Below are positions 1 through 64,000 of a stretch of DNA of 64,000 nt, in pieces. This stretch comes from Acidobacteriaceae bacterium. Lineage in GTDB: Bacteria > Acidobacteriota > Terriglobia > Terriglobales > Acidobacteriaceae. The notes under the pieces were generated by a model. It was not told where the DNA came from. It was given only the letters and a program-made list of their open reading frames with translations, and made no database searches. The DNA lies in assembly GCA_903642235.1 (NCBI GenBank), contig CAHJWL010000006.1:124001-188000 (forward strand). Direction: 5' to 3'. Numbering within the stretch: position 1 is the stretch's first letter; every line of letters starts with the position of its first letter. Made by a program: the position numbers and the translations under genes.

Positions 1-1535
1 TCGAGGGGGTTGGAGGGGGCGGGAGCGTTGGCGAGGATGTCGAGGAGCTCGCCGGCGGGGAGGCCGTCGATGTACTCGGGGTTATTGATGAGTTCGGCGG
101 CGGCGAGCTGGCGGGCGGGGTCGGACTCGGGGAGGACAAGGGCGCGGAGGAGCACGCGTTCGGTCTCGCTGGCGGGTTCGCGCGTGGGGGTGGAGCGGAT
201 GCTTTCGACCTTGGCGGCGGCGGCCTGGCGGATCTCCTGGCGAAGGATGGCGGACTCGATCGAGAGCTTCTGGGCGGCGTCGGCGGCGAACTCGTCGCGA
301 TGAAGGGCGTTGGGCATGCGGCGGATATGAGGGAGGAGGAAGTTCATGGCCTTGACCTTGGCTTCGGGGGTGCGGGCGGGGAAGAGCTGGCGGGCGCGGT
401 CGATGAGGTAGTCGGCGTGGCGTTTGGCACCGCGGAGGGCTGCCATGTAGGCCTCCATGCCGCGCTCGCGGACGAAGCGGTCGGGGTCGAGGCCGCCCTC
501 GAGCGCGACGACCTTGACCTCGAAGCCCTCTTCGGTGAGCAGCGCGATGGACTTCTCGGCGGCGGTGGCGCCGGCCTGGTCGGGGTCGAAGTTGACGACG
601 ACGCGGTGGGTGAAGCGGGAGAGAAGGCGGACCTGGTGCTCGGTAAAGGCGGTGCCGGAGGTGGCGAGGACGTTGCGGACGCCGGCCATGTAGACGGAGA
701 TGCAGTCCATCTGGCCTTCGACGAGGAGGGCGAAGTCATGCGAGCGCATGTCGGCCCTGGCCTTGTCGAGGTTGAAGAGCATATGGCCCTTCGAGAACAG
801 CGGGGTCTCGGGCGAGTTGAGGTACTTGGCGATGGGCCGGCCCTTGCCGTCGGTGTCGTCGAGGGCGCGGGCGGTGAAGGCGATGACCTTGCCCGCCTCA
901 TTCGCGATGGGGAAGGTGATGCGTTTGCGGAAGCGGGCGTACATCTGGCCCTGCGAGCCGTCGGCGCCTTCCTTCGCGCTGAAGAGGCCTGAGGCGCGCA
1001 TGGCCTCTTCTGGAAAGTGGGGGCGGAGGGCGTCGCGCATGCCGTTGAAGTCGTCGAGCGCGTAGCCGAGGCGAAAGGTCTTGATGGTCTCGGGGGTGAC
1101 GCCGCGGCCGGTGAGGTACTCACGGGCGCGGGCGGCTTCGGGGGAGTTGAGCGCCTGCTGGAAGTACTGGGTGGCGGCCTCGTGGATGTCGATCAGCTGG
1201 CGACGGATGCCGGCTTCGCGAGCCTCCTCGGGGGAGGAGAACTCGCGCTTTGGAAGAGGGATGCCGGCCTTGGTAGCGACGGAGCGGACGGCCTCGGGGA
1301 AGGGGATGTTCTCAAGCTTCATGACGAAGGTGAAGACGTCGCCTTTTTCGTGGCAGCCGAAGCAGTAGAAGTAGCCGTGGGCGGCGTTGACCGAGAAGGA
1401 GCCGGTCTTTTCTTTGTGGAAGGGGCAGAGGCCGGTGTAGTTCTGGGCGCCGGATTTTCGCAGGCGGACGTAGTCGCCGATGATCTTGACGATGTCGGCC
1501 TGCTGCTTGACGAGTTGGGCGAAGTTGTCGGGCAT
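1..1535 (-). CDS. dnaG: DNA primase DnaG (3' end cut by window edge)
   Basis: DnaG makes the RNA primers for Okazaki fragments and works with the replicative helicase. Reading leftwards from ATG at 1533-1535, about 511 codons are present and the stop lies beyond base 1. The N-terminal CHC2 zinc finger is complete (C37, H40, C58, C61; CPFHKEKTGSF then CFGCHEKGD). The TOPRIM catalytic core follows, with E273/D277 in LLVEGQMD and the acidic pair D317/D319 in NFDPDQAG. The C-terminal helicase-binding domain is only partly inside the window. In many bacteria dnaG and rpoD are neighbours in one operon. Here rpoD is nearby but on the opposite strand. Confidence 0.95.
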   Translation of the reverse strand, partial: MPDNFAQLVKQQADIVKIIGDYVRLRKSGAQNYTGLCPFHKEKTGSFSVNAAHGYFYCFGCHEKGDVFTFVMKLENIPFPEAVRSVATKAGIPLPKREFSSPEEAREAGIRRQLIDIHEAATQYFQQALNSPEAARAREYLTGRGVTPETIKTFRLGYALDDFNGMRDALRPHFPEEAMRASGLFSAKEGADGSQGQMYARFRKRITFPIANEAGKVIAFTARALDDTDGKGRPIAKYLNSPETPLFSKGHMLFNLDKARADMRSHDFALLVEGQMDCISVYMAGVRNVLATSGTAFTEHQVRLLSRFTHRVVVNFDPDQAGATAAEKSIALLTEEGFEVKVVALEGGLDPDRFVRERGMEAYMAALRGAKRHADYLIDRARQLFPARTPEAKVKAMNFLLPHIRRMPNALHRDEFAADAAQKLSIESAILRQEIRQAAAAKVESIRSTPTREPASETERVLLRALVLPESDPARQLAAAELINNPEYIDGLPAGELLDILANAPAPSNPL

Positions 1536-1820
1536 GGTGGAGGTCGCTTTGCCTGGGCTTCGGGTCCGGTATCAGGCGCTCTACCCTGCCCCCCTGCTAT
1601 TTGATTTCAAAATATTCAATCAATACGACTTAGGGTTGGATCTCCGGGAGACTTAAGGAGCTGTTTACGGGGGGCTGGCAACGCCTATTCTTTCATCTCG
1701 TGCGATGGGGTCAAAGTCTTAGTTTAGGCGGAGGACAGGCGGGATTGGGCCATTGCGGGAGCGGGGCCTTTCCCGGACTGGGTCCGATCGGGTCTTCAGG
1801 CGCGGATGCCTCTGTGTTCG

Positions 1821-2498
1821 TCAGGGCTGCCGCGGTGATCGTATGCCTTTGAGGATGAGATCAATCCCGGCGAGAAAGTCCGCCCGATCGTCGTGATCTC
1901 GTATCTGTCCGGCCATGCTCCGCGCGAAGGGATACTGCTTTGTATCGAGCTGCGACCAGGCGGTTGAGACGGCCTCAAGGAAACTGCCTCTGTCGAGGCC
2001 TTGTGTCCGGGCAAGCTGCCTGTTGGCCGCGTTCTGACTGCTGACGCCAAGGATGTAGGCCATCAAGGCGCCCACTGCCGCCCATTGTTGCTCGTCCGGC
2101 ACACCCAGAGCACAGATCTGCTGACCGATACGTTCAAGGATGCGCACGATAGACAACAGCCCTGGAGTGCGTGTGAGGGCCGAGCCCACCCACGGGTGTT
2201 CATCAATGAGGTCGAATATGCCGAGCGCGACAGCGCGGATCGTTGACTCGGGCGTGGTGACGGCAAGCGCGTTCAAGGTTTGCGCGACCATCGTGTCGCA
2301 GGCGGAGGTCAGCAGGTCGCTTTTGCTGGCGATGTGCCAATAGAGAGCACCGGGACCGGTGGCCAGGCGCTCTGCAAGGGCACGGTAGGTCAGACCGTCT
2401 TCTCCGCAGCTATCCAAGAGTTCGATCGATGCTTCGATGATGCGTTCGCGAGAGAGCGACTGCTCCCGCCGTCCGGCGCTGCGAAGTCTTTCGGCCAT
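1821..2498 (-). CDS. TetR-family transcriptional repressor
   Basis: A 225-aa TetR/AcrR-type regulator. The N-terminal helix-turn-helix lies at about residues 16-62 (RERIIEASIELLDSCG, then LTYRALAERLATGPGALYWH, where the Y-W-H ending is typical). The C-terminal half is a ligand-binding and dimerisation domain with no diagnostic motif. It is divergent from a TetX-like flavin monooxygenase, and the 205-bp gap holds two perfect 15-bp palindromes. The family model is that it represses itself and the monooxygenase until an inducer binds. The inducer cannot be told from sequence. Confidence 0.88.
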   Translation of the reverse strand: MAERLRSAGRREQSLSRERIIEASIELLDSCGEDGLTYRALAERLATGPGALYWHIASKSDLLTSACDTMVAQTLNALAVTTPESTIRAVALGIFDLIDEHPWVGSALTRTPGLLSIVRILERIGQQICALGVPDEQQWAAVGALMAYILGVSSQNAANRQLARTQGLDRGSFLEAVSTAWSQLDTKQYPFARSMAGQIRDHDDRADFLAGIDLILKGIRSPRQP

Positions 2499-2516
2499 GT
2501 TTTATCTTGACACGCT

Positions 2517-2552
2517 TGGAACATCATTCCAGAGTATTGGAATGATGTTCCA
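2517..2552. promoter_or_regulatory. Twin palindromic operator for the TetR regulator
   Basis: Two 15-bp sites, 2517-2531 and 2538-2552, each read TGGAA-N5-TTCCA. They are also exact reverse complements of one another (TGGAACATCATTCCA and TGGAATGATGTTCCA) and are separated by GAGTAT. Centre-to-centre spacing is 21 bp, two helical turns, which suits two repressor dimers on the same DNA face. A consensus -35 box TTGACA sits at 2507-2512 facing the monooxygenase, so the operator would cover that promoter. Confidence 0.75.
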
Positions 2553-2703
2553 GTAAGTTGCCAGGGAGCGTGGGAGTGAGTGCGGATCAACAGCAAGCGG
2601 CAAACGACGTAGTTCTCTCCGGAACCGGGCCGGGAGGACAGCCAACCAGACGAACACTCTTTCCGACCAGCGGCCAATCGCTGGTTTGCTCACAGGAGGC
2701 AGT

Positions 2704-3825
2704 ATGACAACTTCAGTCACACTCATTGGTGCCGGGCTTGGCGGCCTGATGCTGGCGCGCGTGCTTCATGTTCACGGAGTTCGAGCGACGATCTACGAGG
2801 CCGAAGCCTCAGCCACGGCCCGGGCACAGGGCGGCATGCTCGACATCCATGAGGGAAACGGACAGCTTGCCTTGAAGGCTGCGGGCCTGTTTGAGAGCTT
2901 TCTCGCTCTCGTTCACCCAGGCGGGCAGCAGAGCCGGGCGCTCGACAAATACGGTACCGTGCTGCTCGACGCCCCCGATGATGGTACGGGCGGGCGGCCG
3001 GAGGTACCCCGGGGAGAGCTTCGCCGGATGCTGCTCGAATCGCTTCCTGCCTATACGGTCCAATGGGGGCACAAATTTACGTCGGCGGCTCCACTTGGCG
3101 ACGGCCGGCATGTGCTGACGTTCGCAAATGGCCTGGTTGTGACGACGGAGCTGCTGGTGGGCACGGATGGGGCGTGGTCGAAGGTCCGACCGCTGCTGTC
3201 CGAGGCGAAACCGACGTATGCCGGCATCACCTATGTCGAGACCTACCTGCACGACAGTGACACCCGCCACCGGGCGAGTGCTGAAGCGGTTGGCGGAGGC
3301 GCCCTGTTTGCCCTGGCTCCTGGACGGGGCATTATGGCGCATCGCGAGCCCGGGGGCGTGCTGCATAGCTATGTGGCGTTGAAGAAACCGGAGGCTTGGA
3401 TTGCCGGCATCGACTTTTCAGACCCGAGGCAGGCCGCGGCCCGCGTCGCCCGGGAGTTTGACGGCTGGGCTCCGGCGCTGACAGCGTTGATTACGGACGG
3501 CGAGACGGCGCCTGTGCCGCGCCCCCTTCACACGCTCCCGGTCGAGCATCGATGGGCCCGCGTGCCTGGCGTTACGCTGCTCGGGGACGCGGCGCACCTG
3601 ATGATTCCGTCTGGCGAGGGGGCGAATCTGGCACTGTATGACGGCGCGGCGCTCGGGAAGGCCATAGCTGACCATCCAAGTGATGTGGAAGCCGCACTCA
3701 CCGCGTACGAGCAGGACCTCTTTCCGCGCAGTGCGGCCGAGGCTCTAGAGGCAGACCGGATGCGCGAGGTGCTGTTCGGCGACAACGCGCCCCAGAGCCT
3801 GCTCGATTTTTTCGCACACACGTAG
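2704..3825 (+). CDS. TetX-like FAD-dependent monooxygenase
   Basis: A class A flavin monooxygenase of 373 aa, expected to hydroxylate a small aromatic or polyketide-like compound with NADPH and oxygen. The Rossmann FAD fingerprint is at residues 9-14 (GAGLGG). ARAQGGMLDIHE (about 40-52) matches the TetX-type region, a conserved Arg lies in VPRGELRRML, and the second FAD motif GDAAHLM is at about 294-300. ATG 2704 is preferred because AGGAGG lies at 2694-2699; an upstream TTG at 2686 is less likely. Similarity to TetX does not prove tetracycline as substrate, since many soil homologues act elsewhere. Confidence 0.85.
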   Translation: MTTSVTLIGAGLGGLMLARVLHVHGVRATIYEAEASATARAQGGMLDIHEGNGQLALKAAGLFESFLALVHPGGQQSRALDKYGTVLLDAPDDGTGGRPEVPRGELRRMLLESLPAYTVQWGHKFTSAAPLGDGRHVLTFANGLVVTTELLVGTDGAWSKVRPLLSEAKPTYAGITYVETYLHDSDTRHRASAEAVGGGALFALAPGRGIMAHREPGGVLHSYVALKKPEAWIAGIDFSDPRQAAARVAREFDGWAPALTALITDGETAPVPRPLHTLPVEHRWARVPGVTLLGDAAHLMIPSGEGANLALYDGAALGKAIADHPSDVEAALTAYEQDLFPRSAAEALEADRMREVLFGDNAPQSLLDFFAHT

Positions 3826-4164
3826 ACCAGGCGAGAGTCGCCCTGCAGTCTGGAGCGACGACTCCCAGCCGGGTCGCACAACCACTCGCTTTCGCAGGAT
3901 CGATATGGGTGTATCGCTCTCCGCTCCCCGTGAACCGTTCCGCACCCCGGTACATCTAAAAGAGTGTTATTCTACTCTTCGGGAACGTGCGCCCTTGATG
4001 CCCCGATCTTGCCCAAGATTGCGGCCGGCCTTGGCGGTCTTTACCGCCCTCAACACGTCTCGAAAACCAGGTAAAACCTCAGGGAATCCTCCCGGTGCGC
4101 TGTGCTGTGCGTCCCGCTCGAGTTGAAACCCAACACCACTATCTCGCAGGGAGCGCACGCTACC
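3826..4164. other. Non-coding gap before rpoD
   Basis: No convincing gene in these 339 bases. Two short hairpins are visible: AAGAGT/ACTCTT at 3960-3979 and GGCGGT/ACCGCC with a CTTT loop at 4033-4048. The rpoD promoter must lie here, but I cannot assign -35/-10 boxes with confidence. Confidence 0.5.
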
Positions 4165-5886
<1,722 letters not shown>

Positions 5887-5901
5887 AGCAGGAAGCTTCC
5901 G

Positions 5902-5934
5902 AGGGCCACATCTCTGGTGCGGCCCTTTGCTTTT
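5902..5934 (+). terminator. Rho-independent terminator after rpoD
   Basis: Stem AGGGCC (5902-5907) with GGCCCT (5921-5926), extended by CAC/GTG with one bulged base, followed by TTGCTTTT. It is placed 15 bases after the rpoD stop. Confidence 0.7.
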
Positions 5935-5958
5935 CGATTACAGCAAAGGAGAAGGAAT

Positions 5959-6261
5959 ATGGGTGAGATCGAAGCGATGAGCTCCTTGAACGAGCAGCAG
6001 CGGCTTTTGTTTCTGAACCAGATGTCCGCAAGCCGAAAGAGCGATGTCTCTGCAATCCTTCTTGCCTTCTTTCTCGGCAGCTTTGGAGCTCACCGGTTCT
6101 ATCTGGGTCAGACGGGATGGGGCATCCTCTATCTGCTGTTCTGCTGGACCTTCATTCCTCACCTGGTCTCTTTTGTTGAATGTTTTTTGCTTCCAGGCCG
6201 TGTCCGCCGCTATAACGACGAGCTTGCGTACGAGGTTGCCGCCCGGGTTCGCAGGGCGTAA
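5959..6261 (+). CDS. TM2-domain membrane protein
   Basis: A 100-aa protein with a TM2 domain. The motif FLGSFGAHRFYLGQTGWG at about residues 38-55 links the first helix (ILLAFFLGSF) to the second (ILYLLFCWTFIPHLVSFVE). The N-terminus is polar and probably cytoplasmic; the C-terminus is basic. No enzymatic role is known for these small domains, and the function here is unknown. ATG 5959 follows an AAGGAGAAGGA tract. It is flanked by terminators, so it is probably a single-gene transcript. Confidence 0.8.
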   Translation: MGEIEAMSSLNEQQRLLFLNQMSASRKSDVSAILLAFFLGSFGAHRFYLGQTGWGILYLLFCWTFIPHLVSFVECFLLPGRVRRYNDELAYEVAARVRRA

Positions 6262-6307
6262 ACACCGCGTTCGCGAGTGACCCGTTGCGTGAGGAGACCT
6301 ACGTACA

Positions 6308-6332
6308 AAGCCCTCCGGGAAGGAGGGCTTTT
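6308..6332. terminator. Intrinsic terminator, works on both strands
   Basis: Perfect stem AAGCCCTCC / GGAGGGCTT around the short loop GGGAA, with AAA before and TTTT after. It can end both the TM2 gene and the small Cys-rich gene that converges from the right. Confidence 0.85.
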
Positions 6333-6352
6333 ATGACGAAACTGATACAGGG

Positions 6353-6562
6353 TTATGCTTGCGCCGCTGGTACGAAGCCGTCACACCCACTGATCGGCGT
6401 CACCTTCAGGTGCAGGGACATCAGCTTGGGGTGGCCGCATTCGTCGAGTACAGCAGCATCCGCGCTCTTGCTGCTCAGAATGGACACCAAAACCTGGCTC
6501 TTGGCGTGGTTCTCGCCGAAGTGATTACAAAGTCCGCACTGTCCCTCTTGAACTGTCTGCAT
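6353..6562 (-). CDS. Small Cys-rich conserved protein, possible zinc ribbon
   Basis: A 69-aa protein starting at ATG 6562 behind AGAGGG. It contains CGLC near the N-terminus (QEGQCGLCNHFGE), a second Cys-Gly-His (DECGHPK), and a last Cys in ISGCDGF. Two Cys-x2-Cys/His-like clusters suggest metal binding. From memory, very similar short proteins occur in other acidobacteria, but no function is assigned. It ends at the shared terminator. Confidence 0.6.
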   Translation of the reverse strand: MQTVQEGQCGLCNHFGENHAKSQVLVSILSSKSADAAVLDECGHPKLMSLHLKVTPISGCDGFVPAAQA

Positions 6563-6739
6563 GATCAAACCCTCTTCCTACTGTGACTCTGACTGGTTGA
6601 AGTGTGTTGCCTCGTTCACGACTCTTTCTTCACAGTAGACCGCGAGCTAAGTCCCGTAAATGGCGACTCTTATGGTCGCCGAAACGTCTATGAAAGACGA
6701 CAGATCCGGTCCTTGATCCACCACTCCTTTCAGAGACAG

Positions 6740-9088
6740 TCAACGCCAGCTCACCACGATCGCAGTCTTCTCCTGCAGGAAGGTGATCGTGCTCATCCTG
6801 CCCTGCATCTCCACGCGGACCGGCTTTCCATCCACCGTTGCGGCGGAGACCTTGCCGAAGCGCCAGCGCACGGTCACCCGCGCCGGCAGCAATGCCGCCT
6901 TCTCTGTCGCTGCGCCAGTCTTTTCCGGCGCGCCGATGGTTAACGTCGCGCCCTCGCGCTTCAGCTCGCGCCCTTCAAAGTCCCGCATGGTCCCGCTTCC
7001 GCCCGCGGTTGCACTCACCACTTCAAATATCCGGCGGTCATCGAGTGTCTTCACGTTTTTGTTGCCACTTTCGGCCGCCGGGACAAGGGTCATGACATCT
7101 TCCGGGATCTCCGGGAGCACCGCACCCGCACGCGCAAAGACTGGAATCGTCTCCATTGGTGCGTCGACAACAATCGTTTGCGCCCCGCTGATCGACGAGC
7201 CGGTCCAGAGATCAATCCAGTCCCCTTTGGGCAGGTACACCACGCGACGTGTATTCGCGTCTGTCACGGGCGCGACCAGCAGCTCCGGCCCGAACAGGTA
7301 CTCGTCCTTCGCGGACCGTGCCTCTCGATCTTCCTGGTAGACCAGCGGCAGCGCCCGCAGGATCGGCATCCCGGTCCTCGCAGATTCCTGCGCCGCCGCG
7401 TAGCGGTAGGGAAAGAGGCTCATGTGCAGCACCGCATAGCGCCTGTAGAGGTCGAGCAGCCTGGTTCCGTCACCTCCGCCCGCCACATGCGCGTCCCAGT
7501 CCCAGGGCTGGAGATTCGTTTGCGACAGAAGCTCCATTACTGGAGAAAACGCCGCAAATTCCAGCCATCGTGCCAGCAGCAGCCCATCCGGCGCACCCGC
7601 AGTCTTCGAGTACCCACCCAGGTCGGCTGTCCACAGCGGCAAGCCACTCATGCCCGCGTTCAGCCCCGCCATCACCGCGGTCGGCAGCCCGTTCTCCGGG
7701 CTGAAGCTTGAGAGGTTATCGCCACCCCATAGCATCCCCAGCCCGTTCGCGCCTTCGGTCACACTGCGCGAGAACAACACGCCATTCCCTTTCAGGTCCT
7801 TCTGGATCAGCTCTTCCACGGCGGTGTTATAGAGCACGCCGTAGCGGTTTCGCATGATCTCCCGCGGTGTACCGTCGGCGAAGCGCACGTCACCCTGGAA
7901 GCTGCCCTCGCCGTCGTCATTCTTGAAGCCGTCCGCGCCTGCCGCAATCGCCCGCCGCAGCTGATTCTGCCACCAGAGCTTGGCGCCCGGGTTGGTGAAG
8001 TCGATCAGGGATCCTTCGCCCTTCCACCACTGGCCTACCCAGGGTGAGCCATCCGGCCGCTTGACGAAGTAGCCGTGGCTCGCAGCCTCGTCGTAGTTTG
8101 GCGAGTGTGCCTCAATCCTTCCCGCCATGCCCTGTTCCCCCGGCACGGACGAGTTTGAATTGATCCACGGTGTGTGCCACAGCACCAATTTGTAACCACT
8201 TTCGTGCAGATGCTTCGTCATCCCCGCCGGATCACTGAATTGCTGCGTATTCCATTCGTAGCTGTTGTAGGCCGTAGCCCATGGCGAATCGATCAGGATT
8301 ACGCTTGCCGGGAGTCCCAGGGCGCGAGTCCGATCCACATCCTCCCGCACGTCGGCCTCGCTGCGATGGAAGTCCCGGCCCATCCAGGGTGCGAACGCCC
8401 AGGGCGGCGGAACCACGGCCCGCTGCGTCAAGCTTGTGAATGCCTCAAGAATCTTTGGAAAGGCGCGCTCGGTGAAGACGACCACTCGAAAGCGCTCTGT
8501 CGGTACCGTGATCGTGATGTCGTTCAGCCGCGTCGTATTGAAGTCAAAGCTCGCCTCAGCCGTCGTATCTACCCAGAGCCCATAGCCGCTCGTGCTCATG
8601 TAAAACGGCATTGGTTTGTAGCTCGACGTACCCTTCGCTCCACCGTTATCCTGCGACGCATTCCGTACCACGGTATGGGCGTGGTTCAGCGTGTCGAAGT
8701 GCTCGCCCATGCCGTAGATATCCGCATGGTCTCTGACCGAAAACTCCCAGTCGCCCAGTGAATACGCCAGACTGGTGATCTCAAGCACGCCGGGCGCGAG
8801 CTGCTTCAGGTGCAGCTTATTGGTTAGAACCGGGTCGCCGTTGAAGGTGAAGCCGTGCAGCAGAAGCTCTCCGACGGCGGCGCCAGCACCTGCCGGAAGA
8901 GTGACCAGCAGGCTGTCAGAGTCGCGCCGCACCGCGCCATCAACCGGAGCTTCAGTACGCGGCGCCTGTGCCGAAGGAGCAGCAACAGCGGCCGGCTTTT
9001 CCTGCGATCCGCATACCGAGCCTGCAGCGCACAGAAGCCAAACGGCTCCCGTCGACAACCTCCAACGAATGGTGCCGCCTGTTCTCAA
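6740..9088 (-). CDS. Secreted glycoside hydrolase family 31 (alpha-glucosidase/xylosidase type)
   Basis: A 782-aa GH31 enzyme that removes alpha-linked glucose or xylose from non-reducing ends. An N-terminal signal peptide (about residues 1-28) indicates export. An N-terminal beta-sandwich (ADIYGMGEHFDTL, about 145) leads into the (beta/alpha)8 barrel starting near WAFAPWMGRDFHRSE. The catalytic nucleophile is D391 in GFKNDDGEG and the likely acid/base is D457 in LWGGDNLSSF. C-terminal beta domains follow (EYLFGPELLVAPVTD). Motifs cannot separate alpha-glucosidase from alpha-xylosidase. Terminators flank it, so it is probably expressed alone. Confidence 0.9.
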   Translation of the reverse strand: MRTGGTIRWRLSTGAVWLLCAAGSVCGSQEKPAAVAAPSAQAPRTEAPVDGAVRRDSDSLLVTLPAGAGAAVGELLLHGFTFNGDPVLTNKLHLKQLAPGVLEITSLAYSLGDWEFSVRDHADIYGMGEHFDTLNHAHTVVRNASQDNGGAKGTSSYKPMPFYMSTSGYGLWVDTTAEASFDFNTTRLNDITITVPTERFRVVVFTERAFPKILEAFTSLTQRAVVPPPWAFAPWMGRDFHRSEADVREDVDRTRALGLPASVILIDSPWATAYNSYEWNTQQFSDPAGMTKHLHESGYKLVLWHTPWINSNSSVPGEQGMAGRIEAHSPNYDEAASHGYFVKRPDGSPWVGQWWKGEGSLIDFTNPGAKLWWQNQLRRAIAAGADGFKNDDGEGSFQGDVRFADGTPREIMRNRYGVLYNTAVEELIQKDLKGNGVLFSRSVTEGANGLGMLWGGDNLSSFSPENGLPTAVMAGLNAGMSGLPLWTADLGGYSKTAGAPDGLLLARWLEFAAFSPVMELLSQTNLQPWDWDAHVAGGGDGTRLLDLYRRYAVLHMSLFPYRYAAAQESARTGMPILRALPLVYQEDREARSAKDEYLFGPELLVAPVTDANTRRVVYLPKGDWIDLWTGSSISGAQTIVVDAPMETIPVFARAGAVLPEIPEDVMTLVPAAESGNKNVKTLDDRRIFEVVSATAGGSGTMRDFEGRELKREGATLTIGAPEKTGAATEKAALLPARVTVRWRFGKVSAATVDGKPVRVEMQGRMSTITFLQEKTAIVVSWR

Positions 9089-9108
9089 GCCCGTACGCTC
9101 CCGCAGAT

Positions 9109-9147
9109 AGAATCAGCCCGCGGCATGAAACACCGCGGGCTGATTCT
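9109..9147. terminator. Strong bidirectional hairpin terminator
   Basis: A perfect 15-bp stem, AGAATCAGCCCGCGG (9109-9123) with CCGCGGGCTGATTCT (9133-9147), around a 9-nt loop. It separates the glycine-rich protein gene from the GH31 gene, both on the minus strand. Confidence 0.7.
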
Positions 9148-9179
9148 CTTCAGAGCATCTGGAGCCTTAACAGGTCAGG

Positions 9180-9560
9180 CTAGTAGGAACGGGGTCCGCC
9201 GCCACCCGCCATGTGCGACATCGCGGCCTGGTAGCCTTCGCGGAAACCCTGCCGATAGTCATGCCGGACCGGACCACCAACGTTTGGATGACGATACTCG
9301 TCCCGATTGTTGACGTTCGGCCGGCGATGATTTTCCACGTCCTTCCGTGCGCCTTCGATTCCATCGTGGAAGCCCTGTCGCATCACGTCATTGCGGTAGT
9401 TGCCCGGAGGCTGGTCCCATCCACCCGGCCCAGGCCCCTGTCCATAGCCCGGACCCTGACCATAGCCCTGCATTGGTGCCGCACTCAGCGTTGCCGCTCC
9501 CAGACTGAACACAAGAGCCAGCGCTCCGGCTCCTGCAAATCGCACTTTATTGATCTTCAT
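9180..9560 (-). CDS. Secreted Gly/Pro-rich hypothetical protein
   Basis: A 126-aa protein. The signal peptide runs to about residue 28 (VRFAGAGALALVFSLGAATLSA). A repeated GYGQGPGYGQGPGPGG segment follows, then a charged region with two related blocks (MRQGFHDGIEGARKDVENHRRP and YRQGFREGYQAAMSH). ATG 9560 has GGAGG about 9 bases upstream. The family is not recognised. It is likely periplasmic or surface-associated. Confidence 0.65.
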   Translation of the reverse strand: MKINKVRFAGAGALALVFSLGAATLSAAPMQGYGQGPGYGQGPGPGGWDQPPGNYRNDVMRQGFHDGIEGARKDVENHRRPNVNNRDEYRHPNVGGPVRHDYRQGFREGYQAAMSHMAGGGGPRSY

Positions 9561-9640
9561 GACGTCGTACCTCCGTACACCTTGCTGAACACACCTTCTG
9601 TGTGATGGTTGCGGCATGTACCGGGGTGCTTCGCAGGAAG

Positions 9641-10573
9641 TTACATATTCGTGTGACCGCCGCGCATATCCTCGTTGAAGGTCGGCTTGATAAACGTCAG
9701 CGCCTCCTGCATCTCCCGCTGGTACATCTCCTGATGCCCCATCAGCGCTTCGGTCGGTGTGGCGAACTCCACATCCGAAGCCAGCCGGATCAGACCCTCT
9801 CCCGCCAGGCCCTTTGCCGTGTCCACCAATGCTTCGGTCGAGGTATTCAGGTACTGCGCGTCGCGTGGATCACAGAGCCATACCGGTGCGCCTTTGCCCA
9901 GAACCCCGGACATCCAGAAGACCTTGGCCGCAAGGTACTCACTGCGTTGCGTCTCGGTCGTATCGTTAAAAATGAAGCGCTGCTGCTTTGCGCTGTAGTA
10001 GCGCGTCGTTACGGGCACCGGCTGCCGGTTCCCGCTCTTCACCAGCTCCAGCTGCCCCTGATCCATCGTCTTTCGCACGGCGTTGTAGATGAAGCCTTCC
10101 GCAAATGGCTGCTCCATTGCAGCCACAACCTCTTTGAAGGTCTGCGTCATCGCGGCCGAAAGCTTGGCGTGCAGCAGACTTTCCTCGCCGTTTTCCAGCC
10201 TGATCTCACCATGCACGATAAAGGTGTCCGCACCGCTGGTCGAGCCATGAAACGGCCAAGCGAACTTTCCGAAGCTCAGCGGCAGACCGCCCAGTGTCAG
10301 AGCGCAGTCCGGCCGCGGGTTGCGCAGCCGCTTTGCCACTTCAGCAAGATAGATTGCCACCTGCGCGGACAGGCCCGGCTGGCCGTCCGGATCAAACTCC
10401 GCACTCAGCTCCAGCAGTTGAGCGAAGCCATTCCCGTTCGCGAGCGAAAGCGTATAGCGCGATGTCGGCCGACCGGAGAAGTCGATGCCCGGCTCGCCTT
10501 GCGTTGCCGTCAGTCCTGCTGCTCTGGCGGCCGCCTCAATCTGCGCCGCTTGTGTCGCCATAGAAATCGCCAT
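9641..10573 (-). CDS. Conserved hypothetical protein, 310 aa
   Basis: Soluble, no signal peptide and no membrane segment. The N-terminal half carries stretches such as GIDFSGRPTSRYTLSLANG and CALTLGGLPLSFGKFAWPFHG. The C-terminal half contains WLCDPRDAQYLNTSTEALVD and ends in GHTNM. ATG 10573 is preceded by GGAG at good spacing. I do not recognise the family. Coding character and start support a real gene, but no role can be given. Confidence 0.65.
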   Translation of the reverse strand: MAISMATQAAQIEAAARAAGLTATQGEPGIDFSGRPTSRYTLSLANGNGFAQLLELSAEFDPDGQPGLSAQVAIYLAEVAKRLRNPRPDCALTLGGLPLSFGKFAWPFHGSTSGADTFIVHGEIRLENGEESLLHAKLSAAMTQTFKEVVAAMEQPFAEGFIYNAVRKTMDQGQLELVKSGNRQPVPVTTRYYSAKQQRFIFNDTTETQRSEYLAAKVFWMSGVLGKGAPVWLCDPRDAQYLNTSTEALVDTAKGLAGEGLIRLASDVEFATPTEALMGHQEMYQREMQEALTFIKPTFNEDMRGGHTNM

Positions 10574-10811
10574 TGTGTGCTCCGTCTTTCCTTTGCAAGT
10601 CTCTCGCCCCGGCCACGGCCTCGGGCGGACTAGATCACGCTTCCACCGGTTAGCCGACCGGATGTCGCGCGCGACAGCCCGGTTGCCATCACGCGTGTAC
10701 CACCTGCCGTATCGTGATTGTCTTCATTCTAGTGTGCGGCCGCCACTCCGTCATACCTTTGCCTCCGCCGTCGCGGGTTCCTCGTTGCATTTCCTCTACA
10801 ACGTTGAAACG

Positions 10812-11042
10812 ATGGCGAGCATGAGTCAGCTCAGAACTTTCATTCGCAGCACATCTTACGTGCTGAGCTCTGTTCTGATCGCCATCGGTACTTCCTCGTT
10901 TGTTCATGGCTCGTTGGTTGTTCTGCGCGTTATCACACCCGTGGGCGATGGGCCATTCGGCATCATCGATGGTCCCATCCTCATGGTCATTGGCGCAGTC
11001 TGGTTTGCCTTCCTTCGAAGTACCCGCAGCATTCTCGATTAG
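10812..11042 (+). CDS. Small two-helix membrane protein
   Basis: A 76-aa protein with two hydrophobic helices (YVLSSVLIAIGTSSFVHGSL and GIIDGPILMVIGAVWFAFL) joined by VVLRVITPVGDGPF, with Arg-rich ends. Ribosome-binding signals are weak; ATG 10821 is an alternative start. Function unknown. It precedes murQ by 64 bases on the same strand. Confidence 0.5.
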   Translation: MASMSQLRTFIRSTSYVLSSVLIAIGTSSFVHGSLVVLRVITPVGDGPFGIIDGPILMVIGAVWFAFLRSTRSILD

Positions 11043-11106
11043 CCGAACGCGTACCGGCTTCCGGCACGCCGCACGTCCCCACCGCTCCTGCGATAGCCTT
11101 CTAGCC

Positions 11107-12027
11107 ATGCCTGCCGATCCACTCGACACCGCCTATCTCGCGTCGCTGCCCACCGAGACCCGTAATCCCCGCTCCGCCCACATCGACGAGCTTTCCACCC
11201 TCGACATGCTCCGCGTGATCAACGACGAAGACCGCACCGTTCCCGAGGCCGTCGCCACACAGCTCCCCGTCATCGCGGAAGCCGTGGACCGCATCGCCGA
11301 GCGCTTCTCCCGCGGAGGCCGCCTTCTTTATATCGGTGCCGGTACCAGCGGCCGCCTGGGCGTCCTCGATGCCAGCGAATGCCCGCCCACTTTCTCCGTT
11401 GCCGCCACGCTCGTGCAGGGTCTGATTGCCGGTGGAGATCCTGCGCTGCGCCTCTCGAGCGAACACTCTGAAGACCGGCCCGAAGAGGGTGCTCGCGACC
11501 TCCTCGCCCTCACGCCAGCGTTCAACTCCAGTGACACGCTGGTCGGGATTGCCGCCAGCGGCCGCACGCCCTACGTTCTTGGTGCACTTCAGCTAGCGCA
11601 AGATCGCGGCGGACTCACCATTGCCCTCACCTGCGTTCCTGACTCCCGCATGGCCGCGATCGCCGAGCTCACCATCGCTCCCGTCACCGGTCCCGAGGTG
11701 CTTACCGGATCCACCCGCATGAAGGCCGGCACCGCGACCAAGCTTGTCCTCAACATGCTTTCGACCGGCGTCATGGTCCGCACTGGCACCGTCTTCGGCA
11801 ATTTGATGGTCAACGTGAAGCCCACGAATGCCAAGCTCGTCGACCGCGCCCATCGCATCCTCATCGCTGCTACCGGCTGCACGCCCGACCGCGCCGCACA
11901 GCTGCTGCGCGAGGCCGGCAGCGTGAAGCTCGCCATCCTGATGGAGCTGACCGGCCTGCCTTTTGCCGCCGCGAACTCCCGCCTGAAACGCGCAAACGGC
12001 ATACTTCGCGCTGCACTCCGCAGCTGA
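11107..12027 (+). CDS. murQ: N-acetylmuramic acid 6-phosphate etherase MurQ
   Basis: Cleaves the lactyl ether of MurNAc-6-phosphate to give GlcNAc-6-phosphate and D-lactate in peptidoglycan recycling. The 306-aa length fits the family. The SIS domain begins at GGRLLYIGAGTSGRLG (about 70-85). The catalytic Glu is E91 in ASECPPTFS and the second conserved Glu is probably E122. TGSTRMKAGTATK (about 205-217) is the family signature, and a C-terminal helical domain follows. No phosphotransferase or kinase partner is adjacent. Confidence 0.95.
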   Translation: MPADPLDTAYLASLPTETRNPRSAHIDELSTLDMLRVINDEDRTVPEAVATQLPVIAEAVDRIAERFSRGGRLLYIGAGTSGRLGVLDASECPPTFSVAATLVQGLIAGGDPALRLSSEHSEDRPEEGARDLLALTPAFNSSDTLVGIAASGRTPYVLGALQLAQDRGGLTIALTCVPDSRMAAIAELTIAPVTGPEVLTGSTRMKAGTATKLVLNMLSTGVMVRTGTVFGNLMVNVKPTNAKLVDRAHRILIAATGCTPDRAAQLLREAGSVKLAILMELTGLPFAAANSRLKRANGILRAALRS

Positions 12028-12030
12028 TCT

Positions 12031-12690
12031 TTATAGTTGCTTGCGCACACCCGCCTCACGCGTGATCGCCTCGATCTGATCCTCGAGCTTGCCTTCCATG
12101 GCCGCCTTCGCCGCACCGGTGCGGAACGTCAGAGGCGAAATCTCTGAGGTGACATCTTCTTCCAGAAATGCCAGCGCACAGTAGAACGCCAGCGCGGCCA
12201 GCACGAGACCGGTCACGCCCGTCGCCTTCCCTAGTCCCTGCCCGCCGACAAGAGCGAGCGAGCCGCCCAGGCTTGTGCGTACCACAGCCACTGCCAGCAC
12301 CACACCCAGCAGTGGCTTGCCCGGAAACGTCACAATCGCCAGCATGACCAGGCACACCGCCAGACACACGTCGAGCATGCCCGCCGTCCGGCTGCGCCCC
12401 GGCAGGTGCAGCAACAGCTGCAAGCCCACGGCCACCCACGATGCGCCAAAGATCGCAAAGGCCGTCGCCCCGCCCGTGTCCCGCGCCAGAAACGCCATCG
12501 CACTCGGTACCAGCTCCAGTGGCGCCACAAAACACAGCAGCACCAGTGCCAGTCCCGTCATCTCGCTCGCCGGAATCCAGTGCAGCAGGTAAGCGCTGTA
12601 CAGGACGTTGCCCGTTGCAAAGGCAAAGCTCGCCAGCGGAATGGAGCTGGCGTAGGGTCGAAGCACAATCCGTATTGGAACTTCAGCCAT
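12031..12690 (-). CDS. GPR1/FUN34/YaaH-like membrane protein
   Basis: A 219-aa membrane protein with about six helices (IPLASFAFATGNVLYSAYLL, LALVLLCFVAPLELVPSAM, TAFAIFGASWVAVGLQLLLH and others) and a polar C-terminal tail. Helix pattern and length resemble the acetate/succinate uptake family, but the diagnostic NPAPLGL motif is not clear, so transport of a small carboxylate is only a suggestion. ATG 12690 is chosen because AGGAG lies 10 bases upstream; an upstream start would add 17 unlikely residues. It converges on murQ with a 3-bp gap. Confidence 0.6.
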   Translation of the reverse strand: MAEVPIRIVLRPYASSIPLASFAFATGNVLYSAYLLHWIPASEMTGLALVLLCFVAPLELVPSAMAFLARDTGGATAFAIFGASWVAVGLQLLLHLPGRSRTAGMLDVCLAVCLVMLAIVTFPGKPLLGVVLAVAVVRTSLGGSLALVGGQGLGKATGVTGLVLAALAFYCALAFLEEDVTSEISPLTFRTGAAKAAMEGKLEDQIEAITREAGVRKQL

Positions 12691-12754
12691 CTGCGACGAA
12701 CTCCTGACGTATCTGTTGGATTCCGTCGCCGCTTCAACCACCGCCCCAAAAGCG

Positions 12755-12790
12755 AAAAGGCTCCGGCAAACACATGCCGAAGCCCTTTTC
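12755..12790 (-). terminator. Rho-independent terminator
   Basis: On the minus strand, AAAAGGGCTTCGGCA pairs with TGCCGGAGCCTTTT around TGTGTT. It lies 18 bases after the stop of the alpha/beta hydrolase gene. Confidence 0.75.
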
Positions 12791-12808
12791 TGTTCAGCGC
12801 GACACTCT

Positions 12809-13678
12809 TTACGCCAGTGTCGGCTCTGAGATCGGTGCGGTTGCGTTTACACCCGAAGCGCCGGCAAAGGTCAGCAGATCCTTTGCCAACCGATCGGCCG
12901 CCGTCGCCGTCAGCCCATGCGGCTCGCCGTCGTACTCGGTCAGCGTCGCACCGGGAACCAGCTTCACGGCGCGTCGTGCCGAGACATCAATCGGCACCGT
13001 CTTGTCGCCGGTTCCGTGAATGAACAGCGTCGGCACCGTGATCCGCTTCAGATCCTCGCGGAAGTCCGTTCCTGACCACGACTCCATGCAGGCCATTGTT
13101 GCCCGCGAGCTGCCTTGCAGTGCCATCGCTACCGACCAGGCTATGACCTCGTCCGAGACCGGTGTGTGCAGCAGAGTTCCGCCAAAGAACTTCGGCATGA
13201 AGTCCTTCATGAAGTGCGCCCGATCCTTGATCAGATTCTGCCGGATCTCTTCAAAGACCTTGGCGTCGACGCCGTCTGGATTCTCGTCGCTCTTCAAGAG
13301 ATAAGGCGTCACCGCGGAGACGAACACCGCCTTCTTCGCGCGGCCTGTGCTGCCATGCCGGCCAAAGTAGCGTGCTACCTCGCCGCCGCCCATTGAAAAG
13401 CCGACCAGCGTCGCGCCCTGCACGTTGGCGTCTTCGAGCAGCGCCTCCAGATCGTCCGTCAGCGTGTTGTAGTCATAGCCGTTCCAGGGCTGCGACGATC
13501 GTCCAAAGCCGCGCCGGTCATACGCCAGCACGCGGCAGCCATTCTCGGCCAGGAACCGCGCCTGTCCCTCCCACATATCCGACTGGACCGGCCAGCCGTG
13601 CAACAAGACCACCGGCGTTCCCGTGCCCCAGTCGTTGTAAAAAAGCTCGGTTCCATCGTCAGTCGTCAGAAATGCCAT
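12809..13678 (-). CDS. Alpha/beta hydrolase, non-haem haloperoxidase type
   Basis: A 289-aa alpha/beta-hydrolase. The oxyanion segment is LLHGWPVQSDMW, the nucleophile elbow is GFSMGGGE (Ser about residue 97), an acid residue lies in HGTGDKTVP, and the catalytic His is in GEPHGL. The elbow GFSMGGGEVARY is typical of cofactor-free haloperoxidases/perhydrolases, which are basically esterases. ATG 13678 has AAGGAG six bases upstream. No signal peptide, so cytoplasmic. A terminator follows. Confidence 0.85.
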   Translation of the reverse strand: MAFLTTDDGTELFYNDWGTGTPVVLLHGWPVQSDMWEGQARFLAENGCRVLAYDRRGFGRSSQPWNGYDYNTLTDDLEALLEDANVQGATLVGFSMGGGEVARYFGRHGSTGRAKKAVFVSAVTPYLLKSDENPDGVDAKVFEEIRQNLIKDRAHFMKDFMPKFFGGTLLHTPVSDEVIAWSVAMALQGSSRATMACMESWSGTDFREDLKRITVPTLFIHGTGDKTVPIDVSARRAVKLVPGATLTEYDGEPHGLTATAADRLAKDLLTFAGASGVNATAPISEPTLA

Positions 13679-13800
13679 CGTTTTCTCCTTGTCTAGCTGC
13701 CGAAGATCTGCACTGTTCCGCGCAGCGGCTGGTCTGCTCTTCAGTTCGATGCACACGGTTGGCGAGCATGCTCGCAAGAGAGCACCAAAAGTACCGACAA

Positions 13801-14208
13801 CTATGGAAGTTGAAAGCGCTCGCGGATGGAGACATGACCACCTTTCGAAATGGTGGCAATGAAGGGCGGTTGCTCTCGTGTGAAATGGCGACGCATCTGT
13901 GGGAGAGCAAGCCTTAGGGCCGCCACCATTTCCGCTCCACTCATGTTGTTACTTGTAAAACAAAACATGCCGATGCGTGCTTTCTTGACGGCAGCGCGTT
14001 CAAGAGGCCGAAATCGGATCCTCTGATCAGTCGTAAGTAAGCACCAGCCACGATCCTGGAGCAGTGGCAGCCATTCAGCGTCCGGTGTGCCCGCGGGAAA
14101 ATGCGCGCCGTGCCTTTCAACGCGAATCTCTAACTCGACCAGGAGACTTAGGATGCGCTGATTATTATGCTGGTTTTCGTCAAGGAAGATGGTGAACTCA
14201 CGCTGCAT
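13801..14208 (-). CDS. PIN-like toxin (DUF5615 / VapC45 type)
   Basis: A 135-aa protein starting FTIFLDENQHN, with Asp/Glu as first metal ligands. A TTDQRIRF acidic segment sits in the middle, as in the PIN-like group that includes mycobacterial VapC45. It would cut RNA using divalent metal. It overlaps the end of the upstream DUF433 gene by 11 bases, the usual antitoxin-then-toxin coupling. Family assignment is from memory of motifs and gene order. Confidence 0.7.
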   Translation of the reverse strand: MQREFTIFLDENQHNNQRILSLLVELEIRVERHGAHFPAGTPDAEWLPLLQDRGWCLLTTDQRIRFRPLERAAVKKARIGMFCFTSNNMSGAEMVAALRLALPQMRRHFTREQPPFIATISKGGHVSIRERFQLP

Positions 14209-14866
14209 GCAATGGGAGAAACTCCCAGCGGATCGCTTCCTCGATAATCGAGGGACTTACGTCGTACTCTACTGCCAAGTCTGCAAGACTCTCACGCTGA
14301 CTAAATCGGCCGGCGACCACTTCGGTAGCAACGCCGGTTCCAGCGATCACAGATCGTCCGAATGCAACCGTCGGCTGGATGGTGATGCTTTCAGGCTCAC
14401 CCGGGCGATCTGCCTGAACGAAAGGAGAGAAAACGGGATGACCGTTTCGCTCCCATTTTATTCTGGACACATACAAGCTGACCAGTTCTTGTATCTCTTC
14501 CTGACCGCCGCGACTCGCATTAACAAGGTTGCTGTCAGACGCAAGAAACAAGTCCAGCCCATCTGTGGCGAAATCATTATCAAGCAGCGGATGCGCAGAC
14601 GGACGATGTTCCTGTAGGTAGCTTAGAGCTCTACGGATTCGTTGCAATGGCACATCGTGCCGCAAACGCATCGCCTTGAGAACATGCAATTCCAACAATT
14701 GCACGTATGAGATCGCACGGACGTCCGGCTCTCCCGGGATGGGATCAGAAACACCTCCCACTAGGTCAGCCCAGCGGCGCACAGTGGCCGCAGCTAGCCG
14801 CAGATAGTGTCCAGCATCCCGGAAGGGGTACGCAGGAGCCTCTTCAATGAGTGTGTAACTTCTCAT
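14198..14866 (-). CDS. DUF433 antitoxin (VapB45 type)
   Basis: A 222-aa DNA-binding antitoxin. The N-terminal part (PFRDAGHYLRLAAATVRRWAD) is a MerR/HTH-like domain. The C-terminal part carries the DUF433 pattern VIAGTGVATEVVAGRF, followed by ESLADLAVEYDVSPSIIEEA. Both size and domain order match mycobacterial VapB45, which pairs with a short PIN-like toxin as here. ATG 14866 lies 28 bases downstream of the ruvB stop, so read-through from ruvB is possible. The ribosome-binding site is weak. Confidence 0.75.
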   Translation of the reverse strand: MRSYTLIEEAPAYPFRDAGHYLRLAAATVRRWADLVGGVSDPIPGEPDVRAISYVQLLELHVLKAMRLRHDVPLQRIRRALSYLQEHRPSAHPLLDNDFATDGLDLFLASDSNLVNASRGGQEEIQELVSLYVSRIKWERNGHPVFSPFVQADRPGEPESITIQPTVAFGRSVIAGTGVATEVVAGRFSQRESLADLAVEYDVSPSIIEEAIRWEFLPLHAA

Positions 14867-14894
14867 GGCAATCCAGTCTAGCTGGCCACACGCT

Positions 14895-15959
14895 TCATGG
14901 AAAGAGCCCGAGCCTTCGCGGCATCTCGATGCCCAGATGCTCATATGCCAGCCGTGTGGCGACTCTGCCGCGCGGTGTCCGATCCAGAAAGCCGATCTGA
15001 ATCAGAAAGGGTTCATACACTTCTTCGAGGGCATCCTGCTCCTCGGCCAGGGCCGCCGCCAGCGTATTCAGTCCGACCGGGCCGCCGTCATATTTCTCGA
15101 TGATCGTGCGCAGCAGCCGCCGATCCAGCTCATCAAAGCCATGCGCATCCACCTCGAGCAGCTTCAGCGCCGCCTCTGCCGTTGGCCGATCGATTATGCC
15201 CCCGGCGCGTACCTGCGCGTAATCCCGCACGCGCCGCAGCAGCCGGTTGGCGATGCGCGGGGTGCCGCGGCTGCGCATCGCGATCTCCGCTGCCCCATCC
15301 CGGTCGATCGGCACACCCATGACCTCCGCCGACCGCTCCACCACAAACCGCAGCTCATCGTCTGTATAGAACTCCAGCCGCAGAAGAATGCCGAAGCGGC
15401 TCCGCAGCGGCGAGCTCAGCAGCCCCGGCCGCGTTGTTGCCGCCACAAAGGTGAACGGCTTGATGTCCATGACGTGTGTACGCGCCGCCGGGCCCTGGCC
15501 GATCATGATGTCCAGCTTGTAGTCCTCGAGCGCCGTGTAGAGCTTCTCTTCGAGCACCGGCTGCAGGCGGTGGATCTCATCGAGAAACAATACCTGCCGC
15601 TCCCGCACGTTGGTCAGAATTGCGGTCAGATCACCCTGGATCTGCAGTGCGGGCCCGCTCGTCTGCTGAAAGCCGACGCCGAGTTCGTTCGCGATGATCG
15701 TTGCCAGCGTCGTCTTTCCCAGTCCGGGCGGCCCGAACAGCAACACATGATCAAGCGCCTCGCCGCGATCTCTCGCTGCCTCGAGCGCAATTGCCAACTG
15801 CTCCTTGGCCCGCTCCTGCCCGATGAACTCGCGCAGATGATGCGGCCGCAGCTTCAACTCGAAGACAGCATCTTCCTCCACGCGACCGGCTGAAACCAGG
15901 CGCTCCGCCTCGCTACCAGAAACCTGCTTTTTGACGCGTGTCGTCTCCGGCTGAGCCAT
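14895..15959 (-). CDS. ruvB: Holliday junction helicase motor RuvB
   Basis: AAA+ ATPase that drives branch migration with RuvA and RuvC. It is 354 aa. [11 protein letters not shown] leads to Walker A GPPGLGKT (76-83) and Walker B FLDEIHR (about 125-131). Sensor and arginine-finger regions follow ([20 protein letters not shown]). The C-terminal winged helix ends [21 protein letters not shown], diagnostic for RuvB. ruvA and ruvC are not in the window. ATG 15959 begins MAQPE; no strong Shine-Dalgarno is visible. Confidence 0.96.
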
Positions 15960-16042
15960 AGAGGATGATGGTAGAACACGCAGGGCATCTGCTGCCAAGG
16001 TGCCTGGCTTCGTGTCACTTTCCGGTAAGGCCTTCGGACGCA

Positions 16043-16071
16043 GCAAAGGCCCGCTTAGCGCGGGCCTTTGC
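16043..16071. terminator. Hairpin terminator between alcohol dehydrogenase and ruvB
   Basis: A perfect 12-bp stem, GCAAAGGCCCGC (16043-16054) with GCGGGCCTTTGC (16060-16071), loop TTAGC. It lies 14 bases beyond the dehydrogenase stop. There is no long T-run. Confidence 0.55.
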
Positions 16072-16084
16072 CTTCCTCGCCGAG

Positions 16085-17311
16085 CTAGGCGCTGTGCCGT
16101 TCCATCACACGAACCACTGGATTTGCGATCGTGTCCTGCCATGGATCGATCACAATCTTTGTCATGCCGGCTTCTTTCTCCTGCCACTTCTTGTAGAACT
16201 CCGGCGCCTGCTGGATACCGATCCTGTGCGAGATCATGAATGTGGGGTCGATCTTCTTGTCTTCGATCGACTTCAGCAGCGGCGCCAGATAGTTGTGCAT
16301 ATGCGTCTGTCCCATCGCCATATGGATTCCCTTGCCGAAGGCAGCACCGAAGTTGAGCTTATCCAGAACGCCTCCATACACGCCGGGAATCGACAGCGTT
16401 CCCCCCTTGCGGATCGCCATAAAAGCCTGGCGCAAGACAAACGGCCGGTCGGTTTCGAGCATCAGCGCCTGCTTCACCTTGTCGTAGACGCCTACCAGAG
16501 TGGATGAGTGCGCCTCCATCCCGACGGCGTCGATACAGCAGTCGGGGCCAACGCCGCCCGTTAGATCACGGAGCGCCTCGACGATGATGACATCGTCATC
16601 GCTGTAGTCGATGGTTGTGGCACCGCACTCGCGCGCCAGTTTCAGGCGCTCCGGGAAGCGATCGATCGCGAAGACCTTGCCTGCGCCCAGCATGTACGCG
16701 CTTGCAATCGCGAACAGCCCGACCGGACCACATCCCCACACGGCCACGTTGTCTCCAGGTGAGATATTGCAGTTCTGTGCGCCCATGAAGCCGGTCGGGT
16801 AAATGTCTGAGAGAAACAGAACGCTCTCATCCGAGAGATCGTTCTCGATCTTGATCGGCCCCACATCCGCGAACGGAACCCGCGCATACTGCGCCTGGCC
16901 GCCGGCATAGCCGCCATAGATATGGGAATAGCCAAACAGCGCCGATCCCGAGTAGCCGTACATTGTCTCCGCGACATGGGCGTTCGGGTTCGAGTTATCG
17001 CAGAGGCTCCACAGATTGTCTTTGCAGAAGAAGCAGTTGCCGCATGCGATCGTAAACGGAATAACGACGCGATCGCCGCGCTTGAGCTTCTTTACCTCGC
17101 TGCCGACCTCTTCGACGATGCCCATGAACTCATGGCCGAGGATGTCGCCAGCCTCCATGGTCGGGATGTACCCGTCATAGAGGTGAATGTCGCTGCCGCA
17201 GATCGCGGTCTTGGTAATCCGGATGATCGCGTCCTGCGGATTGATGATCTCCGGATCCTTTACGTCATGCACCTCGATCGAGTGCGTTCCCATCCAGCAA
17301 ACAGCCTTCAT
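16085..17311 (-). CDS. Zinc-dependent alcohol dehydrogenase, formaldehyde-dehydrogenase-like
   Basis: A 408-aa medium-chain dehydrogenase that oxidises an alcohol or aldehyde with NAD(P). Catalytic zinc ligands are C39 (ICGSDIH), H60/E61 (LGHEF) and a later acidic residue. Structural zinc cysteines are in [15 protein letters not shown]. The Rossmann motif is [13 protein letters not shown]. The long insert after the zinc lobe and the CDNSNPN segment fit the glutathione-independent formaldehyde dehydrogenase subgroup. ATG 17311 follows GGGAGAAG. It is downstream of an SRPBCC gene on the same strand, a pairing seen in stress-linked clusters, so they probably share a transcript. Confidence 0.88.
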
Positions 17312-17399
17312 ACTCTTCTCCCTTATCCTGCTCAGTGCGTCGCGCCTGCTATCTGTAACCGTTTTGGTAAATTCGCGCTCACTCGCGAACGAAGGCTCG

Positions 17400-18059
17400 C
17401 TACCGCTGCTCGCTCGATCCCGGCGGCGTTGGATTGGTCTCTCCCAGCATCCATTCCTTGACCGATCCGGTGACGCCACGCGGCCCATGCGGTTGGCCGG
17501 CAACGCTCGGGATCTCGCCCGCCTCTACCATCTCCTTGAAGTGCCGCAGGTCCTCAATCACAATCTGCTTCGGTCCGCGCTTCGCCACTGCGGCGACCGC
17601 GTTGCCCACGGCACCGCCGGGAACTCTCTGCTTCTGGATGAGCGTGACGATTGTTCCGCGGCCATTCTCGGCGGGCACAAACGTCACCACACCTTCCTGC
17701 TCCACGCCCTTTGTCACCGACTTCCACCCAATACGCTCGCCCGGGGTATCGCGCTCGATCTGCGAATCGAACTCGACACGTGTGCCGTCCTTGTCCTCCG
17801 GGTTGCCCATCACCCAATGACTTTTACCCGCGCCCAGCTCCTTTACCGAGACCACATACTCCTGCCATCGCGGAAATGCCTCCACGTTGCGCCACAGCGT
17901 GTACAGCGTCTGCGGATCTGCCGCAATCGTCTGGATCGCGTGCGCCGTCACGTAGCCGTCTTCTGCCTTCTGCGGTAGAGGTTTATATGCGGTGCCTTCA
18001 GCGATCTGCGCCACACTCTTCAACTTCGATGCATCAGTCGGAATAACCTCGGTTGCCAT
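17400..18059 (-). CDS. SRPBCC (START-like) family protein
   Basis: A 219-aa protein with a polyketide-cyclase/START-like core, about residues 38-185. [22 protein letters not shown] is the classic first helix. [21 protein letters not shown] and the closing helix [12 protein letters not shown] follow. The cavity of this fold binds hydrophobic ligands, but none is known here. The C-terminal tail is Gly/Pro-rich. ATG 18059 has GGAGG four bases upstream. It leads the alcohol dehydrogenase gene with an 88-bp gap. Confidence 0.82.
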
Positions 18060-18353
18060 CAGTCCTCCATCCCTGTCGGCATCTTCGCCGCAGAGTCAGT
18101 GGGTGGGATGACGCGCGCTCCCCCGACGTAGCCCCGCGCCGCGAACGTCCTTTGTCATTTCCCAATCAACTTTCATGCCACTGCCAAAGGCGCTGCGGCA
18201 GGTAAAACCCCGCGCAGATAGTCTCCTTCTGGAAAGCAGCTGGACGGCTCGCAGGCCGTGCAAAGTTCCACTCCAGAGGACGCTCTCTGTCATCCAACCT
18301 CCTGCACGCCTGCTTCGCAGCAAATGCGGATAGTGTGTGTCAGAGAGGTTTTC

Positions 18354-19019
18354 TTGGATCCCTTGTCTCCGTTAGCTCCTCTAGACGACCGCAACGACCT
18401 GAGCCCGCGTCCGCCGGCCGCAGCCTCCGGGTCCGTCCGCACCCCGGCAGCCACGCCGCGAAAGCCCGGGCACAGCCGACTTGGTCTAGTCCTCGGCATC
18501 GTCGTCGTGGCGGCGGTTGTGCTCGGCGGCGCCGGCCTTGTGCTCTATCGCAGCCTTACCCGCGACAGCGGCCAGACGATAGTTACGGGTGGCGTTCTGA
18601 CGGCGACGCCCAGTGGGCTCTATTTCCGCAATGCCGCAGAGAATATCGCCTTTGTCGCCCCGGCGGACTGGTCCCGCTATCCGACAGCCTCGGCGCAGAT
18701 CATGGTTCGCGGCGGCGGCTGCTCCTTTGGCCTGCTCGAGCAGCGCACCAACCTCTCTGTCTCCGACTTCGCCGGTGCCGAGGCCAAAGATCTCAAGCGC
18801 CGCCACCCGGAGGCCACACCGATCGTCGCTCCGCGAACGGTCGCCAGCCGCGATGGTCTGGCGTTTACCGGTGCCTATACAGACGCGCAGGGCGGGCCCA
18901 TGTCGCAGACGTACATCCTGGTTGACCGCGGGCCGAATGTCATCACGCTGATTGAAACGGCGACCGACCCCACCTGCGCTCAGTCGTTCGCCAACCTTGA
19001 AGACTCGCTTCACTTCTAG
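18354..19019 (+). CDS. Single-pass membrane protein, hypothetical
   Basis: About 221 aa. A Pro/Ala-rich cytoplasmic head is followed by one membrane helix (LGLVLGIVVVAAVVLGGAGLV) and a roughly 150-residue outer domain with stretches ENIAFVAPADWSRYPTASAQ and GGCSFGLLEQRTNLSVSDF. Two Cys, in the GGCSF and TDPTCAQ segments, could pair. TTG 18354 has AGAGAGG five bases upstream; ATG 18324 in the same frame lacks such a site. Function unknown. The transposon lies just downstream. Confidence 0.6.
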   Translation: MDPLSPLAPLDDRNDLSPRPPAAASGSVRTPAATPRKPGHSRLGLVLGIVVVAAVVLGGAGLVLYRSLTRDSGQTIVTGGVLTATPSGLYFRNAAENIAFVAPADWSRYPTASAQIMVRGGGCSFGLLEQRTNLSVSDFAGAEAKDLKRRHPEATPIVAPRTVASRDGLAFTGAYTDAQGGPMSQTYILVDRGPNVITLIETATDPTCAQSFANLEDSLHF

Positions 19020-19085
19020 GCCAGGTGTGTGTCAGGAAGAACAGCCCGGCAGAACTGGTTGAAGCGAACAGCTGGCGAAAGAGTG

Positions 19086-19093
19086 CAGGGCTC
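19086..19093. repeat. 8-bp target-site duplication, left copy
   Basis: CAGGGCTC directly abuts the left inverted repeat and is repeated exactly beside the right one. Eight bases is the duplication length expected for IS1595-family elements. Confidence 0.92.
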
Positions 19094-19118
19094 GCAGATT
19101 ATGCACTTGACACAGAAA
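19094..19118 (+). repeat. Left terminal inverted repeat (25 bp)
   Basis: Begins GCAGATTATGCACTTGACAC and ends with AGAAA. It is identical, as reverse complement, to 22623-22647. It contains the TTGACA used as -35 box of the transposase promoter. Confidence 0.95.
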
Positions 19119-19135
19119 CGCTAAATCGGTAAAGT
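19107..19135 (+). promoter_or_regulatory. Transposase promoter overlapping the inverted repeat
   Basis: TTGACA at 19107-19112, a 17-bp spacer, then TAAAGT at 19130-19135, twenty bases before ATG 19155. The -35 lies inside the terminal repeat, so transposase bound to the end could repress its own gene. Confidence 0.65.
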
Positions 19136-19154
19136 TAGGTTCAGTGAGGCAGTT

Positions 19155-20153
19155 ATGAACCTGATAGACGTAACCCGCACCTTCAAATCTGATGATGACT
19201 GCCTTGCCTATATGGAGACGATGCGCTGGCCCGAAGGCATCAAGTGCCCCACCTGCGGTAGCACCCATATCTCCAAGATCACTCGTAAGAGCAGCACCCG
19301 TTCTCGCAAGGCAGCAGAGGGTAAGACCCGCACGCACAGCGTTCGCACCCGCATTTACCAATGCTTAGAGAAGTGCACCATGAACTCGAAAGGCGTGATG
19401 GTAAACGCTCAGTTCTCTGCAACCTCCGGCACGATCTTCGCCGACTCCCATCTGCCTCTAACGACTTGGTTTATGGCAATGGCCATCATTGTTGATGCAA
19501 AGAAGAGCATTTCGGCGAATCAGCTAAAGGAACACCTCGGCATCGGTTCGTACCGCACCGCATGGTACATGGCTCATCGTATCCGTAAGGCAATGGAAGC
19601 AAAGACGTTTGAGAAGATGACCCGCATCGTTGAAATCGATGAGACGTACATCGGCGGCAAGGTTCGCACCAAAGACGGAAGCGGAGCCAAGATCAAGACC
19701 CGCGATAAGCAGGTTGTAGTTGGATTCAAGGAGCGTGGCGGGCGTGTTCGCCTACGACACGTCCCGAATGCTCAAATAGATACGCTGGGAAAGGTCATCA
19801 AGGAGAACGTTAGCCCTGATGTCATCGCCGTGATGACGGATGAGCACCCATCCTATCCCAGGGCATTCATGAACGCTGGGATTAACGGCCGTCGGCATCA
19901 CACCATCAATCATTCGCAGGGTCAGTATGTTGACGGCTTCGTTTGGACGAATGGTATTGAGTCGCACTTCGGCCTACTAAAACGCGGCATCGTAGGCAGC
20001 TTCCATCGTGTCTCGATAAAGCACCTGCACCGCTACCTGAGCGAGTTTGAGTACCGCTTCAATGCTCGCAAGGCTGCGGATCGCTTTAGCATGACGCTGG
20101 GCGAGATGATGCGGACAGAGACTATGCCTTATTCGGATCTGACGGAGGAGTAG
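19155..20153 (+). CDS. IS1595-family DDE transposase
   Basis: A 332-aa transposase that cuts and joins the element ends. The N-terminal zinc ribbon is C31-x2-C34 with C70-x3-C74. The RNase H-like core has D162 in VEIDETYIGGK, D229 in MTDEHPSY and E269 in TNGIESHFGLLKRG, the family pattern ending in a basic LLKRG. A C-terminal YLSEFEYRFNARK segment is also typical. ATG 19155 follows GAGG. Three isoleucines are coded by AUA (residues 4 and 208, and the Ile in the VSIKH segment near 287). Its last 32 bases overlap a short antisense gene. Confidence 0.93.
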   Translation: MNLIDVTRTFKSDDDCLAYMETMRWPEGIKCPTCGSTHISKITRKSSTRSRKAAEGKTRTHSVRTRIYQCLEKCTMNSKGVMVNAQFSATSGTIFADSHLPLTTWFMAMAIIVDAKKSISANQLKEHLGIGSYRTAWYMAHRIRKAMEAKTFEKMTRIVEIDETYIGGKVRTKDGSGAKIKTRDKQVVVGFKERGGRVRLRHVPNAQIDTLGKVIKENVSPDVIAVMTDEHPSYPRAFMNAGINGRRHHTINHSQGQYVDGFVWTNGIESHFGLLKRGIVGSFHRVSIKHLHRYLSEFEYRFNARKAADRFSMTLGEMMRTETMPYSDLTEE

Positions 20154-20274
20154 GCGCGGGGATTATCTTCCCCGCCTTGCCTTCCCCCTTTATCGTCTTC
20201 GCAGGTTCCGGCCGGCTCTGCATCATCTTATGCAGCAGCGCGTCGAACTGCTCCTTGTCAACTTGCAGACTCAA
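20122..20274 (-). CDS. 50-aa passenger protein, overlapping the transposase 3' end
   Basis: Starts at TTG 20274 with AGGAGG at 20281-20286, six bases away, a strong ribosome-binding site. The protein begins with SLQVDKEQFDALLHKMMQS after the initiator and is followed by a basic Lys/Pro tail (KTIKGEGKAGKIIPAP). Small proteins of this pattern beside transposases are familiar to me, but have no known function. Its start overlaps the end of the 62-aa gene by 17 bases, implying coupling, and its end runs 32 bases into the transposase on the other strand. Two codons are AUA. Confidence 0.65.
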   Translation of the reverse strand: MSLQVDKEQFDALLHKMMQSRPEPAKTIKGEGKAGKIIPAPTPPSDPNKA

Positions 20275-20446
20275 GAATGTCCTCCTTCGGGAAACCCAGT
20301 CCAGATGGCATTTCCCCCACTAAATGTGCGCGCTCGTACTCCTCCTCAGCGCATACCACGATCGTTTTTTCTCGGATGGCCAGTATTCGGCGGTACGCGG
20401 TTTCGCCTCCGTAAAGTTTTACGCTAACTCTTTCACCAACAATCAT
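20258..20446 (-). CDS. 62-aa passenger protein, hypothetical
   Basis: A compact beta-rich sequence (IVGERVSVKLYGGETAYRR, then ILAIREKTIVVCAEEEYERA) suggesting a small barrel-like fold. ATG 20446 has AGGAGGT at 20451-20457, so translation is well supported. It forms a two-gene minus-strand unit with the 50-aa gene. Family not recognised. A link to transposition control is a guess from position only. Confidence 0.65.
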   Translation of the reverse strand: MIVGERVSVKLYGGETAYRRILAIREKTIVVCAEEEYERAHLVGEMPSGLGFPKEDILESAS

Positions 20447-20504
20447 TTCTACCTCCTAACCTCGAATTGAAGGTAGCTACCGCAAACGCGTACCGCAAGA
20501 TTAT

Positions 20505-20585
20505 GTACTAGGATTTCCACAGAAATCCTAGAGTACGACATGTACGACATGCTATCTTGACATTACGGCACGCGGTATCTATGTC
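20505..20585. promoter_or_regulatory. Palindrome, tandem repeat and candidate promoter between divergent units
   Basis: Perfect palindrome CTAGGATTTC-CACA-GAAATCCTAG at 20508-20531. A tandem 9-bp repeat TACGACATG follows at 20534-20542 and 20543-20551. Then TTGACA at 20557-20562, 17 bp from TATGTC at 20580-20585. The arrangement looks like operator plus promoter for the DUF5343 gene, shared with the divergent small genes. Confidence 0.5.
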
Positions 20586-20599
20586 GTGGAGGTTTGGAC

Positions 20600-21292
20600 A
20601 TGGCAAGTGACACCGCAGCTTTGACGCCAGCGTACCTACCGTGGGCGACTTTCATCTCTGCCCTCGATAATCTGCAAACGCATGGTATTCCCGGAACAGG
20701 TGTATTAGACAAATCGTTATGGGACACGCAATCTGGTGCGATGCAGGGCCAGATCGTAGTGGCCTTTCGGTTCATGGGGCTTATCGATGAAAAGAATCGT
20801 GTTCTTCCACCACTGCAGCCTTTAGTAAGAGCTAAATCTGACGAGCGCAAGCCGCTGCTACGAGAGATTGTCGAGGAGAAATACCGCTCCGTGATAACGC
20901 GTGACCTGATGACGATCTCAAGTGGACAGCTTGAAGACGCGATTCGCAGCCTAGGAGTGACAGGTTCGACATTGGAGAGAGCTGTACGGTTTTTCATCAA
21001 AGCATGTCGCGAACTTGGAATTCCCTTATCTAAGCGGTTTTCAGAAAAGGTACGGTCGAGTGGATCGCCACGTAAAGCTCGTCGAATTACAGTTCCTCGT
21101 AGAGAGTCACTCGTAGAGGAAGGTGGCGATCAACAAGCTCCTCCTTCCCGTGCATGGGAAGACCGTCTGCTGGAGAAGTTCCCCACATTCGATCCCGCCT
21201 GGCCAGATGTTCTTAAGACTAAGTGGTTTGAATCTTTCGAACGCCTCATGCGGGCAGATAAAGGTTTGCAAGGGAATGGAGGCCCCTCATGA
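20600..21292 (+). CDS. DUF5343 family protein
   Basis: A 230-aa protein with the N-terminal pattern of DUF5343 (AYLPWATFISALDNLQTHGIP, then QGQIVVAFRFMGLIDEKNRV), a helical winged-helix-like region. TGSTLERAVRFFIKACRELG follows. A basic linker (SPRKARRITVPRRES) leads to a C-terminal segment ending in a DPAWPDVLKTKWFESFERLM helix. It is possibly a nucleic-acid-binding or regulatory protein, but no activity is established. ATG 20600 has GGAGG at 20588-20592. One codon is AUA. Hairpins follow its stop. Confidence 0.8.
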   Translation: MASDTAALTPAYLPWATFISALDNLQTHGIPGTGVLDKSLWDTQSGAMQGQIVVAFRFMGLIDEKNRVLPPLQPLVRAKSDERKPLLREIVEEKYRSVITRDLMTISSGQLEDAIRSLGVTGSTLERAVRFFIKACRELGIPLSKRFSEKVRSSGSPRKARRITVPRRESLVEEGGDQQAPPSRAWEDRLLEKFPTFDPAWPDVLKTKWFESFERLMRADKGLQGNGGPS

Positions 21293-21308
21293 TAAGGAGG
21301 GTTATAGC

Positions 21309-21395
21309 CCGTCGCCGTCACACTCACCGCGACGGCGGGTACAAGCAAAAAGGCTCGAATCGCTGAAGTCCCTGGCAGGACGCGATTCGAGCCTT
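21309..21395. other. Two hairpins between DUF5343 gene and tRNA
   Basis: First stem CCGTCGC/GCGACGG at 21309-21335. Second is a perfect 14-bp stem, AAGGCTCGAATCGC (21350-21363) with GCGATTCGAGCCTT (21382-21395), with a nested GTCC/GGAC in its loop. Read on the minus strand the second stem is followed by TTTTTGC, so it may terminate antisense transcription. On the plus strand it sits 24 bases before the tRNA and could guide processing. Confidence 0.55.
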
Positions 21396-21419
21396 GGTGG
21401 GGCTCTCAAGTCGTTCTAT

Positions 21420-21510
21420 GGAGAGGTACTACGCTGGGGCCAGCGAAGGAGCCTTATAAGCTCTGAACGGCAGTGTTGACGCACTGCGGGTTCGACTCCC
21501 TGCCTCTCCG
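21420..21510 (+). tRNA. Non-canonical 9/3 tRNA, serine-like body, anticodon UAU
   Basis: Ninety-one bases fold into a cloverleaf with a 9-bp acceptor stem and 3-bp T-stem. The acceptor is GGAGAGGTA (21420-21428) with TGCCTCTCC (21501-21509), one T-G pair. The D-stem CGCTG/CAGCG has a 4-base loop GGGC, as in tRNA-Sec. The anticodon stem is GGAGC/GCTCT with loop CTTATAA, anticodon TAT at 21455-21457. A long variable arm is GCAGTG/CACTGC. The T-arm is GGG-TTCGACT-CCC. Discriminator is G and no CCA is encoded. The normal 7/5 fold fails because T-stem pairs mismatch. Long variable arm and G discriminator are serine identity features, yet UAU would read isoleucine codon AUA. It resembles the 8/4 and 9/3 allo-tRNAs reported in some bacteria. 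Confidence 0.85.
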
Positions 21511-21557
21511 CTCCCTCAATAGTAGGACAACCAAGCGAAAATTAAAAGAGGGCATTC

Positions 21558-22451
21558 ATGAAAACTGCTTTTCTTCTGCTCCTTATGTGTACTTGCGCGA
21601 CACTCGACGCTCAGAAAACCCACGTTCGATTGGCTTCGCAACCACACACAGCTCTTCGAGAACGTTTTGACAATCTCGTGTGTGCGATAGCGTTCATTCA
21701 GACCGAACGCGGTTCAGGAACAGGCTTCTTTGTTAACGCTCAAGGCGATCTCGTCACAGCAGCTCACGTCGTGAGCACAAAAATGTTCAAAGCCCTGCCG
21801 ACGAATCAAATTGATTTCGACGTGATTCCCGACAGCCAAATCTTCGTCACAGCAAATGGGCAGAAAAAAGTTCAAGTCAACGTAGCGGCCACAGACATCG
21901 ACAAAACAGAGTCGGCCACAGACTTAACCTACATTCACACTTCGATCCATCCGAAGTGCTTTATACCGCTATCAAACTCAAAAGACGCGAGCACGGGGGA
22001 TCACCTGATAAGCATCGGATTTCCCGGAATTGATATGGGGAACCCCATACTTTATGAAGGCTTTCTAAGCGGACGTTTTCCCCACCCACCTAATGTCGCC
22101 GTGGCAGTCATCAACGGAAATGCCATTGCGGCAACTTACGAAGTTCTAAAGGTACAGATGCCTATCACGCCCGGTGCTTCTGGATCGCCGATCATTGACG
22201 ATTCGGGACGCGCGATAGGCGTCGTCTCAGAATCTCCGATCATTTGGACTGAGGACTTGCAGAAGATCACTTCTGTGGCGGGCACGGGAAGTGGTATCGC
22301 CCTATCTGGTTTCGATGTTGTGAAGACCTTGGGGCAACTCGCGCTGGTTGTTCGGGAGTTTGAGTCACCGGGGTCTGGCTATGCTGTCCCGCTTTCGGGC
22401 TTGAATCCCACGCGGGTCGCAACTCAAACTGCTTCCATTGATGCCCGTTGA
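21558..22451 (+). CDS. Secreted trypsin-like serine protease (passenger)
   Basis: A 297-aa protease with signal peptide (about residues 1-18, MKTAFLLLLMCTCATLDA). Catalytic residues fit a trypsin/HtrA-type fold: H70 in LVTAAHVV, D122 in SATDLTYIH, S208 in TPGASGSPI. There is no PDZ domain, so it is a bare protease domain plus a short tail. Expected location is periplasmic or external. ATG 21558 follows AGAGGG. It lies 47 bases after the tRNA and may be co-transcribed with it. Five isoleucines (44, 136, 151, 164, 220) are coded by AUA, the codon the tRNA would read. Substrate unknown. Confidence 0.85.
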   Translation: MKTAFLLLLMCTCATLDAQKTHVRLASQPHTALRERFDNLVCAIAFIQTERGSGTGFFVNAQGDLVTAAHVVSTKMFKALPTNQIDFDVIPDSQIFVTANGQKKVQVNVAATDIDKTESATDLTYIHTSIHPKCFIPLSNSKDASTGDHLISIGFPGIDMGNPILYEGFLSGRFPHPPNVAVAVINGNAIAATYEVLKVQMPITPGASGSPIIDDSGRAIGVVSESPIIWTEDLQKITSVAGTGSGIALSGFDVVKTLGQLALVVREFESPGSGYAVPLSGLNPTRVATQTASIDAR

Positions 22452-22501
22452 TAGTCACCATTGAACTGGCATCTACCACTACGTAAGCACTGGACGTTCC
22501 T

Positions 22502-22531
22502 TGCGGCGCTGGTACTTTCGCCAGCGCCGCA
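22502..22531 (+). terminator. Hairpin after the protease gene
   Basis: Perfect 11-bp stem TGCGGCGCTGG / CCAGCGCCGCA around TACTTTCG, fifty bases after the protease stop and inside the transposon right end. No T-run follows, so termination strength is uncertain. Confidence 0.5.
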
Positions 22532-22622
22532 TAAGGAAAGACAAAACCGACTATAGAAATCCACTTCATAGGCGCACGGCGAATTGTACGCTGCCCTGTC
22601 ACGGTCTTCATAGTTTACCTGC

Positions 22623-22647
22623 TTTCTGTGTCAAGTGCATAATCTGC
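22623..22647 (-). repeat. Right terminal inverted repeat (25 bp)
   Basis: Exact reverse complement of 19094-19118. It marks the outer right edge of the transposon. Confidence 0.95.
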
Positions 22648-22655
22648 CAGGGCTC
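22648..22655. repeat. 8-bp target-site duplication, right copy
   Basis: CAGGGCTC, identical to 19086-19093. Confidence 0.92.
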
Positions 22656-22892
22656 GTCTCCAAAAGCCGTTGAAAGATGAACGCCCGAACATAGCCATTC
22701 AATGCGGGATATCGCCGTTTAGCACTCCTTTCTTCCCGAAACGGTGCCTGCCCGCTAGCCTGAGAGGATCGCAAAGGAGCGGGAACCAGCTGTGGAACTC
22801 CCCGCAAAGTCCATCCGTTAGTACGATTTACAGCGAACCCTTCGACATCCATCGGCATCCAGTAGAAGACGACTCAGGAGATCCAAACGCAT

Positions 22893-25046
<2,154 letters not shown>

Positions 25047-25076
25047 TCTGGCTTCAAACATCGCATGTCGCAGCAA

Positions 25077-25105
25077 GCAAGGCCGCCAGCAAGGGCGGCC
25101 TTTGC
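25077..25105 (+). terminator. Intrinsic terminator after the radical SAM gene
   Basis: GCAAGGCCGCC (25077-25087) pairs with GGCGGCC-TTTGC (25094-25105) across AGCAAG. Confidence 0.7.
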
Positions 25106-25157
25106 TACATGATTTGTCGAGTACTCATGTTTAACGTTGGGACCTAGGCGCACACCC

Positions 25158-25565
25158 TCACCACTCCACCAACTTCACCTCTAACCGTTCAAAGTGCTTC
25201 TTGTTCAGCGTCGCCACCCACATCCCATGCACCTTCGCCGTCGCCGCAATTATCGCGTCCCCAACATCCACACCACTACCTCGCGCAGCGGCCAGCAGCC
25301 GCCCGCTGCGATCCGCGACTGCAGCATCCACCGGCAGAATGCGCCCCGCAAACATTGGCAGCACCGACTCCTCAAGCCAGCGTTCGAAGGCAAGCCGTCG
25401 CTTTCCTGCGGCCAGGCGTTCTACTCCATACCTTAGCTCGTGAAACGTCACCGCACTGAGATACAGGTTGTCGGTCTGCTGTCGCTTCCACCACCCCACG
25501 ACAGCCGCGTCAGGCGTCAACTTGGTGCGTTGCGACACAACGGATGTATCGAGCACCGTCCTCAC
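25158..25565 (-). CDS. VapC-family PIN ribonuclease toxin
   Basis: A 135-aa PIN-domain RNase. Acidic metal ligands are visible in VLDTSVVS (D6), in LSAVTFHELRYG (Glu near 43), and in GVDVGDAIIAATA (Asp near 102). FitB/VapC-type toxins cut RNA when free of their antitoxin. It overlaps the preceding antitoxin gene by 4 bases (ATGA type), indicating translational coupling. Confidence 0.88.
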   Translation of the reverse strand: MRTVLDTSVVSQRTKLTPDAAVVGWWKRQQTDNLYLSAVTFHELRYGVERLAAGKRRLAFERWLEESVLPMFAGRILPVDAAVADRSGRLLAAARGSGVDVGDAIIAATAKVHGMWVATLNKKHFERLEVKLVEW

Positions 25566-25828
25566 AAATCAGGCTCCCGGAGCTTCCACGGAACGCGCGC
25601 AAACTTCTCATCGCTCAGCAACTCTTTCGGTGGGCGCAGCGCCTCCCATGCGTTCACAAAGGGCTTCGCCGTTCCTACCGTGGGCTTGTTGCGCTCCTCC
25701 ATCTGCTCCCGGGTCAGCACGTAGAACTCGCGCTTCCGCCGACGCACCAACTGCGGTCCCTCTGCCTCCGCCTGGTCGAGCATTGCGCTAAACTTCGCTT
25801 TGGCCTCAGTCGCTCCCCAGCTTGCCAT
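25562..25828 (-). CDS. Phd/YefM-family antitoxin
   Basis: An 88-aa antitoxin starting MASWGATEAKAKFSAMLDQA, the classic Phd/YefM N-terminus that dimerises and binds DNA. RRRKREFYVLTREQME follows, then a C-terminal toxin-binding tail ending in VPWKLREPDL. ATG 25828 is favoured over an upstream start because family members begin here. The upstream palindrome is its likely autoregulatory site. Confidence 0.85.
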   Translation of the reverse strand: MASWGATEAKAKFSAMLDQAEAEGPQLVRRRKREFYVLTREQMEERNKPTVGTAKPFVNAWEALRPPKELLSDEKFARVPWKLREPDL

Positions 25829-25844
25829 TGCCTCACCCCGCCCG

Positions 25845-25872
25845 ACCAGTATAGTCATCTGACTACACTGGT
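25845..25872. promoter_or_regulatory. Palindromic operator of the VapBC-type module
   Basis: ACCAGTATAGTCA-TC-TGACTACACTGGT: 12 of 13 positions pair, interrupted by one A/C mismatch. It lies 17 bases upstream of the antitoxin ATG and 8 bases past the gyrB stop. Confidence 0.75.
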
Positions 25873-25879
25873 CAAATGG

Positions 25880-28898
<3,019 letters not shown>

Positions 28899-29096
28899 AT
28901 GCCCAAACTAAAGACGCACTCGGGAGCGGCGAAGCGCTTCCACAAGACTGGATCGGGCAAGTTTAAGCGCGGTCAGTCGAAGATGCGCCACATTCTTACC
29001 TCAAAGGCGACCAAGACCAAGCGCAAGCTGGGTGGGTCGGCCATGGTGTCCGTGGCGGATTCGCCGAAGGTTTCACGGATGATTCCGTACGCCTGA
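28899..29096 (+). CDS. rpmI: 50S ribosomal protein L35
   Basis: A 65-aa ribosomal protein, usual length. It begins [20 protein letters not shown], then [21 protein letters not shown] and ends RMIPYA, the standard L35 pattern. ATG 28899 is chosen over an in-frame ATG 21 bases earlier because L35 starts MPK. The common gene order infC-rpmI-rplT is incomplete here: rplT follows after 205 bases but infC is not upstream. Confidence 0.95.
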
Positions 29097-29123
29097 GTGT
29101 AGAGGTTGCAGAGTTCCAATCTT

Positions 29124-29231
29124 CTTTGTGTCGAGCCGCGCTGTAAGACCTGCCTGAGGGCAGGCGGGAGCAAAGGGCCGTAGTTGCGTGAGAGGCCCCT
29201 GGACGGCTTGCCCGTCCACTGAGACACAAAG
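29124..29231 (+). ncRNA. Structured RNA spacer between rpmI and rplT, candidate L20-type leader
   Basis: A 9-bp closing helix, CTTTGTGTC (29124-29132) with GACACAAAG (29223-29231), encloses three hairpins. They are CCTGCC/GGCAGG (29149-29164), GGGCC/GGCCC (29175-29198) and GGACGG/CCGTCC (29201-29217). The multi-branched fold ends 70 bases before the rplT start. Ribosomal protein L20 represses its own operon through mRNA structure in other bacteria, so feedback control is plausible. I do not recognise the exact motif. Confidence 0.5.
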
Positions 29232-29301
29232 GTGTAGAGCGAGTGAAGAGGCTTCCCTTACCTCCAACCGCTAAACGATGTACGCAAAAGGAGTATGTGC
29301 C

Positions 29302-29694
29302 ATGCCCCGTGTAAAACGGAGTACAAAACGCAGCGACCGCCGCAAAAAGATTCTGAAGCGAGCGAGCGGCTACTTTCTCACGAAATCAAAGCTCTACCAG
29401 GCAGCGCAGGAGGCCGTCGAGCGCGGTCTGATGTTTGCGTATACCGGCCGCAAGCAGAAGAAGCGGCAGTTCCGCTCTCTGTGGATCGTCCGCATCGGCG
29501 CGGCGGCGAAGATCAACGGGATGAGCTATTCAACTTTCATCGATGGCTTGAAGAAGGCCGGCAACGGGCTGGATCGCAAGATTCTGGCCGACATTGCGGC
29601 GAATGATGCGGCAGGTTTTTCCACTCTGGCCGAGCAGGCAAAGGCGGCGCTGGCTGCGGCAAAGAGCACACCGGCTGCTGCTGCGTCGATGTAA
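29302..29694 (+). CDS. rplT: 50S ribosomal protein L20
   Basis: A 130-aa ribosomal protein that binds 23S rRNA early in assembly. [20 protein letters not shown] is a typical start. [20 protein letters not shown] and [19 protein letters not shown] are conserved. A terminal Ala-rich extension ([16 protein letters not shown]) exceeds the usual 117-120 residues. ATG 29302 has AAAGGAG about 10 bases upstream. A terminator follows. Confidence 0.95.
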
Positions 29695-29718
29695 CGTCGC
29701 AGCATGAGCGGGACAGAA

Positions 29719-29745
29719 GGACGCGGAGATCTCCGCGTCCTTTTT
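29719..29745 (+). terminator. Rho-independent terminator after rplT
   Basis: GGACGCGGAG-AT-CTCCGCGTCC followed by TTTTT, 25 bases after the stop. Confidence 0.9.
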
Positions 29746-30011
29746 CTTTGCGAAGCTCACCCTGCGATAACAGGCATCCGCGCTCCAGGAGGGTGATCCT
29801 GGCAGGCAACCGAGCGGTAGAGACGATTGCACTGTGCGCGCGGAGAAAGGAGATCCGGTTCGATTTGGCTCTGGAAAGCGGCCTAAACGGCCTTACCGAG
29901 CAGAGATCCGCCCGCTTTCACGAGCAATTGTTATGGAAGAGCGAACCGGGGGAGCTAGAATCGACAGACTCCCTGAAAACTGATGCAGATCGGCGGGGTT
30001 CCTCTGTGACG
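29746..30011. other. Leader region before HTH-TPR gene
   Basis: Between the rplT terminator and ATG 30012 I see no supported gene. An open frame continues upstream of 30012 but gives Arg-rich, non-family sequence. The promoter could not be assigned. Confidence 0.4.
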
Positions 30012-31550
30012 ATGTCGGATGGCGATCGGATCTACGGCTGGCGGGCCATTGCGGCGTATCTCGAGCGAGATGAGCGGACCGCCAAGCGATGGGAGCGGCA
30101 GCGCGGTCTGCCAGTGCGACGGATTCCGGGCGAGGGCCGGGCAGCTGTGTATGCGCTGCGCAGCGAGGTCGAACGCTGGCTGCAGCACGGCAACAATCCA
30201 ATAAATGCCGAGGGTACAGGACCGGATCCGCTCGCTGGCAAGGACACCAGCGTAGCCGCTGACGAGAGGGATCACGCCGGCGAAGATCTGCTTCCCACGG
30301 AGCGAGCAGGCGAGCAGGCAGCCCCTCCATCGGACGGGGGTGAGGAGGCTGAAGCGACGCTGGACGCAGCCGACAACGATGCATTCAGGGCTCCAGTGAC
30401 TCCAGTCTTTCGGCCATCCGAGCATGTGTCATTGCTTGTAAGTCTGTTTGGCCTGGCGCTGCTGCTGACGGCGACGGCGGTCCGGTTCTTTCATGTGGGG
30501 CCGCTCGAGGCAATCCTGTTTGCGTCGGAGACGCTGCCGGTGCCTGACGCGATGGCGCACCGCGCGGATGCGTTACGGGATGACCTGTATCTGCGGGGGA
30601 TGTATCTGTGCGAGATGCGGTCGCCGGACTCGCTTGAAGAGGCGAGGCGTCTGTTTTCGCAGGCGATTGCGCGGGACGGCGCCCATGCGGCGAGTTACAG
30701 CGGCTTAGCAAAGACGTATTTGCTGCTGCGGGAGTACGCCACGATGCCGGAGGCTGAGGCGTACCGCCGCGCGGAAGAGGCGGCCGAGCAGGCGGTTCGG
30801 CTTGATCCGAAGCAGCCGGAGGCGCACGCGGTGCTTGGTTTCGTCGATTTCTTCTGGCTGAGGAGAGCGGCTGAAGCGGAGCGCCACTTCGGGCTGGCGA
30901 TGGAGGCGGATGACCGGAACGCGCTGGCGCATCACTGGTTCGGATCGATGCTGATGCATCAGGGCCGCTATGCCGAGGCCATCGCGCAGCTGGATACGGC
31001 GCAGCGGCTGAATCCAACATCGACCGCGATTGTGGCAAGCAAGGCACTGGCACTAGGGTTTGGCGGTCATAAAGAGGAAGGGATGCGGCTGCTGGAGGTG
31101 ATGGACAGCACGGGCCAGGAGGCGGCGGTGGTGCATCGGAACCTGGGATACCTGAGTCTGGTGGCGCCGCGCGACATGGGCCGGTTTCTTCGGGAGTCTG
31201 TGCGGTTTACGGAGATGCGCCGCGACACGCAGGCGGCGATGAGACTGCGGACGGCGGCGGAGGCCTTTGCGGCCGGTGGCGAGACGGAGATGTGGAAGGC
31301 GGTGCTGCGGGAGGAACAGGCGGCAAACCCGAACACGGCACACCCGACGTACATGATGGCGCAGGCGGAGGCGGCGCTGGGGCACGAGCGGGCGGCACTC
31401 GCGGAGTTGACGGAGCTGGCCAGGGACCGGGACGGCCGCCTGATGGGGATTATGGTGGAACCGGTGTTTTTACCGCTGCGTACCGATGCCGGCTTTCTTC
31501 GCATCGCGGAGGAGCTGGGGCTTGTGTACCCGGTGGTCGCGACTCGATAG
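30012..31550 (+). CDS. Membrane-anchored HTH and TPR protein
   Basis: A 512-aa protein. The N-terminal DNA-binding-like domain (YGWRAIAAYLERDERTAKRW, then GLPVRRIPGEGRAAVYA; about 8-55) resembles excisionase/HTH_17 domains. An acidic linker leads to one membrane helix (LVSLFGLALLLTATAVRFF, about 142-160). Tetratricopeptide-like helical pairs follow (ASYSGLAKTYLLL, QPEAHAVLGFVDFFW, NALAHHWFGSMLMHQGRYAE). Such HTH-TM-TPR proteins are frequent in acidobacteria and probably sense envelope or protein partners to control transcription. Target genes unknown. A longer start at 29748 is open but unlikely. Confidence 0.75.
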   Translation: MSDGDRIYGWRAIAAYLERDERTAKRWERQRGLPVRRIPGEGRAAVYALRSEVERWLQHGNNPINAEGTGPDPLAGKDTSVAADERDHAGEDLLPTERAGEQAAPPSDGGEEAEATLDAADNDAFRAPVTPVFRPSEHVSLLVSLFGLALLLTATAVRFFHVGPLEAILFASETLPVPDAMAHRADALRDDLYLRGMYLCEMRSPDSLEEARRLFSQAIARDGAHAASYSGLAKTYLLLREYATMPEAEAYRRAEEAAEQAVRLDPKQPEAHAVLGFVDFFWLRRAAEAERHFGLAMEADDRNALAHHWFGSMLMHQGRYAEAIAQLDTAQRLNPTSTAIVASKALALGFGGHKEEGMRLLEVMDSTGQEAAVVHRNLGYLSLVAPRDMGRFLRESVRFTEMRRDTQAAMRLRTAAEAFAAGGETEMWKAVLREEQAANPNTAHPTYMMAQAEAALGHERAALAELTELARDRDGRLMGIMVEPVFLPLRTDAGFLRIAEELGLVYPVVATR

Positions 31551-31594
31551 ATGTGCGCGCGCGACCGATGGGAACGGGTATTCTACGAAGTGAT

Positions 31595-32950
31595 ATGTCT
31601 GAGTCGAGCGTTGTTGCTGAGAAGAGTAAAGGGACGGAGTCGGCGTTTGAATCCTGGGGCCGATACCCGAAGTACGATGCGCGGCGGATTCCGCTGCAAT
31701 GGCAGGGCGACTACCCGGCGGTGATGCAGGGTGTGCACGACTCCAGCCTGGCTGTGGGTATGGGCCGGAGCTACGGAGACGTATGCCTGCTGAACGGCGG
31801 CAACCTGCTGGTGACGACGGGGATGAACCGGCTGCTGGCGTTTGACCCCGAGACAGGTGTGCTGACGGCCGAGGCGGGCATAACGCTGGCGCAGATTCTC
31901 GATTTTTCCGTGCCCCGCGGCTTCTTTCTTCCGGTGACGCCGGGAACGAAGTATGTGACGCTGGGCGGCGCGATTGCAAACGACATTCACGGCAAGAACC
32001 ACCATGTGGCGGGGACGTTCGGATCGCATGTGCCGGCCTTTGAGCTGGTGCGGTCGGATGGGACACATATTCTTTGCAGCCGGTCCGATAACCCGGAGAT
32101 GTATGCGGCCACGATTGGCGGGATGGGGCTTACGGGCGTGATGACGTGGGCACAAGTGAAGCTACGTCCGATCGTCTCGCGCAAGATCGACTATGAAGGC
32201 ATCCAGTTCCACGGTGTGGATGAGTTTCTCGACCTGACGAATGCGAGCGGTCACATCGAGTACACGGTGAGCTGGGTGGATTGCACATCGACCGGCAAGA
32301 ACTTTGCGCGAGGCATCTTCATGCAGGGCGATCATTCGCAGGTCCCGGGTGAGTTGAAGCCATCGTCCGAGCCGAAGCTGGTGTTTCCGATCGAGGCGCC
32401 GGGATTTGCACTGAATAAGCTCTCGGTGAGCCTGTTCAATACGGCATTCTTCCATAAGCAAATCCATAAACGCGCTGTCGCGTTGCAGGACTATGAACCA
32501 TTCTTCTATCCGCTGGACAAGGTGTTGGATTGGAACAGGCTGTATGGCAAGAGCGGGCTGCTGCAGTTCCAATACGTGATCCCGTGGGACTACGCACGGG
32601 AGGGAACGATCGCGATCCTGGGTGAGGTGGCGAAGAGCGGCCTCGCAAGCTTCTTGGCGGTGCTCAAGGCGTTTGGCGATGTGCCGAGTCCGGGGTTGAT
32701 GAGTTTTCCGAAGCCTGGAATCACATTGGCGCTTGATTTCCCAATCAAGGCAGATCGGAGTTTTCCACTCTTTGAGCGCCTGGCGGATATGACGCGAGAG
32801 TTTGGCGGACGACTGTATCCGGCAAAGGATGCGGCGATGACAGCAGCGCAGTTCCAGGCGTTTTATCCGCAGTGGCGGCAGTTTGCGCAGTATCGCGATC
32901 CGAAGCTGACATCAAGCTTCTGGGAGCGGGTATCGGGAGAGGCGGCTTAA
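31595..32950 (+). CDS. FAD-linked oxidase, DprE1-like
   Basis: A 451-aa VAO-type flavoenzyme. The FAD-binding part has AVGMGRSYGDVCLL and TLGGAIANDIHGKNHH, followed by GTFGSHV. GGMGLTGVMTWAQVKL follows, and then an ALO-like C-terminal domain. These are the marks of DprE1, which oxidises C2 of decaprenyl-phosphoryl ribose; the partner ketone reductase DprE2 is an SDR. The next gene is an SDR overlapping by one base (TAATG), so the pair likely performs a two-step sugar epimerisation, possibly for envelope glycans. ATG 31595 begins MSESSV. The true substrate is unknown outside actinobacteria. Confidence 0.82.
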   Translation: MSESSVVAEKSKGTESAFESWGRYPKYDARRIPLQWQGDYPAVMQGVHDSSLAVGMGRSYGDVCLLNGGNLLVTTGMNRLLAFDPETGVLTAEAGITLAQILDFSVPRGFFLPVTPGTKYVTLGGAIANDIHGKNHHVAGTFGSHVPAFELVRSDGTHILCSRSDNPEMYAATIGGMGLTGVMTWAQVKLRPIVSRKIDYEGIQFHGVDEFLDLTNASGHIEYTVSWVDCTSTGKNFARGIFMQGDHSQVPGELKPSSEPKLVFPIEAPGFALNKLSVSLFNTAFFHKQIHKRAVALQDYEPFFYPLDKVLDWNRLYGKSGLLQFQYVIPWDYAREGTIAILGEVAKSGLASFLAVLKAFGDVPSPGLMSFPKPGITLALDFPIKADRSFPLFERLADMTREFGGRLYPAKDAAMTAAQFQAFYPQWRQFAQYRDPKLTSSFWERVSGEAA

Positions 32951-33771
32951 TGGCGGCGGTGGGCTCAGGTGTGAACGGCGCGCAGGATGTCAGTGGATCG
33001 AGGGTGCAGATGGCGCATCGCGGTGGCCGGCCGGCGAAGAAGGTGCTGGTGCTGGGAGCGACCTCCGGGATAGCAGAGGCGACGTGCCGGATCTGGGCGG
33101 GGCAAGGTGCGAGCCTGTTTCTGGCCGGACGCAATGCGGCACGGCTGGAGGTGGTTGCAGCGGACCTGCGGGTACGCGGCGCGGCCGAGGTCTACACAGC
33201 GGTGGTGGATCTGGACGATACGGCAAAGCATCCGGAGCTGCTGGCGCACGCGGTTAATACGCTTACGGGGCTCGATGTGGCGTATCTGGCACATGGTGTG
33301 CTGGGTGACCAGGCAGCAGCGGAGCAGGACTTTGCTGTGGCGGAGCAGATTCTGCATACGAATCTGATCTCGGCGGTGTCGCTGCTGACATGGCTGGGGA
33401 ACTTCTGTGCGCAGCGGCGCTCCGGCGTGCTGGCGGTGATCAGCTCGGTGGCAGGCGATCGCGGGCGCAAGTCGAACTACCTGTATGGAGCCTCGAAGGC
33501 GGGGTTAAGTGCGTTTCTCGGAGGTCTGCGGAACCGTGTGGACCGGGAGGGCGTAACGGTGCTGAACATCAAGCCGGGCCCGGTGAAGACGGCGATGACG
33601 ATCAACATGCCGGGCAGCCACAAGTTCGCGGATGTCGGCAAGGTGGCGGCTGCGATTGTGAAGGCCGTGGATGCGAAGCGCGACACGCTGTATGTGCCTT
33701 TTCAATGGGCGCCGATCATGTTTGTTGTTCGCCACATCCCGGAGCGGGTTTTCAAGAAGTTGAATTTGTAA
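32950..33771 (+). CDS. Short-chain dehydrogenase, DprE2-like
   Basis: A 273-aa SDR. The NAD(P) motif is LVLGATSGIAEATCR (about residues 34-48). Active-site residues are Ser in AVISSVAGDRG and Tyr/Lys in YLYGASKAG. The C-terminus (PIMFVVRHIPERVFKKLNL) looks membrane-associated, as in DprE2. It would reduce the 2-keto sugar made by the preceding oxidase. The start ATG shares a base with the oxidase stop. An alternative start is the Met at about residue 21. Confidence 0.82.
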   Translation: MAAVGSGVNGAQDVSGSRVQMAHRGGRPAKKVLVLGATSGIAEATCRIWAGQGASLFLAGRNAARLEVVAADLRVRGAAEVYTAVVDLDDTAKHPELLAHAVNTLTGLDVAYLAHGVLGDQAAAEQDFAVAEQILHTNLISAVSLLTWLGNFCAQRRSGVLAVISSVAGDRGRKSNYLYGASKAGLSAFLGGLRNRVDREGVTVLNIKPGPVKTAMTINMPGSHKFADVGKVAAAIVKAVDAKRDTLYVPFQWAPIMFVVRHIPERVFKKLNL

Positions 33772-33840
33772 CCGGTCGTGATCGAGAGCATCTCTCCCGC
33801 CTGAGAGTGCGCGTGACAGGCAGAGGAGGGTGCTGCAGGT

Positions 33841-34875
33841 CTACGGCAGCGTGCTGCTTGTCTGCTGATGCTGCTGTTGCTGCTGCTGAGCCATCATCTG
33901 CTGGCGGGTGAGTGGGGGCGGCTGGTCGGGAAGGGCGGTGGCTTTCTCGACCAGCATGGACCAGTCCTCGGGGACGGGGAGCTCCTGATCGAGGGTAAAG
34001 GCGCCTTCACTGGGAGTGACGCGGACGGCGACGGTGAGTTCGGAGTCGGCGCGGCCGCGGAAGATGCCGTGAGTGGGAGGGACATCGGCGTAGTCGCGGC
34101 CGACGGCGGTGCGGATGTGGCGATCGCTGGCAACGAGCCAGTTGGTGGGGTCGAAGCCGACCCAGCCGAGCTGGGGGATGAGGGCCTCGACCCAGGCATG
34201 GGTGGCGGAGGCAACGGAGCGGTCCGGAGCGCCGGAGCCGGCGGCGGACTCGCCGTGGTAGAGGTAGCCGGAGACGTAGCGGCAGGGGATGCGGAGCTTC
34301 GACCGGACGAGAGTGATCATGATGTGGGCGAAGTCCTGGCAGACGCCCTTGCGGCTGCCGAGAGCGACATCAATGGGGGAGTCGACCTCGGTCGAGCGGG
34401 GAACGTAATCGAAGTACTCGTAGATCTGCTGGGAGAGGTGGTGAAGAACCATGAGGGGATCGTCGCGGCGGCGGACATCGAAGGTCTGGGCGAGCTCTTC
34501 GAGGGCGGGCGTAGGCGTGGCGAACTCGGAGGGAAAGAGCATCTCCCAAAAGTCGCCTTCGTGCACAAGCTGATCGAGATCGTCCCAGGCCTCGGGCGCG
34601 AGAAAGGACGGAACCACGGGGACGGGCTGCATCTCGACAAGGGATTCGGCGACGATCACGAGCTGGCTATGGGGGGCGGGAATGTCGAAGTGGTGGACGT
34701 GATTGGCGAGGTGGTCGCGGTAGGAGAAGACGCGGCAGCGGGGGGAGACAGAAAGATGGAAGGTAAGGCAGCGCTGGAGGGCGTCGGAGCGCGGGTGCAT
34801 GCGCGTCTCCATCATGGACTCACTGACGGCGTTCGAGTAGAGGAATTTGGTGAGGTGCCGGATGGAGTAGTGCAT
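33841..34875 (-). CDS. Transglutaminase-like cysteine protease family protein
   Basis: A 344-aa bacterial transglutaminase-fold protein. The N-terminal beta domain starts HYSIRHLTKFLYSNAVSES. The catalytic triad is C179 (RKGVCQDFAH), H226 (SATHAWVE) and D242 (VGFDPTNW). The C-terminus is a Gln-rich run (residues about 328-337). Homologues are encoded with alpha-E and circularly permuted ATP-grasp proteins in a conserved but poorly understood peptide-ligase/protease system. Both partners are present in this window, but 3 and 9 kb away. No signal peptide, so cytoplasmic. Confidence 0.87.
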   Translation of the reverse strand: MHYSIRHLTKFLYSNAVSESMMETRMHPRSDALQRCLTFHLSVSPRCRVFSYRDHLANHVHHFDIPAPHSQLVIVAESLVEMQPVPVVPSFLAPEAWDDLDQLVHEGDFWEMLFPSEFATPTPALEELAQTFDVRRRDDPLMVLHHLSQQIYEYFDYVPRSTEVDSPIDVALGSRKGVCQDFAHIMITLVRSKLRIPCRYVSGYLYHGESAAGSGAPDRSVASATHAWVEALIPQLGWVGFDPTNWLVASDRHIRTAVGRDYADVPPTHGIFRGRADSELTVAVRVTPSEGAFTLDQELPVPEDWSMLVEKATALPDQPPPLTRQQMMAQQQQQQHQQTSSTLP

Positions 34876-35012
34876 GGCTCACTCTACCGCGAATCGTAGG
34901 CTGCGCCCGGAGGAAAGCGCGTGGCAGGCTGGGCAGCGGCATGAGCTTTCCATCTGCTTGAGGCTTAGGAAAAGGAGCAGGCGGTCCGGCTTACATGTTA
35001 CTGCCGGCGTGG

Positions 35013-36062
35013 TCAGGGTCTGCGCACGAGCGGCTCACGCTCTGATTTCAGGGAGGTTTTGGATCGCGGGGCCAGAAGCACCTGAAGGCCGACGTAAGAG
35101 ATCCAGCCGGGCTGACCTGTTGTAGCTGAGGGCGTCTGGAAGGTTCGGCCGCCCATCAGCAGCAGGTTGACGGTTCTGGCATGGTTTAACGCCTGTCTTC
35201 CGCCGAGTGCCAGGGTTGTCTCCCGCTGCTTGACCCCGCTGGCGGCGAAGTTTTCGGTATCGCGCCCGAGAGGTTTGCGAGTGGCATCCTGCAGGTCATA
35301 GAGTTCGAGGTATGCTTCCGTGCTGTCGCTGAACTCATGGCCGAGGATCAGGCCACGGTTCCAGCTTTGAGCAAGGTTCCGGTTGCCGAAGTTATAGCCG
35401 GCGTCGGCGTTGTAGCGGAGAGGACCGAGACGACCGCTTACCTCAATCGGCAGGTAGAAGTTTGGCCCTGCGCTGACCAGACCTCGCGAGACGGCGTCGG
35501 TTGGATTGTTGAGAAAGAGCTGCGGGTAGGTTCCAAGTTTGAACCTGGCGGGGGCTTCCCCTGTTGCTTCAGATGTGTCGGCCGCGCCGGGGGAGTCGCC
35601 CGAGATACCAGCTGGCTGGGTCTGCGCGCCCGGGCGACCGAAGAGGGCGAGCAGGCCTGTGCCAAAGCCTTTCCGGAGCGATGTGTCGCCGGGATGGCGT
35701 TCGTAGAAGCGCCATTTGATGCCGAGCAGGCTCTCTCCCAGACCGCCGATGACCGCGGCATCGACGGAGGGCGAGCCGAGTCTTGCGGGCTGCGCGCGCG
35801 TCTCGTTGAGAGCGATGGGCAGCTCGTACTTCAGCTGGATGCGATCGCCAAGGCCGTAGTTGATGTCGAAGTCCGGCAGCTGGTACGCGCCCGTGCCGGG
35901 GTTACGATCGCCGGTGAAACCGAAGTTGATCTCCCAGTGGCGGTTGCCGGGCGTATCCGGATCATCCGTCCGGAAGGGCGGACCTCCCTGTGCCCAGGTC
36001 AGTCGTGCCGGCAGAACGCACGCTCCAAGAAGAAGCGCTACGACCCAGACGAGATGGCACAC
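35013..36062 (-). CDS. Secreted beta-barrel-like outer membrane protein
   Basis: About 349 aa starting at GTG 36062 with GGAG six bases upstream. The signal peptide is VWVVALLLGACVLPARLTWA. The mature part alternates aromatic and polar residues (HWEINFGFTGDRN, DRIQLKYELPIALNE, NFYLPIEVSGRLGPLRYNAD), as in outer membrane barrels. An ATG at 36167 would add 35 non-signal-like residues. No defined family. A transport or structural role is only a possibility. Confidence 0.6.
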   Translation of the reverse strand: MCHLVWVVALLLGACVLPARLTWAQGGPPFRTDDPDTPGNRHWEINFGFTGDRNPGTGAYQLPDFDINYGLGDRIQLKYELPIALNETRAQPARLGSPSVDAAVIGGLGESLLGIKWRFYERHPGDTSLRKGFGTGLLALFGRPGAQTQPAGISGDSPGAADTSEATGEAPARFKLGTYPQLFLNNPTDAVSRGLVSAGPNFYLPIEVSGRLGPLRYNADAGYNFGNRNLAQSWNRGLILGHEFSDSTEAYLELYDLQDATRKPLGRDTENFAASGVKQRETTLALGGRQALNHARTVNLLLMGGRTFQTPSATTGQPGWISYVGLQVLLAPRSKTSLKSEREPLVRRP

Positions 36063-36167
36063 TGTTTCTCCGACCCGGGATTGCCGTGCAGGTTCCCTTG
36101 TCGCGTGCGAAGGCTCGGTGCCACAACAGCTCCTTGCGTGGTGCAGGGCTGGCAGCCGTGTCGGCAT

Positions 36168-36944
36168 TTAGCGCTGAACGGCGCGGCCGGTCGGGCCGGG
36201 ACGATGGCTGCTTTTTTGGGGAAGGAAAGTGATGCACAGGATCATGAATACCGCGATGGCGGCAGAAGCCGTGAACCTGCTCAATTCCAGACCGTGTTCC
36301 GCATGCGATTTCGTCGAGAAGTCGCCCAGGTTGGCGCCGAAAGGCCGCGTCAGGATAAAGGCTGCCCAGAAGAGAAGGGTTCGGCTGATCTTCGTGACCC
36401 AGTAAAGCAGTGCCACGATGAGGATGAGCCCCAGAAACAGAAAGGCACCGCCTTTAAAGCCTGTGCCCGTACTGGTCCAGTCGCCGAGTGCGGTGCCCAA
36501 GGTGTTTGAGAACAGGATAGTAAGCCAGTAGAACAGTTCAGCCTTGTACGTCAGGATGTGGTCGACCGATACGTTGCCGACGGACAGCTTCCAGAGCACA
36601 AGAGAGAACGCAACAAGAAGACCGAGGATCGTCGTTCCACCCGGATAGCCTACGCCGAGGGAGCGGTCGGCGAAGTCGGCCAACGTGGTGCCTGCGAGTG
36701 TTGTGGCGACGACGACGGCCCAGTACAGGGGAGGATGAAACGAGTTTGCCCGTACCTGCAAGGCCACCAGCACGAAAAAAGGAACAAGGAAGATCAGCGT
36801 ACTGGTGGCATAACCCAGGTGGAGCGACATCGAGAGCGCGTCGCCGCCGGTCTCGCCAAAGGTGGTTGCGGCGATCTTGATGATCCAGAAGATCAAAGTG
36901 ATCTCGGGGACCTTGCTGAAGGCGACCTGTGTCTGCTTCGTCAC
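36168..36944 (-). CDS. COG4705-type membrane protein (DUF347-like repeats), copy 1
   Basis: A 258-aa protein with about eight helices in four repeats. Each repeat carries a Gly/Asp motif: FGETGGD, TTLADFAD, LGTALGDW and FGANLGDF. It starts at GTG 36944 (VTKQTQVAFSKVPEITLIFW) behind GAGAGG. COG4705 proteins are multi-pass proteins of unknown function, sometimes linked to metal stress. A divergent paralogue starts 171 bases away, so the two probably share a control region and may form a complex. Confidence 0.75.
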   Translation of the reverse strand: MTKQTQVAFSKVPEITLIFWIIKIAATTFGETGGDALSMSLHLGYATSTLIFLVPFFVLVALQVRANSFHPPLYWAVVVATTLAGTTLADFADRSLGVGYPGGTTILGLLVAFSLVLWKLSVGNVSVDHILTYKAELFYWLTILFSNTLGTALGDWTSTGTGFKGGAFLFLGLILIVALLYWVTKISRTLLFWAAFILTRPFGANLGDFSTKSHAEHGLELSRFTASAAIAVFMILCITFLPQKSSHRPGPTGRAVQR

Positions 36945-37115
36945 TCCGGGCCTCTCGCGGCTTTGCTCAGTGTAGGCCGTACGGCGGCCATTGTTAGACT
37001 CACCACGGCGGAGAACAAGCGTCTGACTTGCCTGGACAGGTACTGTTCGGGCACCGCCGCGGGCAAAGTCAGGTATGTGACGGCTTGCGATCGTCAAAGC
37101 AGGAGGAGACACGGC

Positions 37116-37868
37116 ATGAAACGGATGCACACGCCACAGGTGAACGCACGCTATTGGACGGCGACTACGCTCGCCAGCGTCTTCGGGACTAATCTGGGCG
37201 ACCTTTACGCGCATGAGAGCGGGTTTGGCATCGGAAACGGTCTGGCGGTCCTGGCCGTGCTGACGGCAATCGTGTTTGTAGCGGAGCGGTTTGAGGAACG
37301 CCGGCACGAGGCGTACTACTGGCTCGTCATCATTCTGATCCGGACCGGCGCCACGAATATTGCAGACTACCTTGCTTATCGGGTGCGAGTGCCAGAGTTG
37401 ATTCTTACCGGAGGGCTCGCCCTGTTGCTGGCCCTTTTTGGATGGGGGACCTATCGACGCGCATCTCTGGGGCGAGAGGCCTCGCACGGGTTGCCGGACA
37501 CCAATGCCGCGTATTGGCTGGCGATGCTGACTGCCGGTGTCTTCGGCACTGTCGTCGGAGATATTTGTGAACACAGGATCGGAGACGGCCTTGCGGCCGT
37601 GCTGCTGACGGCGGTTCTGCTGGCGGTGCTGCTGGCCGGACGTGGACGTGCAGCCAGCGTCGTCGCGCTTTACTGGACGACGGTTGCGGTCGCACGCACG
37701 GCCGGCACGGCGATCGGCGACTGGCTTGCGGAGAACAAGATCGTCCCTATCGGCCTTCGCGTTTCCACGTTACTGAGTGGCGTGATCTTCGTTGCGGTCC
37801 TTCTTTTCTGGAGAGTTCGCGACACGGGCGGAGAGCTGCCGAGTGAAGCGATGCCGGTCGGAAGGTAG
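37116..37868 (+). CDS. COG4705-type membrane protein, copy 2
   Basis: A 250-aa multi-pass protein with the same four-repeat design (FGTNLGDLY, TGATNIADY, FGTVVGDI, AGTAIGDWL), each followed by a hydrophobic helix. ATG 37116 is preceded by AGGAGGAG at 37100-37107, a strong site. It is divergent from copy 1. The acidic residue at every repeat lies in the membrane and may line an ion or small-molecule path; this is inference. Confidence 0.75.
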   Translation: MKRMHTPQVNARYWTATTLASVFGTNLGDLYAHESGFGIGNGLAVLAVLTAIVFVAERFEERRHEAYYWLVIILIRTGATNIADYLAYRVRVPELILTGGLALLLALFGWGTYRRASLGREASHGLPDTNAAYWLAMLTAGVFGTVVGDICEHRIGDGLAAVLLTAVLLAVLLAGRGRAASVVALYWTTVAVARTAGTAIGDWLAENKIVPIGLRVSTLLSGVIFVAVLLFWRVRDTGGELPSEAMPVGR

Positions 37869-37929
37869 CGGGGACGTATGCCGCCGCAAGGGGGTGCTGT
37901 GACCGCGGTGAGAAGAAGCCGGTGCCGGC

Positions 37930-38919
37930 TTAGCCGGCAAGGGCGGACTGGATGGAGTAGTCGACGTAGAGCTCGTAGATGGTTTCGTGGATGGCGCGGC
38001 ACTCGACCTTGATGTTGGCAAGGTAGGCGAGGACGTCGCCCGAGAGGATGTCGTCGATCGAGGAGTAGGAGAGGGCCGCCTGGAGGCGCCCAGCGCGGCG
38101 ACGGAGGGGTTCGGCGCGGAGTTTGCCCGACTCACCCTGGATGGCGTCGAGGGCGCGCTGGAGGCTGTCGATGCTAAAGCGGAGGGAGTGCGGGAACTCG
38201 GCGTCGAGGAGGAGGAACTCGAGGATCCACTCGGGGGTGAGGTCGGCGGTGTAGACCTTGCAGTAGGCCTCAAAGGCGGTGGCGGAGCGGAGCAGGCCCA
38301 TCCAGTCGAGGTACTCGTTGGGTTCGGGGAGGTCGTCGGGAGAGTCACCGTGGAACAGATCGGGGTAGAAGGCCTCGAGCAGCATGGCGGTGGCGGAGGC
38401 GCGCTCGATAAATCGGCCGACCTGGATGAACTGCCAGCCTTCGCCGTGGCTCATGGTGGAGTCAGTCACGCCCTGAAACTGATGGACGGCTTCCATGACC
38501 TGCTGGAGGAACTCGCTGGGTTCGGCTTCGGGAAGGAGGGCCTCGGCGTGCATGTCCGAATGCATTTCGGGCCGGGTGATCTGGAGATAGAGGGAGTTGA
38601 GGCGGGCCCACATTTCAGACGAGATCTGCTCGCGGACGTTGCGGGAGTTCTCGCGCGCGCTGATGAGGCAGGCTAAGATGGAGGCCTTGTTGGCGGTATC
38701 GAAGGTGAGGCAGCGGGTGAGGGCGTAAGGGTTGCCGTTCCAGGTGACGTGTTTGGGCTTGCCCAGGGCGAGGAGGACGCGCTGCCATCGGCGGTCGGCG
38801 GAGGCGGGGCCTTCGTCGAGCATGAGGTTGAGATTGACGTCGAGGATACGGGTGGTGTGCTCAGCACGCTCGAGGTAGCGGCTCATCCAGTAGAGACTGT
38901 CGGCGACGCGGGAAAGCAT
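37930..38919 (-). CDS. Alpha-E domain-containing protein (DUF403)
   Basis: A 329-aa all-helical protein. The start MLSRVADSLYWMSRYLERAE is the hallmark of the alpha-E family. ISSEMWARLNSLYLQI and FIERASATAMLLEAFY follow. It accompanies ATP-grasp and transglutaminase-like proteins in a conserved cluster proposed from comparative genomics to make and cut peptide tags. Here a histidine kinase gene lies just upstream. A 75-bp piece of a second copy remains at 43321-43395. Confidence 0.9.
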   Translation of the reverse strand: MLSRVADSLYWMSRYLERAEHTTRILDVNLNLMLDEGPASADRRWQRVLLALGKPKHVTWNGNPYALTRCLTFDTANKASILACLISARENSRNVREQISSEMWARLNSLYLQITRPEMHSDMHAEALLPEAEPSEFLQQVMEAVHQFQGVTDSTMSHGEGWQFIQVGRFIERASATAMLLEAFYPDLFHGDSPDDLPEPNEYLDWMGLLRSATAFEAYCKVYTADLTPEWILEFLLLDAEFPHSLRFSIDSLQRALDAIQGESGKLRAEPLRRRAGRLQAALSYSSIDDILSGDVLAYLANIKVECRAIHETIYELYVDYSIQSALAG

Positions 38920-39057
38920 GGGACAGCTCCTTTAGAGCGAGGGCTGGTGCAGGGACGTGAGGCTGGGCGCTGGCGTTAGAGTATCAGCGGCAGCGCCGGC
39001 TTCGTGGCTAAAGAGACATCCACGGCTGAGCGCGACTCGTAGGGGAAGACGACGGCG

Positions 39058-40962
39058 CTAGAGGGATGGGGGAGATGCCAGGGAGGCGTTGACGGTCCGT
39101 GTGGCTTGCCGGTCCGGAGTGATGGGGAGGTCCGGAGCCGCATCCGGGGCGATCTCCGGGGTGACGTGCGAGTCGCTTTGGGAGAGCGGCAGGTAGACTT
39201 CAGCGATCGTGCCGCGGTCCGGGCCGGTGAGCTGGCTCGAGAGGATAAGGGTACCGCCGTGCTTTGCGGCAATACCGCGGCTGACCCACAGGCCAAGACC
39301 TGTGCCGCTCTCGCCCTTGGTGGTGAAGAAGGGCTCAAAGAGCTTTTCGAGCGTGTCGGGGGCGATGCCTGGTCCGTTGTCGAGGATGCGGACGACGGCT
39401 CCTGGAGGGACCGACTCGCCGGTGTCTGTGACGTGCGGAACGCCGCGGAGGAGCTCGACGTGGACGGTTCCACCCTGACCAGCGGCTTCAGCGGCGTTCG
39501 CCAGCAGGTTGGAGAAGACCTGTTTAAGTTCGCCGGGGTAGCCGCAGACCTCGACGCCGGTGGCGAGGTCAGAGGTGACGTGAACGTCGAGCTTGGCGAA
39601 GCGGCGCTCCATCAGCAGGAGCATGTCACAGAGGCTGGTGCGCAGGTCGATGATGACGGCTGAGGTTGCCTCGCGATGCATGCCGAGCATGGCGCGACTG
39701 ATCTCCGTCACGCGCGTCAGTTCGCTTTCCGCCAAGCGGAGGTACTCCTTGGTCTCGGAGGAGCTGCCGCCCTGGCGTATGAGGTAGAGCAGATTTTGCA
39801 CGGCATCCAGGGGGTTATGGATCTCGTGGGCGATGGTGGCGGCGACGCGGCCGGAGACGACCAGCTTTTCGTGCGCGATGAGCGCTTCCTGAGAGCGGCG
39901 CTCAAGTGAGACGTCGCGAAAGACCATGACGACACCGAGCAGTTTGCCGTCTTTATCGCGGATGGGCGCGCCGCTGTCAGCGATATCGACCTCGGTGCCG
40001 TCTCGGCGCAGAAGAAGAGCGTGGTTCGCGAGCTTGATGGTCTGGCCAAGGCGCAGCACCTTCATGACAGGGCTCTCAAGGGCGGCGCGCGTTCGCTCAT
40101 TGATGACAGGAAAGACAGCGGAGATGGGAGAGCCGACGGCTTCGGCAAGGGGCCAGCGGGTCAGGTCCTCGGCGACGGGGTTCATCATCTGAACGCGGCC
40201 TTCGAGATCACACTGGATGACGCCGTCGCCGATAGAGCAGAGGGTGGTGCGCAGCTCCTGCTCCGAGCGGAAGCTTTCCGCTGCGCGGCGCTGCGCTTCT
40301 TCCATTGAACCGCGGAAGGCCGCAGAGACCATGTGGAGACGGCTGCGAACAAAGAGACCAATGAGCAGAGCGGCGGCGAGGGCAAGGCCGAAGAGCACCC
40401 GCAGCATGAGTTTGACCTGGCGCTGCCAGCGGTCGATGCGCTCGACACGCTGCTGATTGAGCTGATCCGTGAGTCTGTCGAGGTCGGCCCGGATGCTATC
40501 CATCTGCTGCTTTCCGCGCATGTTGAGTTCGGGATCGCGGAGCTCGGTGCTGGCATTGGCAGCCTTCATCATGCCGGCGACAAAGCCGCTCTTCCAGTTG
40601 TGGTAGTTGTCTCGTACTTCGGCGATGATGACGGCCTGCTGCGGATTGGCGGTTGGTCCCTGATGCATGCGCTCATACAGGCGGTTGAGGACCGGATCGA
40701 GATCGTGTTCGGCCTGGCGATAGGGCTCAAGGAAGCGCGGATCGCCTGTGACCTGGAAGCCGCGAAGGCCGGTCTCCTGGTCGACGATGAGTTTGCTGAC
40801 GAGGGTGACTCGCGCGATTCGCCGATCGGAGCTCTGAATCTGCTGGACGGTATCAGCGGAGCTCTTGATCTGAATGGCAAGGGCAAGGGCGAGCACGGTA
40901 AGGGCAAGGATGGGGACGACAAAGACCTGTCCCATGATGTAGCGGAACTGGTTCAGATTCAT
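39058..40962 (-). CDS. Sensor histidine kinase: CHASE3-PAS-HisKA-HATPase
   Basis: A 634-aa membrane sensor. Helix 1 lies at about 13-32 (VFVVPILALTVLALALAI). A CHASE3-type periplasmic domain (ETGLRGFQVTGDPRFLEPY) runs to about 185, followed by helix 2 (LMLRVLFGLALAAALLIGLF). A PAS domain spans about 235-350. Phosphoacceptor H379 is in IAHEIHNPLDAV. N, G1 and G2 boxes are NLLANAAEA, DNGPGIA and GTGLGLWVS. A response-regulator gene lies upstream on the same strand and is a likely partner. The stimulus is unknown. Confidence 0.92.
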   Translation of the reverse strand: MNLNQFRYIMGQVFVVPILALTVLALALAIQIKSSADTVQQIQSSDRRIARVTLVSKLIVDQETGLRGFQVTGDPRFLEPYRQAEHDLDPVLNRLYERMHQGPTANPQQAVIIAEVRDNYHNWKSGFVAGMMKAANASTELRDPELNMRGKQQMDSIRADLDRLTDQLNQQRVERIDRWQRQVKLMLRVLFGLALAAALLIGLFVRSRLHMVSAAFRGSMEEAQRRAAESFRSEQELRTTLCSIGDGVIQCDLEGRVQMMNPVAEDLTRWPLAEAVGSPISAVFPVINERTRAALESPVMKVLRLGQTIKLANHALLLRRDGTEVDIADSGAPIRDKDGKLLGVVMVFRDVSLERRSQEALIAHEKLVVSGRVAATIAHEIHNPLDAVQNLLYLIRQGGSSSETKEYLRLAESELTRVTEISRAMLGMHREATSAVIIDLRTSLCDMLLLMERRFAKLDVHVTSDLATGVEVCGYPGELKQVFSNLLANAAEAAGQGGTVHVELLRGVPHVTDTGESVPPGAVVRILDNGPGIAPDTLEKLFEPFFTTKGESGTGLGLWVSRGIAAKHGGTLILSSQLTGPDRGTIAEVYLPLSQSDSHVTPEIAPDAAPDLPITPDRQATRTVNASLASPPSL

Positions 40963-41128
40963 GAGGCGGACATCTCCTTGCGAGAGAGGTGGTCAACGGA
41001 TTTGGAGCATCTCTCCTGCCGCCACGGCGCTGCTTCAGTGCAGTGAAGGCCGCATTGCGTGAGTGAAAATGGCACAGGCGCGACTGGCTTGCTGCGCACC
41101 TTCAGGAAACATGTTGGGGAACGCTGGC

Positions 41129-41494
41129 TCAAGCGGGTAGAAGGCTCCCAAGTTTCTCAAGCAGCCTGGCGGCGCCTTCGCCTTTGGTCATCGAGAGATC
41201 GACCAATGCCATGACCTCAGACGGAAGTCCAACGTACGCGGAGAGAAGGAGGATGGGAACGGCGGGTTTATCGTCGCGCATGCGCCGCGCCACCTCGCCC
41301 CCATGCATGCCGGGCATGGAGTAGTCGAGGATGACGGCGTCAATGGGCTCGTGAGAGAAGAGGTCGAGACCGGCGGGTCCGCTTTCGGCGGTCAGGACGC
41401 GGTAGCCGGCCCGTTCCAGCAGGATCTGCCGAACTCTTAGGCCGACGCGTTCGTCATCGACGCACAGTACGAGATGTTGCGGTGAGACCGGCAT
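41129..41494 (-). CDS. CheY-like single-domain response regulator
   Basis: A 121-aa receiver. Acidic pocket D13/D14 (LCVDDERV), phosphorylation site D57 (VILDYSMPGM) and K105 (SMTKGEG). No output domain, so it works by protein contact or phosphorelay. The histidine kinase gene starts 167 bases downstream. Confidence 0.9.
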   Translation of the reverse strand: MPVSPQHLVLCVDDERVGLRVRQILLERAGYRVLTAESGPAGLDLFSHEPIDAVILDYSMPGMHGGEVARRMRDDKPAVPILLLSAYVGLPSEVMALVDLSMTKGEGAARLLEKLGSLLPA

Positions 41495-41637
41495 AGCGGA
41501 AGAGTGGAGGAACAGACGGTTTTTGCCTCGTCCGCAGGATATCCTGCCGGGCGGGGCTTGCGAATGACCCTTTGGTTGGACGTTCCACCCGCCCGGACGT
41601 TCCGCCTAAGTTTTAGGGTCTGTCTGCGGGACCGCTG

Positions 41638-43140
41638 CTACGGCTTGCTTGAGAGCGCCTGGCTCGACCTGACAGGCGCAGAGGCGACCTGTTTGCCGTC
41701 CGGCATGTACGCGACACGCCAGACGGTGCGCGAGCCATCATCGACTACCAGAAGAGAGCCATCGTTCATGACGCTGACACCCACGGGACGACCCCAGACC
41801 TGGCCGTCAGGCATGACGAAACCGGTCAGGAAATCCTCGTAGGCACCGGTGGCGTGGCCGTCGTGCATGGGCACGCGAACGACCTCGTACCCGCCGCGGC
41901 GCGACCGATTCCAGGAGCCGTGCTCCGCGGCGAAGGCGTCATTGCGGAAGTCGGGCGGAAAGGCGGCGGTGGCCGCCGGCCCGGGCGTGTAGAAGGCCAT
42001 CTGCAGAGAGGCCATGTGCGGCTGCACGAGAACATCGGGTGTGATGACGGTGGACGCGATGTCGACGTGCTTGCACTGACTGGCCTGCTCCGGCGTAAGC
42101 GGCTGCTGGAGATCTTTCTTCGGGCCGGTGCCGTCACCACAGGGAAGCGGCAGACGCGGATCGCGATGCGCTCCGATGTAGTACCAGGGCCAGCCGTAGA
42201 AGCCGTCTTCCTTGACTGAGGTTATGTAGTCCGGAACAAGGTTGTTGCCGAGGTTGTCGCGCTCGTTGGTGGAGCACCAGAGCTCGCCGGTAACGGGGTT
42301 GATGGCTTCGCCGACACAGTTACGGATTCCGGAGGCGTAGACCTTGAGGAACTTGCCTTCAGGCGTGTACTCGAGCACATCAGCGCGGTGGAACTCGATG
42401 GGGTGATCGTCTGTGTTGTCGGCATTTGAGGCGGAGCCGACCGAGATCAGCATATGCCGGCCGTCGCCGGTGAAGACGACGTCGCGGCTCCAGTGGCCGC
42501 CGCCGCGAAGCTGGGCGTAGCCGGGCAGGTCAGAGACGACTGTCTCCGGCGTGCCTGAGGCGACGAGGTCTCCGGCATGGTATGGATAGCGGACGACGGT
42601 AAAGGTGCTGGCGACGTAGACCCATTTCGGGTTGTCGGCCGGGTAGAAGTTGATGCCGAAGGGGTGGCTGAGGCCGGTGGCGTACTTTGAGACGACCTGA
42701 GCGTGGCCGTCGGGGCGTAGGCCACGCAGGACGAAGACGCTGCCGGCGAAGGAGTCGGACAGAAAGACGTCGCCGTTGGGCGCGGTACGGATGAGCCGGG
42801 GCTGCTGGAAGGTGCCCTTGGGCGGCGCGTTGCCGAGACGCTCGGAGAAGTGGCCGTCCGAGGCAGGAGTCGGACCGCCGTCACCGCCGGCGTAGAGGCT
42901 GACCTTAAAACCCGGGGGCGCGAGAGGCAGGGCACCCTCAGGCCGGGCGACCACATGGGCGCCGTTATCTACCGATTCGGTCGGGTTCGGGGCGGGGAGA
43001 TCCGCGGCGGTGATCCTGCGGGAGACGCCGGGCTTCTGCTGCGAGACGTCGGCGAAGGCAGCCGGACCGGTGATGGTCTGCGCCGGGAGACAGGCAGCAG
43101 CGAACGAGAGAACAGGGATGGCAGAAAGAGAGAGCTTCAT
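41638..43140 (-). CDS. Secreted PQQ-type beta-propeller dehydrogenase (sorbosone dehydrogenase-like)
   Basis: A 500-aa protein with signal peptide (KLSLSAIPVLSFAAACLPAQ). Six-bladed propeller features include QQPRLIRTAPNGDVFLSDSF, THDHP-like TDDHPIEFHRADVLEY, GIRNCVGEAINPVTGELW and DGFYGWPWYYIGAH. These match soluble glucose/sorbosone dehydrogenases that oxidise sugars with PQQ. Substrate not predictable. ATG 43140 is preferred (GAAGGT upstream); ATG 43158 adds six residues before the signal peptide. Confidence 0.82.
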   Translation of the reverse strand: MKLSLSAIPVLSFAAACLPAQTITGPAAFADVSQQKPGVSRRITAADLPAPNPTESVDNGAHVVARPEGALPLAPPGFKVSLYAGGDGGPTPASDGHFSERLGNAPPKGTFQQPRLIRTAPNGDVFLSDSFAGSVFVLRGLRPDGHAQVVSKYATGLSHPFGINFYPADNPKWVYVASTFTVVRYPYHAGDLVASGTPETVVSDLPGYAQLRGGGHWSRDVVFTGDGRHMLISVGSASNADNTDDHPIEFHRADVLEYTPEGKFLKVYASGIRNCVGEAINPVTGELWCSTNERDNLGNNLVPDYITSVKEDGFYGWPWYYIGAHRDPRLPLPCGDGTGPKKDLQQPLTPEQASQCKHVDIASTVITPDVLVQPHMASLQMAFYTPGPAATAAFPPDFRNDAFAAEHGSWNRSRRGGYEVVRVPMHDGHATGAYEDFLTGFVMPDGQVWGRPVGVSVMNDGSLLVVDDGSRTVWRVAYMPDGKQVASAPVRSSQALSSKP

Positions 43141-43320
43141 TCGATCACTTACCTTCATTAAGTACCGGAGAGACCGGCAAAGATCCTACTTTGCCTGCCC
43201 ATACTATAGCGAATGGATGAGAGGGATGTCGGGATGGAAAGGAGGGCCTAAGCTTATCCGGGGTGTCCAAGCTGTAGGTTATTGTTTTCAGGCTCACGAT
43301 GCTATGCGGGGAAGACTGCT

Positions 43321-43395
43321 GTCGAGGATGCGGCTGGTGTGCTCGGCGTGGTCGAGATAGCGGGACATCCAGTAGAGGCTGTCGGCGACACGGGA
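43321..43395 (-). pseudogene. Relic of an alpha-E gene (5' fragment)
   Basis: Read on the minus strand it gives SRVADSLYWMSRYLDHAE and continues HTSRILD. The intact gene at 37930-38919 has the same sequence with Glu-Arg for Asp-His and Thr for Ser. By hand alignment about 64 of 75 bases agree with 38839-38913. The start codon and everything beyond about 25 codons are missing. It abuts the BrnA stop. It shows that an alpha-E gene once stood next to the ATP-grasp gene. Confidence 0.85.
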
Positions 43396-43403
43396 TCGCG
43401 GGG

Positions 43404-43727
43404 TTAGCTCGCTTTCTGGCGGGTGCGCCTGGACGTTTGCTCAAGATCCTTCAACATCAGGGCTCGCAAGGCGGAGTTCAGTCTGGTCTGATAGCCAGGC
43501 CCTTTGCGCCTCGCCCAGGCAATCACATCTGCGTCGAGCCGCAACGTGAGTTGTTCTTTAACGGGCTTTACATACGGGTTTCGAACTGCCCTTGAAAAGA
43601 ACTGGTCGTCAAGCTCGGGCTGATCTGAAAGATCAATCTTCCGCTTTGATCGCCTGAGTTTTTCGAGTTGTCCGAGCGCGTCAGCGCTCAGAGGAGTTCC
43701 ACTCTTCCTTTGCACGATTCTTGTCAT
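43404..43727 (-). CDS. brnA: BrnA antitoxin
   Basis: A 107-aa antitoxin. The C-terminal ribbon-helix-helix DNA-binding segment is KEQLTLRLDADVIAWARRKG, with GPGYQTRLNSALRALMLKDL next, the standard BrnA pattern. ATG 43727 lies inside the end of brnT, overlapping it by 47 bases. BrnA would bind BrnT and repress the promoter upstream of brnT. Confidence 0.88.
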   Translation of the reverse strand: MTRIVQRKSGTPLSADALGQLEKLRRSKRKIDLSDQPELDDQFFSRAVRNPYVKPVKEQLTLRLDADVIAWARRKGPGYQTRLNSALRALMLKDLEQTSRRTRQKAS

Positions 43728-44007
43728 ACCGTTTTGCCTCCCGACGTGTCGCTCTTCTTGCGGTAATGAGCCTGCCAAGTAAGACACTTGGATCATCTTC
43801 CGATTCCTCAAAGGGCAGATGTGTCACCGTAAAGACCACATCCCCGATAATTCCCAAAGTGACGGCACGGAGTTCTTCCTCGTGCTGCTGATACTCGTCC
43901 AGCAGTGCGAAGGGATCATCAAAGTTGACCGATGCGAGCTCGAAGCCGATCCCGTGTTTCTTGAGGTTTGCTTCGTTCTTTTCGTCATCCCAGCTAAAGC
44001 GGATCAT
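43681..44007 (-). CDS. brnT: BrnT toxin
   Basis: A 108-aa RelE-fold ribonuclease toxin. FSWDDEKNEANLKKHGIGFE is the family N-terminus, DPFALLDEYQQHEE follows, and the tail has LITARRATRREAKRYDKNRA. It leads the operon, as is usual for brnTA. A short palindrome lies 14 bases upstream. Confidence 0.9.
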   Translation of the reverse strand: MIRFSWDDEKNEANLKKHGIGFELASVNFDDPFALLDEYQQHEEELRAVTLGIIGDVVFTVTHLPFEESEDDPSVLLGRLITARRATRREAKRYDKNRAKEEWNSSER

Positions 44008-44020
44008 ACCTGACCTGTAA

Positions 44021-44034
44021 CTACAAATCTGTAG
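44021..44034. promoter_or_regulatory. Small palindrome upstream of brnT
   Basis: CTACA-AATC-TGTAG, flanked by further near-symmetrical bases. It is a candidate BrnA operator, 14 bases before the brnT ATG. Confidence 0.5.
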
Positions 44035-44105
44035 CTACTCGGACGTGCAATCGTTCTGTCGGGAACAAGCGCTACTTGAGATATTGCGGTGAGAAGCTTT
44101 CTAAG

Positions 44106-45584
44106 CTACTCGCTGAGGACCCAGGTGTCTTTGGAGCCGCCGCCCTGGGAGCTGTTGACGACGAGGGAGCCGCGTTTGAGGGCGACGCGGGTTAGGCCGC
44201 CGGGGACGATGGTGACGCGGTCGCCGTACAGGACGTAGGGGCGGAGATCGACGTGGCGCGGTTCGAGGGCGTCGCCGATGAGGCAGGGCGCGCGGGAGAA
44301 GGAGATGGTGGGCTGGGCGATGTAGTTGCGGGGGTCCGCTTCGATGCGGCGGGCGAAGTCTTCACGCTGCCCGGCGGTGGACTGGGGGCCGATGAGCATG
44401 CCGTAGCCGCCGGACTCGCCGACGGCCTTGACGACGAACTGCTCAAGCTTCGAGAGGACGTGCTGGCGCTCGGTGGGGCGCGTCATGAGGAAGGTCTCGA
44501 CGTTTTTGAGCACGGGCTCTTCCGAGAGGTAGTACTTGATGATGTCGGGGACGTAGGCGTAGAGGGCCTTGTCGTCGGCGACGCCGGTGCCGAAGGCGTT
44601 GGCGAGGGTGACGTTGCCGGCGCGGTACGCGTTGAAGAGGCCCGACACGCCGAGGATGGAGTCGCCGCGGAAGGCGAGGGGGTCGATGAAGTCGTCGTCG
44701 ACGCGGCGATAGATGACGTCGACCCGGCGCAGGCCGGAGGTGGTGCGCATGTAGACGACGTTGTCGTGGGTGACGAGATCGCGGCCTTCGACGAGCTCGA
44801 TGCCCATCTGGCGGGCGAGGTAGGCGTGCTCGAAGTAGGCGGAGTTGAAGACGCCGGGGGAGAGAAGGACGATGTTGGGTTCAGGCCGGCCTTCGGGGGC
44901 GAGCGAGCGGAGGCTGCCGAGCAGGAGCTGGGTGTACTGCTCGATGGGGCGGACGTTGTAGGTGCGGAAGAGATGGGGGAAGATGCGCTTCATCACGCGC
45001 CGGTTGGTGAGCATGTAGGAGACGCCGGAGGGGACGCGGAGATTGTCTTCGAGCACGACGAACTCGCCGGACTCGAGGCGGATGAGATCGGTGCCGCAGA
45101 CGGCGATGTAGACGTTGCGCGGGACCTGAAGGCCGGCCATCTGGCGGCGGTAGTGCTTGCAGGAGTAGACGACCTCGCGGGGGACGATGCCGTCCTCGAG
45201 GATGCGGCCCTCGTTGTAGATGTCTTTGAGGAAGAGGTTGAGGGCGACGATGCGCTGGGTGAGGCCGCGCTCGACCACGGCCCACTCGTCGGACGTAATG
45301 ATGCGGGGAAGGAGGTCGTAGGGGAAGATGCGCTCGGTACCTTCGTCGCGGCCGTAGACGGTGAAGGTGATGCCCTGATTGAGGAAGGAGAGATCGGCGG
45401 CCTGTTTGCGGCGCTGGAGCTCGTCGGGCGGGAGCGCGGCGAAGTGGTCGAGCAGGGGCTGGTAGTGCGGATGGAGGGTGTCGCGCGCCTCGAACATCTC
45501 GTCGTAGGCGTGATCCAGCATGTACTGCGACAGGGCGGTTCGGTCAAACTGGCCGTCGAACTGGCGAGGGGAGGCTGGGAGCAT
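44106..45584 (-). CDS. Circularly permuted type 2 ATP-grasp protein
   Basis: A 492-aa ATP-grasp ligase of the DUF404/DUF407 type. [20 protein letters not shown] and [19 protein letters not shown] lie in the N-terminal part. ATP-grasp features are [37 protein letters not shown] and [17 protein letters not shown]. It would join a carboxylate and an amine using ATP; the substrate is unknown. It belongs with alpha-E and transglutaminase proteins. An alpha-E relic sits 711 bases downstream, with brnTA in between. Confidence 0.92.
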
Positions 45585-45636
45585 GGGGTCGCTCGAGTCT
45601 ATCGCAGGTGATTTCTGCGAGTGGTGCAGAAGCGGG

Positions 45637-45665
45637 TTGATATTCGCTTTTTATTCGCCTACACT
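45637..45665 (+). promoter_or_regulatory. Sigma-70-type promoter with no protein gene downstream
   Basis: TTGATA (45637-45642), 17 bases, TACACT (45660-45665). It points away from the ATP-grasp gene into the structured region described next. Confidence 0.6.
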
Positions 45666-45670
45666 GCTGG

Positions 45671-45805
45671 CATGTCTCCGCCAGTACCCTGGTGTGGCTC
45701 ACTCCGGAGAGAGGGTGGCGCGCACGTTCCGCCTCCGGAAGAAGGGAGCCGCGGCCGAGCTAAGGGGGCAGCCGGCTGCCACGGCGCCGGGTGGTGGCGG
45801 AGACG
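45671..45805 (+). ncRNA. Candidate structured small RNA
   Basis: Starts about six bases after the -10 box. The ends pair perfectly (GTCTCCGCCA 45674-45683 with TGGCGGAGAC 45795-45804). Further rod-like pairing follows: CCC/GGG, GGTG/CGCC, TCCGGA/TCCGGA. A self-complementary GGCAGCCGGCTGCC lies on the 3' side. The rod with an internal loop recalls 6S RNA (CCCTGGTGTGG near the 5' end), but it is short for 6S and lacks the SRP tetraloop motif. Identity is open. Confidence 0.4.
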
Positions 45806-45827
45806 ACCTGCATGGGAAGTGAAAAAG

Positions 45828-45882
45828 GAAGCGCCGCGCCGCGATCTCCGTTGTGGAGGCCGGGGCGCGACGCCTTTGGAGG
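45828..45882 (-). terminator. Terminator of the H1-like gene
   Basis: On the minus strand a long GC stem (GGCGTCGCGCCCC with the matching GCGCGGCGC side, CTCC/GGAG near the loop) is followed by TTCCTTTTTCAC. It lies 22 bases beyond the stop. Confidence 0.6.
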
Positions 45883-45903
45883 GGCTGCTGCGTCGCGTCT
45901 CTG

Positions 45904-46395
45904 CTACTTCTTGGCTGTCTTCGAGCTCTTGCTGGGTGCTTTCTTTGCGGCAGCCTTGGCAGGTGCTTTGGCGTCTGCCTTCGCGGGAGTTTTCTTGGCG
46001 GGTGTCTTTGTGCCGGCCGTGGATGCAGCTTTGGCAGCGGGCTTTGGGGCTGCCTTTGCGGGAGCTGATTTTACGGAAGCCGCGGCCTTGGTTGACTTCG
46101 GATGCTCGTCATGATCCGGGTGGATGAGCCGGTTGAAGTTGCTTTCGGCGCCTTCCTTGGTGACGTCCTGATAGACGAGGGCCAGATCGCTGGCGTCGAA
46201 CTTCTCGAAGAACTCATCCCAGGAGATCTCTTTCAGATTGGCGTCGTTGTGGTTTTTAGCTTTGGGGAACTCGATGCGGAGAATGCCGGTCTGCCCGTTC
46301 TTTTCGGTGCTGGCGACCTCTGCGGGCTTGGCGCCGCGGGCCTCGGCCCATGTGCGGATCTCGTCGTGGTCCTGCGTGGTCTTCGAAAGTGCCAT
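45904..46395 (-). CDS. Protein with histone H1-like Lys/Ala tail
   Basis: A 163-aa protein. The N-terminal domain of about 95 residues (HDEIRTWAEARGAKPAEVAS, then GILRIEFPKAKNHND) is a small conserved domain of unknown function. The C-terminus is a low-complexity run of Lys-Ala-Pro units (TKTPAKKTPAKADAKAPAK and similar), like H1-type bacterial DNA-compaction tails, so nucleoid binding is likely. ATG 46395 has GAGGTGA upstream. Confidence 0.75.
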   Translation of the reverse strand: MALSKTTQDHDEIRTWAEARGAKPAEVASTEKNGQTGILRIEFPKAKNHNDANLKEISWDEFFEKFDASDLALVYQDVTKEGAESNFNRLIHPDHDEHPKSTKAAASVKSAPAKAAPKPAAKAASTAGTKTPAKKTPAKADAKAPAKAAAKKAPSKSSKTAKK

Positions 46396-46649
46396 TGCAA
46401 TCACCTCGTGGAATGTGGACCGCTCTCGCAAACGCTCGGCGCGGCTGGATGCTTTTGATGGCATTTGTTGAATGGATGTAAGGGGCGCTGCAAACATAAT
46501 TTCGATGGGGCGCAAAAGGTTTGTAGTAACACGGGTCCTCGAGGGAACGCGGAGAGGCGGGTCCAGTCCGGCGCTTGGACGATGTGAAGGCCGGGCACCT
46601 CCTGCCGACTGCGTGTCATCCATTGCTGAGGAAGAGAGAGGATGACAGC
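46396..46649. other. Intergenic region, divergent promoters
   Basis: About 250 bases between two divergent small genes. No gene or strong repeat seen. Confidence 0.4.
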
Positions 46650-46862
46650 ATGGCTGAAAATGTAGAGAAGGGGCCTAGCGACCTGAACGAGATCAACCCG
46701 AAGGTTGCATCGGATGTGGCGTACTGGAGCAAGGAGTTCGGCGTGAGTGGCGAGGCTCTGCATGAGGCGGTGCGCGTGCACGGCACGCATGTGGCGAAGG
46801 TCAGGGCGGCGCTCGCGGCGCATCCGCACGCGGGCGCGCACCACGATAAGCGAGGCGCGTAG
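46650..46862 (+). CDS. DUF3606 small protein
   Basis: A 70-aa protein with the DUF3606 pattern: INPKVASDVAYWSKEFGVSG, EALHEAVRVHG and HVAKVRAAL. These are short helical proteins, often stress-induced, function unknown. ATG 46650 follows a GAGAGAGGA tract. Confidence 0.8.
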   Translation: MAENVEKGPSDLNEINPKVASDVAYWSKEFGVSGEALHEAVRVHGTHVAKVRAALAAHPHAGAHHDKRGA

Positions 46863-47035
46863 AGCAGCTACCGAGCTCTTGAATGAAGGCTACATGAATG
46901 CGGATAGCGCCTGCGAGCGAGATGTTTGCAGGGCTTTTCTGCGCTCCGGAGTGTGCGTCAGGTAGACTGAAGAGACGCGATGAAACGTCTTTCGCGCATG
47001 ATCCAACGTACAAAAGAATAGGACGAATACCCCGA

Positions 47036-48865
47036 GTGAGTCAGTCAACGCCTGCCCAGACCATCCGTAACATCGCCATCATCGCGCACGTCGACCACGG
47101 CAAGACCACGCTGGTGGATGCCATGCTGCGCCAGTCCGGAACGTTTCGATCGAATGAAGCGTTGACCGAACGGGTGATGGATTCGAACGATCTCGAAAAA
47201 GAGCGCGGCATTACGATCCTCGCGAAGAACACGGCTATTCACTACAAGGATTCGAAGATCAATATCGTCGATACACCGGGCCACGCAGACTTTGGCGGCG
47301 AGGTGGAGCGCGCGCTGAAGATGGTGGACGGCGTTGTGCTGCTGGTGGACGCGTCCGAAGGCCCGCTGCCGCAGACACGGTATGTGTTGAGTAAGGCACT
47401 CGAGGCGAAGCTGACGCCCATTCTGGTGATCAATAAGATCGACCGGCCGGATGCGCGACCGCAGGAGGTGGTGAACGAGGTCTATGACCTGTTTATCGAT
47501 CTCGATGCAGACGAGAGCGTGCTTGAGTTTCCGATCATCTACACGAACGGAAAGGCGGGCACGGCGACGATGGATCTGGCGACGCCGGGCACGGATCTGC
47601 AGCCGCTGTTCAAGCTGATCGAGGATACGATCGCGCCGGCGACGGGCGACCCGGATGGATCGTTGCAGATTCTGGTGACGAATCTCGATTACTCGGACTA
47701 CCTGGGACGACTGGCGATCGGGCGTGTCTTCAATGGCACGCTAAAGACCGGGCAGGAGGTTGCTGTTTCGAAGGTCGACGGCAGCATGCAAAACGTAAAG
47801 ATTACGAAGCTGTTCAGCTTCGACGGCCTGAAGCGGACGGACATTACCGAGACGACGACGGGCGATATTGTTGCGATCGCGGGCGTTCCGGGAATTACGA
47901 TCGGCGAGAGCTTCACGTCAGTTGAGAACCCGCAGCCGCTGCCGCTGATCAAGATCGACGAACCGACGATCGCGATCAACTTCTCTGTAAACAACTCTCC
48001 GTTTGCGGGCCGCGAAGGCAAGTTCGTGACGAGCCGCAACATCAAGGACCGGCTGGAGCGTGAGCTGCTGACGAACGTGTCGATCCGTGTCGAGGATACG
48101 GGCAGCCCGGAGACGTTCAAGGTGCTGGGACGCGGCGAACTGCAGCTCTCGGTACTGATCGAGATGATGCGGCGGGAGGGCTTTGAGCTGATGGTAAGCC
48201 GGCCGACGATTGTGACGAAGCGGGTCGAGGGCGAGCTGCTGGAGCCGTCGGAGCTGCTGTCGATCGATGTGCCGGAGGAGTTTGTGGGCACAGTCATTGA
48301 GCGTCTGGGGCCGAGAAAAGGCGAGATGGCGAAGATGGCCAACCATGGTTCCGGCCGTGTGCGGATGGAGTTCAAGGTGCCGTCGCGCGGGCTGATCGGG
48401 CTGCGCAACGAGATGCTGACCGAGACACGCGGAACGATCATCATGAACTCGATTGCCGGCGAATATATTCCGTACCAGGGCGACATTCCGCAGCGGCCCT
48501 CAGGCGCGTTGATTAGCGATCGGCAGGGCACGACGACGATGTACGCGCTTGATGGCGTGCAGGCGCGTGGCGTGCTGTTTCTGGGCGATGGCATTGAGGT
48601 ATATGAGGGCATGCTGGTCGGCGAGCACTCGCGCGATAACGATCTTGACGTAAACGCAGTGCGTGAGAAGAAGCTGACAAACATGCGTGCATCGGGCTCC
48701 GACGATGCGGTGCGCCTGGTGCCGTTCAAGGTGCTGACGCTGGAGCAGTCGATCGAGTTTATTGCGGATGATGAACTGGTTGAGGTGACACCGAAGTCGT
48801 TGCGCATGCGCAAGAAGGTGTTACAGGCGAATCGTCGGCCGAAGAAGAATCAGCCGGTCGACTAG
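47036..48865 (+). CDS. typA: Ribosome-associated GTPase TypA/BipA
   Basis: A 609-aa translational GTPase that helps 50S assembly and stress adaptation. G1 is AHVDHGKTT, switch region [12 protein letters not shown]3 DTPGHADF, G4 [12 protein letters not shown]-like domains III and V follow ([20 protein letters not shown]), and the BipA-specific C-terminus holds [19 protein letters not shown]. Start GTG 47036 gives [20 protein letters not shown], the usual N-terminus. An earlier in-frame start would add unrelated sequence. A weak AGGA lies upstream. Confidence 0.95.
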
Positions 48866-48988
48866 CAGACAGTCGCACTGTGGCTTGGCGCTGCGCAGCG
48901 TGCACGCCACAGACGAGGGTGACGGCTGGTTTGCCAAAAAGGCCTGCCAGTTCTCCCGTCGCAACCAAATCTGTTTGAGAATCAGAGT

Positions 48989-50641
48989 ATGCGGCTGCAT
49001 TCCTGTCTTCTCTGCCTCTTCCTGTTTTCCGTCATTCCCACGATCTCTTACGCTCAGGAGCGCTCCACGCCGGCCTCTGTACTGCGTGGAGCGAACGGCC
49101 CGTACCGGGCCAATAACGACCTCCTGTTTTACCACCTGAATGTACGAGTCGACCCTGCGACGAAGAGCATCCGCGGCACAAACAGGATTCGTTTTCGCAT
49201 GCTTGCCGATGGTACCCGGATTCAGCTTGAACTGACTCCTGTTCTGCAGATTCAGAGTGTGCGCCTGAAGCATACAGAGCTTCGGTTCACGCGCGAGGGC
49301 ACCACATTCTTCGTAGATTTTCCGCAGCGCCTCCGGCGAGGCAAGGTCTATGAGATTGACGTGGCTTACTCCGGGCAGCCGAAGGAGATTGGACGTTTTG
49401 GTGGGATGGTTTTCAAGGAGGATCCGCAAGGCCGGCCGTGGATTGTAACTTCCTGTGAGGATGAAGGGGCGAGTGTCTGGTGGCCCAACAAAGATCAGTG
49501 GCGCGACGAGCCGCAGCAAGGAATGGTCATCAGCGTTGCCGTCCCGAACACACTCTCGGATATTTCAAATGGAAAACTGCTCCGTAAGAAGGATTTACAT
49601 GACGGGTTTACGCGCTGGGATTGGCACGTCACCTATCCCATTAATAACTATGACGTTGCCCTTAATATCGGGAGCTATACGCATTTTGATGATCACTTAG
49701 GAAAGCTGTCACTGGATTACTATGTGCTTCCCGAGAATCTAGACAAGGCTCGAATGCAGTTTGCACAAGTGAAGCCGATGCTCTCCATCTACCAGAAGTA
49801 CTTTGGGGAGTACCCCTTTGTACGCGACGGCTACAAGCTGATTGAAGTTCCTTATGCCGGTATGGAGCACCAGAGTGCCGTAGCCTATGGCAACGGATAT
49901 CACAACAGCTATGGCAAGGGTGACTGGACGGGCGTCGGGATCAGCCCGCGCTTTGATTTCATCATTATTCATGAGAGCGGGCACGAATGGTTCGGCAATA
50001 GCGTAACTGCTGCCGATCCGGCAGATATGTGGATCCATGAAGCATTTACGACGTATATGGAAGATATCTACGTCGAAGCCATGTACGGCCACGCGGATGC
50101 AGTCCGTTATATCAATGGATTGAAATCCAAAGTAAAAAATGAGACGTCGATTCTGCAGCCTCGCAACACGAATTCATTTCCGCCGGTGGACCAGTATTTC
50201 AAAGGAGCTCTCTTTCTTAATACGCTGCGATCTGTCGTCCATGATGACGCCAAGTGGTTCGCGACGTTGCACGAGTTTGCGGAACACTTCAAGTACCAGA
50301 CGATTCTGACGGAGGATGTTATCTCCTTCTTCAACGCACATCTCGGATCGGATTACACGCCGCTGTTCCGCGCCTATCTTGCGTATCAGAACCCGCCGCT
50401 CCTTGAGTTGCAGTTCAATGACGCCGCGGGGATCGTGAGCTACCGGTGGAAGACGCCGCAGCCTGATTTCAATATGCCAGTTCAGGCAGGAGATCCGCAG
50501 CGCTGGACTCTTCTTTACCCGACGACAACTAACTGGAAGCAAGTACCGGGACGTAGTTCCACGTTCGCAGTGGATACTGAGGATTACTTCATCGCTGTAT
50601 CACGTGATCTGGGCAGCAACTCAGCCGCTCAGGTACGTTAG
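48989..50641 (+). CDS. Secreted M1-family metallopeptidase
   Basis: A 550-aa zinc peptidase with signal peptide (LLCLFLFSVIPTISYAQ). The N-terminal beta domain resembles aminopeptidase N. The exopeptidase GAMEN-like motif is AGMEHQS (290-296). Zinc site H328-E-S-G-H332 (IIIHESGHEWFGN) with third ligand E351 (WIHEAFTTY). It is shorter than full APN (about 870), ending after part of the helical domain, as in many secreted bacterial members. It should trim peptides outside the cytoplasm. Confidence 0.92.
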   Translation: MRLHSCLLCLFLFSVIPTISYAQERSTPASVLRGANGPYRANNDLLFYHLNVRVDPATKSIRGTNRIRFRMLADGTRIQLELTPVLQIQSVRLKHTELRFTREGTTFFVDFPQRLRRGKVYEIDVAYSGQPKEIGRFGGMVFKEDPQGRPWIVTSCEDEGASVWWPNKDQWRDEPQQGMVISVAVPNTLSDISNGKLLRKKDLHDGFTRWDWHVTYPINNYDVALNIGSYTHFDDHLGKLSLDYYVLPENLDKARMQFAQVKPMLSIYQKYFGEYPFVRDGYKLIEVPYAGMEHQSAVAYGNGYHNSYGKGDWTGVGISPRFDFIIIHESGHEWFGNSVTAADPADMWIHEAFTTYMEDIYVEAMYGHADAVRYINGLKSKVKNETSILQPRNTNSFPPVDQYFKGALFLNTLRSVVHDDAKWFATLHEFAEHFKYQTILTEDVISFFNAHLGSDYTPLFRAYLAYQNPPLLELQFNDAAGIVSYRWKTPQPDFNMPVQAGDPQRWTLLYPTTTNWKQVPGRSSTFAVDTEDYFIAVSRDLGSNSAAQVR

Positions 50642-50770
50642 ATTCAGGTGCTGCCTGGGACGTGCACAGAGGGTTCGGGTGGGCCGGAAGAGTGGACCTT
50701 CTATAGGTCCGTAGCTGCAAGACTCAACTTCTGTTTGGAGCAGCTGCGCTGGAGTTAGAAAACTGGTTTG

Positions 50771-51547
50771 TCAGGCTGCGGGAATGGCGACGCCTGACAA
50801 TTTGGCGCAGGCGTTGAGGAGCTTATCTTGAAGCGCAACATCCTGTGTGGCGCCAGCCGGCTTGCGTGGCTGAAGGTGATAGAAGTAGCCACTGCTGACC
50901 ATGGCTTCCGGATCCCGGCTGACTGCAAGCCAGGTCTGTGTGCGGTGCCCCTGGTCAAGATCGCCGCTCGCGTTTGGACCGCCCATCTTTGTGGGCATCC
51001 AACCAGGCTCCATGGCGTTTGAGAGCACGTCCGGCCAGAGGCGGGCGAAAGCAAACGCAAGAAAGATGTCGTGGAGCTTTGTGTCAGAGTAGGCGCGGCT
51101 TCCATTCCAGGGGCGCTGTTCCCAGGTGAGATCCTCAAGGTTCTGTTCGCCTTTTCTGTGCAGCTCTGAGCTCACGTACACCAGGCGCTTCGGCTTATGC
51201 ATACGTGCGGTAAGGATGTAAGGCGCGAGCGTGTTCGTCTGCAAGACCTGGGGCAGACCGTCCGCAGTCAGTTTGCGGGTCTTCTCCTTGTAGCCGATAG
51301 CGGCGTTATGGATGACAGCGTCGAAGGCGCCAAGCTCATTGGCCCTGGCGGCGAGCGCGCATGTCTCTTCGAGGCTCCCCAGGTCGCCAGTGAGTACCGC
51401 CTTCGCGCCGGGGATGACACGACGGGTGTGCTCAGCCCGTTGCGCATTGCGGGCATGTGCCACAACCGTGTGACCCTGCTCAATCAGAAGCTGGGCGGCC
51501 ATGAGGCCTAAACCATCCGAGGAACCAGTGACAAAGATGTACGCCAT
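50771..51547 (-). CDS. Short-chain dehydrogenase/reductase
   Basis: A 258-aa SDR. NAD(P) motif VTGSSDGLGLMAAQLL; catalytic Ser in VYVSSELHRKG and Tyr/Lys in AYSDTKLHD. ATG 51547 follows AGGAG at good spacing. Substrate unknown. An alpha/beta hydrolase gene lies 190 bases upstream on the same strand. Confidence 0.88.
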   Translation of the reverse strand: MAYIFVTGSSDGLGLMAAQLLIEQGHTVVAHARNAQRAEHTRRVIPGAKAVLTGDLGSLEETCALAARANELGAFDAVIHNAAIGYKEKTRKLTADGLPQVLQTNTLAPYILTARMHKPKRLVYVSSELHRKGEQNLEDLTWEQRPWNGSRAYSDTKLHDIFLAFAFARLWPDVLSNAMEPGWMPTKMGGPNASGDLDQGHRTQTWLAVSRDPEAMVSSGYFYHLQPRKPAGATQDVALQDKLLNACAKLSGVAIPAA

Positions 51548-51737
51548 GAAAACTTCTCCTTCATGGTCTTGGATGACCGGGGCTGGGTCAGACTGGGCGC
51601 GGGCGATTGTTTGAGAGATGTATCTGCCGGCATTGTGCAGTCGGAGTGTATCGTGCGGAGATATTTACTGCGGCTCAACCAATGTGAGAGTCCGAGCGAT
51701 GTTTCGCTACGAGTACAAGCATCGGTTGCCGCACACA

Positions 51738-52787
51738 CTACTCGGCCGAGACGCTCTCCTGCATCATGGCAACGCAGGAAAGGCCGCTTTGGGAGAGGGT
51801 CAGCATCCCGCGGATCTGTTCGATCACCAGTTCCGGCTCGTCCAGATGCAACCAGTGCCCGCTTTTTTCCGCGATGAGTTGTTGTGCATCGGGCCCGATC
51901 TTCCGCAAATCTGCATCCGAGATGGCCTTGGAGTGTCCTGGCGTGAGCAGGACTACCGGCATACCCACGATCGGCGTCGCATTCAGCATCTCCGTTACGG
52001 TTCCCGGCACTCCCTGAACATGCGCCGTCATCCCGCGAAAGTAGGCCGGGTTCGACCAGTGCGCGGCGACGATCGGCCACACCGCCGTCGGCATCTTATC
52101 CAGCTCGCTTGTCAGCCGCTCCAGCACGTCGTGGCCGCCAGTTGCGCGTGTGAAGAGCTTTGTAATTCTGCCCGATCTGCAGAAGAACGACATCGTTGTG
52201 AGTCGCGCCAGGCCCGAGTATGCGATAGGCACGCCCCACTGCAGGAGCTGAACGCCGCGGTCTAACAGCCTGCGCTGCGATTCATCAACCGGAGGCCACT
52301 CGTCGGTGCGCATCGCATCCACCAGCACCGCACCTGCCACTTCCTCGGGAAACTCGGCTGCGAAGTACCGCACCACCAGCCCGCCGAAGGAGTGGCCCAC
52401 CAGCAGGTATGGCGGCGCTATGCCGGCAGCCTGCAGCATCGCCCGCAGCTCCTCGACCACCTTTGAAGGAATGCGTTCCGACACGGCCGGCGTACTCCAA
52501 CCGAGTCCCAGCCGGTCATAGGAAACCGTGTGTGCGAACTCGCTTACCGACTCCTGAATGCGCGCCCAGTTCTGACTCGTCGCCCCGATTCCCGACTCAA
52601 AGATCACCGACGGTCCGGGGCCATCACCCATCTCCATCATGAAAAGCTGCCGGCGCTTGCCGATGTGCACCAGGCGGCCCAGCGGAAGGAAACGCCTGCG
52701 GTCATATCGCGCCCCAACCCATTGATAGAGCACTCCGAGAATCAGGAGGATGGGGACTAAGAGCAAAAGCCACAACAAGCGAATCAT
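51738..52787 (-). CDS. Membrane-anchored alpha/beta hydrolase
   Basis: A 349-aa hydrolase with an N-terminal membrane anchor (LLWLLLLVPILLILGVLY). Nucleophile Ser lies in LLVGHSFGGLVVRY, oxyanion region in VIFESGIGATSQNW, and catalytic His in SGHWLHLDEP. It is probably an esterase or lipase acting at the membrane outer face. ATG 52787 has AAGGAG upstream; an earlier start adds 20 polar residues. Confidence 0.82.
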   Translation of the reverse strand: MIRLLWLLLLVPILLILGVLYQWVGARYDRRRFLPLGRLVHIGKRRQLFMMEMGDGPGPSVIFESGIGATSQNWARIQESVSEFAHTVSYDRLGLGWSTPAVSERIPSKVVEELRAMLQAAGIAPPYLLVGHSFGGLVVRYFAAEFPEEVAGAVLVDAMRTDEWPPVDESQRRLLDRGVQLLQWGVPIAYSGLARLTTMSFFCRSGRITKLFTRATGGHDVLERLTSELDKMPTAVWPIVAAHWSNPAYFRGMTAHVQGVPGTVTEMLNATPIVGMPVVLLTPGHSKAISDADLRKIGPDAQQLIAEKSGHWLHLDEPELVIEQIRGMLTLSQSGLSCVAMMQESVSAE

Positions 52788-53255
52788 GCACTGCTCTCCT
52801 TGAGATGGAGCTGATGAGGTTGAGGCTTCCGTGCACGCTTCGATCAAGCCTCGACTATGAACAACGCTATTCTTTCAGTGTTTGATGCTGCCGAACGATG
52901 AGACTGGGTTCTCGTCTTCCACCATCCACACTTTCAACAGACCGCTTTGCCGGGACCAGCAGGGCAAACTCCGCCCCTGTTGCAATGAGATACCATCAGC
53001 TTGTTTCTGGTTGCGAAGCAAGCCGAACCCCAGTACGACCACACGCTACTCGAGTGTGGAAGATCTTAAACTGCATTGTCCTGCATCATGAAAAGTCTGT
53101 GGGGGATCAAGATGGCGAGCAGCAGACATGTCAGTTTGAGGAGCGTTTCACACATGTTTGACGTTCTGGCGCCGCGTGTTGTCTCTTCCGTCGGAAAGAC
53201 TGCCGCAGCCCTTCCCGACATGCGCGGCGCACGCCGACCGCGGGCCTAGGCCGCC
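52788..53255. other. Non-coding gap before ABC transporter genes
   Basis: No gene supported in 468 bases. Short open frames here lack ribosome-binding sites and family features. Two copies of ACATGT bracket 53127-53156. A promoter for the ABC genes must be present but is not clear. Confidence 0.4.
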
Positions 53256-53921
53256 ATGACGACTCCCATTCTGGAAGTGCGCAACCTGCGCAAAGACTAC
53301 GACGAGGGACGGATCGAGGCTCTGCGTGGCGTCGATCTGGCGATTGACGCAGGGGAGTTCGTCGCCATCAGCGGACAGAGCGGCAGCGGTAAATCGACCC
53401 TGCTTCACCTGCTCGGCGGGCTTGATACCCCTTCTGGCGGCGAGGTTCTTTTTCAGGGTTCAGCGCTGGGCTCTTCGATCAGCCTCGATACCTACCGATG
53501 TCACCACGTCGGTTTCATCTTTCAGTCGTTCTATCTGCTGCCCACCCTGCGAGCGATCGAAAATGTGCAGACACCCATGCTTGCGACAAGGGATAGCAGT
53601 GGAACGCGCGCGGAACGTGCCGAGGCGCTGCTGCGTGAGGTAGGGCTGGAGTCCCGCATGCGCCAGCACCCGAATGAACTCTCCGGAGGAGAACGACAAC
53701 GTGTCGCGATTGCCCGGGCCCTGGCAAACAGTCCCTCTATCCTGTTAGCGGACGAGCCCACGGGCAATCTGGACAGCGCCAATGCCGCGCGCATCATGGA
53801 GCTCCTCACCGGCATTCAGAAGGCTCGCGGGATGACGCTGATTGTGATCACACATGAGGACGGAATTGCGAACTCCGCGCCGCGTCACATCCGTATTCAC
53901 GATGGAAGGATCGCGCTATGA
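53256..53921 (+). CDS. ABC transporter ATPase, LolD/MacB type
   Basis: A 221-aa nucleotide-binding protein. Walker A GQSGSGKS (40-47), Q-loop FIFQSFYLLP, signature LSGGERQRVAIARAL, Walker B ILLADEPTGNLDS and H-loop VITHED. This subfamily powers lipoprotein release or export from the inner membrane with FtsX-like permeases. Its permease candidate lies 3.8 kb downstream on the same strand. It overlaps the next gene by 4 bases. Confidence 0.92.
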   Translation: MTTPILEVRNLRKDYDEGRIEALRGVDLAIDAGEFVAISGQSGSGKSTLLHLLGGLDTPSGGEVLFQGSALGSSISLDTYRCHHVGFIFQSFYLLPTLRAIENVQTPMLATRDSSGTRAERAEALLREVGLESRMRQHPNELSGGERQRVAIARALANSPSILLADEPTGNLDSANAARIMELLTGIQKARGMTLIVITHEDGIANSAPRHIRIHDGRIAL

Positions 53922-54733
53922 GACTCGTCGCAAGGGGGGCCACTGCGGTGCTGTTTGTGACGGCTCTCGCGTATGCGAAGGATGCGGGAGACGTGAAGCC
54001 GATTCTTGCTGCAGCGCGCCAGCGTCTCGAGATGGAAGATTCCCGTGCCACCGGACACCTGGTCCAGGTGGACGCAAATGGCACTCGCGTTAGCACTCCA
54101 GTTGCCGTCAAGGCGCATTGGTTCCCAGGGGTTCTTCGCGTGCTACTCGAGATTACTCCCTCTCAAAAAGCGGCTCATACTGCAGGCCAGAGTGCCTCGC
54201 CAGATACGCGCGTGAGTCTTCTGCTGGAGATGCGGGCCGAGGGCCGGAGTACGATCCAGGTGTTCCGTCCACAGGAGGCGGCACCAACGTCACTGCCTGT
54301 GAACAGGTGGAATGAGAGCATTGCCGGCAGTGATTTCAACTATGAAGATTTTCTGCAGCCGGAGTACTTCTGGCAGAACCAGACGTTTCTCAAGAGCGCC
54401 AGAGTTGGCGCTCATGCGTGCGATGTGCTTAAGAGCACGCCGGGAGTCTCCGACCATTCCCAGTATGCCGACGTTCAAACATGGCTCGACCACACGATCG
54501 GCTATCCCATTTACGTCGAGAAGACAGTGAAAAAGACGGCCGTCGTGAAGGAGTTCACCTCCTTTGGTCTGCGCCAGGCAGGTGGAGTCTGGTCAGCCAA
54601 GCAGATAGAAGTGAAGATCCATGGTCGTCCCGGGTCGACCCTGCTCCTGTTTGAACGCGGAAGCACCAAGGCAAACCTCACGCTCAAGGACTTCAGCCCC
54701 GAGCAGATCAGCCGATTTGAGGATCGGCCCTAG
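53918..54733 (+). CDS. LolA-like outer membrane lipoprotein-sorting protein
   Basis: A 271-aa secreted protein (signal LVARGATAVLFVTALAYA). The rest has the half-open-barrel character of LolA/LolB-like carriers (STIQVFRPQEAAPTSL, FLQPEYFWQNQTFLKSARVG, YPIYVEKTVKKTAVVKEF). It would carry a lipid or lipoprotein across the periplasm. Coupling to the LolD-like ATPase supports an envelope lipid export role. Confidence 0.75.
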   Translation: MRLVARGATAVLFVTALAYAKDAGDVKPILAAARQRLEMEDSRATGHLVQVDANGTRVSTPVAVKAHWFPGVLRVLLEITPSQKAAHTAGQSASPDTRVSLLLEMRAEGRSTIQVFRPQEAAPTSLPVNRWNESIAGSDFNYEDFLQPEYFWQNQTFLKSARVGAHACDVLKSTPGVSDHSQYADVQTWLDHTIGYPIYVEKTVKKTAVVKEFTSFGLRQAGGVWSAKQIEVKIHGRPGSTLLLFERGSTKANLTLKDFSPEQISRFEDRP

Positions 54734-54788
54734 CGCTTCCGTTGCGGCGGCCAAGGGCGAGGGATGGAAGCAACGGGAGAGATCTAGG

Positions 54789-56390
54789 TTAGTCCATGGA
54801 GTTCGAGAATCGCTCCTGCAGGACCCGCCGGAGAAACTTACCTGTGTGGTTTTGCGGCAGGTCGCCGGGGTTGAGAATCCAGATGCGCCGCGGGGCCTTG
54901 TACGCCGCGAGATTGCTGCGGCACCAGCTCAGCAGGTCCGCTTCTTCAGAGAATAGACCAGGCTGTAGTTCGACCGCCGCCACGGGGATCTCGCCCTTGT
55001 CCTGATGACGCAAGCCGAAGGCGACCGCACGAGCTATAGCGGGATGCGTCAACAGCACTTCTTCCAGTTCGCGAACATATACAGAATAGCCGCCCGACTT
55101 GATCACGTCTTTTGTGCGTCCCACGAGCCGGATCAGTCCAAGGCGGTTGCGCGTGGCCAGATCTCCGGTACGCAGCCAGCCGTCGCTGGTAAGCAGGACC
55201 TCGTCCTTGCCCTTGTCCTTCCAGTAGTGCGGAGCGAGACCGCGTCGGCGAATCTGGCACTCTCCCGTTACACCTGGCGGCACGGGCTGACCCTTCTCAT
55301 CGACCAGGCGCACGCGAAACGGCGGAACGGGAAAGTGCAGGTCGCCACTCCCGCGCAGAAACGATACCTCAACGCCCAACATGGCAAGGCCGCCCAGTTC
55401 TACCATCCCATAGCCGTTCAGCAGAACGGGTGGAATCCGCCAACGGCCAAACAGGCGGGAGAGAGCGCCGAACTGGCGCAGACGCAGTCGAACCTCCGCC
55501 GGGAGATGGTCGCTGGCGGAGAGCCAGACCCGCACACTCGCCAGGCGTGCCGGTGCGGGATGGCTGTTGACCAGACGCGCGAACATGGTGGGCACACCAA
55601 CAACCGCGGTCACGCGAAAGCGTTCGACCATGGCCAGGGCAGCCTCCACATCGAAGCGGTCGAGAAAGCATCCGCGTATTCCCGCCATCAGACCGTACAA
55701 AGCGATACTTACGGCCATGATGTGGGACCAGGGCAACGCAATCAGCGCAAGGTCTCGCGGGCCCAGGAAGAGACCGGTGAGTACTGTAGACGCGCGCGCC
55801 CCAAGCAGAGCGTTGCTCGACAAGGCCGCACCCTTGGGGAACCCGCTGGTGCCGGAGGTATGAAAGATGGCGATGATTGCGGCCGGATCGATGGTGACTG
55901 GCGGCAGCGGCTGCTCCATCCTGGAGAGGCGAAGGAATCCGTCGAGTGTCTTCTGCTCCTCATCGGCTTGTACCCAGACGCGTACATCGAGTGCCTGGCG
56001 CGCGCCGATCACCCGTTCAAAGACCATTGTGTCCGTGATGAGAATCTCTGTTCCGCTTTCAGCGAGGATCCGTCGTACTTCAACGAGGGAGAGCTGCGGA
56101 TTCAGGGGGACCGCTATGCCTCCCGCACGGATGATGGCCAGAAACCAGTGGAAGCACTCCCGATTGTTGCTGCGGTAGATGGCGACGGGCTGGCCCGGGC
56201 GAAGCGCGACGACCCCACGCAGAAAAGCATCGAGGGAACCAACAACGGCGTGCAGATCGGAAAGAGAAAAGGCACCTTTTTCATCGACGGCGACCTCGCA
56301 GTTCCCTTTTCGGCGAAGCAGTTCATCCACGAGATTGGCGACTGTGATGTTGCGGTCTCGCGCGAGACGATACCGCTGCACGAGACTCAT
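54789..56390 (-). CDS. AMP-dependent acyl ligase
   Basis: A 533-aa ANL-superfamily adenylating enzyme that activates a carboxylic acid as acyl-AMP and then acyl-CoA. P-loop IFHTSGTSGFPKGA, A5 region LLNGYGMVELGGLA, SDGWLRTGDLA and hinge RTKDVIKSGGYSV; catalytic Lys in PQNHTGKFLRR. The start overlaps the reductase stop by 4 bases (ATGA), so the two are co-translated. Acid substrate unknown, probably fatty or aromatic. Confidence 0.9.
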   Translation of the reverse strand: MSLVQRYRLARDRNITVANLVDELLRRKGNCEVAVDEKGAFSLSDLHAVVGSLDAFLRGVVALRPGQPVAIYRSNNRECFHWFLAIIRAGGIAVPLNPQLSLVEVRRILAESGTEILITDTMVFERVIGARQALDVRVWVQADEEQKTLDGFLRLSRMEQPLPPVTIDPAAIIAIFHTSGTSGFPKGAALSSNALLGARASTVLTGLFLGPRDLALIALPWSHIMAVSIALYGLMAGIRGCFLDRFDVEAALAMVERFRVTAVVGVPTMFARLVNSHPAPARLASVRVWLSASDHLPAEVRLRLRQFGALSRLFGRWRIPPVLLNGYGMVELGGLAMLGVEVSFLRGSGDLHFPVPPFRVRLVDEKGQPVPPGVTGECQIRRRGLAPHYWKDKGKDEVLLTSDGWLRTGDLATRNRLGLIRLVGRTKDVIKSGGYSVYVRELEEVLLTHPAIARAVAFGLRHQDKGEIPVAAVELQPGLFSEEADLLSWCRSNLAAYKAPRRIWILNPGDLPQNHTGKFLRRVLQERFSNSMD

Positions 56391-57493
56391 TGCGCAGAGA
56401 TCGGTTTGCGGCCCCAGTCGCTGGCCACGCAATAGTGAAAAAGTCTATCGAGGTAGTCGAGTACCGGTGGAGCAATCACCCCGGCCGGCTGCAGAAGACG
56501 ATCGGCGTTGCTGGTATCAAACTGCATGCGCATGGTGAAGTAGTCGCGATACGCGCGGCCATCGCGCAGCACACGACGTTTCCGGCCCCAGAGAGAGAGG
56601 AACAGGAGCGGACGCACTATGGCGAAAAAGATCCTGGGATCGATGAAGCGCGGCCTGGGACCATGAAAGTAGTCCATGGCGCGCTGGCCAACCTGCGCGA
56701 TGGACGCGCTCGAGCGCGGCCCGGCACAGAGATGAACAGTACAGCCCAGGGCGGCTTTGTCGAAGAGCAATTGTGCGACCGCACTGGCAACAAAGTCTAC
56801 GGGCACAATATCGAGTACCGCATCCGGATAGCCGGGAACCGTGCGCCAGAGGCGTCGCGCGTAGATCTTCAACGGCCAATACATCATCTTGAAGCTGGAG
56901 GTGACGCCGGTTCTGGAGTCGCCCACGATGATGCTGGGTCGCAGGATGATGCCGGGAAGCGACGTGAGACGCGCGTGTACCAGCGCCTCTGCCTCCGACT
57001 TGGTCTGCTCATAGGTGTTGCGGTAGCTCTGGCCAACGGCAAGCTCGTCTTCGCGTACCAGGCCGACACGCTCGCCGGCGACATAGGCCGTGCCGACGTA
57101 GGCGAAACTTTGCAGCCGGGGCGCACCGCTCGCAAAGTCGAGAATACGCCGCGTGCCCTCAACGTTGATGCGGCGGGCCTCATCAAGCGAGTGATCAAAG
57201 CGCACTGTGGCGGCGGAATGAATGACTCGGGTTGTCTCAGCCGAGAGACGCTCGTAGACCTCGGGATTCAGACCACAGTTCTGCTGGCTGACGTCTCCGG
57301 AGAAGACCTGAACGCGCGATTGATCCGCCACAGGAAGAAAGGCGTCGGCGCGTTGCTGCGCTGATTGCCCGGGCCGCTCTCGAATAAGCAACGCCAGCAT
57401 GGTGTCCGGGTGCCTCTCCAGAAGCTCGCGTACCAGCTGCACTCCAAGAAAGCCGGTCGCGCCTGTCACCAGAATGAGCTCTTTGTTTTTCAG
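56387..57493 (-). CDS. NAD-dependent reductase, fatty acyl-CoA reductase-like
   Basis: About 368 aa, extended SDR fold. NAD motif ILVTGATGFLGVQLV at the N-terminus, VIHSAATVRFDHSLD, active-site YEQTK (Tyr/Lys), RPSIIVGDSRTG. This is the male-sterility/acyl-reductase or thioester-reductase type, which reduces activated acids. No ATG, GTG or TTG is found near the expected start. CTG 57493 with AAGGA ten bases upstream is my best guess. The next in-frame usual start (57709) would overlap the divergent permease region. It precedes the AMP ligase. Confidence 0.78.
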   Translation of the reverse strand: MKNKELILVTGATGFLGVQLVRELLERHPDTMLALLIRERPGQSAQQRADAFLPVADQSRVQVFSGDVSQQNCGLNPEVYERLSAETTRVIHSAATVRFDHSLDEARRINVEGTRRILDFASGAPRLQSFAYVGTAYVAGERVGLVREDELAVGQSYRNTYEQTKSEAEALVHARLTSLPGIILRPSIIVGDSRTGVTSSFKMMYWPLKIYARRLWRTVPGYPDAVLDIVPVDFVASAVAQLLFDKAALGCTVHLCAGPRSSASIAQVGQRAMDYFHGPRPRFIDPRIFFAIVRPLLFLSLWGRKRRVLRDGRAYRDYFTMRMQFDTSNADRLLQPAGVIAPPVLDYLDRLFHYCVASDWGRKPISAQ

Positions 57494-57717
57494 ACCGAAA
57501 CCGTCCTTCCTCCGCGTACAAAGACGACCGGGGATCTGGCCGCTCGGAGTCTGTGCGACGGTGTGTGCTGTGGGGCTCAGTATACGATGTTCGAAAACGT
57601 ACTTTGTTCCGATGCCGTGCGAACAGGAAGGCTTGCCGCCTGAGCCGCATCCGATGTTTTGACGGCAGCACGTCAACGTTCTTCTACGTGAAGGCACCAA
57701 GGAACGCACTCAAGCTC

Positions 57718-58851
57718 ATGGCCAAATCATTGTCGTTTACCGGATTTGTTCTTAAGAACCTGCTGCGCCGGCGTATGCGCACGCTGCTCACGCTGGCCGG
57801 GATCGGCACCGCCGTGGGCGCGTTTGTAGGCCTGGTCGGTTTTTCCAGTGCGTTCGAACAGCAATGGTTACGTATTTACTCCAGCAGCGGCACGGACATT
57901 GCCGTGATTCAGGGCACCTTCCTGAATACATCGATGGATGAATCGACTGCGGACAAGCTGCTTACCTTGCCCGATGTGGCGCAGGCATCCCCCACGATCT
58001 TCAACCTCATGGATCTGACACCGGATGTGAATGCTCTGGTCTACGGCTGGAAGGCCGATGCATTTCAGTTCAGCTCGCTCGAGATTCTGAAGGGCCGACG
58101 CTTTCGCGACGGCCGCGCCGAAGTGATGCTTGGCGATATGCTCGCGCAGAATCTCAAAAACGCGCCTGGCGACGTGCTCACCATACAGGGCAAACCCTTC
58201 ACCATTACGGCGATCTACCACGGCGCTTCTACGCTTGAGGCCTCCGCGGTGGTGATGCCGCTTGACCAACTGCAGGAGCTCAACAGCTTGCAGGGCAAAG
58301 TATCGACGATTGATGTCCGCCTGCGCGCCGCGCCGCGCGGAGAGACGGCGGAACAACATATGAAGCATGCGCAGGCCGAGATCGAAGCCGCTCTTCCGGG
58401 AATGCGTGCTGTTCCCGCGGCCGAGCGCGCCAGCGACAATCAATTTGTGAAGCTGGCCCATGCTTCGGCCTGGGGCACCTCGTCGCTCGCTCTGCTTATC
58501 GGTATTCTCGGTATCGCCAACACCATGGCGATGTCAGTGTTTGAGCGCACGCGCGAGATCGGAATCCTGCGCGCTCTGGGTTGGAACCGGTGGCAGGTGC
58601 TCGCTCATATCGAGATCGAGGCGGTCACCCTCGGCTTGGGCGGGGGATGTCTCGGTGTCGTGTTTGGATGGTGTGCGCTGCGGGTGCTGGCGTCTCTGCC
58701 GCGGACCGCGAGTCTTATTTCGGCCTCTCTTCACTGGCAGCTTCTGGCCGAGGCTGTAGGACTTGCCATGTTCGCCGGTCTTGTGGCCGGAGCTCTGCCG
58801 GCATGGCACGCGGGGCAGCTCTCTCCGGTTAACGCGCTAAGGCACGATTAG
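57718..58851 (+). CDS. FtsX/MacB-type ABC permease
   Basis: A 377-aa permease. Helix 1 after a basic start (LLRRRMRTLLTLAGIGTAVG), a periplasmic domain of about 220 residues (TIFNLMDLTPDVNALVYG, AEVMLGDMLAQNLKNA), then three C-terminal helices beginning SLALLIGILGIANTMAMSV, followed by FERTREIGILRALGW, the hallmark of the LolC/MacB permease family. It probably pairs with the ATPase at 53256. ATG 57718 chosen; GTG 57688 is possible. Confidence 0.88.
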   Translation: MAKSLSFTGFVLKNLLRRRMRTLLTLAGIGTAVGAFVGLVGFSSAFEQQWLRIYSSSGTDIAVIQGTFLNTSMDESTADKLLTLPDVAQASPTIFNLMDLTPDVNALVYGWKADAFQFSSLEILKGRRFRDGRAEVMLGDMLAQNLKNAPGDVLTIQGKPFTITAIYHGASTLEASAVVMPLDQLQELNSLQGKVSTIDVRLRAAPRGETAEQHMKHAQAEIEAALPGMRAVPAAERASDNQFVKLAHASAWGTSSLALLIGILGIANTMAMSVFERTREIGILRALGWNRWQVLAHIEIEAVTLGLGGGCLGVVFGWCALRVLASLPRTASLISASLHWQLLAEAVGLAMFAGLVAGALPAWHAGQLSPVNALRHD

Positions 58852-58864
58852 CCCGAAGGAGCGC

Positions 58865-60121
58865 ATGGCACGATTTGGAGCATTTTGTTTTCCGGGAGCG
58901 GGTCATCTCAACCCTATGACTGTGCTGGCTCGTTCGCTTGAGCTGAGAGGTCATGAGGTTGTGGTCTTTGGGATCGCCGATATCGAGGCTGATGTGCGCG
59001 CGGCGGGTATCCCGTTTCAGCAGATCGGGGCCGAAGACTATCCGTCCGGAACCCTCAGGATGCTGGACGAACGGCTCGCGCAGCTAAGGGGAGTTGCGGC
59101 CTTCCGGTTCACTCTGGAGCGGGTAAGAAACTCCACTCGGATGATCCTGCGGGACGGTCCCGATGCCGTGCGGACGGCCAATGTAGACGCCCTGCTGGTC
59201 GATGAGGCAGAGTTTGCGGGGAATGTGGCAGAGTACCTGGGCCTGCCCTGGATCTCGCTCGCCCTGATCCCTCCGCTTCTGTCCGACGACCGCTTTCCCC
59301 CTTTCTGGCTTGGCTGGGCTGCGGGGCAGGATCGGCTCAGCCGCCTGCGCAACCGCTTCGCCATTCATCTGCTTTTATGGGTTGCGGCCCCCATCTTCAG
59401 AGAGGTTAACCGGCAGCGCAGTGCGTGGGGACTGAAGCCCTACACGCGTCCCGAAGACGGACTGTCGCCTCTTGCCCAGATCACCCAGATGCCCGAGGCT
59501 TTGGATTTCGAGGTCCGAGGCAAGAGGCCAGCCGGGCTTCACTACACGGGGCCGTTCCTGCGGGCTCGACAGCGGCCGACTGTTGAGTTTCCGTGGGAAC
59601 GGCTTGATGGACGTCCACTGGTGTACGCCTCGTTGGGCACCCTCCAGAACGGCTCGGAAGCCGTCTTCAGAATAATCACACAGGCATGTGCCGGCCTGAA
59701 CGTGCAGGTTGTGATCTCGCTCGGTGGAGGTCTTGATCCAGCAAGGCTGGGAACGCTGGCCGGCGACCCGCTGGTCGTGCGCTTTGCGCCCCAATTAGAG
59801 CTCTTGAAGCGAGCCGCTCTGGTGATTACGCATGCCGGCCTGAACACGGTGCTGGAGTCGCTGTCTGAGGGCGTGCCGCTGGTCGCGGTGCCACTCGGCA
59901 ACGACCAGCCCGGAGTCGCTGCGCGGCTGAAGGCCCGTGGTGCCTGCGTCGTGGTGTCACGGCACAGGCTCAATCCGGCCCGGCTCCGTCGGGCGGTTCT
60001 TCTTGTCCTGCACGAGACTCGCTATCGCGAGGCTGCTGAGGTCCTGCAACGAGCGATTCAGCAGATCGATGGGCCAGGTCGCGCCGCGGACCTTATCGAG
60101 CAGGTACTCAAACTGCGTTGA
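58865..60121 (+). CDS. UGT-like glycosyltransferase (GT1, MGT type)
   Basis: A 418-aa GT-B enzyme. N-domain begins FPGAGHLNPMTVLARSLELR. The donor-binding motif is ITHAGLNTVLESLSEGVPLV, with VPLGNDQPGVAARL. This resembles bacterial macrolide- and carotenoid-type transferases using UDP-sugars. ATG 58865 follows AAGGAG and lies 13 bases after the permease, so it shares its transcript. With ligase, reductase and exporter nearby, glycosylation of a lipid-like product is plausible. Confidence 0.88.
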   Translation: MARFGAFCFPGAGHLNPMTVLARSLELRGHEVVVFGIADIEADVRAAGIPFQQIGAEDYPSGTLRMLDERLAQLRGVAAFRFTLERVRNSTRMILRDGPDAVRTANVDALLVDEAEFAGNVAEYLGLPWISLALIPPLLSDDRFPPFWLGWAAGQDRLSRLRNRFAIHLLLWVAAPIFREVNRQRSAWGLKPYTRPEDGLSPLAQITQMPEALDFEVRGKRPAGLHYTGPFLRARQRPTVEFPWERLDGRPLVYASLGTLQNGSEAVFRIITQACAGLNVQVVISLGGGLDPARLGTLAGDPLVVRFAPQLELLKRAALVITHAGLNTVLESLSEGVPLVAVPLGNDQPGVAARLKARGACVVVSRHRLNPARLRRAVLLVLHETRYREAAEVLQRAIQQIDGPGRAADLIEQVLKLR

Positions 60122-60184
60122 CTCGGCCCTGAACGATCGGCCCGTCTAGCGACCTGCGGTCTTCCTCCCTCGCTGCAGCAAGTA

Positions 60185-63100
60185 TTATTTTGCGGCTTCG
60201 AATGTGTCACTCCGGGTGGTCCTGCCCAGCGTGTCGAAGAGGGGCTGAGCAGGAGTAACCGCCGGCTCTTCCGTCGCCACGGACATGCCGAGAATGCGGA
60301 TGTTGCTGTTCTCAGGAAGCGTGATCGTCTTTGCATTCCCGGGTAGATCAAGGGCGTAGACGAACATGTAACTGTATTGGTACGGCTCGTTGAGGCCCTC
60401 TGCGTTGTGCTGATGGGAGGCATACCAGGCCAGGGTTGCCGGTTTGATGTACCCGGGGCGCAGGCCGAGGTAATCCTCTGGGTATTTGGGCGACCAGTCC
60501 GGGGAGCCGGAGTTTTTTAGATCCCAGGACTGATGACTGGCGGAGATGGCGAAGTCTTTGCGCAGGGGCACCTGATGCTCCGGTGTTCCGCTGCGGCCGC
60601 CGCCTTCCTTGACCGAATCCGGTCTGGGCTTCCAGAGACGAGTGTCCCACTGGCCGATAAAGCCGCCCCAGTCCTGAATGGTGAGATCGACGGGTGTTGC
60701 GCCCACCTTGAACGTAGCGCGCTGGTCGCCATCTGCCGACGCAGCGAGAACATAGAGCTTGTTGAAGTTACCGTCTGGAAGTTGAATCGACTGGCCCTTG
60801 CCGGAGACAGCGTTGGCGGCGCCAGTCGCTGCCGGAGCAAGCGTGAAGCGAACTCCGTCGATCTTCAGCTCGGACGGGAGCATCTCGGCAGGAATCGCGG
60901 CTCCCTGCTTGTCAAAGCCGCCGACAGTTTTTGTGTCGTCGTTGCTTGCAACCGCGAGGTCGTATTTGAGACTGACAGGCTGCGAGGTAACGCCGGCTTC
61001 GCGCACCACGGGCGTGCCGAGCTTGAGAGCGAAGGTGCGAGGTTGATACGGCTTGAAGGAGGTCTCAAGGGCGCCATCAACTACGCCAGCTGCACCCATT
61101 GGGAGTTCCTGGCCGTTGACTTCACGAGCTGCGTCGAGAGGGCCGGCGAACTTGACTCTCACCTTCTCAGCTGCCTTGCCGTCGAGTTCAACAAGGCGAA
61201 GGATTACTTCGTCGCTCAACTCTGACTTCTTGAGGGCAAGAACACGGATTCCCGGGTTGTCGACCGTGAGCAGCGAGAAGCTGCGACCCAGGGTTCCAGG
61301 GTGCTTCTCCGTGTTGAAGGCGATCATGGGCGTGCTGAGACGGTAGGCCTGCCAATCTGTATGCGCCTGGCGCCAGTCCCCGGCATGACCCGCGAGTCCG
61401 AACAGGATCTCATGATGTCCCCAGTCCTGATTCAGCTCATCCGTATAAGCGCCCTGCATCTGGGAGGCGCCCCCTGGTGAGCGAAGCAGGGTGAGACGGA
61501 GTGTGCTGTCATCGCGCTTGTCCGAACCGTTCTTTACGTCAGTCAGAATAGTCGCGCCAAAGCTGCCGGACGGATCGGTCTGATCGATCCAGTGATGCGA
61601 CGCTACCTCGAACTGCCGGTCAAAGGCGGCGGGGCGTTGGATGGTACCGACCTCCCAGTTATAGGTGGCCAGCTTGTTGGCTGAGGCGAGTGGGAAGACA
61701 GCCTTGACGTTCGCGGCAAGTGAGCGCCAGTCTATCGACTCGCCGAACTCGACGCGATTTCCCGCATCGCCCGCGGAGAGGCGAACGGTCTGGGCGAACT
61801 TGGATCCCTCGCCTTCGCGGGTAACCTCGATGGCAACGCGAGCGGGTCCGTCTTCGACGATTCGGGCTTTGGCCGAGCCAGTGATGTACGCGCGAGGGGC
61901 TGCCTGCTCCTGGTCAAAGTCCATGTTCCAGGCCGGCCACTGTTTGGGCGCGTCGTTGCTGATCGCAAGGCGCATCGGGCTGGCGAGCAACTCCTTCTTC
62001 AACGATTTATCAAAGATGCTGCTTACGTCTCCATCGGCGTTGAGAGTGACCTTGTAACGGGCGTTCTCGAGGCTTGACTCCGTGACCTTCAGTTCCTTGG
62101 AGCGCTCTGCCTTTCCACTCGGGCGGACGTCGTAGACGACATAGCCGACCGAGGGAGCCTTCGCGAGGAAGAGTACCTTGCCGTCTTTCATCTGCGAGGG
62201 AACCTGCTTGCCCCCGGAGTCATACACGGCAGCGCCCTTTGACAGGCTGCCGGGAACCGTTGCCTCCACCATGTCCTCGCGCGCGATGTTCAGCGGGTTG
62301 TAGACGATCACCGGTGTGCCCTTCACCTGCGTATCCAGAGAGGAGGCGATGGATTGAGTTGCACTGGTGAGGACGTCGGCAAACTGGTTGGAGGCGATGA
62401 TGTCGTCATTCTGTGCAAACTCGTAGGCGCGTGGGGTTGCCGTCCCTGCACCGGTGTCATGGAACTGGCCAGCCATGATAAACGTCCATGCATCGTTGAT
62501 CTGCTTCTGCGGGTAGGGTCGGCCGCCCATCCAGGCAGCAGCGACCGAGGCCCTCTCGGCAGCGTCGGCAAGCAACTCATTCCTGCGGTTCCATCGTTTG
62601 TGGTACGCCTGCGAGGTCAGCGATCCGGCCGAGTGATTGATGAGTTCGAGATCGCCTTTGTACGTTGGCATCCTGGACTGCATGTCCGGTTTGATGTCCA
62701 GGAACATCTGGTCCGCGGCTGCGGAGACTACCTTGACCGAACCGTTACCCATGCGAACAGGAGTACCGGCCGTGACAATCTCTCCGGCAGCGCCGGCGGG
62801 AGTACGCGTCACGGTGGTCGGGAGGACCGCTTCGCCGCCGGTCACTGTGGCTTCAAGGAGCTTTACCGATTCCTCGTTGGTGGCGCCGCCGATGTCTCCG
62901 GTGCCGATGTAGTGGTAGTCGGCAAAGACACCGGTAGCCTTTCCGTCGATGGCGATGCGTGCCGGCCAGTTGACCTCTGCTTCACGCCTTCGGCGCGCGG
63001 GCGATCCGGCAGGCGCATCGGGAACCGGGGCAGGCGGCTTGCTGAGATCCGAGCTGATCTCGCTGCCATAGCCGCCAGGATTGAGGGCCGCTAGAACGGT

Positions 63101-63757
63101 TTCGCCGTCGGGGCCGGTCCACACACCTACATTGAAGGGAATGCCTTCCGGGGTCTTTTCAGGGGAGTTTGGGCCGCCGATCTTCGGGGCCGGCTGCCAG
63201 GAGGCGCTGAGCTTCTGCGTGGAGAAACCTTTGACACCGGAGGCGGCGAGGATGGTAGGCAACGATGCGGGGAAGCCGAAGCAATCGGGCAGCATGTATT
63301 CGGCACTTGCCTTGCCGAACTCGCTGCGATAGAAGGTGTTGCCATAAAGAACCTGCCGAAAGATGGACTCAGCGCTGGGCAGGTTGACATCGCCTTCTTC
63401 GACCGAAGATCCGGCTGGATACCACTGGCCTTTGGCGACATATCCCTTAAGGCGCGCGTAGTCTGCCGGGTAATACTCCTTCATCAGGCGGTACCGGTTC
63501 GATCCCGACCAGTTGAAGACGTAGTGCGGATACTTGTCCATGTAGTCGAAGTTCACGCGCATGGTCTTGAGCAGGTACTCGCTGATGACCTGAGGGAACT
63601 CCCACCGCCACTGCGTGTCCAGATGAGCGTACGGAACCACATAGAGTGTCGGTTGTTTGGTAATGTCCGGAGCGGTCATTGTCTGCGCGTCAACGGCGTG
63701 TGCGACTGAGGCGAGGGCGACAGCCCCAAAGAGAGCGTTCGTTCGGAGACAGAACAC
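60185..63757 (-). CDS. Secreted GH38 alpha-mannosidase
   Basis: A 1190-aa glycosidase. Signal peptide (LRTNALFGAVALASVAHA) with GTG 63757 behind GAGG. A TTG at 63850 would add 31 residues and lacks a ribosome-binding site. The zinc-binding His/Asp of the GH38 domain are in VPYAHLDTQWRWE (H45, D47), and the nucleophile is probably D158 in LPDCFGFPASLP. Middle and C-terminal beta domains follow. GH38 removes alpha-linked mannose from glycans. It is longer than typical (about 850-1050), with inserts near 200-250 and a long C-terminal sandwich. Confidence 0.9.
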   Translation of the reverse strand: MFCLRTNALFGAVALASVAHAVDAQTMTAPDITKQPTLYVVPYAHLDTQWRWEFPQVISEYLLKTMRVNFDYMDKYPHYVFNWSGSNRYRLMKEYYPADYARLKGYVAKGQWYPAGSSVEEGDVNLPSAESIFRQVLYGNTFYRSEFGKASAEYMLPDCFGFPASLPTILAASGVKGFSTQKLSASWQPAPKIGGPNSPEKTPEGIPFNVGVWTGPDGETVLAALNPGGYGSEISSDLSKPPAPVPDAPAGSPARRRREAEVNWPARIAIDGKATGVFADYHYIGTGDIGGATNEESVKLLEATVTGGEAVLPTTVTRTPAGAAGEIVTAGTPVRMGNGSVKVVSAAADQMFLDIKPDMQSRMPTYKGDLELINHSAGSLTSQAYHKRWNRRNELLADAAERASVAAAWMGGRPYPQKQINDAWTFIMAGQFHDTGAGTATPRAYEFAQNDDIIASNQFADVLTSATQSIASSLDTQVKGTPVIVYNPLNIAREDMVEATVPGSLSKGAAVYDSGGKQVPSQMKDGKVLFLAKAPSVGYVVYDVRPSGKAERSKELKVTESSLENARYKVTLNADGDVSSIFDKSLKKELLASPMRLAISNDAPKQWPAWNMDFDQEQAAPRAYITGSAKARIVEDGPARVAIEVTREGEGSKFAQTVRLSAGDAGNRVEFGESIDWRSLAANVKAVFPLASANKLATYNWEVGTIQRPAAFDRQFEVASHHWIDQTDPSGSFGATILTDVKNGSDKRDDSTLRLTLLRSPGGASQMQGAYTDELNQDWGHHEILFGLAGHAGDWRQAHTDWQAYRLSTPMIAFNTEKHPGTLGRSFSLLTVDNPGIRVLALKKSELSDEVILRLVELDGKAAEKVRVKFAGPLDAAREVNGQELPMGAAGVVDGALETSFKPYQPRTFALKLGTPVVREAGVTSQPVSLKYDLAVASNDDTKTVGGFDKQGAAIPAEMLPSELKIDGVRFTLAPAATGAANAVSGKGQSIQLPDGNFNKLYVLAASADGDQRATFKVGATPVDLTIQDWGGFIGQWDTRLWKPRPDSVKEGGGRSGTPEHQVPLRKDFAISASHQSWDLKNSGSPDWSPKYPEDYLGLRPGYIKPATLAWYASHQHNAEGLNEPYQYSYMFVYALDLPGNAKTITLPENSNIRILGMSVATEEPAVTPAQPLFDTLGRTTRSDTFEAAK

Positions 63758-64000
63758 AGATACCTCACTTGAAGAAGTCTTCCAGAGCTTCGGATGGAGC
63801 GGCTGGAGTGACGGAGAGAGACCGTCGATCTTTGAATGAAACCGTGACAAGCAGGAGGAGGAGTACTCGTCCGCAACGAGATGACGTGTGCATAGTAGAA
63901 ACCGTTCTTATGAGCTGTCAAGCGTCCGGCAGGGCGAGAGCTGTCGGCTCACCGCGCGAGGCGACCCTCCGGATGGTATGCGTCTGGATTCGGCAGCATA

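Follow-up and report, generated by a model that had tools for sequence, protein, structure and literature searches.

Allo-tRNAs (Mukai et al., 2017, as covered in a later review, PMC7609411) are known from Acidobacteria and combine an 8/4 or 9/3 branch, a long variable arm and serine identity with non-serine anticodons. According to the review, UAU is among the most predominant anticodons of the 8/4 type, 9/3 allo-tRNAs are listed with Arg, Leu and ochre anticodons, and CUC and UUA codons are decoded as serine by allo-tRNAs in E. coli (PMC7609411). The same source describes a degenerate allo-tRNA(UAU) type without activity in E. coli, for which a non-translational role or decay has already been suggested in print, and a UAU pseudogene in Edaphobacter C40 that overlaps a transposon-related ORF. 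The 9/3 allo-tRNAs carry SerRS identity elements, and a long D-stem, as in tRNA-Sec, is an allo-tRNA feature (PMC7590224). The literature that we searched yielded no link of allo-tRNAs to transposase codons. The occurrence of allo-tRNA(UAU) near transposon genes is thus known, and the match to transposase codons described here is apparently new. Among mobile elements, IS1595-family insertion sequences duplicate 8 bp of their target and can carry passenger genes, and some phages encode suppressor tRNAs of their own and have reassigned stop codons. The bldA tRNA of Streptomyces, a true leucine tRNA of the host, gates expression via TTA codons.

The window analyzed here, a 64,000-nucleotide stretch of the genome of an Acidobacteriaceae bacterium, contains a 3,554-bp IS1595-family transposon (19094-22647; Table 1). 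Its ends match and the 8-bp duplication CAGGGCTC flanks both sides, so that the tRNA gene lies on a transposon, as an earlier note on this DNA had claimed. Family membership is indicated by the DDE_Tnp_IS1595 and zinc ribbon domains of the transposase together with the terminal repeats and the 8-bp duplication. The gene order is transposase, 232-aa ORF, conserved stretch, tRNA and trypsin-like protease. This element and its tRNA-bearing relatives resemble other IS1595 elements in their transposase domains, terminal repeats, 8-bp duplications and variable cargo; unlike those, they have a tRNA gene beside the transposase, which is nearly the sole other gene in the smallest elements read.

Table 1. 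Features of the IS1595-family transposon, in positions of the window.
Feature	Position	Strand	Remarks
Left target-site duplication CAGGGCTC	19086..19093	.	8 bp
Left terminal inverted repeat GCAGATTATGCACTTGACACAGAAA	19094..19118	+	25 bp
IS1595-family transposase, 332 aa	19155..20153	+	Pfam DDE_Tnp_IS1595 E 8.3e-32, Zn_ribbon_IS1595 E 1.6e-10
AUA codon, transposase residue 4	19164..19166	+	AUA in 25/32 tRNA(UAU)+ elements; UUA in 6/6 tRNA(UAA)+ elements
AUA codon, transposase residue 208	19776..19778	+	Sporadic site, 5/32; Ser/Ala-like column
AUA codon, transposase residue 288	20016..20018	+	VS-AUA-KHL; AUA 26/32, UUA 6/6
232-aa ORF, DUF5343-like	20594..21292	+	PF17278 label on distant relatives
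Conserved stretch before tRNA	21289..21400	+	Two hairpins, possible pseudoknot by eye; small ORF ATG ATA AGG AGG
9/3 class II tRNA gene	21420..21510	+	Anticodon UAU, G73, CCA not encoded
Cargo: trypsin-like serine protease, 297 aa	21558..22451	+	Trypsin_2 E 3.6e-17
Right terminal inverted repeat	22623..22647	-	25 bp
Right target-site duplication CAGGGCTC	22648..22655	.	8 bp

PF17278, which we take to be DUF5343, was a precomputed label on 5 of the 23 proteins among the matches listed for the 232-aa ORF, the more distant ones, and direct Pfam scans of the ORF itself gave no match to PF17278. Scanning genome contigs with the DUF5343-like protein returned a single distant locus only, in Lysobacter antibioticus, and viral contigs scanned with the window transposase gave no match. 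The stretch from the stop codon of the DUF5343-like ORF to the tRNA is conserved in the window, in L011 (after 7078), in L028 and in L029 (L numbers designate loci of our sample). Its consensus fold from three sequences had a covariation term of +0.13, weak support for a structure. The possible pseudoknot would pair the loop CUCACC with GGUGAG, and the second codon of the small ORF is AUA in both the window and L011. Pairing of the tRNA anticodon loop with the Shine-Dalgarno-like ATGATAAGGAGG located 3' of the DUF5343-like ORF was rejected, the pairing being shorter in L011 (by eye, window versus L011). The cargo that follows the tRNA in L028 (3868-4624, minus strand) encodes Gp49-like and HTH proteins (Pfam), a toxin-antitoxin make-up of the HigBA type that may be the origin of the published toxin-antitoxin guess.

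The tRNA fold was read directly from the DNA. The acceptor stem (GGAGAGGTA/TGCCTCTCC) contains nine pairs, with one G.U at position 8, and the T-stem (GGG/CCC) contains three. The D-stem CGCTG/CAGCG has 5 bp and a 4-base loop (GGGC), the anticodon stem GGAGC/GCTCT presents the anticodon UAU in the loop CTTATAA, the variable arm is long (GCAGTGT..GCACTGC) and the discriminator is G. The stem lengths, D-loop, variable arm, discriminator and anticodon given in the earlier note were all found in this reading, and the T-stem mismatch that it claimed for a 7/5 fold is real, as only three of the five T-stem pairs then form. ARAGORN labeled the gene tRNA-Ile(tat) at 21420-21511. Rfam at gathering scores gave no matches in the window, its tRNA model missing the gene, and the 46 matches of that model in the host genome do not include the tRNA(UAU) of the element. 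The gene strand has a folding energy of -42.6 kcal/mol (z -2.8), a stability reached by 3 of 200 shuffled sequences. In 886,736 bases of sequence shuffled in two-base steps, a scanner for class II UAU tRNAs returned no match 78 nt long or longer. A DNA search found one copy of the gene in the 3.79-Mb host genome.

The 9/3 split of the 12-bp branch, the long variable arm, G73, the non-serine anticodon UAU and the long D-stem (5 bp, loop of 4) are all features of allo-tRNAs. Further likenesses are the serine identity, the occurrence in Acidobacteria and the transposon-related neighbor of the published UAU pseudogene. The window tRNA differs in joining a 9/3 body to UAU, a combination absent from the anticodons that the review lists for 9/3 (Arg, Leu, ochre). 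Its acceptor starts with GGAGAG and ends in G73, like those of three host tRNA-Ser; the only other host tRNA-Ser starts with GGAGGG and likewise has G73, versus A73 in all five host tRNA-Leu, and the serine-like body that had been proposed is thereby supported. Among 30 tRNA(UAU) sequences, G73 is present in 28, the window's among them, and lacking in two. The branch is split 8/4 in 17 of these, 7/5 in 10 and 9/3 in three, and, unlike in described allo-tRNAs, the 7/5 bodies seem to do the same job in these elements. The UUAU core of the anticodon loop occurs in 30 of 30 but is part of the scanner rule, and the anticodon stem is mismatched in some element tRNAs (e.g., L011 and L033). From its sequence features, SerRS likely charges the tRNA(UAU).

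Relatives were collected by several searches. Of 200 genomes of the Acidobacteriaceae family searched at the DNA level, six matched, the window's own included. Two further tRNAs matched over their full length: one has UAU and belongs to an element organized as in the window (L003/L011), and the other has GCA (L004/L012); the other three genomes matched at the 24-base 3' end only, of tRNA-Ser where ARAGORN could read it. The 232-aa protein matched 10 of 200 genomes and the terminal-repeat core 7 of 299, and these searches added elements, with the transposase present or absent, whose class II tRNA has the loop sequence UUAUA. Transposase searches were made in 299, 396 and 300 genomes, in samples that overlap, and surroundings were fetched mostly for the best-scoring matches of longer lists, so the sample leans to the window's kin. 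The resulting 104 transposases with context comprise 32 with tRNA(UAU), 6 with tRNA(UAA), 47 with neither and 19 without readable status (contig ends, short flanks). Counts by tRNA status below exclude these 19, and the 53 others are the transposases without tRNA(UAU). The tRNA(UAU) status was called from the DNA, blind to transposase codons, with the exception of L133, a 77-nt scanner match without a cloverleaf that was moved by hand from tRNA-positive to tRNA-negative. Of 38 elements, 36 have the tRNA within their ends, and a perfect 8-bp duplication flanks 27 of these.

Several loci contain additional tRNAs. In L086 the tRNA(UAU) has a class II neighbor whose anticodon is ochre (UUA; 1365-1450, minus strand); the transposase stop codon there is TAG, and no direct link to the ochre tRNA was seen in this locus. 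In L216 a GUC anticodon is found on a class II tRNA that has A73 (6476-6561, plus strand); the IS1595 transposase nearby has neither AUA nor UUA at the fixed sites. L012 has a 9/3 tRNA with the Cys anticodon GCA (5491-5575, minus strand) beside what appears by eye to be another transposase type. About 18 bases upstream of the tRNA(UAU) in L047 is a class I tRNA-like gene with an indistinct anticodon (6008-6079, minus strand), which resembles the tRNA polycistrons mentioned in the review. A DUF5343-like gene accompanies an allo-tRNA(UAU)-like gene in L029 (7914-7998, plus strand), L033 (7561-7642, minus strand) and L031 (6493-6577, plus strand), with no relative of the window transposase in the fetched stretches. 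L029 and L033 have a terminal repeat in common, and the anticodon stem of L033 is decayed.

Transposases encoded beside a tRNA(UAU) have AUA at particular residues. AUA is present at residue 288 in 26 of the 32 as against none of the 53 others (p 2e-16 by Fisher's test, which ignores kinship), at residue 4 in 25/32 versus 3/53, and at residue 280 in 20/32 versus 1/53. The window transposase itself has AUA at residues 4, 208 and 288. Residues 280 and 288 are located 11 and 19 residues past E269 of the motif NGIESHF, which we take to be the catalytic glutamate. At least three AUA codons occur in 30 of the 32 transposases with tRNA(UAU) (range 2-7) versus 5 of the 53 others, the five exceptions having 3-5 AUA codons (L214, L216, L151, L153, and L141). 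The review section on allo-tRNAs gives no natural target codons, whereas here the matching codon is fixed in the transposase of the element.

One clade without tRNA(UAU) has UUA at residues 4 and 288 in 7/7 members (tree by a quick method, AUA columns dropped). The prediction that this clade carries a class II tRNA(UAA) was tested with ARAGORN and held in all six readable elements; the contig of the seventh member, L196, ends just past the transposase. The five tRNA(UAA) sequences examined all have a long variable arm and G73, as against A73 in the host tRNA-Leu(UAA). In the six elements, 12 of 13 UUA occurrences are at residues 4 and 288, and none of the six AUA codons is at the three sites, Ile-type columns accounting for four of them. 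The change of triplet to UUA in the clade with tRNA(UAA) led us to reject a conserved DNA motif as the source of the AUA triplets. With unreadable rows placed among the others, tRNA(UAU) status changes 13 times over the tree, and strongly supported branches make at least eight of these changes unavoidable. Well-supported branches provide only four independent pairs, of which on average 1.7 (residue 4), 2.4 (residue 288) and 3.0 (residue 280) agree; for residue 280 an opposed pair appears in a few random pairings, and the number of pairs is too small for significance. Taken together, we conclude that the tRNA of the element most likely reads the AUA codons of its own transposase, with serine as the amino acid predicted from sequence. 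The transposase as likely target is a point absent from the earlier note.

To ask which amino acid fits the matching codons, the columns were scored against profiles of relatives. Ser or Ala gave the best scores at the 28 columns in which AUA is sporadic among tRNA(UAU) transposases, well ahead of Ile, and these columns differ from Ile-only columns (permutation p < 1/20,000); control codons (ATT, ATC, Ser and others) recovered their own residue. Mean log(I/S) was -0.81 over the 24 columns with at most three AUA, compared with +2.21 for ATT, +1.0 for ATC and -1.39 for Ser, and these columns showed no difference from Ser columns (p 0.15). Ser ranked first of 20 residues in a first, smaller test, from which L092 was excluded. 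With more data and all 31 columns, Ala and Thr were just ahead of Ser; this profile included five tRNA(UAA) elements and excluded the five exceptions named above, which were kept in the site and Ile-column counts. A later analysis left out the three fixed sites and the tRNA(UAA) elements; of its three profiles, two ranked Ser highest and the third ranked Ala highest.

Codon usage at conserved sites was also compared. In 18 Ile-type columns (30% threshold), AUA accounts for 2/304 Ile codons in elements with tRNA(UAU) versus 30/445 elsewhere (p 2e-5); the difference is not significant at the stricter thresholds of 50% (2/94 versus 8/140, p 0.32) and 70% (0/32 versus 4/51, p 0.16). At Leu sites of the tRNA(UAA) clade UUA accounts for 0/120, with p values of 0.045, 0.11 and 0.16 over the column thresholds. 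At the fixed sites, relatives without tRNA(UAU) are Ile/Val-like at residues 4 (log I/S +2.3 to +3.8) and 280 (+4.1), and Ala/Lys/Val/Thr-like at residue 288. Elements with the tRNA that do not use AUA at the site in question have Arg, Ala or Cys at residue 4, Val, Tyr, Asn or Leu at 280 and Val, Gly or Ala at 288, and Ser codons never replace AUA at 280 or 288 in such elements. Residue 280 is Thr or Asn in the tRNA(UAA) clade, and L214, without the tRNA, has Ser (TCA) at residue 4. Seven elements without the tRNA that lie near or inside the tRNA-bearing part of the tree have Ile or Val at residue 4 and Val, Thr or His at 288, and never Ser. Transposases without serine appear able to move, because 25 of 47 elements without the tRNA, including six of those seven, have perfect duplications. 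Serine is thus predicted from tRNA identity and the sporadic sites, and the signal at the fixed sites is mixed.

The host encodes TilS, and its 45 distinct tRNAs, read at all 46 listed places, include three with CAU, one of which is presumably tRNA-Ile2; none of the 45 has the anticodon UAU of the element's own gene. Given TilS and this CAU tRNA, AUA is expected to remain Ile in host genes, where it is rare (34 of 14,491 codons in 30 window ORFs). The window protease contains five AUA codons, all at positions where 75 listed relatives mostly carry I, V or L, and the single AUA of the DUF5343-like ORF is at a position where 15 relatives carry L, I, V or M. AUA at such positions in both genes speaks against codon reassignment across the whole gene set, and because of it any serine reading there would be partial or tolerated. 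AUA decoding is probably mixed in the host cell. The earlier claim of serine at AUA therefore gains support from the transposase codons but does not stand as general decoding, the AUA codons of the protease being Ile-like and the AUA machinery of the host being kept.

The DNA itself shows the cloverleaf of the tRNA, both ends of the element, AUA codons in the transposase frame, their association with tRNA(UAU) across relatives and the change to UUA together with tRNA(UAA). In our main reading, to which we assign a probability of about 0.6, the tRNA(UAU) of this IS1595 transposon is charged with serine and reads AUA4 and AUA288 of its own transposase. SerRS would charge the element tRNA and serine would be inserted at the transposase AUA codons, in competition with the lysidine-containing tRNA-Ile2 of the host, such that AUA would be read as a mixture. 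Transposase with Ser at both sites would be the competent form, and transposition would be both dependent on and throttled by the element's own weak tRNA, which would keep that form scarce. We favor this arrangement because the sites stayed fixed through a codon change, Ile sites seldom use AUA, and in five small elements (1.6-1.9 kb) the transposase is followed by no ORF longer than 77 aa. Somewhat short of even odds, in our estimate, is the broader proposal of an IS1595 clade with a private, switchable sense-codon code, in which the UAU or UAA anticodon of each element's serine tRNA fits the codon at two fixed transposase residues, only protein made with the element's own tRNA works and codon and anticodon have changed together as a key-and-lock control. 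As with phage suppressor tRNAs, the tRNA of a mobile element would alter the reading of its own genes; unlike in phages, this would involve a sense codon, few fixed residues, a transposon of ∼1.6-4.8 kb and probably ambiguous decoding.

The main rival reverses the role of serine: the transposase would be competent with Ile at its AUA sites (or Leu at its UUA sites), and accumulated Ser-tRNA would poison the enzyme and limit copy number. Most relatives without the tRNA are indeed hydrophobic at residues 4 and 280, 25 of the 47 elements without the tRNA have perfect duplications, and a joint switch of codon and anticodon would be expected here too. We nevertheless consider this unlikely, since AUA recurs at two or three constant sites and is nearly absent from conserved Ile sites, sporadic AUA codons are in Ser/Ala-like columns, and a weak tRNA would presumably be a weak brake. 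A lower probability still is given to a gate on codon supply, in which the element would supply the tRNA required by a codon that the host seldom uses, such as AUA, and the inserted amino acid would matter little. A rare codon and its tRNA would then gate expression as in bldA, but the tRNA here is element-borne and serine-type rather than isoleucine-type, and the tRNA(UAA), with G73 in 5/5, lacks the A73 of a UUA-reading leucine tRNA of the bldA type. The same residues are also concerned in both codon clades, and at ordinary sites both codons are rare, as the Ile and Leu column counts indicate.

The mismatched anticodon stems in some copies and the inactivity in E. coli of the degenerate type (PMC7609411) would suit an RNA with a role in regulation or processing, or a passenger in decay; this we regard as improbable, since the in-frame codon follows the anticodon, and does so for two anticodons. 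Charging with isoleucine, by which AUA would simply mean Ile, has behind it the ARAGORN label, which rests on the anticodon, and the Ile-like residue 280, and is hardly credible against a class II body with G73 like host tRNA-Ser, the rarity of AUA at Ile columns, and a sister tRNA(UAA) that also has G73 versus A73 in host tRNA-Leu.

If the transposon's tRNA does deliver serine to the AUA codons of its own transposase, allo-tRNAs would gain a natural target; the review, in the section concerned, leaves their natural job as a hypothesis (PMC7609411). A small mobile element would then keep its own meaning for a sense codon within a host that uses the standard code, and codon reassignment via ambiguous decoding, an old problem, would become testable in a two-gene system. 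Transposition in these elements would be controlled at the decoding step.
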